NCBI GenBank assembly: GCA_023974075.1 | Contig: CM043791.1 | Location: 20,505,701 to 20,569,700 of the forward strand | Reading direction: 5' to 3' | From: Chaenocephalus aceratus | Lineage: Eukaryota > Chordata > Actinopteri > Perciformes > Channichthyidae | Length of the DNA stretch: 64,000 nucleotides | Shown here: one piece after another, positions 1 to 64,000 of the stretch | Position numbering within the stretch: position 1 is the stretch's first letter | Layout: each line of letters begins with the position of its first letter | Notes under the pieces: model-generated | What the model saw: the letters and a program-made list of their open reading frames with translations, nothing else | Databases searched by the model: none | What the model was told of the DNA's origin: nothing | Position numbers and translations under genes: made by a program

Positions 1-150
1 AACGGAATACATGTAACGGTGTTACGTAATCAGAATACAAAAATCAAGTAACTGTATTCAGCTCGCGTTACATTTGAAAAACGAGTAATCTGATTACAGT
101 TACTTTCGTAAACCTGAAGTGAATACATTTTGGATTACTTATTGGAATTA
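1..150. repeat. Possible degenerate DNA-transposon end
   Basis: The stretch is rich in GTAATC/GATTAC and GTTAC words in both orientations (for example GTAATCTGATTACAGTTAC near 85-105), as in several teleost DNA-transposon ends built from such words. No partner terminus is visible because the window starts here. Assignment to a superfamily is not possible. Confidence 0.3.
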
Positions 151-960
151 TTGGTGGAAAGATTTCCTCACAACATTTAATATTCATTACTAAAGGTACA
201 GAACAAAAGTCTGCGTTTAAATCGTGTGTATGTAGAGGTGTGTGTGGTTAAAACACATCAGCCACACCGCTCTTTAGCCTTTCTATTGATTCTGAAGGTA
301 AACACAGTGAAGGCGGTGCGTGAAAGGCGGTGCGTGAAAGGCGGTGCGTAAAAGGCACTGCGCGCTCGTCTCCTCAGAGGCTGAGTTAACCCTCCCGCTG
401 CCTCCTGGTGCTGCAGAGATTTCATGAAGTGAAGGAGGTGTTCCTTCTATAAAACAGCTGCGGGCAGCAGATACTGTGAGAGTCACAGACATGAATTCAT
501 AGATCAAGGCAGACTGGTGCACACACTCTCTTGTTTTGCCAATCAGGTGCTTGAACAAATATAGCTCTACACCCCTGGCCGAAATGTCCTTAAAATGAAG
601 TCCGAGTTCGACATTTTAATTAATGTCCTGCCAACACTGGCAAGACAGAAGGCGACACGCCCTTTCTAAGCCATGTCCTCACATCCCAAGCTGCATCCCC
701 AAAAAGTTTATTATGTTGTTACAACAGGGTTCAGGGGGAGTGGCATACCCGTAGGATAGAAAAGGGGGAAGTGATGTCTGACTCAGAGGTCGCACGGCTG
801 TGGAGAAGAACGTGTTGCCCACATTCTGTTACTGAGTTTAGGCTAGTTAGCTAGCAGGTTTATTGTTTTGGGTGCAGTCACTTTTGCCTCCACTTGCTGT
901 TCAAATAAATATTGAAAGAAAAAAGTTAATCTGTTTACAGTTCTGTTTTATATGGGTGTA
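151..960. other. Non-coding DNA, no gene seen
   Basis: No convincing reading frame or RNA gene is present. A small direct repeat (GGCGGTGCGTGAAA and variants, three copies) lies at about 310-355. The short open frames here have no recognisable domain. Confidence 0.5.
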
Positions 961-1110
961 GAAGAAGAAGAAGAAGAAGAAGAAGAAGAAGAAGAAGAAG
1001 AAGAAGAAGAAGAAGAAGAAGAAGAAGAAGAAGAAGAAGAAGAAGAAGAAGAAGAAGAAGAAGAAGAAGAAGAAGAAGAAGAAGAAGAAGAAGAAGAAGA
1101 AGAAGAAGAA
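961..1110. repeat. (GAA)50 microsatellite
   Basis: Fifty uninterrupted GAA units. The leucine and serine homopolymer frames read from it are artefacts. It abuts a dispersed repeat at 1111-1340, suggesting the tract expanded at the edge of a transposable element. Confidence 0.97.
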
Positions 1111-1340
1111 TAATTGGGAGGGATGAAACCCTCTTTAATGGTCTCACATGCAGAGCACACAGCACACAGTGAAATGTGTTCTCTGCTTTTAACCCATCCT
1201 AGTACCAGGAGTGTAGTACTAGGAGCAGTGGGCAGCTATTGTACAGCGCCCGCGGAGCAATGGGAGTGAGGGGGGAAGTCCGGTGCCTTGCTCAAGGGCA
1301 CCACGGCAGGGCAGGAGGTGAACTGGGACCTCTCCAAGTA
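1111..1340. repeat. Dispersed teleost SINE/LINE-like repeat
   Basis: The stretch contains phrases common in fish interspersed repeats: an ACACAGTGAAATGTGTTCTC core near 1163, CCAGGAGTGTAGTACTAGGA near 1205, and CCTTGCTCAAGGGCACC near 1287. It has no coding capacity. I recognise the repeat type but not the exact family, and no target-site duplication was identified. Confidence 0.5.
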
Positions 1341-3550
1341 GTTTGTTAAGTAACATACTTTCGTCGCCGGCCGGCCGTTACATGCCACGCATTAAGTGGG
1401 CCTGTCTGTCAATTAATCCCCGGGCCACTTTTTCCCCCCAGTCCGCCCCTGGCTATGTCCTTACCACATCAAACCAGAAACGCTGCAGGCCTGCTACAGA
1501 AAAGGCCTTGCCCTTGTTTCCATTTCAAACAGGTTTACAACACTGTCAGAAGCTGTATTGTTTCTGCTCCGAAACAGAGGGGGCGAGAGAAAGCTAAACA
1601 CCAGGAATTGCAGCACTTGTGCTCTAAGATTTAGGGAGTGATATGGTTAAGCTTTCATATTCTTTTGTCTCCAGTACACCTCTGCAGTGGCAGCAATTGT
1701 GACTGTGTCTCCTGTCGAATGAATAATGCACACTAAGGCATCCTGAGTTATCCAAAACCAAGTCCCTCTTATCCCTGTTTGAGTGCATTGATTTCCAAGC
1801 TCTCACCAGCATCTGCAGAGGCTCAAAGGCTGCTGTGTGTGGGTAGGAGGATAAAAGAATAGCAACAAGGCAAACATCCAGCTTGTAGTGCACTCATGGA
1901 TACTCTGGAGTTCACTACCTGGTGCTCAGATGAAAGCAGAGGTCACGTCATCGTGGTGCTTATGATATCTGTAATTAGAAATTCAGATGAACCTGATCTG
2001 CAGTGTCTGTGTCAACTTTTCTGTGATCTCCTATGAAACAGGTATCTGACACTTGGCCCTGGTGGGGATTACTCTATTTCAAGGCAAGGGCTTGCAGTAA
2101 ATCCTTTGTAATTATCTACTGGCAAACAAGGAGAGAGCTTTTAATGAGCTGAGGACCAGGATGCTGAAACAGCCTCTGTTCTACAGTTGAACGGACACAT
2201 TCTCATTTTTCACAATCAGTATTATCACTCACCCAAGAGAAATATGCAATATCTATTGCAATCATAGCAGTATATTAGTGAGGATGAAAGGGGCAAAGGT
2301 TTATTAATTTGTTAAACATTAGAGTGAGGAAAACAACGTGCGTTTACACAGATATTCATTTAAGATAATCAAGTCTTGAAGCTTTTACCTTAGTCCCATG
2401 CTGGTATTTTAGTTATAACAAGCAGCATAAGACGGTTGCATATTTTGCAGTTTGAAATAATGTTGCACAATAAATTATTGGTCTGACAAGATGCAGAAGA
2501 GGTACTTTACTATGGCTATTGCTCAGTAAAAAGTTGCTTAGTCCTTGTGATTTAATTGTCTTCAAATTGCCTGTCTGTATGCAGACAGACTCGCAAAGAA
2601 CGCAGTGTATCAAAGGTTTCAGACTTCAAGGTCTTTCTACTGTCACTGGCTTTCCCATAACAATTTCAGATTAAATCAATGTTAATCTTCTGCTGACCAA
2701 AAGGGACTTCACTCTTATTCAAATAAGCCAATCCAATTTGATAAGGAGACAGACTATGTTGATAAGCGTGGCGAGCAAATCGGCATGAGATACTCTCTTG
2801 GAGATTGTCTATTTTCTCCTCATCTTTAAATGCTTTAAGGACTTAAATCGCACTGGATAGTAAGTTTAGTGGAGTTTCATCAGTGCTAAGGACAAGGGGT
2901 TTGAGGAGGGCGTGTGGAATACTCAAATAACTTGACTATTGAAAGAGCCACAAGAGCAAAAGTTTAGTATAATCTCACCTCCCAAGTCTATCTGTAAGAC
3001 TCAGAAAAATTAATGCGCCATATAATCCACCTCAGGGGAACATTTTTCACTATGTTCCAAAAATGTATAGAAATCAATATTTAATCTGCACCAAATATTG
3101 GACAATGCACAAAAAAGCCTGAGATAATAAAAGCTGGACTGTCAATGGAATGACTAATCTTTTAGAATTGATTAGAAATAAACGTTGTGCTTGGAAAAGC
3201 ATCACTGTTGCATTAAGTGGACTTTGGAATGCCTCGTCTTGTATTCACAGTTAGATCTCTCGAAACCCAGCAACCTCTGCATGAAGTATGACAATCCATT
3301 TATCCCTGACAGTCGCCGGATTCAGCGCTGTCAATTGCTGATGAATAAGCATTTGCAGTGGATAATAAATACATGTTTGTGGCTAGAACAAAGCATCACA
3401 GCCACAGACACCTAGACTTGTTGACTTGCTGAAGGTGACCTCAGCATTAGACAGAACAATACGTTTCCATGACATCTCGGCTGCTGTGGGTATGATCAAA
3501 ATGGTAATTCATACCTGCGCAGTGCAATGTCTTGTCTGCCTGAGATGGGT
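1341..3550. other. Non-coding DNA, no gene seen
   Basis: AT-rich unique-looking sequence. The short open frames lack domains, splice-site context or codon structure. No RNA gene was recognised. Confidence 0.5.
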
Positions 3551-3553
3551 TTA

Positions 3554-3594
3554 TGTGTGTGTGTGTGTGTGTGTATGTGTGTGTGTGTGTGTGT
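3554..3594. repeat. (TG)n microsatellite, interrupted
   Basis: About 20 TG units with one TA interruption. It lies about 90 bp from the long CA tract that follows, in the opposite strand sense. Confidence 0.95.
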
Positions 3595-3682
3595 ACACAG
3601 TTCACAGTGTGAGGGATATGTCTTATGCTTGTTCTAATAGGCTTTGCTCTAGTGAGTGCAGGGCTTACAGGTGTACTGCCTC

Positions 3683-9655
<5,973 letters not shown>

Positions 9656-9659
9656 AAGG

Positions 9660-9775
9660 ATGGGGGGGCATGTAGCTCAGTCAATGGGGACTTGGGAACC
9701 AGAGAGTGCTATTCCAGTATTAGTCTTTTATAAAAGCTGGCAGCTGTAGACGTAGCAGCAGCATGGCAATTTTCT
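9660..9775 (+). repeat. tRNA-derived SINE head (partial)
   Basis: GGGGGGCATGTAGCTCAGTC followed by GGGACTTGGGAACCAGAGAG resembles the tRNA-related 5' part of a common teleost SINE. TAGCTCAGTCAATGG is an A-box-like block. The expected B-box region (about 9705-9716) is degraded, so this is a decayed copy and not a tRNA gene. Confidence 0.55.
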
Positions 9776-12700
9776 GTGAAAGGTTTCCAACAATTTGTAT
9801 TTGATGTTGAGTAAGGTTGTATTATTGCCACACAAAAAGAAAAAGGTTCAGTTTAGTTTGCATTGACATAAAGGTGCATTCAGTTCACAAGTGTGGATAA
9901 TGGAAGTTCTAGCCACAATATCTGAGGATATTTCTAAAACTTTGAGTGCGTCAGCTTAATGCTAACATTATTTTTTAATCTGACACCATACAGTTGATGT
10001 TACCCTTACATCTATACATTCACTTGCACTGTATAACTATACTATATAATACAGATCCTTCTAATAGGATCCACAAGAGCCTGCTTCACTCTCACTTCAG
10101 TGTACTCTAAGCCCCGGCAGTGTTGGGGAAAGTCTTGAGATGTGTGTCAGGTTTCTGACGTGTTGCTTTGATACTGATAGACCCTCATGGGTGGCACCGG
10201 AGGAGAACACTACAAACCAGAACAAACAAACCGGCAAAAGCATCGCAAATGTCAGAAGTGACATAATGAGGACAATGAGAGTATGTGTCTTACAACTGAA
10301 ATGCTGAATGCTGTCCGTGTTCTTGAGACATGTTTTGAAATGTCCTCCCGACCTTAGTTATTTTGAGGTTAAGGAAACACAGTGCATTGACAGAATCCTG
10401 CCTCAGATCTTTATGTTACATCAAGCCCAACTTGACCATGACGGATAATTGGAGCTCAGTTCTTTGAGGTGCAGTCTAGACCTGCTTCAGTGCAAAGTGA
10501 ATAAACATTTGTATGGACGATGACTATTTTAAAAAGGTGTTTCTCAGAGCTCCTGTATGCTGGTATGACATAGGATTCCTTTTAGTAAAAACTGTCAAAG
10601 CAACACACAAATCTACAGAGTCAGTCGTTCTTTGTCTGGGGAAAACTCCAGTTAGTTTTGAGCGAACATCTGTCCTGTTCAATTCTAGCATCTGAGGAAT
10701 GTCTTCATGTTCACATGTTTAAACTATCCAAGATAATTGGAAAACATTCTGCAAGTAAGATTTCACTATTCTTGGGTGAAATCTCCATCTGCATAATTCA
10801 CATCTTCTGTTATACAACAACAGAAAATAAATGCATCTCGCTAGTGCTCATAAAGGTAGTTGGTTATCATTTTTTTTCTATGTACACAAGGGTTGATAAT
10901 CCTGCACCACACTGTGATGGAGCACAGAGTATATACAAGTTATACAATCAATACTAGTGACTGGATATTAGTTCCATTTCTTATTACAATATTTGAGATA
11001 GTGAAAAAATATTATAGTCTCTGAACAGCTTTCAAATGGTTTCTCAGAAGATTGAAATGTTAAACTGCGTAAGAGAAACAGCGCATGAATCCAACAACAA
11101 GCCTTTTATTAATATTTATAGAGTAATAATGATCCTCAGCAAAAATGAGAAGGGACATAGTCATACACTAACGGAAGCAATTGTTCAGCGGAAAGAGATA
11201 CTTCTCCCACGCAGGCGCCACACTATCATCACGAATCACTCACAGGAGGCAGAGGAGGTCTACATTTGACTTCTTATATGTTTAAGCAGAGTTTTAATTT
11301 AAAGAGCATTCCCGACAGAACAAGCAATGCAAATCAGGTGGCAATGGACAGAAATGATCCATTAAAAATAACTTGAACACCAGCAAAGCTCTTGTTTTTG
11401 CTCCACTGGTTTAACTTTTCATGTTATAGCTGTGATGAAAAGGTGTTGAATGTGTTGAATGTGTCCCAGGCTAACTTAGGAACTAACCCAGTGTTAGTTC
11501 CTTAAAAAAATAATGTTTTGAGAGAATGTGGAGTTTATTGCAATTATGTATAATAACATTATTTTCAAGACAAATGTTTTCACTTTTATAAACTGTACAG
11601 AAAATGGTGTTTTAACTGATGTTCACAGACAAAAAGGTACATAATATAATACATACAAATATAATTAAATACTCTATTCGTCATCAGGAGTTATATTTGT
11701 TGAGGGTCATATACTTAAATAAAGAGTATGACATGTCTTTGTGCTGCATCTCTTTAAAAAAGTAGCCTAGATCTTTTATCAAAGCACAATAAATCTTTAA
11801 TGCGTATGTTCTGAAATATGTCTGGACACTTAAAATAAAAAATAAGTAAGATGGGGCTGGATCTTGCAGTAATAAAGGAATAAAACATCCAGCCGTTACC
11901 ATTTCCTTTCAAACTTCTAGTCTTGAGCGTTTTTAAGCTTCTGAGTTGAGTGGATTTAGCCAGGCGGGGCAGCACATGACGACAATGCACTGAGTTTTGA
12001 GTTAAAGCTTGATAAGGCAGGATTTCATGTGGGGTAACAGGAGGGAGGTGGAGGAGCAGGAGGGGGAAAGTTATGCCGTCAGGAGGGGGAACAAATCGGG
12101 AAGGACAGGAGATATGAAACACAACCAAAACATAATCCGTTTGTCAGGATGCTTGTAACTTCCCCTAAAATGTATACTTTATATAACTACTTGTAAATAC
12201 AGCAACACCCATTCTCGGTATTGACAATTACTAAGAGCTTTTTCTCTCAATCTTTATATTAATAATGAAACACTCGCAAGAGCTGCAACATACACATTAA
12301 TGCTGCTAATTATAACATCCTCACTTTATTGAAAATGTGCCTGCACGTGTTCACATTCCTGATTAAGCACCCAACTGAATCTTACTTTTATCCAAATCTA
12401 CCATCAGGAAAACTAAGCCCACATGAGACCACTTCATTGGATTGAAGTGGTGATGTCAGTTTTGGTTTCAAAGGGAGGATGTCTTGACTTTGTGTAGGGC
12501 AAATTGATGTCAGGAATGCTGGAAGGGGGTGGGGCGGGGGGAAGTGGTGGAGGGGTCTCCTGATGCATGCTAAAGTGCCAGTGAGTGGACTGGCATCTAT
12601 TATTTATCTCCCCTACCCACCATTAAGCCTGTAATGAGCTGGTTTAATTCACTGGGCAAACAGGATTACAGCAGTCATGTATCAATAAATGTTAATTATC

Positions 12701-13035
12701 CTGGCTCCTGGTCGTGTCTCGGGGTGTCCCAACGCTGCAGTCCTGGCCTGATTGCTCCAGCATGGAATCCAATATGTTCGATGTCAATGCCGTGAGTGCG
12801 GTGTGTGTTGTTGGGGTTACAATCAGGGCTACCTTCCGTAGTCTTGGGTTTTCAAGACCTCTATCGATAAAGGAAAGCTGGATCATCTGGATTCTTTATC
12901 AATAACGTTACTGATCTAGGCCTGGATCAGTGCAGAATCATTACTTTATTGAGCTGAACTTTGTAACATGATCAGGAATTGTTGCAGCCCATGAACCATG
13001 AACCCAGGAATCACTGGTGTAACGATGTGTACTGT
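9776..13035. other. Non-coding DNA, no gene seen
   Basis: No supported gene. A purine-rich stretch lies near 12035-12080 and a G-rich one near 12525-12550. The open frames of 60-124 codons show no family signature. Confidence 0.5.
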
Positions 13036-13055
13036 ATGTATATATATATATATAT
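13036..13055. repeat. (TA)n microsatellite
   Basis: About ten TA units in AT-rich non-coding DNA. Confidence 0.9.
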
Positions 13056-13947
13056 TGTTTTTCTAATTTCAGTATATTATTTTTCTGACAGTGAAATTGA
13101 GAAATCAAACATAAGCTGCTAATCAAGATTGCCTAGAGATCTGCATCTTTTACCGTATGATGTTATACTTCATATTACACCATGGGGAATTATAATACTC
13201 TACAATTCTACTTTTGGTAATACTTCACACCTTTATCAGAGGTGTTCAGTTTATGTATGATTTAATCTTCGAACTCAACTACCTATACTGTGTCACTTTT
13301 AAAATTGCTGAATAAGTAGCTTTAAGCAACTCCACCAATATAGGCTAAACAGCTGCTAGCTGAGGCCTCATATTAAAGCAGACGGATAGCCACATAAGAC
13401 TGATAGCTATCTTTCCATCTACTGTAACTCTTGACAAAAAAGCCAATAACTGGATTTTCCAAATGTGGAACTATACTCCTTTAAATTGTGTTTTGTTTCT
13501 CACTGAGAACACAGCCATCTTAAATTGATTAAGTAAACAAGCACACTATTGTTCATTTCTTTCTCCTTCATGAAACAGCACAGAGACAAAACAATAACCT
13601 CATGTGTGGAGAACAATAAATCTAACTCTGAGCATCCAGTGAGAGGACTCAGCTCCTGAGTCAGTCAAGATTTACAGCTCGGCCCCCACAGATCACATGC
13701 CTCAGATTTATTCAGCTACATGTAATTTAGTTTAAAAAGAACACTGTCTTCTGCCATCTTTCTCACTTTTTGGGTAAAGACTGCGTGTATCAAGGCGTTA
13801 CTTCTGAAACAGAATGTGATAAATCTGCGCCCACCTCGCCTCTGTCAGGTTGAATCATTGAGGGAGGTTGTAAAGGAAAGAAGAAACAATGTTTGGGATT
13901 AAGAATATACTTTAGGCATTACCTTTTCGACTGTATTGCCAGTGAGC

Positions 13948-14019
13948 CACACACACACACCACAACAAAGCACGGCACTTTAATATCGCTTTCTCTCTCT
14001 CCCACACCACAACAAAGCA

Positions 14020-14051
<32 letters not shown>

Positions 14052-14063
14052 CACACACACACA
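13948..14063. repeat. (CA)n microsatellite with duplicated flank
   Basis: A short CA tract near 13950 and a longer one at 14022-14063. The phrase CACCACAACAAAGCA occurs before both, at about 13960 and 14005, so the second tract probably arose by a local duplication of about 45 bp. Confidence 0.85.
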
Positions 14064-15429
14064 GTTTTCTTAAGACATGCTTTGGTTCAGCTGGTCTATC
14101 TGCCCTGCTGCATTTATTCCAGTTCAAGTGCAGTTCAGTCCTCTTATCCCCTCAGCCCTCCCTGCGGGAGTCCAGTGAGAGACTCATGACATGATTAATA
14201 TGTAACAGAGGTGTTTGAAGGGAGAAAAAGAAGGAGGAAAAGCCACACACATGGTATAAGGAGAAATAATTGATGAGGCTAAATGAACAGGTAGATAGTT
14301 CAGGTGAAAAATGTCCCTCTGTATATTTTAGCACTATCAGCTATAGGAAATATAATTCTAGTTTATTTAGCCATCTGAAATTGTTGAAAAATATTTGTGT
14401 AGTTGAGTTGTGATCGGCAGTCAGCTTTCAGGCTACTACTTACCACTATCACTACTACTTCAACAACTCTTGTTGTGCTGCATTAATTTTGATATTCAAA
14501 CAGTGTTATAGTTGTGCAATGCTACATCAATGGATTACTATTTTAAGGTATGGTTGGTGCTAGGCAATAAAAACACTTAAGATTCATAAAGATGTGAGCA
14601 TGAATTGCTGGTCTGTGACGTGAGGTTAACTCAGGTCAGAAAGGCTGCATACCCATACATAAAAGCACACTCACTACTCTTGATTTCTGCATTTGGAAGT
14701 AAATCGAGGAGGTACTATGAAATGATAATATATAGATTCCTATATGGATAAGGGCTTGTTTTGAAATGCTCTCTGCTGTTGATGAAAGTTAAAAGCTTTG
14801 CCTTCTTGCATCTTTCCATCTGATTATTACACTGAAGTCTACCTCCATTACTTCAGTAAATAACAAATCAAACTTCATCGGATCAGTATGACATTTTCCA
14901 AACAACAATGAGGTAAAACAACCTCACAAACATGACATCAAATCAAATGTGCCATTATCCTTGATGTCATTTAAACCAGCAGCCGCTATATAAAAAGGGA
15001 ACCATTTTGGCAGCATCTCCAGTACAGATACGCTTTTAATGGAGGACATTACCTCTGGAGGATAATGACATAAAATATTTTTGGGACAAGACAAAGTAAA
15101 CAGCATGCCGGTATAATGGGAGGACAGGAGTTAGAAGTAATTTGAGTGGCCACCTGTGGGTGTTCACACTGCCTTGTCACTGTTGTTGCATTGTGTGTTT
15201 TTGTGTGTGTGTTTTAGGACAGAGAGAAAGGGACAGGGGGAGACAACATGTGCCCCTCTAGCCTTTGTAATTATCTGCCAATTTTCCCTCCGTCAGTTGC
15301 CTTTATCATCCCTTTCAGATCTCACCTAGGGGTCGGAGACTGTCACTCTGTGGCACCCCCATCTCTCAATGTTTGCCGGATGAAATGTAGAAGTCCTCGC
15401 ATTGACCTCTGCCTGCCAGCTTCCCTCTC
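14064..15429. other. Non-coding DNA, no gene seen
   Basis: No recognisable gene or repeat family. A weak GT-rich tract is at 15190-15215. Confidence 0.45.
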
Positions 15430-15720
15430 CGCTCATTTGTTTCCTCGTAACAGGAGACATTGGGAGATAAGGATAATTATCAATCAGCAATCTCAGCAGC
15501 TATTTATGCAGCCACTGAAGAGGAGGCAGAGCATGGGTGTTACTTTTCAGACACCAACTCAAGATGGCATGACAGATTGTCTTTTCCCCTGGTCTCCTCA
15601 TTTTATTGTCGGAATCTGGCCATTAGGAATAGGCAGAATAATAGTTTATTTTTCCATTAAGAAAATAATGATAGCTATTTTAATAAAAGTGTACCCACTG
15701 TGATAATCTTAGCTTGTCAA
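15430..15720. promoter_or_regulatory. Candidate conserved non-coding element
   Basis: Complex, repeat-free sequence with TTATTTAT/TAATAG words, homeodomain-like ATTA cores and no repeat signature. This composition resembles vertebrate enhancers. A 151-codon frame crosses it but has no recognisable domain. The call rests only on sequence texture. Confidence 0.25.
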
Positions 15721-17259
15721 TTTATAACAATCTTAAATGTTTATTTTGGCAAAAACTTGACATTTTGCTGTTAAACTGATGTCAGTAGCCTTACAATCAT
15801 ACAGCACTTTCACCCCAGCACTCTCTTAGAAAAAAAAAGATCCCCCATCTGATGTGACAGTTGGACAAGCAAAACAAAGCATATAAAAGCAAGAATTAAG
15901 AGCATAACAACTGGGTTCAACACAGCTTTTTTCTTCCCATCACGCAACTTAAGAACTTAGGGTCATACATGAGGAGGCAAATCCACTATAAGCCCTAATT
16001 GTCTGGAGTCCCATATTAAAAAAAAAGTAACACCAGCTCACAAACATTTCTGTCAGCCAAAGGGGACAAGGCATAATTAGAAAATATGTTCAAGCTGAGG
16101 AAAACATGATTGAGCTACGATGCCTCTCGAGTTTTTCAGCTTCACTTGTTTTTCAAGACAAATTCGGGGAACAATGTATTTTAAAATGCACTTAATTTCA
16201 GGGTAGCTTATCTGGCTTATCTAGTTTTTTGTCTTGACAAGAAACACGCCAAGGTTTACTACCCTTGAGGATTAATCTTTGCTTAAAGTGAGACAGAGTG
16301 GTTTTTGACATGCCAATTAGGTCAGCCTTCGCTGCATGGTCAACCAAATGGGCCCCAACTGCCCCTATAAGAACAGACTGAGTCCTGTTTGGCTGAGAAG
16401 AAAGCCCAATGTCATAGCTTGTTGCTTTGCTGTTTTTATTTTAGATGTCAAAAGACAGTGATTCATGTCATACATTAACCAATGGCCTTATACTGTAGGT
16501 ATGGATTATAGGTATTACTGTATACACGGTATGGGGTGGAAAATAATAAATAACCCATTAGAAGTTTTCATTTATGCTTATATGTTTGATAACAAATATA
16601 TTTTTAGGAGTGATTCTTAAGTTAAATATGCAGTATTGACAGGGAAATATGCGAATAAAGTACCAAAGTTTCAGTAGACTGTTTATTTTCCCACTTGGTC
16701 AATCTGCAAAATCTTCTAACTTTCTTATCCATGTAGAGTGCTTGAGGTTCAGTGAATGGCATTATTAAAGGGTCCGCTATCTTTCAGGTGGAAATGCCTG
16801 CCTCGGCACTGAGAAAGCCAGCAGGGGCTTTGACAGTTTGGATTACAACAGGTAGGTGTAGTCAATGCAGAGAAGTGTTATTACAACCAATGTGAGAGCC
16901 TCATCCACCTACTGCATGTCAAGTCAGAGTGGCAATAAACTTCAGACACTGATTTCAGTTTTGTGCTTACATGGGTTTGTGGAATGAAAGAAGCTTCACG
17001 ACTTTCAGTATGGTATTTTTCAATTTGTACACAGATGGAGGAGCTTTTTAATAAAGTCCCTTGAGACTCATAAATGCCTTTTTTCAAATAACTAAGTCAA
17101 TTAAGTGACATCTTTCCAATATATTTAAGTAAGTGTTTGCTTTTTGTTCTGTAGAAGGCTTTCAACTTTTTGTGTGCCTATAAATGCTGATATTAGTCAC
17201 TTCTACTTAAGTCAGAAAAGCTTTGTTTTTAACTATAAACCTAATTGTTGCGAGTCCAC
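15721..17259. other. Non-coding DNA, no gene seen
   Basis: No supported gene, RNA gene or recognisable repeat family; AT-rich unique-looking sequence. Confidence 0.45.
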
Positions 17260-17600
17260 TAACATTAAGCTGTAACCTGTCGTACGGCTATGAAGATTGC
17301 TGTTGCCTCCACATTGTGTCATCACCACCTGTTTTTACATCTGGAAGCCCAGTTCCCCATAGAAGAGCTGTCGTACATTATCTCGTCTATAGTTAGCACG
17401 GCTATTATCAACTGGTGTTGACATTCCCTTCTCTCATTACACCGTTATCGCAACCTTGCAACCTTTGAATTAATTAGTTGCTGCAAGTCAATTAGCTTCC
17501 TGTGCAAATGCACCGTGCCTGTCAAAACACTCTTCAAACCAAAGCGCTCCAAAGAGTATCTAATAATTACTTGGGGGTTGATCTTGGAAACTTACATTTG
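17260..17600. promoter_or_regulatory. Candidate conserved non-coding element
   Basis: Dense balanced-composition sequence with GAATTAATTAGTTG, a GTGCAAATGC octamer-like site and several CAATTA/TAATTA cores. No repeat hallmark and no coding frame. The texture is typical of developmental enhancers but conservation cannot be tested here. Confidence 0.3.
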
Positions 17601-19472
17601 TTGTGAATTGTCGGTTTTACCTCAGTGTGTGTGGGGCTCGCAAAGCAACTGATAAGCTTTAACTCTTGCAAGCCTTTTATAAAGATGTCCACATAAGAAT
17701 CAAATACTGTTTAGTGATTTTAAAACCAAATGGGTTAGAAATCATTATGTTCAGTCTATCTTTGCTAGCCGTTTTAAAGCAGGATGATTATAAAATATGG
17801 TCTCCTGTTTGGATATGCTCACATGGAATTAGAGAAACCTGTGCTGCACAGAGTCTCACTCAGAGGACTCCTCAGGTGTCCAGCTGTGTCCTCAGGCACT
17901 CGTATTAAGCGCACAGCAATTACCCAATTTCTCTGCTGCTAATAAAACATTCAGGAGTTTCAAAGGTTTTTCTTAGCAGACCAAGCTTTATACTGCATGT
18001 GTACAGGTTTTCCAGTGAGAAGCGATATTATTTATAAACATAACTGTGTCAAGGACACGTTTCCTTTCTGGTTAACATTTTTCTTTTTTTGCACTGTTTT
18101 CCATACCGTAAGTAGATATAATAACACGCTGCAACTGGGGCACTTGTGAATGTTGGCATCATGAGGGGACTTCTGTGCAAACACTTGTATCCTCTGGTCC
18201 TTGGAGTTGAGAGGATATTGACCTTGTAAGTAATAAGTGGTCACTTGTCTTTGTAGTTTTAAAAAGCAAATTGCTTAGAAGCCTGTAGTGGGGGGAAGAA
18301 AGCAGGGAAAAACTGAAAAGAAAAGGATAAACCCACATGGAAGTGAAACTCCAATAATAAAGTCCAAAACAGAATACAGCTCTTTTAGGGCCCTGATGGC
18401 TGCTTTGGGTTTCAGGTCATGCTTGCAATGCATTTTTTCTGGCTGTTACAGTCACTGAGAACATGCCTCAACTGCCAGGAGCTGGGAGAGAAATGGAGCC
18501 GTTAGACGTACAACAGCATAAAACAACTATTTATATCACCACTGGTTTCACGACTGGATTTATGATTCTTTTAATCTGTCTCTGCAAAAGGCAGCGCTGT
18601 CAAAAGCCCAGACATTGCAAAAACACATTACACTCTGTTGGATTCTTTAAAGGTGGGGACGGACGCAGTTTTTTAAAAGTATAGTATACTGCAACAACAT
18701 GTATCAGCCTGTCACTGTTTAATACTAAATATATACATATATTTGAATGGCAGTAATAAGTACTTAATTAAATATATATTGTGACTCTTTCACTAACCCT
18801 GAATCTTTCCCTCTTTCAGCGGCAAGCGTATATGTGGCACATTACATTTTATAGGCATACATTGGAATTGTTACACTCTTAACCATTATTAACGTGACCA
18901 ATATTCAAAATTGTAATATTACTGAAAAATATCAATTCAAAAGTTTATAAGATAAATTAAACGTAGCGAAAACAGGTTTAGCATAAATAAATTGTAAACT
19001 GATCATATCAACTTAATTTAATTAGATCCTAAGAGGGGCTCTATGCACATAACGGAGAGTAGAAACAATGAAATCACACTGATAGAAAACATAAAAGTGA
19101 ACCTTTGCATTTAACTTTGTAATACAATTAGATGGAAAATGTACATAAAACAATAGATTAATCACAAATATATAAATTAATAACTTTATCTGAATAATCA
19201 TTAGTTGCATTAATAGTATACCAGTTACATCGGCATTCAGTACTTTCATTCTTAAAACAAATTATTTACATTTCAATACTTGATATTCGTGATTATACTT
19301 TTGATACTTGTATTAATTTAATCAATTAATTTAGCTGATGCACTTGAATCCCCTTAATTAAATGGGCAAAGACTAAGATGTATTTGTCCTTTTTTTCTTT
19401 TCCTTTATTTACTTTGAAGTTGTTCTAAGGCATTTCTGCTTGATTTGATTAGATTTATTTTGAATGTGTAAA
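17601..19472. other. Non-coding DNA, no gene seen
   Basis: AT-rich sequence with no supported gene. An AT-rich stretch at 18720-18780 and poly-T runs near 19390 are the only notable features. Confidence 0.5.
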
Positions 19473-19483
19473 ACAATAATACA
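19473..19483. repeat. Left target-site duplication of Rex3-like LINE
   Basis: ACAATAATACA occurs here and again at 24079-24089, directly outside the LINE's 5' truncation point and its ATGG tail. The 11-bp exact direct repeat fits target-primed reverse transcription. Confidence 0.9.
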
Positions 19484-19849
19484 TCCTGGAGGGGGCCTGG
19501 GAGTACGCTTATCCGGTCTACATGTGTTTTTTAGAACTTGGAGAAGGCGTATGACCGAGTTCCCAGGGAGTTACTGTGGGAGGTGCTGCGGGAGTATGGG
19601 GTGAGGGGGTCTCTACTCAGGGCCATCCAATCTCTGTACTCCCAAAGCGAGAAGCTGTGTCCGGGTCCTCGGCAGTAAATCGGACCCATTTCCGGTGAGG
19701 GTTGGCCTCCGCCAGGGCTGCGCTTTGTCACCAATCCTGTTTTGTAATATACATGGATCGGATTTCGAGGCGTAGTCGTGGGGGAGGGGGTCTGCAGTTC
19801 AGTGGACTAAGGATTGCACCACTGCTTTTTGCAGATGATGTGGTTCTAA
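19484..19849 (+). pseudogene. Rex3-like (RTE) LINE, upstream half, reverse transcriptase fragment
   Basis: Translated with frame changes, this region gives reverse-transcriptase hallmarks: an EKAYDRVPRELLWEVL block near 19540-19590, a GLRQGCALSPILF block near 19705-19740 and the catalytic FADDVV motif at about 19826-19845. It is 5'-truncated, as usual for LINEs. The reading stops right after FADDVV, where a DNA transposon has inserted, and resumes at 23286. Several indels break the frame, so it is dead. Family assignment rests on the RTE-type motifs and the ATGG tail of the downstream half. Confidence 0.85.
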
Positions 19850-20459
19850 AACCCCTGACACACCAAGCAGTCACCAGAGGACTCGCCGACGCCGACGTCG
19901 GCTGTTGCGTCGCGGTGTTCTCCTGCGTCTTGGCCATGTGTCGCACGGGAACACACCGCAAAGATTTCAGTGCGTGAGTGGCAATAACTCTCCTTACCAG
20001 CAGGCGGCGTAGTTTGTATTAGTCATTCAAAAGAGGCAACAACCGGAAGACAGAGAAGAAGAACAGACCGTGATATAAACAAACAACAAATAGCGTGTGC
20101 ATTCCATTTTCACTCTCGTCCATGGAAAACATGTCTCGTGTGGCACTGGGAGCTAGATTTGGGTTCTGCCCGCTCTGTATTAATGTCATGTTGACAGGTT
20201 ATCATCATGTAGGCGTTGATAAAAGCTCATTCTAATGTTGTGTTATGTGTGTATGAAGGTGCGAAATAAAGTTTTTGCATTGCCTATCCTGCTATTTGTG
20301 TTTATTCTTTTAATCACACAGCGATAAGAACAATAACAATGTGCCTACATAACTGTCCAGTTGCAGCCCTAGCATTAGTATTGTATATAGTAACAGCTAC
20401 AACATTAAAATACTTCTAGGCAGATTGAGGAGGATAATGGGAGAATGAACAGAGAAACA

Positions 20460-20605
20460 TCCATCCAATAATAACTTTATTTGTATCGCACCTTTCATAC
20501 AGGGGATTGCAGTTCAAAGTGCTTTACATCAGTAAGAAATAAGATATAAAATCAGTGTAAAACAAGCAGCAAGAGCAAAGCATAAAGTGGGATCAAATAA
20601 TGCAG
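20460..20605 (-). repeat. L2-like LINE 3' tail fragment
   Basis: ATAACTTTATTTGTATCGCACC and GTTCAAAGTGCTTTACATC, read on the minus strand, are the usual 3' end of fish L2-type elements. It is a short 5'-truncated fragment inside the Harbinger-like element. Confidence 0.6.

Positions 20606-20637
<32 letters not shown>
20606..20637. repeat. (TA)n tract, Tc1 insertion target
   Basis: A TA dinucleotide tract immediately left of the Tc1 element. Tc1 elements insert at TA, and a TA tract also follows the right end. Confidence 0.9.
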
Positions 20638-21564
20638 CAGTTGCAAGAAAAAAGTATGTGAACCCTTTGGAATTACCTGGATTTCTGCATAAGTTGGTCA
20701 TAAAATGTGTGCTGATCTTCATCTAAGTCACAACAATAGACAAACACAGTCTGCTTAAACTAATACCACACAAACAATGATATGTTTCATGTTTTTATTG
20801 AACACACCATGTAAACATTCACAGTGCAGGGTGGAAAAACTCTGTGAACCCCTAGGCTAAAGACTTCTTCAAGAGCTAATTGGAGTCAGGAGTCAGCCAA
20901 CCTGGAGTCCAATCAATGAGACGAGATTGGAGGTGTTGGTTAAAGCTGCCCTGCCCTATACAAAATACACACCAGTTTTGAATTTTGCTATTCTTAAGAA
21001 GCATTGCCAGATGTGAACCATGCCTCGCACAAAAGAGCTCTCAGAAGACCTACCATTAAGAAGTGTTGACTTGCATAAAGCTGGAAAGGGTTCCAAAAGT
21101 ATCTCTGAAAGCCTTGATGTTCATCAGTCCACGGTAAGACACATTGTCTATAAATGGAGAAAGTTCAGCACTGTTGCTACTCTCCCTAGGAGAGGCCGTC
21201 CTGTAAAGATGACTGCAAGAGCACAGCGCAGAATGCTCAATGAGGTGAAGAAGAATCCTAGAGTGTCAGCTAGAGACTTAAAGAAATCTCTGGCACATGC
21301 TAACATCTCTGTTGACGAATCTACGATACATAAAACACTGAACAAGAATGGAGTTCATGGGAGGAAACCACGGAGGAAGCCACTGCTGTCCAGAAAAAAC
21401 ATTGCTGCAACGTTTGAAGTTTGCCAAAGAGCACCTGGATGTTCCACAGCACTACTGGCAACATATTATGTGGACAGATGAAACCAAAGCTGAGTTGTTT
21501 GGAAGGAACACACAACGCTATGTGTGGAGAATCCAAAGGGTTCACATACTTTTTCTTGCAACTG
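20638..21564 (+). mobile_element. Internally deleted Tc1-like transposon
   Basis: The termini are inverted copies: CAGTTGCAAGAAAAAAGTAT at the left and its complement at the right (about 21545-21564), with an adjacent block matching GTGAACCCTTTGG. TA flanks both sides. Length is 927 bp, against about 1.6 kb for a complete fish Tc1 element, because most of the catalytic half and the 3' interior are missing. Confidence 0.93.
21020..21535 (+). pseudogene. Tc1 transposase, frameshifted and truncated
   Basis: The 5' frame starts at ATG 21020 and encodes the paired-like DNA-binding domain: a first helix-turn-helix around residues 10-50 ([20 protein letters not shown]), a GRP linker near residue 59 ([15 protein letters not shown]) and a second helical domain to about residue 125. 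An extra A near 21409 shifts the frame. The continuation contains HLDVPQHYW and the WTDETK block with the first catalytic aspartate (about 21475-21490). Reading runs into the right terminal repeat after RNTQRYVWR, so the second Asp and final Asp/Glu are lost. It cannot encode an active transposase but could retain DNA binding. Confidence 0.92.
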
Positions 21565-21806
21565 TATATATATATTAATCCCAACAGGCCACCTTGTTTA
21601 CAGTTTGATTCAGTTTTAGTAGAATATAAAATACATGAATGAATGATGAAATGAGCACAAAGTGCAAACATACTATAATTATATTGAGGTACTTGAGACT
21701 AATCCTGCAACTGTATAGTTCTGCTCCACAACAGTTGGAGAATGAAGAAACCATCACGTATGAAAGGCTACATGTGAATAGAGGGGCAGAAAAACGGCTT
21801 GCACAT

Positions 21807-22986
21807 TTACATTTTAAATCTTGAACAATGAACAGCAGTAGACAGTATCTCATTTAGTATCATCATCCTGCGCTTCGCCGGAGGCCTTCCAGTGCTGAGT
21901 GTGCTTGGCTTCTCTCCGAGCGGTGCCGGTGTGGTGCAGATGGTGGATTCTGCCAGGGGAGTGCAGGGCTCAGCATCAAAGTGGAAGGACTCCTCTGTGG
22001 TGCTGGTCGAGGTTTCACTGCTGGTGCCACCGGGGGTTGATTCTGCAGCCACCGGACGTACAAACACTACAAAATATAATCAAGACATATTTTATCATGT
22101 ATTATTATAGGTTAAGATACAAGCGTTATTGAACCCATGGTGAATTTCATAAGCTACCCAGCACTATATAATGTAATTTCAATTAGCTCCTCCTTTACCA
22201 GCTGCAACATTAAGGTGATGAGCACATCAATAATTATAATACAATAATATATATATTATTCTGTTATGGTTATATTTAACACTGTACCCACCAAATGAAT
22301 GAAAATAATGTTTTTGTAAATGAAAGAAGCAAGAAACACTTATTTGTACTCAACAAATAAAATAGTTACCGTGACGGTGAGGTTCGAAGTACTCTCCTTC
22401 CTTCTTGTGTAGGGCTCTAAAAACTGCAGCCTGGTTATGATCCACTGCTGTCTGCCAGTCCTTTGTGCTCCACAACTACCCGAAGGGGCAAGTTTCCTGT
22501 ACCGGGTGTACTGGGTTCGCAGAGAATCCCACTTCTTCCTCAGCTCTTTCTCTGAAGCACACAAATAAACGATGTAAGCATTGTGGCTAGTTAGCATGTC
22601 CAATTCATATCTATATGCAGTGCCAAACTGCACAGCTAGCAACAGCTAGCAACAGCTAGCAACAAGATAACAACAAGATAACAACAAGATAACAACAAGA
22701 TAACAACAGATAACAACAAAACACAAGGTTGAAATAACAAATTACATTTCACGTTAATGTCACTGTACGCTGGCAAACAATAAAAAGCCAAGGGTATCTG
22801 CTGAAGAGCTCAATTGATGAAAAAGATAATCTTTCCCGATAAACAAAGTTGCGTTTCAATCTCTCGCCAGAGTCCGGTTTTCACTACTCGGTTCGAGTAC
22901 CTTTTCTCTGTGATGTCGTACAGAGCTGGCCTCTCCTGGATCAATGTGATGAGCAGATCTTCGTTTCCGTCATTCCAGATCGCCAT
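21807..22986 (-). CDS. MADF-domain protein of the Harbinger-like element, three exons, probably decayed
   Basis: On the minus strand an ATG at 22986 begins MAIWNDGNEDLLITLIQERP, the start of a MADF (Myb/SANT-like, DNA-binding) domain. Exon 1 runs to about 22834. A second exon (22551-22370, preceded by TTCAG) continues with KELRKKWDSLRTQYTRYRKL, a typical MADF C-terminal half. A third exon (22066-21807, preceded by TGTAG) encodes a Ser/Thr/Pro-rich tail with a basic PPAKRR motif. The donor after exon 1 is not a clean GT, so splicing may be broken. Companion proteins of this type are thought to help PIF/Harbinger transposases bind DNA or enter the nucleus; that role is from family knowledge. 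Confidence 0.65.
22625..22725. repeat. Short tandem repeats AACAGCTAGC and AACAAGATA
   Basis: Three AACAGCTAGC-type units at about 22630-22661, directly followed by about five AACAAGATA-type units. They lie in the intron between MADF exons 1 and 2. Confidence 0.85.
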
Positions 22987-23282
22987 GATGAGATTAAAAT
23001 GAATAGCAGTCTGTGTGTGCCTTCTTAAATCATTTGTTTACGTCCCTCACTTCCGTTTCGCTTCTCATGCACTTCTCATGCTAGCTGAACAGCCAATCAG
23101 AGTGATTGTTTAGTCCGACTGCCAGACCCGATGCATAATCGGCCATGCATCGGGACAGGCAGTCCAAATAAGGCGTGTCACGGTCGACGGTGCGGGACAC
23201 ACCAAATTGAGTTTGGGCGACAGGACACGCTTCGTCTCCCGACTTACGAAAACAGCCGAAATCGGCCTGGTGTGTCAGGGCC

Positions 23283-24078
23283 TTAATGGCTTCAATCGGT
23301 CTGCGACCTTCAGCACTCACTGGATCGGTTCGCAACCGAGTGTGAAGCGGCTGGGATGAGGATCAGCACCTCCAAATCTGAGGCCATGGTTCTCAGCAGG
23401 AAACCGATGGACTGTCCACTCCAAGTAGGGAATGAGTCCTTACCCCAAGTGAAGGAGTTCAAGTATCTCGGGGTCTTGTTCTCGAGTGAGGGAACAATGG
23501 AGCGTGAGATGGGCCGGAGAATCGGAGCAGCGGGAGCGGTACTGCAGTCGCTTTACCGCACCGTTGTGATGAAAAGGGAGCTGAGCCAGAAGGCAAAGCT
23601 CTCTGTCTACCGGGCCATTTTCGTTCCTACCCTCACCTATGGTCAAGGATGGGTCATGACCGAAAGAACGAGATCGCGGATACAAGCGGCCGAGATGGGT
23701 TTTCTCCGCAGGGTGGCTGGTGTCTCTGTGAGATGAGAAGTTCGGTCATCAGGGAGGGACTCGGAGTTGAGCGGCTCCTCCTTCGCGTCGAAAGGAGCCA
23801 GTTGAGGTGGTTCGGGCACCTAGTTAGGATGCCACCTGGGCGCCTCCCTAGGGAGGTGTTCCTGGCACGTCCAGCTGGGAAGAGACCAAGGGGTAGACCA
23901 AGGACCAGGTGGAGGGATTATATATCTTCGCTGGCCTGGGAGCGCCTTGGGATCCCCCAGTCAGAGCTGGTTGATGTCGCCAGGGAAAAGAAAGTTTGGG
24001 GCTCTCTGCTGGAACTGCTACCCCCCGCGACCCGACCACGGATAAGCGGGAGAAGATGATGGATGGATGGATGGATGG
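23283..24078 (+). pseudogene. Rex3-like (RTE) LINE, downstream half with ATGG tail
   Basis: The LINE reading resumes after the Harbinger-like insertion. An open frame at 23356-23736 contains ISTSKSEAMVLSRKPMDCPL and VKEFKYLGVLFSSEG, the RT thumb region. A frameshift near 23710 leads to a second frame (to 24059) with LLRVERSQLRWFGHLVRMPP and RPRGRPRTRWRDYI, the conserved C-terminus of RTE/Rex3 proteins. The copy ends in ATGG repeats (about 24057-24078), the usual Rex3 3' end. The 11-bp duplication follows directly. Confidence 0.92.
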
Positions 24079-24089
24079 ACAATAATACA
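24079..24089. repeat. Right target-site duplication of Rex3-like LINE
   Basis: ACAATAATACA, identical to 19473-19483. It shows that everything between is one LINE insertion later enlarged by nested elements. Confidence 0.9.
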
Positions 24090-25356
24090 AAAATGTAACA
24101 TGATAATTATTATACAATACAAAATTGAGCAACGTCAAATTGATATACAAAAATATTACTGATTCTAAATGATATATAAACAAATAATCTACTTAATTAC
24201 ACATCCGAAAAGGGGTGGGAAGAAGTTTACAATTATGTAATCCCACAATCTAGAGTTTAGATTGAACAAATTCAATTTGTGTGATGTGGGGATCTCAAGC
24301 AGTAACCACAGACTACAGAGTCCTGTGTGCTTTTGTTGGTGTAGTTTTTGTGCACAGCCATTCCTCGAGCTCACACCTCACACTGCTTTTAATCGAATAC
24401 ATTGTCATATGAGATTCATATCCATTCCTTTCCCACACTACCAGGTGCCATCTAAATGGTTCTTTTGTATAAACAGCAAATCTTTATCCTAGAATATAGA
24501 TCAAAACAGGGAGAATGCAAAAGCACTGATGAAGAAATGGCTCAGGGAAAGAGATGGATTCAGTCGTGAATTTGAATAAGTGTGTGGAGGGAAATAGCAC
24601 AGGTTAATAACAGGGATAAATCAGATCTTTCTCACAGCTTGGGGCTGCGGCTTGTCGATCCATGTGTGTCGTTAGTCATCCACTCTCAAAGACCTGACAA
24701 AAATACAAACGCATAAATAGAGGAGATAGAAATCTCTGGCAGCAATTCTGACCTTGCTTCTCACACAATCCAACAAACAAAGTGGCTTGGATTCAAAAGA
24801 AGAAAGAGCAAAGGTTTTTTTCTCATATCCTCCTGTCAGTGTGTCTGTTGTTTCAGAACAGTTTTTGTTGTTTCTGCAGAGCAAAATGTGGTGCTTATAA
24901 TGAATACAATGTATTCCACAAAAGTGTTTTGTTGCCTTATTCAAGAGAACTGCTATTTTTGAGAGAAAAAAAAAACAAAAGAGCATTTTTCTCACAAATT
25001 CAGATAAAGGAGAAAATGAGACAAATAATGCAGAGCAAAAACACATGAGGCAACGCTATCTAATTACACTTATATAAATACATCTTTACATATTGTATGA
25101 TTTCTACATGTTTCCAAAGCCCAGTGGAACCTCGGTCAATACTCGACTCCTCTATTAATTTTGCATGACCAAGGATTCACAGGTAGCAAGTTTCACAGCT
25201 CATCACTGCGAAGATAGTGGTTTCAGGCTGGAGTTAGCAGGAAAACACAATAGCTGTGAATAGATTGATCTCCTCTGGGGTAAACTGAGGTTAATAATGA
25301 TAACACACCGTGGCTTTCTTCTGTCTTTGGGTCAGACTTTGTGTTCTCAAGTGGTA
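24090..25356. other. Non-coding DNA between the two mobile-element blocks
   Basis: AT-rich sequence with no domain-bearing frame. The 124-codon minus-strand frame at 24672-25046 has no recognisable family signature. Confidence 0.5.
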
Positions 25357-25362
25357 AGGATC
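25357..25362. repeat. Left 6-bp target-site duplication (AGGATC)
   Basis: AGGATC directly precedes the first base of the inverted repeat. The same hexamer directly follows its last base at 36994-36999. Six-bp duplications are known for Polinton/Maverick-type elements among others. Confidence 0.8.
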
Positions 25363-25520
25363 AGTAGTAGTAATGATGTTCCTTTCGTCAAATTAGTATG
25401 CATAGAAAGTGACAGGTGGACACGCCCCCAATTATGCAAATGAGCTAAGTCCATCTCCCATTGGCCAATGAGCTAAGTCCCGCCTCCCATGTCCCGCCTC
25501 CCATGTCCCGCCTCCCATTC
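25363..25520 (+). promoter_or_regulatory. Left terminal control-like region: octamer, ATTGGCCAAT, GC-box repeats
   Basis: The octamer ATGCAAAT lies at 25434-25441, starting at base 72 of the element. The palindrome ATTGGCCAAT lies at 25460-25469. Three perfect tandem copies of GTCCCGCCTCCCAT follow at 25477-25518. The mirror end has the octamer at the same distance (base 72), the same palindrome and two 14-bp copies. Octamer, CCAAT-type and GC-box sites are classical host-factor sites in viral enhancers and in adenovirus-type origins; such use here is inferred. Confidence 0.6.
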
Positions 25521-25564
25521 TTTGATGTCAGATTGGCGTGAAAGGCCCCCCGGCGTGATTCTTT

Positions 25565-25975
25565 TGTTGTATCAATTAGATAGTTAAGGTATTTGACCCC
25601 TGACCCCGAGAGTGGAGTAATTGCCCCGCAATTAGATTAGCCCCAGGCACCCCCTTTGTGTATAGGTATTTTATTGTATCAATTAAGATAGTTAGGGTAT
25701 TTGACCCTGACCCCGAGAGTGGAGTAATTGCCCCGCAATTAGATTAGCCCCAGGCACCCCTTTGTGTATAGGTATTTTGTTGTATTGATTAAGGTATCTG
25801 ACCCTGACCCCGAGAGTGGAGTAATTGCCCCCGCAATTAGATTAGCCCCAGGCACCCCCTTTGTTGTATAGGTATTTTGTTGTATTGAATAAGGTATTTG
25901 ACCCCTGACCCCGAGAGTGGAGTAATTGCCCCGCAATTAGATTACCCCCAGGCAGTCCCTTTTGTTGTATGTATT
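25565..25975 (+). repeat. Left subterminal tandem repeats, about 105 bp, four copies
   Basis: The phrase CCCCGAGAGTGGAGTAATTG recurs near 25604, 25709, 25808 and 25910, each followed by GCAATTAGATTA. Each unit also carries TTTGACCC and a GTTGTAT block. Copies differ by small indels. Confidence 0.9.
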
Positions 25976-26084
25976 GTATAAGATAGTCTCTTTGACCCCT
26001 GCCCTCAGAGCCCTTTGTTGTCTAATCTAATTAGCCTTTGATGCCTGCCCTTTGATGTGATGTGTAATTTCACACTGATGAAAG

Positions 26085-26220
26085 CCTCTGTATAAAATGA
26101 CTAGGCTACGACCGTATAGAGATATGCTCAAAACTAAATTTAAAAAAGACAGACAATTCAGCTTACCAAGTCAAACCGTCTGAAGCGCCAGTCAAGAAAC
26201 AAATGCAGCATCGGGGGATG
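26085..26220 (+). promoter_or_regulatory. TATA-like box with short leader frame, left arm
   Basis: TATAAAATG at 26091-26099 sits just inside the 105-bp repeats. A short frame follows. The mirror copy is a 61-codon frame at 36173-36358 (minus). In it, GPVKKQMQH resembles GAPIKKGMQY of gene A, and the DNA CGCCAGTCAAGAAAC at about 26188 parallels CGCCAATCAAGAAAC at about 26623. This looks like a duplicated gene-A start fragment. Confidence 0.4.
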
Positions 26221-26300
26221 GGTTCGGAGTACAGCCTCTTTCTGGTCATGTGTGTTGGAGGAGGGGCTCTGTAAGGAAGTCTGAAGGAAAGGGGATATAT

Positions 26301-26315
26301 TCCCCCCCCCCCCCG
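26301..26315. repeat. Poly-C run, left arm
   Basis: A run of about 15 C. Its mirror partner is a poly-G run at about 36139-36156. The unequal length reflects homopolymer instability. Confidence 0.85.
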
Positions 26316-26566
26316 TTTGTGTACTTTCAAATTATAGCTCACTCGAGATGGTTTCTCCAAAATGACAGGTTTTGCATACATAAAAGTGTATCTTACAGTT
26401 CCTTTAGTTGTAGGATTGTGAACTAATGTATAATTACTTTTATTAACTATAGGTTTGCATCCATTAAAGTTTATCTTACAGTTCCCTTTGTGAGTGAATT
26501 ACACACAAATCTGCAGAGTGTCACTAATATATATATATATATATATATATTCTTTATTTAGAAGCA

Positions 26567-27353
26567 TAGATATGGGTTTAATCAGCGAGACGCCTGTGAC
26601 AACGTACAGCCATCAGTCCGGAGCGCCAATCAAGAAACGAATGCAATATCTGTGCCGGTTCAGACGCCTACAGCCGAAGAACTTCATGAAGAATGGACTC
26701 TGAAAAATGGCGATGTTTGGGGTTATGTATTCAACTATATGGCGAATGAACTGCATTTCTACAATCTGAAGAATGGAGAAACGTACGGACCCCGCAGTGG
26801 TAAAGCGACACTGACCTCAACAGATTGGGCTGTGTTAACTCTGTGTCTTCCAGAGATCTCCCACGCAACCACGGTACCGGAAGAAGTAGTGCATCAAGAA
26901 ACCATAGTGGAACCAGCGGTGTACAAGATTTTACAAAGAAAAGCAAAGAAACACAGACAGCATGCGAGATCAAAGAAGAGATTTTCACCGCCGCCCCCTC
27001 AATGTGGAGGAAGAAAGAGTTATTTCCCCACTGCCAGAAGTGAGAAGAGTCCTGACAAGCATCGTCTGGGAAACTAAAAGCGGACCATCGGGGCGATGGT
27101 ATTACCCGTGGCAAGCCATTTGGAAACTCTGGGGAAGGACCCTCTGATGATTTTGTTTTGGAGATTTTTAATTCTACATGTGGAGTATTTCAGGACAGCA
27201 GTGCGGGTGCCATTGACTGCTTGGCTGAAAATGATTGATGGAAAAGCTACAAAGCTTAAAGAACTTTTTAAACAGAGTCAGACATCGATGGACATTATAC
27301 TGGTGAAAAAGAATCTCACCTTTACAGAGGACTCTGCCTCCCACTCAACATAA
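26567..27353 (+). pseudogene. Gene A, left-arm copy, broken
   Basis: This is the mirror copy of the intact 266-codon frame at 34289-35089. The left copy has lost the start region: the first shared codons follow directly after a TA repeat and TCTTTATTTA, where the right arm has about 820 extra bases. Frame changes near 26660-26700, 26850-26950 and 27070-27120 split it into three overlapping frames (26494-26703, 26652-27077, 27096-27353). The central block and the C-terminal block remain recognisable. It is not expected to give a full protein. Confidence 0.85.
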
Positions 27354-27400
27354 CAAGTCACACCCTCCTCACCAGATCATTTTAAACTAAGGACCCCTCA
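27331..27400 (+). promoter_or_regulatory. Recurring promoter-like module M1, left arm
   Basis: The module reads CCCACTCAACATAACAAGTC, then CACCAGATCATTTTAAACTA, then AGGACC. It overlaps the end of gene A. Similar blocks occur at 28221-28290, 30000-30062 and, on the right arm in mirror sense, 31805-31870, 33361-33426, 34240-34308 and 35170-35240. The TTTTAAA/TATAAAA core is TATA-like. Confidence 0.5.
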
Positions 27401-28220
27401 AAGAAAAACATTGTGTATTCTACCTATGTAAAAAGAATGTCGGGGTTGTCTCTGTATCAAGAAGATGTGTTTTAAAAATGAATTTTGTGAAAAATACCAA
27501 CTGTGTGAGAGACGTCATAAAGACACTCATTTTAACCACAGTGTTTGTTCTCTACAAATGTTTTAAGATTGTTACAAAATGTAAAAAATAAAAATAAAAG
27601 GTATGGAGACAAAATTAATTCAGGTGACTCTGGCTTTATTAGGAATACAAATATAATACAAATGGGTTAGGGGTTAAATGTAACCATCGTGGACTTAATA
27701 GTCTAACAAAATACTTTTATCTGAATACATTTGTTCTTTTTAAGAGCACTTTTTGAAATGATTTATTTATTATTTCAGTGGAACAATCCAGTTTTTGTTA
27801 ACATCAACACTTTCTTCTTTTTTTTTCTTGTGTTACTATGATACTTTTAGACACACTTTGGTGTATGCAACACTTGTTCAGATAAACAAGGTTTTTTTCT
27901 TTTCTGATAAACTTACATATTTTAGTTATTTTCTGCTACCAAGATACTTTTTTCTTTAAGGGTTGCAAAACTTTAGAACAGGGTAAAATATTCATTAAAT
28001 TGTATTGAATTGAGTTTTCTTTTTTGATTTTCAACATACTATTTGTACACAATGACTTTTCCATATTTCTGACAAACTATAGTTTTTTGACTTTTTTCTG
28101 TATAATCTTGACAAAACTATTACTTGTTCTTAAATGATGATCTATTGCTGGAGATGAGATGAAAAGCTACAACGATTAAAGAACTTTTTTCTAAAAACTC
28201 TCAATTCTATAATTGACTAC
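27401..28220. other. Gene A to gene B intergenic stretch, left arm
   Basis: T-rich sequence between genes A and B, with AATAAA-type polyadenylation signals near 27589-27598. No domain-bearing frame is seen; short frames on either strand look incidental. The mirror copy is at about 33440-34235. Confidence 0.5.
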
Positions 28221-28307
28221 CCCCATTCAACGCAATAAGCCCTACCCTCCACTCAGCAAATCATCTAAAACGAAGGACCTCGCTAAGACGACCGTTGTAA
28301 TCTAGCC
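28221..28307 (+). promoter_or_regulatory. Recurring promoter-like module M2 upstream of gene B
   Basis: CATTCAACGCAATAAGCCCT, then CTCAGCAAATCATCTAAAAC and AAGGACC, followed after about 30 bp by CTAGCCATGGAGC with the gene B start codon. The same CTAGCCATGGA context recurs after module M3 at 30067. Confidence 0.55.
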
Positions 28308-28811
28308 ATGGAGCAGAGAAAAGCCAAGACTCCCCCCGCGAGTTGCAGCCAGGAACAGACTACTGGACTACCATCATCACCACCAAGGGGGAAACCCGAA
28401 TCTTGCAATACTACTGCTGCTGATTTTACTCCTTGGGCCAAAACGTCTCTGTTTATGGACACATTGAAAGCGGTGTTGGTTGATATTGTGGAGAGGGTGA
28501 TACATCGGTACAGAGAAGAAATATGCAACGGGTGCCGAGTCAGTCACCCCGGCCAGAGGCAACACGATTTTCTGAATGACATGTCCGATTTTTACTTCAG
28601 AAACAATTACAACGCGTTAATGAAAAGACTCTGGCTCACCGACTTCATTACTGAGATCGACCAGACTCTTAATGATAAAGACATTTTCACGGATGATTGG
28701 AGGATCCAAGGCGCTTCGGAGGCTTTTCTTCACAATCTCAAAAATTGCAGACGCCTCAAGGAGAGACTTGAAAAGATCCATGCCGAGTTGGATGGAGAAG
28801 AAGAAGACTAA
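28308..28811 (+). CDS. Gene B: 167-residue putative zinc-binding protein
   Basis: The ATG at 28308 sits in CTAGCCATGGAG, a good vertebrate initiation context, downstream of module M2. Residues 1-45 are polar and Pro/Ser-rich. Residues 47-70 form an amphipathic helix (LFMDTLKAVLVDIVERVIHR). Residues 73-86 contain CNGCRVSHPGQRQH, a possible CX2CX3HX5H metal site. The C-terminal part is helical and ends in an acidic tail (ELDGEEED). I do not recognise a named family with certainty. Such small helical zinc-binding proteins are common accessory proteins of DNA viruses and virus-like elements, which is only a general analogy. The right-arm copy is broken, so this is the only complete version in the window. 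Confidence 0.6.
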   Translation: MEQRKAKTPPASCSQEQTTGLPSSPPRGKPESCNTTAADFTPWAKTSLFMDTLKAVLVDIVERVIHRYREEICNGCRVSHPGQRQHDFLNDMSDFYFRNNYNALMKRLWLTDFITEIDQTLNDKDIFTDDWRIQGASEAFLHNLKNCRRLKERLEKIHAELDGEEED

Positions 28812-28882
28812 CAACCAGCAGTTGGATGGAGAAGCCAGGGACTTGTTCGATACATTGACTTTTTTCTTCAAGTAAAATAAAA

Positions 28883-29347
28883 ATGGGAAACTACTATGCA
28901 AAACGCTCTGTATATATTGATCATAATGTAGTCATTACCCGTTTAATAAGTGTGGTGATGGGGACGATTGAAAACAGAACGAGTAGGGACCCCTGTGTAA
29001 AAAGAATGGACGAAGTTTGTAAACTGGAAGACATTTTGGATATCGTTCGTTCTGGCAGTACTATTCCGGGTCATTGGGAAACGATTGTAAACGAAACATT
29101 TAAAGTGGTCCTGGAATCTTCATTTTCTGAAACATTCTGTAACATTATCTCAGAAATGAAACAAACATCAAAAGTGTATCATGTGCTCTCATTGTATGCT
29201 CTGTTTGTAGATGTAATGCATATGTGTGTTGAAAACAGCATACACGTGAATATTTTGACTGAAGTGAAAAAACTCCATCACGATATCTCCAGTAATATGC
29301 GGAATTCTAAGCTGGAGACTGTCCTGGGGATGCTACAATCAGTATAA
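28883..29347 (+). CDS. Gene C: 154-residue helical protein, possibly Bcl-2-like, left copy
   Basis: An intact frame starts 71 bp after gene B. It starts MGNYYA, with Gly2 and Ala6 compatible with N-myristoylation. The rest is predicted largely helical. Residues 84-118, with FCNIISEM, then KVYHVLSLYALFVDVMHMC, resemble the helix pair around the BH1 region of Bcl-2-type proteins, with a Tyr where Trp is usual; residues 46-60 could be a BH3-like helix. If correct it would be an apoptosis inhibitor, a gene type carried by several DNA viruses. The match is by eye and weak. The mirror copy (32512-32976) is also intact and differs by five residues, which suggests youth, purifying selection or gene conversion. 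Confidence 0.55.
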   Translation: MGNYYAKRSVYIDHNVVITRLISVVMGTIENRTSRDPCVKRMDEVCKLEDILDIVRSGSTIPGHWETIVNETFKVVLESSFSETFCNIISEMKQTSKVYHVLSLYALFVDVMHMCVENSIHVNILTEVKKLHHDISSNMRNSKLETVLGMLQSV

Positions 29348-29504
29348 CTATTGATTTTGTGTGTGAAAAAAAGAAAAAAAAAGTGGTTTTTACATCTAAA
29401 AACTGTTGTCATCATTATAGCAAGGGGAGCGTGTCTGATACATGTGTATTACAGTCCTTCTTGTTGTGTTTTTCAGTGTTTTTTTGTGTGTCTGTACACA
29501 CAAA

Positions 29505-29990
29505 GCACACTTCATTATCTACTTTTCAGCTTTTTTAAAAATAAAAGTGTATCTTTCTGTAACTTTCTCAGAGAATTTAAGCATAAATCTGTCAAATGTT
29601 CAAAACAGCCTTGTTTCACTGAAATACCCTCAAAATGACAAACTGCCATTAAGAGTCAGATTCTTAACCAAATCTACTGACACAAAGTACTTCATTATCT
29701 ACTTTTCAGCTTTTAAATACAAAAGTGTATCTTTCGGTAACCTTCTTGAGAGAATTAAGCATAAATCTGTCAAAGATTCTTAACGAAATCTACTGACACA
29801 AAGTACTTCATTATCTACTTTTCAGCTTTTATACACAAAGTGTATCTTTCAGTAACTTTACCAGAGAATTTAAGCATAAATATGTCAAATGTTCAAAACA
29901 GCCTTGTTTCACTGAAATACCCTCAAAATGACAAACTGCCATTAAGAGTCAGAATCCTAACGAAATCTCCTCAAACAGAGTACTTTCTAC
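29505..29990 (+). repeat. Left-arm 185-bp tandem repeats
   Basis: Three units, the middle one shortened, each with ACTTCATTATCTACTTTTCA, a GTGTATCTTTC block, AATTTAAGCATAAAT and CTGTTGACA-like or CTACTGACACAAAG joints. The AAAGTGTATCTT word also occurs at 26385, 26468 and 47441. Mirror copy at 31885-32365. The open frames across the units are repeat artefacts. Confidence 0.85.
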
Positions 29991-29999
29991 AGATGAAGC

Positions 30000-30129
30000 C
30001 TCCCACTCAACGCAATATGTCCCACCCACTCAGCAAATCATATAAAACTAAGGACGACCATTAAAAACTAGCCATGGATCTGAGAAAAACCAAGTCTGAT
30101 GTAGCCTGCCCCTTATTATCACCAGGATA
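30000..30129 (+). promoter_or_regulatory. Recurring promoter-like module M3 upstream of gene D
   Basis: CACTCAACGCAATATGTCCC, CTCAGCAAATCATATAAAAC and TAAGGACGACC, with a perfect TATAAAA. It is followed by CTAGCCATGGATCTGAG, whose 19-codon frame parallels the start of gene B (both read M-x-x-R-K-x-K), a truncated duplicate of that gene start. Confidence 0.55.
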
Positions 30130-30252
30130 ATGGATATGGGCTTAATGACTGGATGTTACAAAGTAGGGGAGAGGATGTTCCCGAAGAAGAGCTCTCCTCT
30201 ATATCATATCCATGTAAGGTCTTTAGGACAAAATGATAACATGATAACATGA
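30130..30252 (+). CDS. Short ORF overlapping gene D start, left arm
   Basis: A 40-codon frame from ATG 30130 beginning MDMGLM, similar to the internal MDMGLI of gene A. It ends at TGA 30250-30252, overlapping the ATG of gene D (30249) in an ATGA arrangement. The mirror copy is at 31616-31738 (minus). The overlap would allow termination-reinitiation coupling, or the pair may be remnants of one gene. No domain is recognisable. Confidence 0.4.
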   Translation: MDMGLMTGCYKVGERMFPKKSSPLYHIHVRSLGQNDNMIT

Positions 30253-30700
30253 CATATGAAGAATATCTTTCTTTGAAAGATGGTATTATAGATAACCTTT
30301 ATAGAAACAGTATATCTCATACCACTCGCCAAGATCGCAAACGACAATTAGCAGAAAAGAATAGAAAAAGTAAAGAAAAACGAAGAAAAATAAAAGCAAC
30401 ATGGAAAGGAGAAGAAAAATTAAAAGCAAACGCAGAATGCGAATGAAAAGAAAGGGACCATAGGACGGAAAACTAAAAAGATAAAAAGAAGGAAGGTGAA
30501 AAGAAAAAGAAACAAAGTGAAGAAATGTAAACTAGAGGATGCTGATGGTGTTGTAGAGCCATTACCGGATCATAATAATCGTATAGATCATCTCCCGCTA
30601 ACCGACTGCTGCGAATGTGTTGAACAAATACCAAAAGCAATGTCAAAAAACAGAGCATACAATGAAAGCACATGATACACTATAAATGTTTCGTTTACAA
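30249..30700 (+). pseudogene. Gene D, left-arm copy, frameshifted
   Basis: The same basic protein as the right-arm copy at 31188-31619. A run of four A here against five on the right (near 30393) shifts the frame, so the left frame stops at 30446 after 65 codons. A seven-base difference near 30605 adds a second break. The left copy therefore gives at most the N-terminal part. Confidence 0.75.
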
Positions 30701-30736
30701 TACTATTACTATATATGAAAGCAAACAAATAAAACA

Positions 30737-31136
30737 ATCCTATGCCAGGTATTCAACAGACCACAAGAAGCACAAGAAGCCCCAGAAAGGATTACATTCA
30801 GAGCTAATAATGGAGAAACCGAAGAAGAAGCAAAGCAGATTATAATCGTTGCGGGTGAAAGGATAGAGAATTTGCATGTGATGTTAATGCATTTATCTGA
30901 TATAAAAAATGCATTCGTATACTTCAAGAGACCCCTAAACATCTACTTGGGCTGTGTGAATTGAACGACAAACCGATCACTGTCAATGAAACGCAGAGAG
31001 AAGCAGCAGTGCAAATCGTTAAGTCTATTACCTTGTATGCACTACGACATTAACTTGGTAAAATGTAATATGTTTTCTATGAATTGTGTTGAATGTTGTG
31101 TTTTTTCAATTAAACAACCATTACAAAATGAAAATG
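30737..31136. other. Unique central spacer of the palindrome
   Basis: The 400 bases between the arms have no mirror partner. On the plus strand one frame (about 30720-30963) encodes a polar, Glu-rich stretch with GETEEEAKQIIIVAGERIEN. A shifted frame continues to about 31051 with VNETQREAAVQIVKSITLY. Together they look like the C-terminal part of one decayed gene of unknown family. The spacer marks the inversion joint and keeps sequence that the arms do not share. Confidence 0.6.
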
Positions 31137-31187
31137 TGTTTTATTTGTTTGCTTTCATATATAGTAATAGTATTGTAAACGAAACAT

Positions 31188-31619
31188 TTATAGTGTATCA
31201 TGTGCTTTCATTGTATGCTCTGTTTTTTGACATTGCTTTTGGTATTTGTTCAACACATTCGCGGTTAGCGGGAGATGATCTATACGATTATTATGATCCG
31301 GTAATGGCTCTACAACACCATCAGCATCCTCTAGTTTACATTTCTTCACTTTGTTTCTTTTTCTTTTCACCTTCCTTCTTTTTATCTTTTTAGTTTTCCG
31401 TCCTATGGTCCCTTTTCTTTTCATTCGCATTCTGCGTTTGCTTTTAATTTTTCTTCTCCTTTCCATGTTGCTTTTTATTTTTCTTCGTTTTTCTTTACTT
31501 TTTCTATTCTTTTCTGCTAATTGTCGTTTGCGATCTTGGCGAGTGGTATGAGATATACTGTTTCTATAAAGGTTATCTATAATACCATCTTTTAAAGAAA
31601 GATATTCTTCATATGTCAT
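31188..31619 (-). CDS. Gene D: 143-residue very basic protein, right copy
   Basis: An intact frame from ATG 31619, which overlaps the stop of a short upstream ORF. Residues 1-20 are mildly acidic (MTYEEYLSLKDGIIDNLYRN). Residues 28-94 are almost entirely Lys/Arg (for example KIKRRKVKRKRNKVKK), a composition seen in nucleic-acid-condensing or nucleolar proteins. Residues 95-115 are acidic (LEDADGVVEPLPDHNN). The last dozen codons run through DNA that is an antisense fragment of gene C, so the natural C-terminus may be replaced. A DNA-packaging or core-type role would suit a virus-like element but is inference from composition only. Confidence 0.5.
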   Translation of the reverse strand: MTYEEYLSLKDGIIDNLYRNSISHTTRQDRKRQLAEKNRKSKEKRRKIKSNMERRRKIKSKRRMRMKRKGTIGRKTKKIKRRKVKRKRNKVKKCKLEDADGVVEPLPDHNNRIDHLPLTANVLNKYQKQCQKTEHTMKAHDTL

Positions 31620-31738
31620 GTTATCATGTTATCATTTTGTCCTAAAGACCTTACATGGATATGATATAGAGGAGAGCTCTTCTTCGGGAACATCCTCTCC
31701 CCTACTTTGTAACATCCAGTCATTAAGCCCATATCCAT
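31616..31738 (-). CDS. Short ORF overlapping gene D start, right arm
   Basis: Mirror copy of the frame at 30130-30252, starting at ATG 31738. It again overlaps the gene D start codon by ATGA. Preservation of the overlap in both arms shows it predates their divergence. Confidence 0.4.
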   Translation of the reverse strand: MDMGLMTGCYKVGERMFPKKSSPLYHIHVRSLGQNDNMIT

Positions 31739-31804
31739 TATCCTGGTGATAATAAGGGGCAGGCTACATCAGACTTGGTTTTTCTCAGATCCATGGCTAG
31801 TTTT

Positions 31805-31870
31805 TAATGGTCGTCCTTAGTTTTATATGATTTGCTGAGTGGGTGGGACATATTGCGTTGAGTGGGAGGC
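31805..31870 (-). promoter_or_regulatory. Promoter-like module M3, right arm
   Basis: Mirror copy of 30000-30062 with TATATAAAAC-type core read on the minus strand, followed by CTAGCCATGGATC. Confidence 0.5.
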
Positions 31871-31884
31871 TTCATCTGTAGAAA

Positions 31885-32365
31885 GTACTCTGTTTGAGGA
31901 GATTTTGTTAGGATTCTGACTCTTAATGGCAGTTTGTCATTTTTCAGTGAAACAAGGCTGTTTTGAACATTTGACAGATGTATGCTTAAATTCTCTGGTA
32001 AAGTTACTGAAAGATACACTTTGTGTATAAAAGCTGAAAAGTAGATAATGAAGTACTTTGTGTCAGTAGATTTCGTTAAGAATCTTTGACAGATTTATGC
32101 TTAATTCTCTCAAGAAGGTTACCGAAAGATACACTTTTGTATTAAAAAGCTGAAAAGTAGATAATGAAGTACTTTGTGTCAGTAGATTTGGTTAAGAATC
32201 TGACTCTTAATGGCAGTTTGTCATTTTGAGGGTATTTCAGTGAAACAAGGCTGTTTTGAACATTTGACAGATTTATGCTTAAATTCTCTGAGAAAGTTAC
32301 AGAAAGATACACTTTTCTTTTTAAAAAAGCTGAAAAGTAGATAATGAAGTGTGCTTTGTGTGTAC
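31885..32365 (-). repeat. Right-arm 185-bp tandem repeats
   Basis: Mirror copy of 29505-29990, with three units and small indels. Confidence 0.85.
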
Positions 32366-32511
32366 AGACACACAGAAAACACTTAAAAACACAACAAGAA
32401 GGACTGTAATACACATGTATCAGACACGCTCCCCTTGCTATAATGATGACAACAGTTTTTAGATGTAAAAAAACACTTTTTTTTTCTTTTTTTCACACAC
32501 AAAATCAATAG

Positions 32512-32976
32512 TTATACTGATTGTAGCATCCCCAGGACAGTCTCCAGCTTAGAATTCCCCATATTACTGGAGATATCGTGATGGAGTTTTTTCACTTCAG
32601 TCAAAATATTCACGTGTATGCTGTTTTCAACACACAGATGCATTACATCTACAAACAGAGCATACAATGAGAGCACATGATACACTTTTGATGTTTGTTT
32701 CATTTCTGAGATAATGTTACAGAATGTTTCGGAAAATGAAGATTCCAGGACCACTTTAAATGTTTCGTTTACAATCGTTTCCCTATGACCCGGAATAGTA
32801 CTGCCAGAACGAACGATATCCAAAATGTCTTCCAGTTTACAAACTTCGGCCATTCTTTTTACACAGGGGTCCCTACTCGTTCTGTTTTCAATCGTCCCCA
32901 TCACCACACTTATTAAACGGGTAATGACTACATTATGATCAATATATACAGAGCATTTTGCATAGTAGTTTCCCAT
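32512..32976 (-). CDS. Gene C: 154-residue helical protein, possibly Bcl-2-like, right copy
   Basis: An intact mirror copy of 28883-29347. Length and MGNYYA start are the same. It differs at residues 8 (Arg to Cys), 43 (Asp to Ala), 65 (Trp to Arg), 114 (Met to Leu) and 140 (Arg to Gly), counted left to right arm. The BH1-like region at residues 84-118 is otherwise unchanged. It lies downstream of the broken gene B copy with the same spacing. Function as for the left copy is tentative. Confidence 0.55.
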   Translation of the reverse strand: MGNYYAKCSVYIDHNVVITRLISVVMGTIENRTSRDPCVKRMAEVCKLEDILDIVRSGSTIPGHRETIVNETFKVVLESSFSETFCNIISEMKQTSKVYHVLSLYALFVDVMHLCVENSIHVNILTEVKKLHHDISSNMGNSKLETVLGMLQSV

Positions 32977-32983
32977 TTTTATT

Positions 32984-33337
32984 TTACTTAAAGAAAAAAG
33001 TCAATGTATCGAACAAGTCCCTGGCTTCTCCATCCAACTGCTGGTTGTTAGTCTTCTTCTTCTCCATCCAACTCGGCATGGATCTTTTCAAGTCTCTCCT
33101 TGAGGCGTCTGCAATTTTTGAGATTGTGAAGAAAAGCCTCCGAAGCGCCTTGGATCCTCCAATCATCCGTGAAAATGTCTTTATCATTAAGAGTCTGGTC
33201 GATCTCAGTAATGAAGTCGGTGAGCCAAAGTCTTTTCATTAACGCGTTGTAATTGTTTCTGAAGTAAAAATGGTAGTCCAGTAGTCCAGTAGTCTGTTCC
33301 TGGCTGCAACTCGCGGGGGGAGTCTTCTCTGCTCCAT
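32984..33337 (-). pseudogene. Gene B, right-arm copy, deleted
   Basis: The start ATG at 33337 and the last 63 codons (33048-33239) are kept, the latter identical in protein to the left copy. A 7-base deletion near the start shifts the frame, and about 0.2 kb is lost between a duplicated GTAGTCCA block and the TTTTTACTTC region. The region encoding the CNGC/H zinc-like motif is gone. Confidence 0.85.
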
Positions 33338-34239
33338 GGCTAGTTTACAACGGTCGTCTTAGCGAGGTCCTTCGTTTTAGATGATTTGCTGAGTGGAGGG
33401 TAGGGCTTATTGCGTTGAATGGGGGTAGTCAATTATAGAATTGAGAGTTTTTAGAAAAAAGTTCTTTAAGCGTTGTAGATTTTTCATCTCATCTCCAGCA
33501 ATAGATCATCATTTAAGAACAAGTAATAGTTTTGTCAAGATTATACAGAAAAAAGTCAAAAAACTATAGTTTGTCAGAAATATGGAAAAGTCATTGTGTA
33601 CAAATAGTATGTTGAAAATCAAAAAAGAAAACTCAATTCAATACAATTTAATGAATATTTTACCCTGTTCTAAAGTTTTGCACCCCTTAAAGAAAAAAGT
33701 ATCTTGGTAGCAGAAAATAACTAAAATATGTAAGTTTATCAGAAAAAGAAAAACCTTGTTTATCTGAACAAGTGTTGCATACACCAAAGTGTGTCTAAAA
33801 GTATCATAGTAACACAAGAAAAAAAAGAAGAAAGCGTTGATGTTAACAAAAACTGGATTGTTCCACTGAAATAATAAATAAATAATTTCAAAAAGTGCTC
33901 TTAAAAAGAACAAATGTATTCAGATAAAGTATTTTGTTAGACTATTAAGTCCACGATGGTTACATTTAACCCCTAACCCATTTGTATTATATGTTTGTTT
34001 TCCTAATAAAGCCAGTCACCTGAATTAATTTTGTCTCCATACCTTTTATTTTTATTTTTTACATTTTGTAACAATCTTAAAACATTTGTAGAGAACAAAC
34101 ACTGTGGTTAAAATGAGTGTCTTTATGACGTCTCTCACACAGTTGGTATTTTTCACAAAATTCATTTTTAAACACATCTTCTTGATACAGAGACAACCCC
34201 GACATTCTTTTTACATAGGTAGAATACACAATGTTTTTC
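33338..34239. other. Gene A to gene B intergenic stretch, right arm
   Basis: Mirror copy of about 27401-28307, including module M2 at 33361-33426. A-rich on this strand. No domain-bearing gene; the 91-codon minus frame at 33638-33913 is interrupted in the other arm and has no recognised family. Confidence 0.5.
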
Positions 34240-34288
34240 TTTGAGGGGTCCTTAGTTTAAAATGATCTGGTGAGGAGGGTGTGACTTG

Positions 34289-35089
34289 TTATGTTGAGTG
34301 GGAGGCAGAGTCCTCTGTAAAGGTGAGATTCTTTTTCACCAGTATAATGTCCATCGATGTCTGACTCTGTTTAAAAAGTTCTTTAAGCTTTGTAGCTTTT
34401 CCATCAATCATTTTCAGCCAAGCAGTCAATGGCACCCGCACTGCTGTCTGAAATACTCCACATATAGAATTAAAAATCTCCAAAACAAAATCATCAGAGG
34501 GGTCCTTCCCCAGCGTTTCCAAATGGCTTGCACGGTAATACCATCGCCCCGATGGTCCGCTTTTAGTTTCCCAGACGGTGCTTGTCAGGACTCTTCTCAC
34601 TTCTGGCAGCGGGGAAATAACTCTTTCTTCCTCCACATTGAGGGGCGGCGGTGAAATCTCTTCTTTGATCTCGCATGCTGTCTGTGTTTCTTTGCTTTTC
34701 TTTGCAAATATCTTGTACACCGCTGGTTCCACTATGGTTTCTTGATGCACTACTTCTTCCGGTACCGTGGTTGCGTGGAGATCTCTGGAAGACACCAGAG
34801 TTAACACAGCCCAATCTGTTGAGGTCAGTGTCGCTTTAACACTGCGGGGTCCGTACGTTTCTCCATTCTTCAGTTTGTAGAAATGCAGTTCATTTGCCAT
34901 ATAGTTGAATACATAACCCCAAACATCGCCATTTTTCAGAGTCCATTCTTCATGAAGTTCTTCGGCTGGAGGCGTCTGAACCCGGCACATATATTGCATT
35001 CCTTTCTTGATTGGCGCTCCGGACTGATGGCTGTACGTTGTCACAGGCGTCTCGCTGATTAAACCCATATCTATGCTTCTCTTGGCCAT
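34289..35089 (-). CDS. Gene A: 266-residue protein with a PC4-like segment
   Basis: An intact frame from ATG 35089. The N-terminus is basic (MAKRS). Residues 48-98 contain WTLKNGDVWGYVFNYM and then FYKLKNGETYGP with KATLTSTDWAVL. The latter resembles the beta-strand, turn and helix of PC4/Sub1-type single-stranded-DNA-binding coactivators. Residues 100-180 are a low-complexity, Glu- and Pro-rich linker. The C-terminal part (180-250) is helical with VPLTAWLKMIDGKATKLKEL. A PC4-like protein would fit replication or late transcription of a DNA element. The match is by eye. The left-arm copy is broken, so this is the only full-length version. Confidence 0.55.
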   Translation of the reverse strand: MAKRSIDMGLISETPVTTYSHQSGAPIKKGMQYMCRVQTPPAEELHEEWTLKNGDVWGYVFNYMANELHFYKLKNGETYGPRSVKATLTSTDWAVLTLVSSRDLHATTVPEEVVHQETIVEPAVYKIFAKKSKETQTACEIKEEISPPPLNVEEERVISPLPEVRRVLTSTVWETKSGPSGRWYYRASHLETLGKDPSDDFVLEIFNSICGVFQTAVRVPLTAWLKMIDGKATKLKELFKQSQTSMDIILVKKNLTFTEDSASHST

Positions 35090-35169
35090 TTTTCTTTTTT
35101 GAAAAGTGCCTTGGTGATTGGAAATGACTGGCCTGTTATTTAGTTTGAGCGTATTTATTTTCGTCTATT

Positions 35170-35240
35170 TCCATCCCCTCACTTTTAAATGATCTGGTGA
35201 GGAGGGCGGGACATGTTATGTTGAGTGGAGGTGGAGCCCT
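35170..35240 (-). promoter_or_regulatory. Promoter-like module M0 upstream of gene A, right arm only
   Basis: Read on the minus strand: CCACTCAACATAACATGTCC, CGCCCTCCTCACCAGATCAT and TTAAAAGTGAGG. It lies about 80-150 bp before the gene A start. The left arm lacks it because its 5' region is missing, so the left gene A copy has also lost its presumed promoter. Confidence 0.5.
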
Positions 35241-35389
35241 TGTACAAGCTGGAGGCTTCATGGAGTGAAATGGAGCAGAAACACACATTCTTTATGGGTA
35301 TTATCCCAGTGTTCTAAATCTGCCTACCTTCCCTGCACTTTTGTGTATAAAAGCTGAAAAAGGTAGATAATGAAGTACTTTGTTTTAGT

Positions 35390-35598
35390 AGATTTCATTA
35401 ACCCCCTGAGGCAGTCCAAAAACTAAGAATCTGTCTATTAACCCACCATCCCCCGAGAGCCATAACATACTCAACTCCCTACATGAAGTACTTTGTTTTA
35501 GTAGATTTCGTTAACCCCTGAGGCAGTCCAAAAACTAAGAATCTGTCTCTTAACCCACCATCCCCCGAGAGCCATAACATACTCAACTCCCTACAGCA
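35390..35598. repeat. Two-copy tandem duplication, about 110 bp, right arm
   Basis: GAAGTACTTTGTTTTAGTAG to CATACTCAACTCCCTAC occurs twice (about 35368-35486 and 35485-35597). The start of each unit is related to the 185-bp repeats near the centre of the arm. Confidence 0.85.
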
Positions 35599-35604
35599 GC
35601 TCGG

Positions 35605-35906
35605 GTGTGAACTCCCGTACAGAATGTCAGTCACTGCGTAACACTTTTTTAGTTTTGGTCGATGTGAGTGCTCGTATATCCTGAAATCGTTTTAAATGTT
35701 GCCATCTTTTGAATGATTTTAATAGTTTGTTTTACTTCGCATATTGACTGGCTAATGTGCCATTTTATTTGTGTTTTACATCTGTATTTGTCTGCCTTTC
35801 ATGTCTGTGTTTTATATGTTGTAACTTTGTACATGCTGCCCTTCTTGGCCAGGTCACTCTTGGAAAAGAGATTTTAATCTCAATGAGTTTTTTTACCTGG
35901 TTAAAT
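35605..35906 (+). repeat. LINE 3' end (CR1/Rex1-like) inside the right arm
   Basis: GGCCAGGTCACTCTTGGAAA, GATTTTAATCTCAATGAG and ACCTGGTTAAATAAAG form a retroposon tail of the same type as at 55530-55590. It ends at the TA repeat shared with the left arm. The left arm keeps only TCTTTATTTA of it, so the retroposon was apparently present before the left arm lost this section. Confidence 0.6.
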
Positions 35907-35907
35907 A

Positions 35908-35930
35908 AAGAATATATATATATATATATT
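35908..35930. repeat. (TA)n tract, right arm
   Basis: About ten TA units; the mirror tract is 26527-26551. Confidence 0.9.
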
Positions 35931-36172
35931 AGTGACACTGCAGATTTGTGTGTAATTCACTCACAAAGGAACTGTAAGATACACTTTAATGGATACAAAC
36001 CTATAGTTAATAAAAGTAATTATACATTAGTTCACAATCCTACAACTAAAGGAGCTGTAAGATACACTTTTTATGTATGCAAAACCTGTCATTTTGGAGA
36101 AAACCATCTCGAGTGAGCTATAATTTGAAAGTACACAAACGGGGGGGGGGGGGGGAATATATCCCCTTTCCT

Positions 36173-36358
36173 TCAGACTTCCTTACATAGCCCCTCCTCC
36201 AACACACATGACCAGAAAGAGGCTGTACTCTGAACCCATCCCCGATGCTGCATTTGTTTCTTGACTGGCCCTTCAGACGGTTGACTTGGTAAGCTGAATT
36301 GTCTGTCTTTTTTCAATTTAGTTTTGAGCATATCTCTATACGGTCGTAGCCTAGTCAT
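36173..36358 (-). CDS. 61-codon frame near the right end, uncertain
   Basis: Mirror of the leader region at 26097-26220; only the right copy is open to 61 codons. The first ATG overlaps a TATA-like box (TATAAATG), so translation, if any, would start at an internal Met. Basic N-terminal half, then the GPVKKQMQ block similar to gene A residues 24-32. Probably a fragment of a duplicated gene-A start and not a functional gene. Confidence 0.3.
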   Translation of the reverse strand: MTRLRPYRDMLKTKLKKDRQFSLPSQPSEGPVKKQMQHRGWVQSTASFWSCVLEEGLCKEV

Positions 36359-36474
36359 TTATACAGAGGCTTTCATCAGTGTGAAATTACACATCACATC
36401 AAAGGGCAGGCATCAAAGGCTAATTAGATTAGACAACAAAGGGCTCTGAGGGGCAGGGGTCAAAGAGACTATCT

Positions 36475-36812
36475 TATTCAATACATCAAAAGACCTATAC
36501 AACAAAAGGGACCGCCTGGGGGTAATCTAATTGCGGGGCAATTACTCCACTCTCGGGGTCAGGGGTCAAATACCTTATTCAATACAACAAAAGACCTATA
36601 CACAAAGGGGGTGCCTGGGGCTAATCTAATTGCGGGGCAATTACTCCACTCTCGGGGTCAGGGGTGAAATACCTTAACTATCTTAATTGATACAATAAAA
36701 GACCTATACACAAAGGGGGTGCCTGGGGCTAATCTAATTGCAGGGCAATTACTCCACTCTCGGGGTCATGGGTCAAATACCTTAACTATCTTAATTGATA
36801 CAACAAAAGAAT
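36475..36812 (-). repeat. Right subterminal 105-bp tandem repeats, three copies
   Basis: CAATTACTCCACTCTCGGGG recurs three times (near 36540, 36640 and 36745). The left arm has four copies, so array length changed after the arms formed. Confidence 0.9.
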
Positions 36813-36849
36813 TACGCCGGGGGGGCTTTCACGCCAATCTGACATCAAA

Positions 36850-36993
36850 GAATGGGAGGCGGGACATGGGAGGCGGGACTTAGCCCATTGGCCAATGGGA
36901 GACGGACTTAGCTAATTTGCATAATTGGGGGCGTGTCCACCTGTCACTTTCTATGCATACTAATTTTACGAAAGGAACATCATTACTACTACT
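36850..36993 (-). promoter_or_regulatory. Right terminal control-like region
   Basis: Two perfect ATGGGAGGCGGGAC copies (36852-36879), ATTGGCCAAT at 36887-36896 and ATTTGCAT at 36915-36922 (octamer at base 72 from the end). It mirrors 25363-25520. Confidence 0.6.
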
Positions 36994-36999
36994 AGGATC
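36994..36999. repeat. Right 6-bp target-site duplication (AGGATC)
   Basis: Exact copy of 25357-25362, directly after the terminal CATTACTACTACT. Confidence 0.8.
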
Positions 37000-38160
37000 C
37001 GCTAAACAGATTCAAAAGCCAGATGAAAATTGAGAGATATATGCAGGCATAAAGCCAATACTGAGAACCGTGAGCTGATACAGAAGGAGAAGATTGTCTG
37101 TAATGTTGTGAGATGTTGTTGTGTGCAATTTCTCACGTCTGATGGTGCAGCTAGCTTGATTCACAAATCCTACAGATCCAACAGTCAAGGTTTCATTGGT
37201 GAGATTTACAATGAGCAGAAAAAGATTCCAGTGAAAATATAGCTGGTGAATATCAGAGCTAATTAACTTAGGGTCATCCAACACCACATCACATGAGTTG
37301 CCGTTATCTGTCAGTATTACTAATGTAGGGTTAGATTCCAATAATATCTACAACGTAATGTGAGCACGTGCAGCAGCTTCACTCGAGCAGTAAAGGCAGT
37401 TATGCATATGATTTATATCTAGTCTCAGAGTAAGTAAGAGTCTCCCGCACACAGTGCATCAATTCAAAATGCAGACATTTAGCAGAGACAATGGCTTAGA
37501 GAGAGTGAAACAGTTAAATAAGAGACTCTTATATGTGAAAAAGTTAAGTGTTGCATTATCCATCACCAAAAGATAGTGCCATTTAAGATAAAGCAACAGC
37601 ATGAGAATGACCTGCAGAATGTCTTAATTGACACATTTTTCTCTAGACTTTTAAAGAGTGTCTGTAACCCGGAGTTCCACACCGACTAAGAGGAAATGTC
37701 AAGCACATTGATTGGTAGTGAGAGGAAGAATGGAGATCAGGCACAAAGTCTCAAACTTTTAACAAGCGAGGAGTTTTGATAAGATGTAGCTCCAGTGATG
37801 TTTGAGCCATCATGCCTGCAAGACTTTCAGTCACACACGCTGACATTCACAGTTTCCATAGCAACACAGGATGGATTTATGTGGGGAAAATATTAGCCTA
37901 CCTTTATTGTCTAATAAAACAAAACGTCATTAACACTTCAATCAATAGGAAAGATTGGGTGAATGTTGAAAATGTATGAAAAGGAGATAAGATCATTCTT
38001 GATCTTTTTTGTATCCGAGGGATTTGTGACAGCTGTCAAGGATGTGTTTATTTACGGTATTACTTTTCTTTGAGGCTATATAATGTACAATACTACCTAA
38101 TTTGCAATACACGATACCATATCCTTAACACTAGAACCGCCAACGGGTATATGGTATGGA
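37000..38160. other. Non-coding DNA, no gene seen
   Basis: Unique-looking sequence right of the palindromic element. No recognisable domains; the 109-codon minus-strand frame at 37012-37341 has no family signature. Confidence 0.5.
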
Positions 38161-38272
38161 ATGCCATTTAAGCCAAAATTAAATAAATACATAAATAATT
38201 AAATACATATATATATAAATATGAAATAAATTCTGAAATAAATAAATGAGCCAATAAATATGTATACATGTA

Positions 38273-38475
38273 CATTTAAATACACATTTATTTCATGGGA
38301 CTTTTATTTCATAATGACACATTTATTTATTTATTTCAAGAGACTTTTATTTCATGACACATTTATTTATTTCAAGAGACTTTTATTTCATAATGACACA
38401 TTTATTTATTTCAATAGACTCGTATTTCATAATGACGCATTTATTTATTTCAGGTGACTTGTATTTCATGATGAG
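38273..38475. repeat. Minisatellite, about 37-bp units
   Basis: About five units of CATAATGACACATTTATTTA plus TTTCAAGAGACTTTTATTT, with small indels and substitutions. The preceding 38180-38255 is an AAATAAAT-rich stretch partly complementary to the units. The 65-codon frame across it is an artefact. Confidence 0.9.
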
Positions 38476-38559
38476 ACATTTCCATTCCTTATATGCAAAT
38501 TAACGGGGCGTGGTTAGCTCACAGATCCAGACCAAAGCAACAGCACCACAACACTGACT

Positions 38560-41500
38560 CAATAGCTTTTGTTTCACACTCCAGTACTCTTAAGTGGTTT
38601 GCAAACTGCCAATAAACCAAACCGGTTCAAGAACCATTCTTGTGCTTTTCTGGTGCTTAACTGGTTCTTCTCTGGTCTTATCTGGTCCACCCAAATAATG
38701 CTGCTCTTCTGAGAGCAACCGCTCTGACAGGTCTCTCTCTACTGGGAAACAGCTAAAAGTCCTTCTGGAGGTAAGCAACGCTACACAATTACACCCAGTC
38801 TGAGAGTAAAAGATTTCTCTAAGGTTCGTTTTGCTTTCTTACAACATTAAGTTAATGTTAACGTAACCTTAAGTTTGCTAGGAGGCTATTGTTACGAGCT
38901 AGCTGTCTTAGCTAACAACAGTTAGCAGCTAACGTGTTCTGCAGTTTGTGTTGCCCCTGAAAAACGTGATGTAGTTATTTAAGGGTATGTTAAATTAACG
39001 TTATTTTACAAGTTGAGAGAGTTAAGTTGTGTTTAAAATCGTCAATGTAATGCACGTTAGAGGTTTTTAGTTGGACATGAAGTTAGCTAACGTTAGCTAA
39101 CTCTATCAGGTTAGCATGTTAAGCTGTACTTTCTGTGGCAGCTAGCTTAATACAAAGAGGGGTTTTGTGCTTCATTGCAAACTTTTCTTTGTTAATCTAC
39201 CTGAAACTGTAGGGACAGTTTGTTTCTACTCAACTATACAGACCATTGTTGAGGAGATGCAAAACATACTGTACATGAGTTGGGTCCAACATATATCTTG
39301 AGTAATGTTACTTTGCTGCTAAAAATGAAACATCATTATCAGATGAGGATATCACCAAAGTTTGTGAGCCTGTCAGGGGACTTGATCTGTTCTCTGCATG
39401 TCGTAAACACTGCTCTGGTATTACTTATCTTGTAAAATGTAAGTCTCGCTCTTGTCATTGTTCAGGCTTTGCATTTGAACTCCTATGACTGGTTGCGGAC
39501 TTGAAGGGAACGCCTTCCTGACATCCAGGAAAAAGGTGAGATTCTAATACATTTGAATGCCAAAAGCAAGTTATTGTTTTTAACTTTTTAAATATGATTG
39601 TTTTGGGGCATTTCCATTTTATTGGACAGAGGCCGTAGATATCTACTGGAAACAGTGGAGAGGGAGGAGATGATATGAAGCAAAAGGCCCAGCCGGATGG
39701 TTGCTGCTCCGTGTGGAACGTGTTCTATCAGGTAAAGCACTTTGGTACCCAGTTATTTGTGGTATTGAGTTTGAATTTAGCCTTTAGAATGTAATTTCCA
39801 ACAGTGCATTGTAAAGACTGAAAGATGTAAAGCTTGACATGATTTAGTCTTTTACTTAAGAAGATGTTTGTCCTCCTGTGTTGTCTTATTTCCTTATCTT
39901 TATTTCAGGTGTAACATCTACCAATGGTTGTACATGACGGAGACCTCCTCCTCTTTGCTGTCTTACTAGTCAATCCTTCTGATCAGATCCTTTCCTAAAT
40001 AGTGGTAAGTTTTACAGTTCAGTGTACGTTAATTTAGCAACTTAATGCTTTACCGCTGTTGAATAAATCCTATATTGCTAGTCATTTTATTAAAACTACG
40101 ATTTGTAAACTTTTTGATTCCAATTACAATAATCGTTTTGTTATAATTGTAAAACATATCTTAACATCCATCAGCAATCAATACAACAAATCATCCAACA
40201 CTAAATAGAAGAAATCAGGACATACTGTATTTCTTTTTATACAGCAGCATGTTTTGGGACTGCTCATTGATGTCAACAAGAGCCATTGAGTCTACCTTTT
40301 GTAGTCGGCCTCTTAGAATGTTTATCATTTATTTGTATCTTAACATTCCTATAATCATTAGTTTTTTTATTGTTGATATTGTTCTGTTCTTTGTTTTTGT
40401 TGTGAGAATCACTTTGCAATTATTGTGTAAGTGCTATATAAATAGTTATACTAATATTATTGTTGTTACCATCATTACTATTATTAATAATGTCTTCTTT
40501 GTTTTCTTTATTTATCGCTGCAGGAAGGATCACGCCAGCCCACATCAAACACCTGGGGCCTATACTACGAAGCTGGTTTAACCTAACCTGGATATGTTTG
40601 AGTTAGCCGGTTGGCCTAATCCAAAACATACGCGCTCTCGCTAAACTGTACTCCGACGCTGGTTATCAAGTGGATCGCTCAAGCCAGCCGTGTCCTATCT
40701 AGTTAGGTGCGCGTTCACATGAAAGGGGTGGTATTTGGAGCATTCGACCAATCGCAAACATGGAGAAGCTCACTGACAGCGCAGCGTCATACTTCCTGAA
40801 TGAAAAGTGAACTTTAATACTAGTCAAAAATGAAGAAGTTAAACTTTAAACATCCATGACTTAAACACTTTATCCAGGATAAAAGCCACATAGCTGCACC
40901 TGCAAGGTGAATACAGCTGGCAAAAGAAAAAGTGTTTGAATGCGTACATTAACAGGTTTATGATATCACTGCGCGTCTAAAACACGATCTGACTTTAATT
41001 ACATTTGTCTCGAGTGTTTCGTCAACTTAATGTGTTGCTTAAAATAATACTTCTGCATACAGTCTGTGACACTGTGAGTGTTGCACGGCCAGATACGGCT
41101 CAGCTGACTCAGATAAGGAGATATGTGATACATTATGAAGTGATATGCCGCGGACTGTACTTAATGTTACTCTGATCCGGTTACGTATGTTGTGGCCGAT
41201 ATTTAAGTAAGCTTTCTTAACGCTAATGTTATAATAGTCAGATTGCTCTGAAGATGGAGGTGATATTCTATTAATGTTCACGTTCACACAGTCGGTGATT
41301 TTTTGCCGGCCGTCTTTCCTGCGACGGCAGCTTTTCTACATTTCCTTTCTCCTGTAATATGACTTAATCGCTTTAAACTCCGCACACTGAGCTCTGATTG
41401 GTCAGCAGGCGGTACTTTCACTGAGTTGAGCTCTTAGCCTGCAACCTAACCTGGTCCCGACCAGGTTAGCCGCTAAGCATAAGTTACCATGGAGATCTAG

Positions 41501-41680
41501 CCTGCTAAAAAGAGAACCAGCTTCGTAGGACCGGAAAGCCGGAGTTTCCCCTGAATTTAGCCGGCTAAGCGAAAATCCTGCTTCGTAGTATACCCCCCTG
41601 ATCAAGAACTTGTGAACCTCACTGCTGCGGACACCTGTGTGATATTCGACTCTGACTGGAACCCTGAAAATGACCTGCAG
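38560..41680 (+). pseudogene. Candidate spliced transcript, exons upstream of the CHD-like exons
   Basis: A series of blocks bounded by consensus splice sites: exon ending 38770 (GAG then GTAAGC), 39466-39535, 39630-39731, 39909-40004, and an exon starting 40524 that is interrupted by a MITE and resumes to 41680 (donor GTACGA). One frame through the second and third blocks reads SYDWLRT and ERLPDIQEK, then IYWKQWRGRR, but contains stops, so these look like decayed coding exons or exons of a non-coding transcript. The gene of origin is not recognised. They share strand and order with the CHD-like exons that follow. Confidence 0.35.
40556..41596. mobile_element. MITE with TATACTACGAAGC termini
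   Basis: Left end GGGCCTATACTACGAAGCTG and right end GCTTCGTAGTATACCCC are inverted copies. CCTG flanks both sides, a possible 4-bp (or CTG 3-bp) duplication. The interior has no transposase. It splits an exon-like sequence; removing it would join flanks that read continuously in one frame. Superfamily not determined. Confidence 0.7.
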
Positions 41681-41730
41681 GTACGATTATATATCTGCTC
41701 TGTCTGTCCTAAAGATAGTTCAATAGGGCT

Positions 41731-41784
<54 letters not shown>

Positions 41785-42354
41785 GTCTTTCCGTTTATTC
41801 CCTCGGTTCTTTAAGTGTATATTATTTTCCCATTTAATGCTTAAAAACGTTGAACAGCAGCTGCACATGATGCTCTTTTGACCTCTCTTTTAATTTTTTA
41901 TTTCAGGCTCAAGCTCGGTGTCATCGTTTTGGCCAGTCTAAGGCAGTGAAGGTGTACCGTCTGATCACTAGAAACTATGATAGGGAAATGCTAGATAAAG
42001 CTAGTCTGAAGCTCGGGCTGGACCGTGCCGTCCTGCAGAGCATGAGTGGCAACAACAACGGGGTGAGAAAAAGAAAATCTGTCATATTTCTAGATGCTAA
42101 GTCATTTTTGGGTCAGTCGCTGTTGCAGTACGCTTAGTTTATTTTCAAAAAGAGTTTTCTAAATCCACATGTGTAAATGTCTCTCTGCATCGCCTTTAGC
42201 CGGTCCAGCAGTTCTCCAGGAAGGAGATCGAGGACCTGCTGAGGAAAGGAGCCTACGCCGCCATCATGGACGAGAACGACGAAGGCTATCGCTTCTGCTA
42301 GGAGGACATCGACCACATCCTGCAGCGAAGAGCCACCATCATCACCATCACCAG
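41612..42354 (+). pseudogene. CHD6-9-type chromatin-remodeller helicase fragment, three exons, with in-frame stop
   Basis: Three exons with intact splice sites match the end of the SNF2 helicase C-terminal domain and the segment after it in subfamily III CHD proteins. Exon a (41612-41680) reads [17 protein letters not shown]. Exon b (41907-42062) reads [20 protein letters not shown], helicase motif VI with its arginine, then [19 protein letters not shown]. Exon c (42200-42354) reads [20 protein letters not shown] and is cut by TAG at 42299-42301 just before EDIDHIL. The normal upstream helicase exons are absent. Retained introns make it a segmental duplicate and not a retrocopy. Resemblance is perhaps closest to CHD8, but the paralogue is not certain. 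Confidence 0.85.
41731..41784. repeat. (CAA)18 microsatellite
   Basis: Eighteen CAA units in the first intron of the CHD-like fragment. The polyglutamine and polycysteine frames are artefacts because the tract is intronic. Confidence 0.95.
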
Positions 42355-42467
42355 GTATGTTCTTAGCAGCATTAGCCACTTGCGCTTTGTGAGATACCAA
42401 GTACTTGGTTATTTGAAATGTAATATTGATGATGTAATAATTAAAACTAGGGATGGGTACCGAGCCC

Positions 42468-43540
42468 CAGGCTGCAGTCGAATAGTCCAAAGATCAGCTC
42501 CTAACTTCTAACCCTATCGTCTATTCCTTGACCTCTGAGTGAAACGTCACGGGGTTAAGGGATAGTGGACAGGAGAATTCAAAAGGACTTAGGAGAAGAG
42601 ACTGCGGTACTTTAGAGAATCCGAATGCAATTTCACTATCCGACGTGTTTATGATGCGCCAGTGGACGTCATGAATGTGCGTCTGCTGCTGTGGGGGAAC
42701 TATGGAAACTACAGTTTTCTATACAGCGGACTACAACATGGATGTTTAATAAGAACGAGGGACTACTGTAAACTCATCTAGAGACTCTGCACCGTGCTCT
42801 GATGCTGTTGCTTTGCTTTATGAACGTGGACAACAGAGAAACATATTCTTCATGACCAAAGTTGGATTTGAAATAAAAAAGGAAAGTGAAACTTATGCTT
42901 GTCACCCTCTCCCTCCGGTCCACATTAATACCAATGATCCCAATACGTATGATTGTATGAACTAAAGATCTTAAAATCAATACAAATGTATTTATTATAA
43001 ACGTTAGTCCTTAACATCTATCACTGTGTATATCACCATTCAAACATCTTTTAAAAGTTGAACAAACTCCACACAGCTCAGTAAAGACTGTGAAATGTTG
43101 ACTTTATTTGATCATTTCAGTAAAAACTAACGTTCATATTTCTCTTTTTGATTATAATACTGATGAACGTTCAAAACAAAGCACTTTGGCAACTTACCAC
43201 CTATGTTTTAAAATGCTTAATAAGCACCGTAACTTTCATGATATCATTTCTCGGTCATAATCGGTTGTTTCCGTGAACGGCCGACTGTTGAGTGACGGCA
43301 AATGCTGCGGCTGCAAGGCATTGTGGGGCAGCATTTTCGCTTCTCCTGTCGGTTAGGGAGGTCCAGTGGTTCTTAAGCTAAAGGAGGTTATAAAGGAAGT
43401 TTGAAACCTCCTTTCCTATCATTCTCATCATTCTAGAGAATTCGAACGGCACTTATCATGGCTGCCACTGAGGGACTTCCGGGTCATTTCACTCCTTTAG
43501 GAAGGTTCCTAAGCTAAATGGACTATTCGACTTCAGCCCC
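42468..43540. mobile_element. MITE with GGCTGCAGTCGAATAGTCC termini
   Basis: Left end GGCTGCAGTCGAATAGTCCA and right end TGGACTATTCGACTTCAGCC are inverted copies, 1.07 kb apart. No transposase domain inside. Flanking GGGATGGGTACCGA (42450) and ATCGGTACTG (43615) suggest it lies within an older repeat. Confidence 0.65.
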
Positions 43541-43838
43541 AGTATTAACGGGGCCCCGGGGCTGAATTATTAAAGACTGTGGTACCGTTAAGGTCCAACG
43601 TTATCGATCTTTTTATCGGTACTGGAGACATTTAAAAAATAGATGTCATATGTATTATTGCTACATAAACATTATATCGCAGTCTTACTGTCGCCAACTC
43701 CGTTTCTAATATGCAATAAGACTACAAAGTGCGTCTATGATTTATTTTCGATCTTTCCAATCCAGACGAGAGATCTCTCTCCCCTGTCGGTGTGCGAGGA
43801 GGTGGGGCAGTTTACACACAGAACCTGCTACATGCATG
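43541..43838. other. Non-coding DNA, older repeat flank
   Basis: No domain-bearing frame. The region around 43610-43630 is the inverted counterpart of the GGGTACCGA block near 42450. Confidence 0.4.
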
Positions 43839-43839
43839 C

Positions 43840-43912
<73 letters not shown>
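43840..43912. repeat. (CA)n microsatellite
   Basis: About 36 CA units followed by a CG-containing variant ACGCACGCGTGCGCAC, a short alternating purine-pyrimidine palindrome. Confidence 0.95.
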
Positions 43913-43916
<4 letters not shown>

Positions 43917-44445
43917 GCGTGCGCACACAAACACATGGCGGAGAGAACTAAGCACCCCGAGGGTAGTTATGTTACCCGTCTTGAGCATGGATGTATAATA
44001 AGAACTGGATACAGCGTCGGAGGAGGGGCCTCGTTCTTTCCTATGAGAGCTGCTCATTGGCGCATGAAGTCAAAATGGCCCAACTTTTGAGAGAGCGAAA
44101 CGTCACAGATTACCCGTCATGCCTGGCTGTCAGAGCAGAAGAACCCGTTTGTGCACTCACAGAGCATGCGCCCCTTAAGCCCCGCCCCCCGAGCACACAC
44201 TCTCGGCTCACTAGAAAGAATGGAGAGAGAGAATAAATCTAGATTCGGCTTTTAGTGCATTTCACAACTTTAAGGACTTAATGATTCTAGGGCTATACAA
44301 TAGTTCATACTGGGTAGTTTATTTAGTTTAAAAAAAAGTATCCACCGATTTACAGATGTCTCTTTCCCAATGTTAGTCAATGGGAAAAAGTATTTCTGGG
44401 CCGGTCGACCTCACAGACTGATAAGGAAATTGTAGTACCGCCGTT

Positions 44446-44751
44446 TTGGACACAACGAATATTTTCCTCAGAGTCCGGCACACTTCCTGGGGGCTTGGTC
44501 TTGAGGTGGAAAATACTTGTTGCCAAAAGTGCAATAAGAATTTAGCATGTAAGGGCGGTAACACGAGCTATTTGTCTAAACATTTAGCAAAAGTGCATCA
44601 CATTCAGACGGAGGAATGCACCGGGTTCGACTGTCTATCTAGTAGCTCTGTACGAGTAAATCCACGAGTAACGTTTCCACGTCAGGTGTTATGTATGCTA
44701 GCAGCAACACACGGAGTTAACTCAATGATACAAACATGGGTTAATAATTAG
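44446..44751 (+). pseudogene. BED-type zinc finger fragment (hAT/ZBED-like)
   Basis: The frame contains CQKCNKNLACKGGNTSYLSK, followed by HLAKVHH, a BED zinc finger with CX2C and HX4H-type ligands. BED fingers are the N-terminal DNA-binding domains of hAT transposases and their domesticated ZBED relatives. No in-frame ATG precedes it after the upstream stop, and no hAT catalytic core follows, so this is probably a transposase remnant. A separate exon-like block at 44860-45035, preceded by TTTTCAG, encodes WLYEKDVEDQEMLARLAKPG and may belong to the same unit; its family is unknown. Confidence 0.65.
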
Positions 44752-45035
44752 AGGTAACTGAGTTATTTATTTTGTTAAAGTTACAGCTATTCTGTTTGCA
44801 GTTCTATCATCACATAATTGAATACGATTTGTTAAAACATTGTTGTTTTTTATTTTCAGTTTGCTTCAAGCAGTGGCTGTACGAGAAAGACGTGGAGGAC
44901 CAAGAAATGCTGGCCAGATTGGCAAAGCCCGGAAGATACATAACAGAGAAGATAATGGTTATTAACAAGAAAAGAAAAAAAAATTATAATTTCTTTGTTG
45001 CGGTTTACATTTTGAATTATATTTGTTATTTTTAA

Positions 45036-45905
45036 ATCAAATGCATCTATTTTAGATGATATATTTATTTAGATGTAGGTTTTTTTTGTAATATTATTGT
45101 ATTAATAAAAATACTGTTATGAACACTATACAATGTCTTTATTTTGATAGTTACCAGAATACATGTATATTTAATACTACAGATGTAGCACCCCAGATAG
45201 GACTCACATGGGTGTGTCCCAGTCAAAAGCCCAGCGGATGCCAGTGGCTGGGGGTGTTGCCAAATTGCTAGAGGGCGTTGCCCAATTTCCCCATTTGTTC
45301 AATTACAGGATTTAACCATGAGATGGCGCTTTATTCACAAAATACACAAGGACAACTGGGTGTTGTAGAAACATCAATATTTTAGATCAAATAAAGTATA
45401 TAGTTTGCTTTATGCAGTATATTGCTTGTAATATTGTTGGGGTGTTTTTACACAGTACAGTAGATTGAAGTAAATCAACTTATACATTAAGATAAGATAT
45501 TGTGGGGAAATTCAGTAGTTCAAACAGCAACAGGGTGAGAGTGAAAAACAGGACAGCACAGATTCACACAGATTAATAAAATCAAAAATAAGATGAGCGA
45601 TAAAAATAATAATAATGAGAAACTATGAAATAAGAAATGAATACAACTAAAATGTAATTATCATATCATATATTATAATGTATTGTATTATTAAGTAATA
45701 TCATACATTAACCCCATTATAGCAGATGCCACATTGAATGGATGAACACATGTATGCATCAATAATTACAATGGAGTATTTCTAAATACAAGTTGTAAAA
45801 ATACTTATATGTATTTAATAGTAACCCTTTGGAGTCGACCGTCACGCCGGCGTGATCAGATCACATGACCTGTTCAAGCCGGTCAGACAGTCCGGACAAC
45901 ACGTG
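45036..45905. other. AT-rich non-coding DNA
   Basis: AT-rich sequence with AATAAA-like words near 45105, which could end the BED-finger transcript. A repeat-like segment is at 45184-45260. No gene seen. Confidence 0.45.
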
Positions 45906-46555
45906 TGTTTCTGTCGAAAGTACTGGCTTGAAACTATATCCGAGTCTTTGTTTCATGCAAAAATACCCAGTAAACACGGAGATACGATGATATAAAGTTA
46001 ATACATTTCAAAAGTATGAAAAATGGAAGCACATATTTGAATATCTTCGCCGCATTTGATCATTTTACGAAACGGAAAATACTGGAAACTGTAGATCCTG
46101 CTCAACAGGATGTATATGTGTATTTCTGTCAAAAGTACTGGCTTGAAACTATATGCCAGTCTTTGTTTCATGCAAACAGACCCAGTAAACACGGAGATAC
46201 GATGATATAAATTTAATACATTTTAAAAGTGTTAAAAATGGAAGCACATATTTGAATATCTTCGCCGCATTTGATCATTTTACGAAACGGAAAATACTGG
46301 AAACTGTAGATCCTGCTCAACAGGATGTATATGTGTATTTCTGTCTAAAGTACTGGCTTGAAACTATATGCCAGTCTTTGTTTCATGCAAAAAGACCCAA
46401 TAAACACGGACATACGATGATATAAAGTTAATACAGATATATTTCAGAAGTATGAATAATGGAAGCACATATTGTAATATCTTCACCGTATGTTATCATT
46501 TTACGAAACGGAAAATACTGGAAACTGTAGATTCTGCTCAACAGGATGTATTTAC
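45906..46555. repeat. Satellite, about 215-bp units, three copies
   Basis: GTACTGGCTTGAAACTATAT recurs near 45919, 46133 and 46348; GTAAACACGGAGATACGATG and TTTTACGAAACGGAAAATAC recur in step. Copies differ by a few percent. The 64-codon frames on either strand are by-products. Confidence 0.92.
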
Positions 46556-46574
46556 CAGGGAGGGGGTGAGGTAA

Positions 46575-46725
46575 TCAGGTAAACGGAGTGATACGAAACG
46601 AGACGAAAATAGACGAAGAGGGACGGTGGGAACCGAAGAGAGACGGCGGGAAATGGAGAGAGACGAAGATATACGAAGAGAGGCGGCGGGAGACAAAGAG
46701 AGACGGCGGGAGACTGCGATTGAAG
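46575..46725. repeat. Degenerate GAGACG-type purine-rich repeat
   Basis: Repeated AGAGACGGCGGGA and GAAGAGAGACG words, about ten, directly after the satellite. The Ser/Arg-rich frame on the minus strand is low complexity. Confidence 0.8.
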
Positions 46726-47384
46726 TAAAGTGACAGAAAAACATTGAGAATTTAGATATAGTTAGATAGATTTAGAGTTTTGAAGATTCAACTATGATGA
46801 AGAGAACTCTGAACGTGAGTCAAGCTTTAAGCTTGTTTTTTGACCTGGAGGAGGAGGAATCTGTGATGTTGCCCTGCCCTCTGTGTCGTAGTTGACAGAA
46901 ACCGCTTTGAAGCGTGGCACAGATAAAGACAGAAAAAACTGATTTTTGTACATAATGTGTATATATATATATATATTTGTATTATATTTATAATAACACT
47001 TTTGCCTTATCAGAATGAAATCCCATGCTACCTCAATCAAACTTTCACATTATCATAGTGACATCCCATGTATATATTTCCAGCTTTTAAATGGTTTCGT
47101 TGTGTATGTTTGTGTTACCTATATGAAAAATAATATCATTTTCAAAATCTGTTTTTACGTTTTTTTGTGATTTTGGGTCCAACATGTTCATATAGTAGAA
47201 GATCACTGCTCTAAACAAAGTCAAAAATCCTACATCCTACATATATTCTCCTTTTACATACATACATTTTCACTCTCACACACGTATATATTTACACTCA
47301 CACATTCATATTGTCACTCACACATTCATGCATTTTGTTCTCATATTCATATGATTTAATGCTCATATTTATACATTTTGCTCT

Positions 47385-47450
47385 CATGCGAAATCTACTA
47401 AAACAAAGTATGTCATGGTGGTCAGCTGTTAAACACAAAAGTGTATCTTA
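47385..47450 (+). repeat. Fragment related to the palindromic element's repeats
   Basis: AAATCTACTAAAACAAAGTA followed by GTCAGCTGTTAAACACAAAA and GTGTATCTTA parallels repeats of the palindromic element (for example 35385-35410 on the minus strand and 29790-29850). It suggests a second, mostly lost copy of that element here. Confidence 0.4.
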
Positions 47451-47517
47451 AGGGCTGTAAATATAATAAGCCTGTTGTCAATTTTAGACACAGGCTTATT
47501 ATATTTACAGCCCTTAA
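47448..47517. repeat. Perfect 28-bp inverted repeat (hairpin)
   Basis: Arms 47448-47475 and 47490-47517 are exact complements, TTAAGGGCTGTAAATATAAT at the outer left, separated by a 14-base loop. It could form a strong RNA or DNA stem, or be a very short palindromic mobile-element scar. Confidence 0.9.
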
Positions 47518-49345
47518 TAACATTAATTTTCTGGACTCAATGTGTGTCTTGGCCGTTTTCTTTGTTCCAAGCAAATGAGTGCTTTTTGTTTTGAAATCAC
47601 TTCCGCGAGTTTCGCGGGCCTCCCCCCCTCGCTCCACTGACCATTAGACCATTTAGTAAGGTAAAAAGCAAAAGGGCAAAAACGCCTCTCAGACGCTCTT
47701 TCCGTTTACTTTTTTAATAAAGAAAAACAAATGGTCCGTAGATAGACGGACTCATATAGCCTATATGTATACTGTAAGGAGAATGTATGTGCGTGAGAGG
47801 ACCAGTATGAATGATGGCATAAAATATGCAAAGAAAAACCTACAGAGTGGGGGGGGGGGGAGAGCTGTGGAATGTGACCCTTCCTCCACACATTCCGATG
47901 GCCAATTCGTTTTAAACAAAGAGTTTGCAACACAGGACAGCATAGGCAACATGGGGGGTGGTGGGGGCTGGTGAACGGTCTGGTCAATGTTTGTAAACAC
48001 AATCCCCAGGATGTGTCCTAATCAAACCAAAAGAGAAAATGCAGATATCATTCTCTCTCTCGACTCGCTGGTATCTCGAGCTGAGCGCTCATTGGTGTTC
48101 ATACTGCTCAGAGGCTGGGCTGCTCTGTATATGTACAGTATGTCTAGCTAGAGTAAAACATTTTTGGTTCTTTTAGATTTTGGATTTCTGTATTTCTTTA
48201 TTTGTCTTTGTGCCCTTCTCATTGTGTTAAAGAAGTAACATCTGATGACAGGCTGTGGGTTGTATCTGGCCATCAATAAAGCCCTCCTTTTCAGCAGATG
48301 TAAAAGGTTTGTATTGTAATGTAGTGTATTCATACTGTACCCCTCCTCACTGTTTATTCATCATTCAAACATGTACACCTTCCTTTTTTCCTATGTTTCC
48401 AATTGGTTCCCAAATCTGAACATTGACCAGTGGCATAACATCAGCAGCCGGGTAAATGAGAGACTGCGGAGCCCCCGAAAAACAGATCCCGAAATAGCTA
48501 TGGTGTCTGTTATGTCAGTTATTTTAAATAAAACGTTGAAAACTGAACTTGAAAATTGTTTCCTCTTTTTATTTTATTTATCATTTTCGGGACGGGGAGA
48601 CGTGTGTGATTATCTAACTAAGTTATATTCATATTCTTGACGGGAAGAGCCGTGTAAATGGGTGGCCATATGCATTTGAAAAGCAATATAAATCACACAG
48701 TTATACAATAGGCTATAAAAGCACCATCGATAACCATTACCTTTATCCAATTCAAACTTTGGACGGGAAAAAAGGAAGGTGTACATGGTTGGGCTGTACT
48801 GTAGGCCTACTGTATACATACAAAGGCCATTCAAGCTAGAGTTCTTCTGGAAATGTTCACATCAGGCCAGAGTCCTGCATCGGGTGACCCGCAAAAAAGG
48901 TGATTCGCGGGTGGTATTTTTTCAGACGCTTTTTTCCGGGTTCGGTTCTGGGTAAAACAAAGATGATGCGGGTCGGGTCGCGGGTATTGCATAATAAATA
49001 TATTAAAATAATAATAATTTAGTTTAATGTTTAAATCCTCAGACTTCTCCCAATCGCGGGACCGCGCGTAATCATAACCTCTGCCGCGCATCAATCAGCT
49101 GCTGTGCGCGCCACATTCGAAACGGCTGAGGTGAAGCTCTCTATGGAGAATACAGCATTTTCAATAACACTTCCTCAAGAGCTAAATCCAACGTCTGGGA
49201 GGATTTTGGTGTCATCCTAGATGGAGGAAATAACCAACATCCCACGCTTTTTGAGACAAATATGCAACTATAGTGTGTTAATAATTGCACGTTTTCACTA
49301 CTCATATATAGGCTATGCGGGTTCGGGTCGGGTTGCGGAACTAAT
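47518..49345. other. Repeat-rich non-coding DNA
   Basis: Contains a G-run near 47851, a CTCGCTGGTATCTCGAGCTG block at 48064 that matches the MITE at 49353-50397 in inverse orientation, and a GCGGGTCGGGTCGCGGG-rich repeat at 48895-48990 and 49317-49340. No gene with a recognisable domain. Confidence 0.45.
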
Positions 49346-49462
49346 TGGCAATAGGCTTGTTTGAGACACATTGCGGCTCGCCTCGAAAGTAGACGAGAAT
49401 AGCCGATCGCAGCCGGGGGAGGTCTCAAAAAGCTCGCCTGAAGTCGGACAGCTCGGAGTCGG

Positions 49463-49569
49463 CTTCTTCTTCTTCTTCTTCTTCTTCTTCTTCTTCTTCT
49501 TCTTCTTCTTCTTCTTCTTCTTCTTCTTCTTCTTCTTCTTCTTCTTCTTCTTCTTCTTCTTCTTCTTCT
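49463..49569. repeat. (TTC)n microsatellite
   Basis: About 35 TTC units within the MITE. The poly-Glu, poly-Lys, poly-Arg and poly-Phe frames are artefacts. Confidence 0.97.
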
Positions 49570-49624
49570 CTCGGTTTTTTTGGCGGATTGCAAACAACTT
49601 TAAGGTGCATACCGCCACCTCCGG

Positions 49625-49820
49625 AGTCGGCTTGACTCGATTTGCATTTATAAAGAATGCACACATGTGTTTAATCGTTAATGTCAGATATGTACTAAGT
49701 AAATACATTTTTTCCTGCTCAAGATTAGATTCAACTTATTGTTATTGCACATATTACATGTACTGAGACAACGAAATGCAGTTTAGCTTCTAACCAGGTG
49801 CAACAAGCAGTGAAGTGAAA
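49625..49820 (+). repeat. 200-bp dispersed direct repeat, copy 1
   Basis: GTCAGATATGTACTAAGTA, CTGCTCAAGATTAGATTCAA and CAACGAAATGCAGTTTAGCT occur here and again at 50510-50715 with about 5 percent differences. Confidence 0.85.
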
Positions 49821-50509
49821 AGTAATGTACACAATAGACAGAATAAATATAGAATAAATTGAATGATGAATAAACAGTGAGGGGTATGAATACACTAGAT
49901 ATCAGCCTGTGAGCAGTATGAACAGTGTGTATGAATATGCTAAGATATATAAAGTATGAAAACGGGAAGCAGTATAGTATAAAATATATAGATATTAATT
50001 TCATGATGATAAACATTGTGGAACAATGATGAAAAATGGGAATGGATGTGGTGACGTAAAACTGACACAAAACAACAACAAACTTTTGCCAGCCAATTGG
50101 AGAGTTTCATCAGCAGCACGTGGTAAAAACCACCAATGAGCGCTCAGCTCGAGATACCAGCGAGCCGTTTCCCATCAAGCATTTCGCTTCCGCAGCTCGT
50201 GGAGAGCAACTGCGCCAACTCGCCTCGCCTCGCTCTCAAGGCTGCGGGCGTCTTTGTCCCGCGAGATTTCAAAGTCTCATGTGGGCGAGCCTCCAGAGCA
50301 AGTCGGACAAAATGACTAACCATCATGCAACGCACTAGCAAGACGTTGATCGCAACTGTGCAGGTCTGCGCAGGTCTTGCTTGTCTCAAACAAGCCTAGT
50401 ATGTGCGGGTAGCGGGGCGGGTTATGATTTTGTTTGAATGATTAAATGTCATCAGGCACCTTCAAGTTAAACAATCAGGTGCACACTTTAATGTGCCGCC
50501 GCCTCGGGA

Positions 50510-50715
50510 CACGGCTTGACTCGGTTTAAAGAATGCACAAATGTGTTTAATCGTTTATGTCAGATATGTACTAAGTAGCCTAAATACATTTGTTCCTGCT
50601 CAAGATTAGATTCAACTTTATTGTTATTGCACATATTGCAGGTACTGAGACAACGAAATGCAGTTTAGCTTCTAACCAGGTGCAACAAGCAGCGAAAAGT
50701 AATGTGCACACTACT
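50510..50715 (+). repeat. 200-bp dispersed direct repeat, copy 2
   Basis: Second copy of the segment at 49625-49820, just outside the MITE. Copy 1 lies inside it. A local duplication or a separate retroposon insertion could explain this. Confidence 0.85.
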
Positions 50716-51600
50716 ACAGTAAACAATTAACACAGTAAATTATGTGGATTAAACCACATTTATTTCGTTAAAAATAAACGAAATATGATTTTGTTTGAAT
50801 GATTAAATGTAGGGTGAATTGCCCTAATGTGGGACATTTTTGCATTTCAGACTTCGGGAATATATTGCGATATGAAGCCGATACAATAAATCAAAATCCA
50901 GTAGGCCTACCATTCCGAAATCCCCAGTAATATTAGACACTAATAATACAGTAAACTATTAACACTGTACATATTATTGTTTGCCCGTGGGATTAGGATG
51001 ATCGGTAGTGAGAGCCGCTGCATTTTCCTCCGGTCGGATGTGATATAAAAACAAAGCGATTATTTTTGTTGTTGTAAACACACGTGGATTAAATGTAGTG
51101 CATTCATTTCAACTCGCGAAACATATGATACATTAAATGAATGTGAGGATGATGATTAAAAATCGTTTGTTTGAGTCTGGATGCATTTCCTGATCTAAAA
51201 ACATAGCGATGGTTTTGTACTTACGCCAACGTGAATTAGACATTATTTTGTTAAATAAAAACATGGTGATGTTTAGTAAATGATTACATGTCTCTTATTT
51301 AGCATAGAATATGATCCTATCCGTGACATATGGATCTTAACAAATATCCGCTATATCAGATGAGTTCCAGTGTGGCAGCTTTTCACGGCTCCCCCTGGTG
51401 GATCCATGATCCATTGCAGCTGGTTTAATTATAATTAAATGTATTTATCAAGGGGGCGTTTCAAGTCCTGCGGGGGGGGTTTTCCTTTTTCAGGATAGGC
51501 GCTACTGTACATCTGTAACATAAGCTGGTGATAGATAAATGCTGGTCTGCTGGTATGCCAGCAGACAAATATTTCTAAAGAAAGAAACCGAAGGGAGGAA
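50716..51600. other. Non-coding DNA, no gene seen
   Basis: AT-rich, no recognisable domain; a G-run at 51472-51480. Confidence 0.45.
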
Positions 51601-51604
51601 ATGA

Positions 51605-51722
51605 TGATAGCTAGACTCAGAATAAATCACACAGCATTGAATGGTGCGCTGCATGTCATGGGGAAAAGTAACAGTGACAAGTGTAGGAACTGTGGAGTTA
51701 AAGAAAATGTGGAACATCTATA
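51605..51722 (+). pseudogene. LINE C-terminal fragment with CX2C...H motif
   Basis: One frame reads ARLRINHTALNGALHVMGKS, then KCRNCGVKENVEHL and a stop. This matches the C-terminal region of I/Nimb-type fish LINE proteins with a zinc-like CX2C...H end. Only about 40 codons remain. Confidence 0.55.
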
Positions 51723-52140
51723 AAGCTGAAAGAGAAAAACTAAAGGATAACGTTTTTCCTCGGAGCAGGAAAAAAACCAGAGGTGACAGGGCCTTCAGTG
51801 TTGCAGCTCCCAGACTGTGGAACAGCCTCCCAGCACATATCCGGACTGTTGAGCCTATTGAACTTTTTAAATCCCAGCTAAAAACTCACCTCTTTGCACT
51901 GACTTTTAATACTAGTTGAGCATTACATTTTTATATTTGTATGTGTTTTTTATTTATTTATTTTTTATATGTTTCTAGTTATTGTGCTTTTTATTATGTT
52001 TTTAATTATTGTTTTTATTATCGTACTCCCATTGGGTTATTCACTATTGTAGTTACTGCCTGCCCTGTACAGCACTTTGGTCAACCGAAGGTTGTTTTAA
52101 ATGTGCTATATAAATAAATAACGATTGATTGAGATTGAGA
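51722..52140 (+). pseudogene. L2-like LINE 3' end
   Basis: The frame to 51919 includes RGDRAFSVAAPRLWNSLPAH and LFKSQLKTHLFAL, the C-terminal end of L2-type proteins. A 3'UTR follows with ACAGCACTTTGGTCAAC, GTGCTATATAAATAAAT and a short TTGA tail. It is 5'-truncated. Confidence 0.85.
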
Positions 52141-52155
52141 TTTAGAGGCAGAGAG

Positions 52156-52595
52156 TGTGGTGTCTAGACAGTTGTGTTAAGTTAATTTATTTAGTTCAGT
52201 CCTTTTGTCTTTTGCCTTGTCTTGTGATTTCCTGTTTTATTTTGTAGTAACCTTTCCCTCTCGTTTCAGAGCATTCCTGCCCTGGTGTGTTTTTCCCACC
52301 AGTGTGATTGTCAGCCCCTCCCTTAATTGTTGCCACCTGTGTCCCCTTACCTAGTGTGTATATATAGTCTGCGTCTCCCTTTGTCTTGTGTCAGTTCGTC
52401 TTGTCTCGTCAAGCCTGCCAGTCATCCCTTGATCGTGTGAAGTATATTTTTGATAGTCCATGTAGATGTTTTTTGGTTTAGAGTTTTTGATCCTCCAAGT
52501 GAGCGTTTTGTGTTTGACCTTAATTAAAAGACCTTGTTAATTCTAATCTGTTTCTGGTGTTGTGCATTTGGGTCCTGAGCCTCGTGACATTCTTA
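52156..52595 (+). mobile_element. Probable 5' LTR of a Ty3/gypsy element
   Basis: The region starts TGTGGTGTC and ends near GTGACA (52588), with a TATATATAG promoter-like box at 52361. The gag start follows 20-30 bases later. The 3' LTR is missing, so the boundary is approximate. Confidence 0.6.
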
Positions 52596-52616
52596 ACAGT
52601 ACGAACTGACCAAAGA

Positions 52617-54055
52617 ATGGACCCAGCCGACCCAGACAGGTTCAGAGCAGCTCTGCGCTCACAAGGCACGCTTTTGTCTCAGCATGACGATCAGCTGAAA
52701 TCAATTGACCAGGGAGTGAGAGAATTGAGTGGTCGTCAAGAAAGCTTCCAAACATCTGTGAACAGCCAAGTAAACCACCTGGCAGATCAGCTTGTTCGTG
52801 TCCTTGCCCACCTGGAAGCTGGATCTCAAACTGTTTCCGCGGCTGTACCCCTGCCTGAGGCTGTGATCCAAGGACCTACTTCTTCTTCATGCTCTCGTCT
52901 CGCATCTCCAGAGAAATTCTCCGGTGACTCAGGTGACTGTCGTCCTTTTTTAGTCCAATGCGACCTGCATTATCAACATCAGCCTTCTGCTTTTCCAACA
53001 GACCAGTCTAGAATAGCTTTCATGATAACACACTTGACTGGTAGAGCAGCAGCGTGGGCTACAGCAGAATGGGCTAGAGACTCTCCCCTTTGCAGATCAC
53101 TTGGACTGTTTACTGATTCCCTTAAAAAGATTTTTGATCGTACAGCGCCAGGGAGAGAAGCGGCTAAAGCTCTAGTTCAACTCAAGCAAAGAAATCAAAG
53201 AGTGTCTGATTATGCCATAGAGTTTTAGGACAATAGCAGCAGACAGTGGCTGGAATGATCTGGCCTTGCTGGATGCCTTTGTAAATGGACTTTCAGGCCT
53301 TGTCAAAGATCACTTAGTCCCATTAGATCTTCCAGAAGATTTAGACTCTGTGATTGCTCTGGCTATACGAATAGATAATAGGCTCTGGGATAGACAAAAA
53401 GAAAGAGAACATCCTGCAGTTCGTTCACCAAGCTCCAGGGGGCCTCCTCGTGGCATCCGGATGAGGGAGGATTCGTTTCCAGGGGTCTGGATCAAGCCTC
53501 CTTTGACAACGCCATCCACCACATTAGAGGAACCCATGCAACTTGGCCGAGCAAGACTTTCACTGGAGGAGCGGGAACGGCGCCTCCGCCAGGGCCTGTG
53601 TTTCTACTGCGGGCATCGTGGACACCTGATGGCCGCTTTGCTCACTAAAAGACGGGGCTCCCCAGGCAAGAGGAGGGCGCTGGTGAGCCGACTAACTTCT
53701 GACTACTCTCCTCGTACGCTGACTCCTATCCAAGTAAAATTAGGTAAGAAAACCTTAACACAGAATGTTCTCATTGATTCAGGAGCAGACGAAAGTTTTA
53801 TGGACTGGAATTTTGCCAAAAGCTTGAACATTGTCACCATGCCCTTAGCTCAACCTTTAAATGCCAGCGCCCTTGATGGAAGATTATTGTTTCAAGTCAC
53901 TCACCACACAGAACCCGTCCAGGTTATCATAAATCACAACCACACAGAATTCATGACATTCCATTTATTCGACTCCTCACAACACCCTATGATTTTAGGC
54001 TTCCCATGGTTGAAAAGACATAACCCTCACATTGACTGGGGAAAAATCGATCTGT
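52617..54055 (+). pseudogene. Ty3/gypsy gag and protease, broken
   Basis: The first frame (ATG 52617 to TAG 53228) starts MDPADPDRFRAALRSQG and contains a retroviral-type capsid region with GDSGDCRPFLVQCDL and LTGRAAAWATAEW. An extra T near 53224 shifts the frame; the reading resumes with TIAADSGWNDLALLDAF. A zinc knuckle CFYCGHRGH has lost its last cysteine. The protease active site is VLIDSGADESFMD, followed by MILGFPWLKRHNPHIDW. The element then stops abruptly at about 54055, where LINE sequence begins, so reverse transcriptase, RNase H and integrase are absent. Retrotransposon relic, not a host gene. Confidence 0.92.
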
Positions 54056-55590
54056 GTGCTGATGTAGAAACGGCATGGTCTTATTTTTATCTTGGTGTTA
54101 TGGAGATCATTGATAGACATGCACCCCTGCGTAAATTTAGAGTAAAGGGATGAGACAATCCTTGGTTTCTGCTGAACTGTCTAGTCTCCTGCATGAGAGA
54201 AACAAGACTAGGAAATCAGGCTCAGAGGGTAGAATGGCTGCGTTTTAGGCAGCTAAGGAATAGCTTCACTTCAAATGTCAAAAGTGCAAAGTCGAAGTAC
54301 TATTTGTCAGTTACCACAGAAAACCTAAATAATCCTAGGAAATGTTGGAAAGCCATAAAATCGATATCCACCGGTGAGACCCGTAATGAGCTACCTCCGT
54401 GCCTTACCACAGCATCTGGCACTATATCGGACAGGGCCACTATTATGCTAAATTGCTTTTTGTTCTATGTTTGATTCTGTGACTAACTCTGCTGCTGTGA
54501 ACACCCCAATCCCTGACTCTGAACAATGTGGTCTAGAAAACCCTTTCAGTTTTACTCCTTTTACTGTCAGTGTTGTTCATGAAGCCTTATCTAAGCTAGA
54601 TCCTAAGAAACCAGCTGGCCCGGACAACGTAGAACCTTTCTTTTTAAAGATAGCTGCAGATTGTATTGCTCTTCCTCTTACTACTCTTTTTAACCTCTCC
54701 CTCAGCACAAATGCAATTCCAAAAGTATGGAAGTCAGCTTATGTCTTGCCTTTGCTAAAAGGAGGGGAGGCAACTATTTTAAATAACTATAGGCCAATCT
54801 CAAAATTGTCAGTTCTGGCGAAGGTGCTCGAACGCCTAGTGAGTGAACAGATAAAGGAGTTTTTATGTAAAAAATGATATCCTGTCTAAACATCAGTCAG
54901 GCTTCAGAAAGCAACATAGCACCATCACTGCGACAATGAAAGTGGTGAATGACATTACGAATATTTGAGATAATAAGCAGAGTTGTGCAGCTCTGTTTAT
55001 TGACCTTTCCAAAGCGTTTGACACCGTTGATCATCACATTTTGAAGCAGAGGCTACTCAGTATTGGCATATCCAGCCATGCAGTGGGGTGGTTTGTGAAC
55101 TACCTCTCTGAAAGGTCACAATGTGTTCATTTTGATGGGCTTGTCTTCTGAGTGGTTAAACATTGCTAATGGTGTTCCTCAAGGTTCTGTTTTAGGTCCA
55201 CTTTTATTCTCTATATATACAGTATCAACAGTTTAGATCTCATGATGTTGTTTTATTAAATGTGCCAAGTGCTAGGACTGTCTTAAGGAAGAAAGCTTTT
55301 AGTTGTGCAGCTCCACTAAATTGGAACAGTCTGCAAACATGTTTAAAACTGAGCACAAGTTTTTGGTTCCCCTGCATCATTTTAAAACTCGGCTGGGTGA
55401 CATGCTGTTTGATACTCATGGTACCTGTCACTGTAAATAGAGTTTGTAAACTGTACCCTGTACATTATGTTGTATGTCATCCTTATTGTTGTTCTGTTGT
55501 TTTTATGTTACATGTGTAACTAATGTCCTGCAGGTCACCCTTGAAAAATAGATCTTTTGATCTCAAGGGCTTTCACCTGGTTAAATAAGG
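54056..55590 (+). pseudogene. CR1/Rex1-like LINE, reverse transcriptase, broken and deleted
   Basis: Starts mid-protein with AWSYFYLGVMEIIDRHAPLR, the end of the endonuclease-to-RT linker. Frames at 54193-54474 and 54467-54877 contain RFRQLRNSFTSNVKSAKSKY and KPAGPDNVEPFFLK with YRPISKLSVLAKVLER. A third segment has ALFIDLSKAFDTVDHHIL (about 54990-55045) and a GVPQGS block (about 55170-55190). The catalytic FADD segment is missing by internal deletion. The 3' tail carries GCAGGTCACCCTTGAAAAAT and CACCTGGTTAAATAAGG. Exact subfamily uncertain. Confidence 0.85.
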
Positions 55591-56414
55591 CTACAAACAA
55601 ACAAAGAAGAACAAACTTTACAATGCCCTGCAGTCCAAAGAAACGTGGTGTAATGCCACAATTAATTAATCATTCGTCATACCAAAACATATCTAACTAA
55701 CTAACAAACAGATAGAGTTGGCCGTGACAGATGTTCCTCCTGCATGAGCAGCCACCCATTTTGCACTTAAATAAATGTTCCAGTAACTTTCAACATCAGG
55801 ATAGTACTTTGAATCAAACTGTTTACATGCTCGGATACTAGCACCAGCTTTCATTTATTGCTGATCACTTTTCTACAATTCATATATTCGTTATCTGTAC
55901 ATCTATACTGTATGGAATTTCTACAGGGGCCTATGTCAAAATATAACAATATTTTATTTAGTTTTTCCTACAGTAATAGATTTGTGTTTACTGGAAAATT
56001 GCACATTACATCTTGTACTTCCATTTGCAATGGGCTAAAACTGTTGGAATGACAAGATAATACGTATTAATTTACCTGCCAAGTAATTTATATTAAGTGC
56101 AACTAATATGTAGATGTTATAATATTGCACGTGCTAATTGAATTCCTATCTAGTTGCTTCAATTGAGGTTGCCAACCTTGGCTGAGACTTCAGGAATTCA
56201 TTGCACCTGACCTAGAAATAGTCACACAATAATAAGTTGTTACACTTCTGATACTATATTTATAATTGATAAAAAATGTGTTAGTGTGACAAACTTTTAA
56301 ATTCGCTGCACACCAAAGAAAAGTGGGTGTGATGCCACTATAAAAACAAAAAAAGAGAAGATCACAGAGCATTTAATTAATCCCATATCATCCTTAACCT
56401 GTTCAACCCATCAG
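55591..56414. other. Non-coding DNA with a short dispersed repeat
   Basis: ACCAAAGAAA...GTGGGTGTGATGCCAC-like phrases near 55640 and 56315 are related to each other. No gene. Confidence 0.4.
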
Positions 56415-56775
56415 GGTCGGTTTGCTATCCTGGCTCCAAAATGGTGGAATGAGCTCCCCATTGACATCAGGACAGCAGATAGCTTACACATCTTCCGGCG
56501 CAGACTGAGAACTCATCTCTTTCGACTCCACTTCGAGCAATAAAATGAAAACAAACAAAAATAAAAAATAAAAAGCACTTACATACTAACAAAGCACTTA
56601 TACTAATAAAGGACTGGCTTATCTAAGCCAGTTTGAGTAGCACTTAAAATGGTTTGGCTCTATGAAACCTAATGTACTTATATGATTCTGTTTTCTTCAA
56701 GTTTGTATCTTCTTGGTCGAATGCACTTATTGTAAGTCGCTTTGGATAAAAGCGTCAGCTAAATTAAATGTAAAA
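56415..56775 (+). pseudogene. L2/Maui-like LINE 3' end
   Basis: The frame 56415-56541 reads QGRFAILAPKWWNELPIDIR, then FRRRLRTHLFRL, the L2-type C-terminus. The 3'UTR ends GTAAGTCGCTTTGGATAAAA and GCGTCAGCTAAATTAAATGT, the widespread fish L2 tail. 5'-truncated copy. Confidence 0.88.
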
Positions 56776-57094
56776 ACAAGACGCGCTGAGAGGGGGCGGG
56801 GCTTATATCGATGTAAAAACTGTGGTAGAAACCAACTACAACAAAATGAACATAATTTACCGTGATTTAATGGTAATACACGTTTCAAAATGATGCCGAA
56901 GTAACTACATACTGATACCAGTTAGTAAAAACCATGAATTAATGCTTTTGACAAGTGTGCAGACAAGAGGGCAGGCAAAACAAACTTTTAAAATGTGTGT
57001 TTTCTGAATGGAGATCGAATCCATCAGGCCTAAACTAACCTGTAGCTGCTCCGTCCAAACCATGGTCCAAACTCACAACACGTCATATTATATT

Positions 57095-57190
57095 CAAATG
57101 TTGAAGTGTTTTCTGAAATGCTGTAGCGTTTTCTGAAATGTTGAAGTGTTTTTCTGAAATGCTGTGGCGTTTTCTGAAATGTTGTTTTGA
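57095..57190. repeat. Tandem TTTTCTGAAATG repeat
   Basis: Five TTTTCTGAAATG units alternate with TTGAAGTG and CTGTAGCG/CTGTGGCG spacers, about 19-20 bp each. The two overlapping minus-strand frames across it are by-products. Confidence 0.85.
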
Positions 57191-59017
57191 CTTGCACTTC
57201 CGGGCCACCGTAGATATAACATAGGTCTCAATCTTTTTAATTCGCTCTGCAAGAAAGAAACAAAGCCCAAAAATGTCAAAACAATTTCTTGCTGAGAGTA
57301 TAGGTTCTGGGTCATATTCAAAAAACACATGTATAAAAGAATCAAAGTCAAGAAGTGCCGTTTGAATTGCCCAGTATGAAGAAGCTCATAGAGGCAGGAA
57401 CCCAGAGAGGGACAAAGTGTGATAAATCATACAGTATGCAGTGATGTTTCATTAGACAAATGAGATGAAGAAGACGGCAACAGAGAGCCTGTTCTTTTCC
57501 AAGCTGCTGTTTCAGCTCACGCATATCAATGAGGAGGTGGAAGGGATTCTTTTATAGTTGAAGATTGAATGCAGAGTGTGTCCCTCTACTTGAGAATGCC
57601 CCCCCTGTTTGTCTTCATGTGAAGATGGAGAGATGTTTACGCTTACAGCTACTGAGCCCCTAGCATCACACCCAGCGCCCCGACACAGACAGAGGCACAA
57701 AGGACAACGACAGTGAGAGGAAGAGCCTGAGTTATATTTGTAAGCAATGCCTGTAGCACTGGCGATATACACAAATAAAGAATGGCGCACACGCAGACAA
57801 CATAGTGCGTGTTAATGCAAGGCCCAGTGCTCGGGTCATGCCCTCCCTGTGACGCCGGCTCAGTGGACACACAGCATGCAGGAGTCATCGCTAGCTGCCA
57901 TTGATAATCACCGTAATGAATGTAAAGGCCCCGACACACAGTGACTACTGCAAAAAATAGCCTACAAGCATTCACAACAAAGCTGAGGTTTGTGGAAATG
58001 TGGCATACAATACATTTTGTACTCAGTAATGCTGTCATCTTGTTGAAATGTTGCATATTGTTTACAGTCAGTTTGAAGTAATAATGTTTGAAAAGCATTT
58101 AGAATATCATATATGAAGTGCATGCTCAAATATGGAAAACTTGTATCTCTTAAAAAAATGCTGAGAAATTACCTCCGGGCTCCACAGGACATGGCTGCAA
58201 TTGCCCTGCCAATGCTTTTCAAAGTGTAAATAATCTTGAAGCTTCACAGATCTTACAGCGTTGTTGAATAATGCATGCTTGAAATTACAGTTGGTCTGAT
58301 AGCCGCCTCTGTTGTATCAGGGTATCTTCTTCCTCTCTCTCTCTGATCGATCACAGCCCATAATTCCCTCTATCTAAAAAGTGATATATCACAGAGAGGA
58401 CTCTGATAAGAGATTTCTGCTTTGTCACCTTTTGAAAAAAAGTTCCTCTATCTGTGTTCGCACTGCAAGTGGAAATTGCACACCAATCCAGAGTGTAAAG
58501 GTTTGGATATAATGCCTTAAGAAAAGCCTGAGAGAACCACTCAGAATAAATATATACTGCTGCAGGGCATATCCTCTCTATTTAATCAACCGTTTGCCTT
58601 GTTTACTATAGATTGATCAACCAGAGACTTTCTCCAGGTAATTTTCCCATCTGAGTGCTAGACGATAAAATCCATAAACAAACCTGAAATCTATCACTGA
58701 GGGCAGATCATGAGCAATTCAAAGTGTGGGAGCTTGAAAGCGGACGATGCTTTATAGTATTGATTCTTTGGTGACTTTTTTCTGACTCTTTTCATCTTTT
58801 CAATCTTAACACTTCAAACTTGAAAGACAATAATTAGTTTCACTGAGTGATAATCCTTTACTTTAATCTTCAATAAGATTTCTCCAAAAATGATTTTAAA
58901 ATAAATTGCTTTCGAAGTATATCTAAGAATCATTTTAATTTGCAGTACTGTCTTCCGACCAAAAATGTATAAAACAGCTTTATATTTGTTATAAAATCAT
59001 TGCATTTAGGAAGCCAT
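57191..59017. other. Non-coding DNA, no gene seen
   Basis: The 149-codon minus frame at 57649-58098 has no recognisable family. The segment 58560-58760 is complex and repeat-free, with CATAAACAAACC forkhead-like and TAATCA words, so an enhancer is possible. No RNA gene identified. Confidence 0.4.
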
Positions 59018-59613
59018 AGGCGCTTTCACACTAAGTACTTTGCCGTACTTAGTTCATCGGAACTCTTTAGTTCCCGTAACTAAAGAGCAGATCGCATTCA
59101 CACCGCCTCTGACGTCACTTCTTCTTCTGCTTTGGGTTTACTGGTAGGCCGCAAACAACTTCACGGCGTATACTGCCACCCGAAAATCCCCGGCCGGAAG
59201 TCCCCAGAGTTGGGGACTGGCCTTCTGAGTAAATAGCCAGAACACCGACACCTCCTCATCACTCCACCGCTCCCATGTTTTTTTTTGTGTTGCCATAAGT
59301 TAGTCTCTCTCCGTTGGTTGCGCTGGGCTAATGCTAATGCTAATAATTGCTAATGCCAGCAAATACAATACGGAGTTTTATGGGGCATGGTTTGCAATTC
59401 GCCCAGCCAATCAGAAATGGGAAACTTTTTTCTCCAGGAAAGTACCTGCTCTCTAGTAGGGACTAAAAAGGGGGGAAAAAGTTCTCATGAACTAAGTTCT
59501 CATGAACTAAGTTCTAGTTCCGGATCTTTTTTGGTGTGAACGCAAAATCCCAGGAACTATCGGAACTAAAAGGGAAAAAGTACGGGGAAAAGTACTCCGG
59601 TGTGAAAGCGCCT
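59018..59613. mobile_element. 0.6-kb MITE with AGGCGCTTTCACAC termini
   Basis: AGGCGCTTTCACAC at 59018-59031 is the exact complement of 59600-59613. The interior holds AACTAAGTTCTCATGAACTA duplications and the module CAAACAACTTCACGGCGTAT shared with the MITE at 49353. No coding capacity. Confidence 0.8.
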
Positions 59614-61826
59614 CTTGTTGTTGTGGGGTTTTGTTTATGCAGAACAGACTTAAAACTACACTGAAGTTTTAATTATTAGCATTTACATATATTATTATTA
59701 TTTATTTTATGGTTTGCCTGTTTTTAGGCAATGTGCTTATTACAAAGGTTAGCAGTGACAGTAGTATGTATCTAATAACCAGGATAACAGTCACATTTGG
59801 CAAACATTTTTACCACTGGTTATTATTGCAGAGAGAAATGTTACATACAGTAAAGCAACTCCTTTCACTGTGCTGTGCTGTTGTGTGGAAAACTACAATG
59901 AATGTGCCAATTATTCAGTGAATTAAAAAAGAACAGTATTCGTAAGAAAATTCCCCTTTGTTATTGTAACTGGACTACGGAAATTAGTTAAATGATACTT
60001 TATGTGGAAGACTACATGAAGTCCCCGTGCCCAAGTATTGAAGAAGATCTGTAATTGTGTTGAAGGTTCTGGAAAGTTTTCCCTGTACTCTGCACAGAAA
60101 TGAGAGCGCCACAGAACGGACAACACATTTCTCTCTGATAGCGGGTTGGTTTTATGACCTGCTGTGTTGTTTTCTGATTATACTCCACTCAGTGGCATGG
60201 ATGCTTTCCAAAAACAGTATATACCGCTGAGCTACCTACTGTCTCAGGCGAGAGAAACACATGGTCCTTCAATAAAAGATAATAGAAATGATAAGATTTA
60301 CCATCTCCATTCATCTTCTTCATCACCATTTTCAGGAAACTGGGAATAACCCAACCCACAAGCCTCACTGCACCACCAGGTCTAGTGGAATACTGGTTAT
60401 GTAAGGCAGCTGGTAATTCATAAAATGTAATAGGATGCTACACTGCATTGGGCTTCAAGGCTACTATTTATTCAGTCTTTGATGAAGAGTTATACAATCT
60501 AGGCTGCTCCATGTGAGTTCCTCTCTGAATCTTACGCAGCAAAATCTGTAAAGAACTCCCCGGAAAAAGAAGCTGCAATGTAACAAATGTACCTATTGTA
60601 CGATAAATCAAATAAACTGAATGCTTACACAATAAAACTGAAAAAATGTTACTTTCCATATTGCAAACTGAGCTTATTTTTGCTGCCAGGGAGCAATGCC
60701 ATCAGCCCTTCTTGTTTCCTACAGCACTCAGCAGCACACAAGAGAAAATTGGTGTCCGAGGACAAAGCAGCATTAATGTACTGTAACTAAAAAAGGTGTG
60801 GAGATTCTTTCCAGTGACATTACCCAGTCGAGGTGCTAGCAACTGACGCATAAAGTGATTGTCTTCTCTAGGAGCATTGGATGGTGTCTGAACACGCTCC
60901 CACTATCCAGGAGTCATCACGAATTAATGATTACACCCGCTAGGTGTGATAGTAGAGCTCTTTGCTGGAGCAAGAAAACGCTCAGGGGGCGAGAGGTCAC
61001 TGATACTGTACCTCATGGTTTTTCCTTCAAGTCCTGGCATGGTCTGTTGGCTTAGCATGGGGGATAATGTGTGTCAGCCAATGCAGAGCCACAAAAACAT
61101 CATTAAGTGTTTATACAGACACTCATAATTCTTCTTCAGGGCACTTTTTTTTCTATGCCCGAATCAATAAAAGAGAAGAAATGACTGAAAATGGCCGTCT
61201 CAAGCATGCAAATATGTCCAATACACATACAGCAAATGGTATATATGAAAAGACCCAATTTCACACTCCGCCTTCTATAGAGCAGAATTAGGCTCCATCA
61301 CAGCTGAATAAGTATGATGGGGAAGGACAGTGAGAGGCTTTCTAGTAATCGTGCATGTCAGGGAAGATTTCTCTCAGGCAGAAAATGTGGAGTTAAGAAG
61401 AGGGGTGTAGTGCGGATAAACGAGGAAGGCAGGACTTGATGGATTCCAGAGGAGGATGACTGACCACTAATTGAGGAAGTGGCGCCCCTGCTGTGTCTCA
61501 TTGCATGTCACCAAGACAATGAGGGCAAATTAGGTTCCTTGAAGTCACATTGGAGATATAAGGTGTGATGGAGTATAATGGAGGCAAATGAAATGAGGTG
61601 ATTGAGACTGAAGGATGCAGAGGAGGACACAGATCCTTAGGGAAGCTTGCAACCACTGGAGTGTGAACAGTTATAAGAACTTCGGTATTATGAGCTCAGA
61701 CAAGTCAAACTCTGTGTTTCTAACTTCTTATCATGGACAGTAGAGATGTCAAATTGAACATTACAGGTTGAGTTTGACAGGGAAGCAAGTTCCACAGACT
61801 CCACGCAATGGTGGCAATGAATATGT

Positions 61827-61828
<2 letters not shown>
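59614..61828. other. Non-coding DNA, no gene seen
   Basis: Unique-looking sequence, no domain-bearing frame or recognisable repeat family. Confidence 0.45.

Positions 61829-61894
<66 letters not shown>
61829..61894. repeat. (GT)n microsatellite
   Basis: About 33 GT units. The Cys-Val and His-Thr frames across it are artefacts. Confidence 0.96.
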
Positions 61895-61895
<1 letters not shown>

Positions 61896-62085
61896 GCATA
61901 TTAAAGTCAAGTTTATTTATATGGCTCCAAAATGTCACAGTGGGCATTATAGGTCCAAACAGAACCAGATCTTGACCCAAACACAACAAAAACGTTTTAC
62001 ACAAGGGGGGTGGGTGAGGAAGAAACCTAGGAGAATAAATTCAAAGACAGAAACTCCATACCACACCACTAGGGAACAATAGATG
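61895..62085. repeat. Possible retroposon tail beside the GT tract
   Basis: GTTTATTTATATGGCTCCAA and AATGTCACAGTGGGCATTAT resemble fish retroposon 3' ends in reverse orientation. Weak call; no target duplication identified. Confidence 0.35.
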
Positions 62086-62719
62086 GGTAATTGCCATTGT
62101 GAATATTGAAGTATCTCTTTAAGACAATTAGTAGATACATAAGTACAATACTTTAAAATGTAATATCTCCTAATTTAGTCACAATAGGAAGACAATTGTT
62201 CCAATATGAATGAAGTGAAACCACTACAAGCAGTTCATATAATTAAGTCCAAGTCTCTTTGAAATATGTCTGCATTTATAAGACATTTTTTCAGACTTTT
62301 ATTTGCACAGCTATGGTAAAGGGTTAGTTGGATTTAGATTCAAAATGGCATGAAAGAACCACACCATCAAGCACTGATGTCCAAACCAACAAGAATATTC
62401 CATGCATAGACTAGATGCAGCCTGAGCATGCAGCTGACTATAAACTAAATACAATCCCATTATTTGTATACTTTAGCTTCACTAGATAAAAAACTAAACA
62501 GACATTCATTAATAAAAAAAAAGAGCCATACTATGCAACAAGCATTCTTAGGCTAAAGAAAGTAAATGGCGTCAGACTGCATTAAGTTTAACACATTACC
62601 AAAGTAGACAACACAGACACGTAAGGTATCCATTTTAACTCCAGTCGCTGCAGCCACAAACACACATCAGCTATAAGCAAAGGAGACCCTCCTCTCTGTA
62701 CACCGAGTTTGTTATCATG

Positions 62720-62751
<32 letters not shown>

Positions 62752-64000
62752 TTGCACTCACCTGTGTGGACGAAATGTTTGAAACTACCAGGAAGTCCTG
62801 CCCAATCTGCTCCAGGTCCAACTTCTGTGTTGTTAATTCATAAATTCATAATTGTACCAGTCCGACTGCGCTCGTCAAAGTTTCTAAACAGATAGACCTA
62901 AACGATGATCTGCAGTCAGAATTTGCTGCCTCACATTATAGCCTTTAGCATGTTAGCAAGCTGCAAAATGCACCTGCAGCACCGGGGTGTGTTTCATTTG
63001 GGATACGCGTGCGCTGGCCAGCTGGTGCCAATCATTTTTAAGTAGATGTACTTTGATACTTCACCAAGGTAGGCTGCATCTTTCTTTATTTTTTACAATC
63101 TCACACAGTCTGTTATGACTTTTTCATGTGACTTTCGTAATGTTATGTAAAATAAACAAAAAAATGTAATCCCAGTTCTTCCTCATTTAAAGTGTATTTG
63201 TGGTTCAGACAACGATTTAGTGCATTACTGCCACCAACTGGTACGTGTGTGTTTAACAATATCCAATATGTAAAAACAAATATTAATTTACAGAATTAAT
63301 AATTAAAACATATCATATTGTCTCAATCATCATATTGAAGGTAATGAAATAGTAACAAAGAGTTATTTTTGTAGGATTTATATCAGATTAAAATGTACCT
63401 TTATGTTTGTCAGGGTTTGAATCAGATGCTATATGTGTTCCTTTCCAAAAACACTCAGGGATAGCCAACTTTAATAACTAAGCTTTGTTTTTTTTTTTAA
63501 ATATGTTGTACTTTTTTTTATTACAATTGAGATGTTGATATTTTTAAATATGTATTGTCTTTTTAATTGTATTGTACAATGCCATGTCTTTTTATGCTGC
63601 TGCAACACAAACATTTCTCAACTTGGGATCAAAAAACTACTATAAAGTAATATCTTATCTTAAGTTAAAAAACGATGGCAAGCTGTCCTAGCGTAGGCAT
63701 CACTTTTAGCCTACAGTAGGTAAAGTTGACATTTGTTTAGATGTTTGTTAAGCTCTGATAGGCAACTTTGGTGAAACCAGCAAGAGTAAACTAGATTTTT
63801 AAGAAATCAACCGGAAAAAATCCCAGCTCCTGGTTGCAGGCCTCCCTCCAAAGCCACTCCCCAAAACACATAAAGGTAAAGTCTATGGAAGGCTTCCTGA
63901 CTACTGCTGGTGGATGAGTCCATAAAAGACTGTTTGGTCTTCACTACCTGTATCCAACCACATCGATGAGTGCACAGCAGAGTGTTCACACGAATGTAGA
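62086..64000. other. Non-coding DNA to window end
   Basis: AT-rich with an uninterrupted TTG tract (about ten units, 62721-62750) and T-runs near 63488 and 63535. No gene seen. Confidence 0.5.

What the first reader, a model, noticed from the sequence alone, without database searches (positions are those of the whole stretch)
25357..36999. 11.6-kb near-perfect palindrome integrated as a unit with a 6-bp duplication
Two arms of 5.4 and 5.9 kb carry the same genes in mirror orientation around a 400-bp spacer, and exact AGGATC hexamers flank the outermost matching bases. A foldback of this size with its own gene set and clean ends does not fit common fish transposon classes. It suggests a mobile or viral DNA that was integrated already in palindromic form, or that became palindromic while keeping its original ends.
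Basis: seen in the sequence. Interest (0 to 1): 0.95.

Follow-up and report, generated by a model that had tools for sequence, protein, structure and literature searches.

The report
Palindromic, multi-copy fish Maverick element
The 11.6-kb mirror-image DNA is a stripped-down relative of virus-like Maverick elements; sister copies at other places in the same fish genome show that this kind of DNA inserts already in palindromic form.

Summary
In detail: arms 25363-30736 and 31137-36993, a 400-bp spacer, and AGGATC directly repeated outside both ends. The 'no known class' part is wrong: AGTAGTAGT...ACTACTACT ends plus a 6-bp duplication are the published signature of vertebrate Maverick/Polinton elements (PMC8097293). 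No Maverick core gene was recognised in it, so it is a non-autonomous derivative.

The window's own genome answers the main question. Of 17 inward-facing pairs of the exact 20-bp end, 12 have inverted arms at a depth of 3.3 kb or more. Adding copies found by other routes, 17 long-armed elements have perfect, mutually different duplications. Eight of these share one asymmetric centre (spacer 696-699 bp, same arm edges). Separate in-place events would not give that, so this family integrates as a palindrome. In 5 of 6 young copies the two arms differ less than copies differ from each other, which suggests hairpin replication on helper Mavericks. That cycle is inferred, not shown. The window copy's own centre is a variant not seen in the other centres read.

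The parts
25357..25362 (.). left copy of the 6-bp target-site duplication AGGATC
36994..36999 (.). right copy of the 6-bp target-site duplication AGGATC
25363..30736 (+). left arm of the palindrome, beginning AGTAGTAGTAATGATGTTCC
30737..31136 (.). 400-bp spacer, single copy; holds a short open piece at 30746-30961 (no Pfam or PHROGs match). Spacer sequence also lies in the centres of the palindromes on C6 (21.99 Mb), C15, C21 and C24, and part of it (from 30855) in the non-palindromic 9.6-kb element at C7:34663778
31137..36993 (-). right arm of the palindrome, ending in ACTACTACT
25561..25980 (.). terminal tandem repeats (units of about 105-110 bp) in the left arm; mirror at about 36450-36810
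34289..35089 (-). gene A, intact in the right arm (266 aa); relatives in environmental sequence; no Pfam match; broken in the left arm (open part 26562-27074, first codons missing)
28308..28811 (+). gene B (167 aa) in the left arm; four relatives found, one of them in Champsocephalus esox (icefish); right-arm copy lacks about 207 bp
28883..29347 (+). gene C (154 aa), left copy
32512..32976 (-). gene C, right copy; 6 differences from the left copy, 1 of them at a third codon position
31188..31619 (-). gene D, strongly basic 143-aa frame in the right arm; the left copy has two 1-bp gaps against it
28222..28279 (+). upstream module before gene B; related copies at 27340-27395 and 30002-30055, mirrored in the right arm
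35081..35911 (.). about 0.83 kb present only in the right arm; contains element-type repeats and, at its outer end, a short stretch also found at 55531-55588

Best explanation
It is a non-autonomous, palindromic derivative of a fish Maverick (Polinton) that keeps the ends needed for integration and a few accessory genes, twice, in mirror image. SHOWN: Maverick-type ends and a 6-bp duplication; no recognised core gene; further long-armed elements of the same family with their own perfect duplications; one asymmetric centre shared by eight insertions. INFERRED: linear Maverick DNA is copied by its protein-primed polymerase. A template switch or fold-back on an end fragment makes a molecule with the same end on both sides. 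Its displaced strand folds into one long hairpin whose duplex end looks like a normal end, so a helper polymerase can copy it again. That would keep the arms alike and let both ends change together. The helper's integrase then inserts it by the two identical ends. After insertion the copy decays.
For: Ends and duplication match vertebrate Mavericks. Sixteen distinct frames of the window element gave no Maverick core domain in Pfam and nothing over a family cut-off (best E 0.012). Exact 20-bp end pattern: 55 places, 0 for the backward-read control. Of the 17 inward pairs among them, 12 have inverted arms at 3.3 kb depth or more and 14 have perfect 6-bp duplications. Eight insertions share a centre with spacer 696-699 bp and the same edges, with duplications GGGGAA, GGCCTA, TAGGCA, TGCGTG, GCAATG, ACCGTG, CACAGA, CAGCTG. 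Six of the eight centres are 99.7-100% identical over about 1.16 kb. Mismatches between the left and right outer pieces are 3, 5, 3, 10, 4, 0 within the six; each one's lowest against another copy (left pieces) is 6, 12, 10, 9, 7, 6: within is lower in 5 of 6. In C46 and C4 outer and inner arm parts differ about equally (12/1473 against 30/4069; 15/1449 against 23/2969). PF03175 (polymerase) gives 134 match rows in this genome, several per gene, and none in 14 control genomes. The 15.5-kb element at C1:38849986 has an integrase frame (rve, E 9.2e-13), a polymerase match inside its bounds, duplication CCCAGT and the same 20-bp end.
Against: No replication intermediate or virion was seen; the hairpin cycle is inferred from arm likeness, which arm-to-arm gene conversion after insertion could also give. 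In the window copy the outer part differs more than the inner (41/1691 against 29/3272, change at 27177, 0 of 1,000 shuffles as strong), which fits older ends and a later-copied inside; but the first 500 bp is also the most divergent in 7 of the other 8 elements measured (C3 is the exception and is more divergent inside, 12/1294 against 6/1232). The window's centre lacks the 202-bp segment beside the spacer in C15, C21 and C24, so its exact junction was not seen elsewhere. C8 breaks the within-less-than-between rule, and the mismatch counts leave out gaps, of which C8 has 32 and C1 25. The C24 palindrome runs on into its flanks (428/428). Five of 17 end pairs are not palindromic at the depth tested. 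In C13 (17.5 Mb), C211, C333 and C859 the 1.6 kb read around the midpoint held no mirrored part, so their centres are not known.
Confidence: 0.8

Rival explanations
1. In-place conversion: an ordinary Maverick-type element inserted, then a break was repaired by copying one end region into the other through the inverted terminal repeats, making the palindrome inside the chromosome.
For: Window copy: outer part older-looking than inner; its arms run 94 bp further inward than in C15, C21 and C24, where another segment lies; family members have terminal repeats from about 0.9 to 3 kb as well as near-complete palindromes.
Against: Eight insertions with eight perfect, different duplications share one asymmetric centre; independent in-place events would be expected to give different centres. 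In C46 and C4 outer and inner parts are about equally divergent.
Confidence: 0.12
2. Assembly or library artefact: fold-back chimeric reads made false palindromes.
For: In C24 the mirror image includes 428 of 428 flanking bases, as an artefact would; many window gaps are homopolymer gaps.
Against: 16 of 17 end pairs have directly repeated, not mirrored, 6-bp flanks (14 perfect, 2 with 5 of 6); the window's arms differ by large indels; six centres on five contigs agree.
Confidence: 0.03
3. A different DNA transposon with long inverted repeats, of the Foldback or Galileo type, unrelated to Mavericks.
For: Very long, internally repetitive inverted repeats are described for Galileo and Foldback (abstract starts in a listing).
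Against: The 6-bp duplication and (AGT)n/(ACT)n ends are those of vertebrate Mavericks; the same 20-bp end closes a 15.5-kb element with integrase and polymerase matches.
Confidence: 0.02

Closest known systems
Vertebrate Maverick/Polinton (adintovirus-like) elements, PMC8097293 (passages and section 7)
   Same: (AGT)n...(ACT)n ends, 6-bp duplication, terminal inverted repeats, accessory genes outside the core modules
   Different: Published intact elements are 12.7-24.6 kb with repeats of 46-1,447 bp and core genes; here the repeats fill almost the whole 11.6 kb and no core gene was recognised
Poxvirus terminal repeat expansion (mpox, PMC10230479, abstract)
   Same: A stretch of one genome end is duplicated at the opposite end, with deletion at the site of insertion
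   Different: There the repeats reach 24.6 kb of a large viral genome; here they almost meet at the centre, in an integrating element
Deletion derivative of the kalilo linear plasmid forming hairpin and duplex DNA (Vierula and Bertrand 1992; title seen only, in the reference list of PMC11071308)
   Same: By its title: a deletion form of a linear plasmid that forms a hairpin; such plasmids use protein-primed polymerases
   Different: A mitochondrial plasmid; the paper itself was not read
Defective adenovirus genomes with mirror-image ends (recalled, no call)
   Same: Protein-primed linear genome whose end is duplicated head to head
   Different: Not integrated, and not spread as a chromosomal family

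Membership tests
Maverick/Polinton | (AGT)2...(ACT)2-type end motif | tested here: met
   AGTAGTAGT at 25363, ACTACTACT ending at 36993; motif from PMC8097293
Maverick/Polinton | 6-bp target-site duplication | tested here: met
   AGGATC on both sides; 14 of 17 family end pairs perfect
Maverick/Polinton | integrase and protein-primed polymerase genes in the element | tested here: not met
   16 distinct frames of the window element, no such domain in Pfam; so it is filed as a non-autonomous derivative, not as a full Maverick
Maverick/Polinton | capsid, protease and packaging ATPase genes | tested here: not met
   same Pfam scans; very divergent genes could be missed
Maverick/Polinton | size 12.7-24.6 kb and terminal repeats of 46-1,447 bp | tested here: not met
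   11.6 kb, repeats 5.4-5.9 kb
Element that integrates as a palindrome | one palindrome centre present at several insertion sites | tested here: met
   eight sites, eight different duplications; the window's exact centre is not one of them
Self-complementary (palindromic) replicating genome | hairpin or snap-back replication intermediates | not testable with these tools
   needs extrachromosomal DNA

The most novel reading that the evidence does not exclude
The palindrome is a stable life form of a Maverick satellite: a self-complementary genome that replicates through a one-ended hairpin on helper Maverick enzymes, rewrites both arms and both ends each cycle, and has spread through a vertebrate genome in that form, outnumbering its single-arm relatives.
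Probability: 0.45. Interest if true: 0.9.

Novelty: new variant of a known kind. Interest (0 to 1): 0.8.

Why it matters
Mavericks look like endogenous viruses, but their particles had not been observed (abstract of PMC8097293 in the listing), and I recall no direct study of their replication. Palindromic copies that keep their arms alike may be a chromosomal record of how the linear DNA was copied just before integration, much as retroviral LTR pairs are. Shared centres let one count and date palindromic lineages, and ask whether they are defective or satellite genomes that live on, and perhaps restrain, full-size Mavericks in fish.

Tried and rejected
A 16-bp end pattern hit 46 viral contigs; none matched the left arm plus spacer, or the protein file used as query, in an alignment search, so they were treated as chance. 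A 26-bp end pattern in prokaryote genomes and a 32-bp tandem-repeat pattern in viral contigs found nothing. Structure models of A and C had mean confidence 34 and 42, too low to use, so no fold search was run. PDB sequence searches for C and A gave only matches with E 0.3 or worse. PHROGs gave nothing better than E 0.05. Likeness of A to PC4-type and of C to BCL2-type proteins was considered and has no support here. Reading the divergence step in the window as proof of in-place copying was dropped after other elements were measured. C24 was dropped from the clean counts because its flanks are mirrored too. The genome search for the window's spacer and the count of shared centres did not complete, so copy number is unknown; 952 first-look candidates for gene C, 40 of them scored, is only a hint. 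Guessed end positions of the six young copies were wrong at first and were found.

Literature: searches (listings only) showed no paper on palindromic Mavericks; most subscription journals are not held. PMC8097293: passages and section 7. PMC11071296 and PMC11071308: passages. PMC10230479: outline with abstract.

Full report
What is in the window. The palindrome is real and its coordinates are right. Arms at 25363-30736 and 31137-36993 flank a 400-bp spacer. AGGATC stands at 25357-25362 and 36994-36999, exactly outside the first and last mirrored bases. The arms differ at 1.4-1.5% of aligned bases (73/4,888; 70/4,963), carry several large indels, and show many homopolymer gaps that may be sequencing errors. 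Nearby repeats (a Sleeping Beauty/Tc1-type frame at 21017, a Ty3-type gag at 52524 with a protease next to it, and two weak reverse-transcriptase matches) are of kinds common in fish (recalled), and gene B has a relative in the icefish Champsocephalus esox.

What class it is. Vertebrate Mavericks have (AGT)2...(ACT)2 ends, 6-bp duplications, repeats of 46-1,447 bp, and sizes of 12.7-24.6 kb (PMC8097293, passages and section 7). The window element has these ends and this duplication but repeats of 5.4-5.9 kb. Sixteen distinct frames of it, among them genes A to D and the spacer piece, show no Maverick core domain in Pfam. It is therefore filed as a non-autonomous derivative. A short module recurs upstream of its genes. 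Gene C shows no sign of selection between the arms since they parted (1 of 6 differences at a third codon position).

The family in its own genome. When the genome search answered (116 matches, 40 of 663 candidates scored), the end region proved multi-copy. An exact 20-bp end pattern gave 55 places and none for the backward-read control. Thirty-four of the 55 form 17 inward pairs; the other 21 were not paired. Twelve of 17 pairs have inverted arms at a depth of 3.3 kb or more: the window, C4, C6, C13 (two), C16, C23:17117711, C24, C46, C211, C333 and C859. Five do not, at the depth tested: C1:38849986, C10:694841, C17:2325405, C17:7002603 and C23:3043685. For C6, C13 (two), C16, C23:17117711, C24, C211, C333 and C859 only mirrored pieces were compared (matches of 0.36-1.2 kb), not whole arms. 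In C13 (17.5 Mb), C211, C333 and C859 the 1.6 kb read at the midpoint held no mirrored part, so their centres are not known. Duplications are perfect in 14 of 17, 5 of 6 in two (C4, C6), and absent in C24. C17:7002603 and C859 have the same flanks and duplication and are two versions of one insertion. C24's mirror image runs on into its flanks and it is not counted as clean. Other members found with the 398-bp query also have perfect duplications: C5:9284090 and C7:34663778 with short repeats, C1:28202255 and C3:36772447 with repeats of about 2 and 3 kb. Eight further stretches fetched around single end matches (L066-L070, L072-L074) were not followed to a second end.

One palindrome, many insertions. 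C21 is a palindrome with at least 5.7 kb of arm read at 99.74% identity, spacer 697 bp and duplication GGGGAA. C15 has spacer 696 bp, the same arm edges, mirrored pieces and duplication GGCCTA. A gene C search scored 40 of 952 candidates; 24 of the 40 lie in 12 inverted pairs, the window's among them. Six pairs share a spacing near 4.16 kb. Their centres are 99.7-100% identical to each other, with spacers of 697-699 bp and the edges of C15; their outer pieces are mirrored; and their duplications are TAGGCA, TGCGTG, GCAATG, ACCGTG, CACAGA and CAGCTG. So eight insertions share one asymmetric centre. C24 has the same centre, and C6 holds the same side segment at 93% in a rearranged centre; neither is in the eight. 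With nine long-armed end pairs of perfect duplication from the 17 (the window, C13 twice, C16, C23:17117711, C46, C211, C333, C859), this makes 17 long-armed elements with perfect and mutually different duplications. Because the shared centre is asymmetric, the palindrome must have existed before these eight integrations.

The window copy's own centre. It shares the spacer but lacks a 202-bp segment that lies beside the spacer in C15, C21 and C24, and its arms run 94 bp further inward. No second copy of that exact centre was seen among those read, and a search for it did not complete. So for this copy integration as a palindrome is inferred from its family, and some later remodelling in place is likely.

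How it probably works. Within each of the six young copies the left and right outer pieces differ by 0-10 mismatches; the nearest other copy differs by 6-12; within is lower in 5 of 6 (gaps not counted, and C9 aligns to the others over only 580-652 bases). C9 has a different outer end from the other five, yet the same on both sides. Both facts suggest that one arm templates both in each cycle. Mavericks encode a protein-primed polymerase (PMC11071308, passages). A displaced palindromic strand could fold on itself into a hairpin with one normal-looking end, from which such a polymerase could start. Possible helpers exist: 134 PF03175 match rows, several per gene, and a 15.5-kb element with the same 20-bp end, an integrase frame, a polymerase match inside its bounds and a perfect duplication. 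That these enzymes act in trans is inference. Conversion between arms after insertion is the main alternative for arm likeness; in the window the outer part is indeed more divergent than the inner, though the first 500 bp is the most divergent part in 7 of the other 8 elements measured.

Limits. One genome only, contigs unnamed; copy number unknown; no reads.

Noticed in passing
window 33240-33300 (right arm, gene B): The loss of about 207 bp in gene B is joined through short repeated filler (CTACTGGA-like units), the look of error-prone end joining.
   Followed up: partly
window 34289-35089: Gene A relatives keep a KETQT motif (4 of 5 aligned rows), which recalls dynein light chain (LC8) binding motifs; that name is recalled, not from a call.
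   Followed up: no
window 30648-30701 and 31172-31225: A deleted, inverted fragment of gene C lies just outside the spacer on both sides, perhaps a scar of an earlier fold-back.
   Followed up: no
window 47389-47450: A stretch of about 60 bp, about 76% like the element's internal repeat, lies outside the element.
   Followed up: partly
G000:C24:27344400-27357400 (L138, L139, L121): This palindrome includes at least 428 bp of identical mirrored flank: an assembly fold or a true inverted duplication of the locus.
   Followed up: partly
G000:C17:7002603-7012552 and G000:C859:85496-97019: Two versions of one insertion differ by about 1.6 kb; the shorter seems to have lost part of one arm.
   Followed up: partly
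G000:C15, C21, C6 (21.99 Mb): Outward-facing pairs of a short polymerase piece (221-aa frame), about 10 kb apart, lie in the arms of these palindromes.
   Followed up: partly
window 960-1110, 3685-3833, 49463-49569: Long runs of short tandem repeats; those at 960-1110 and 49463-49569 are alike in inverted orientation.
   Followed up: no
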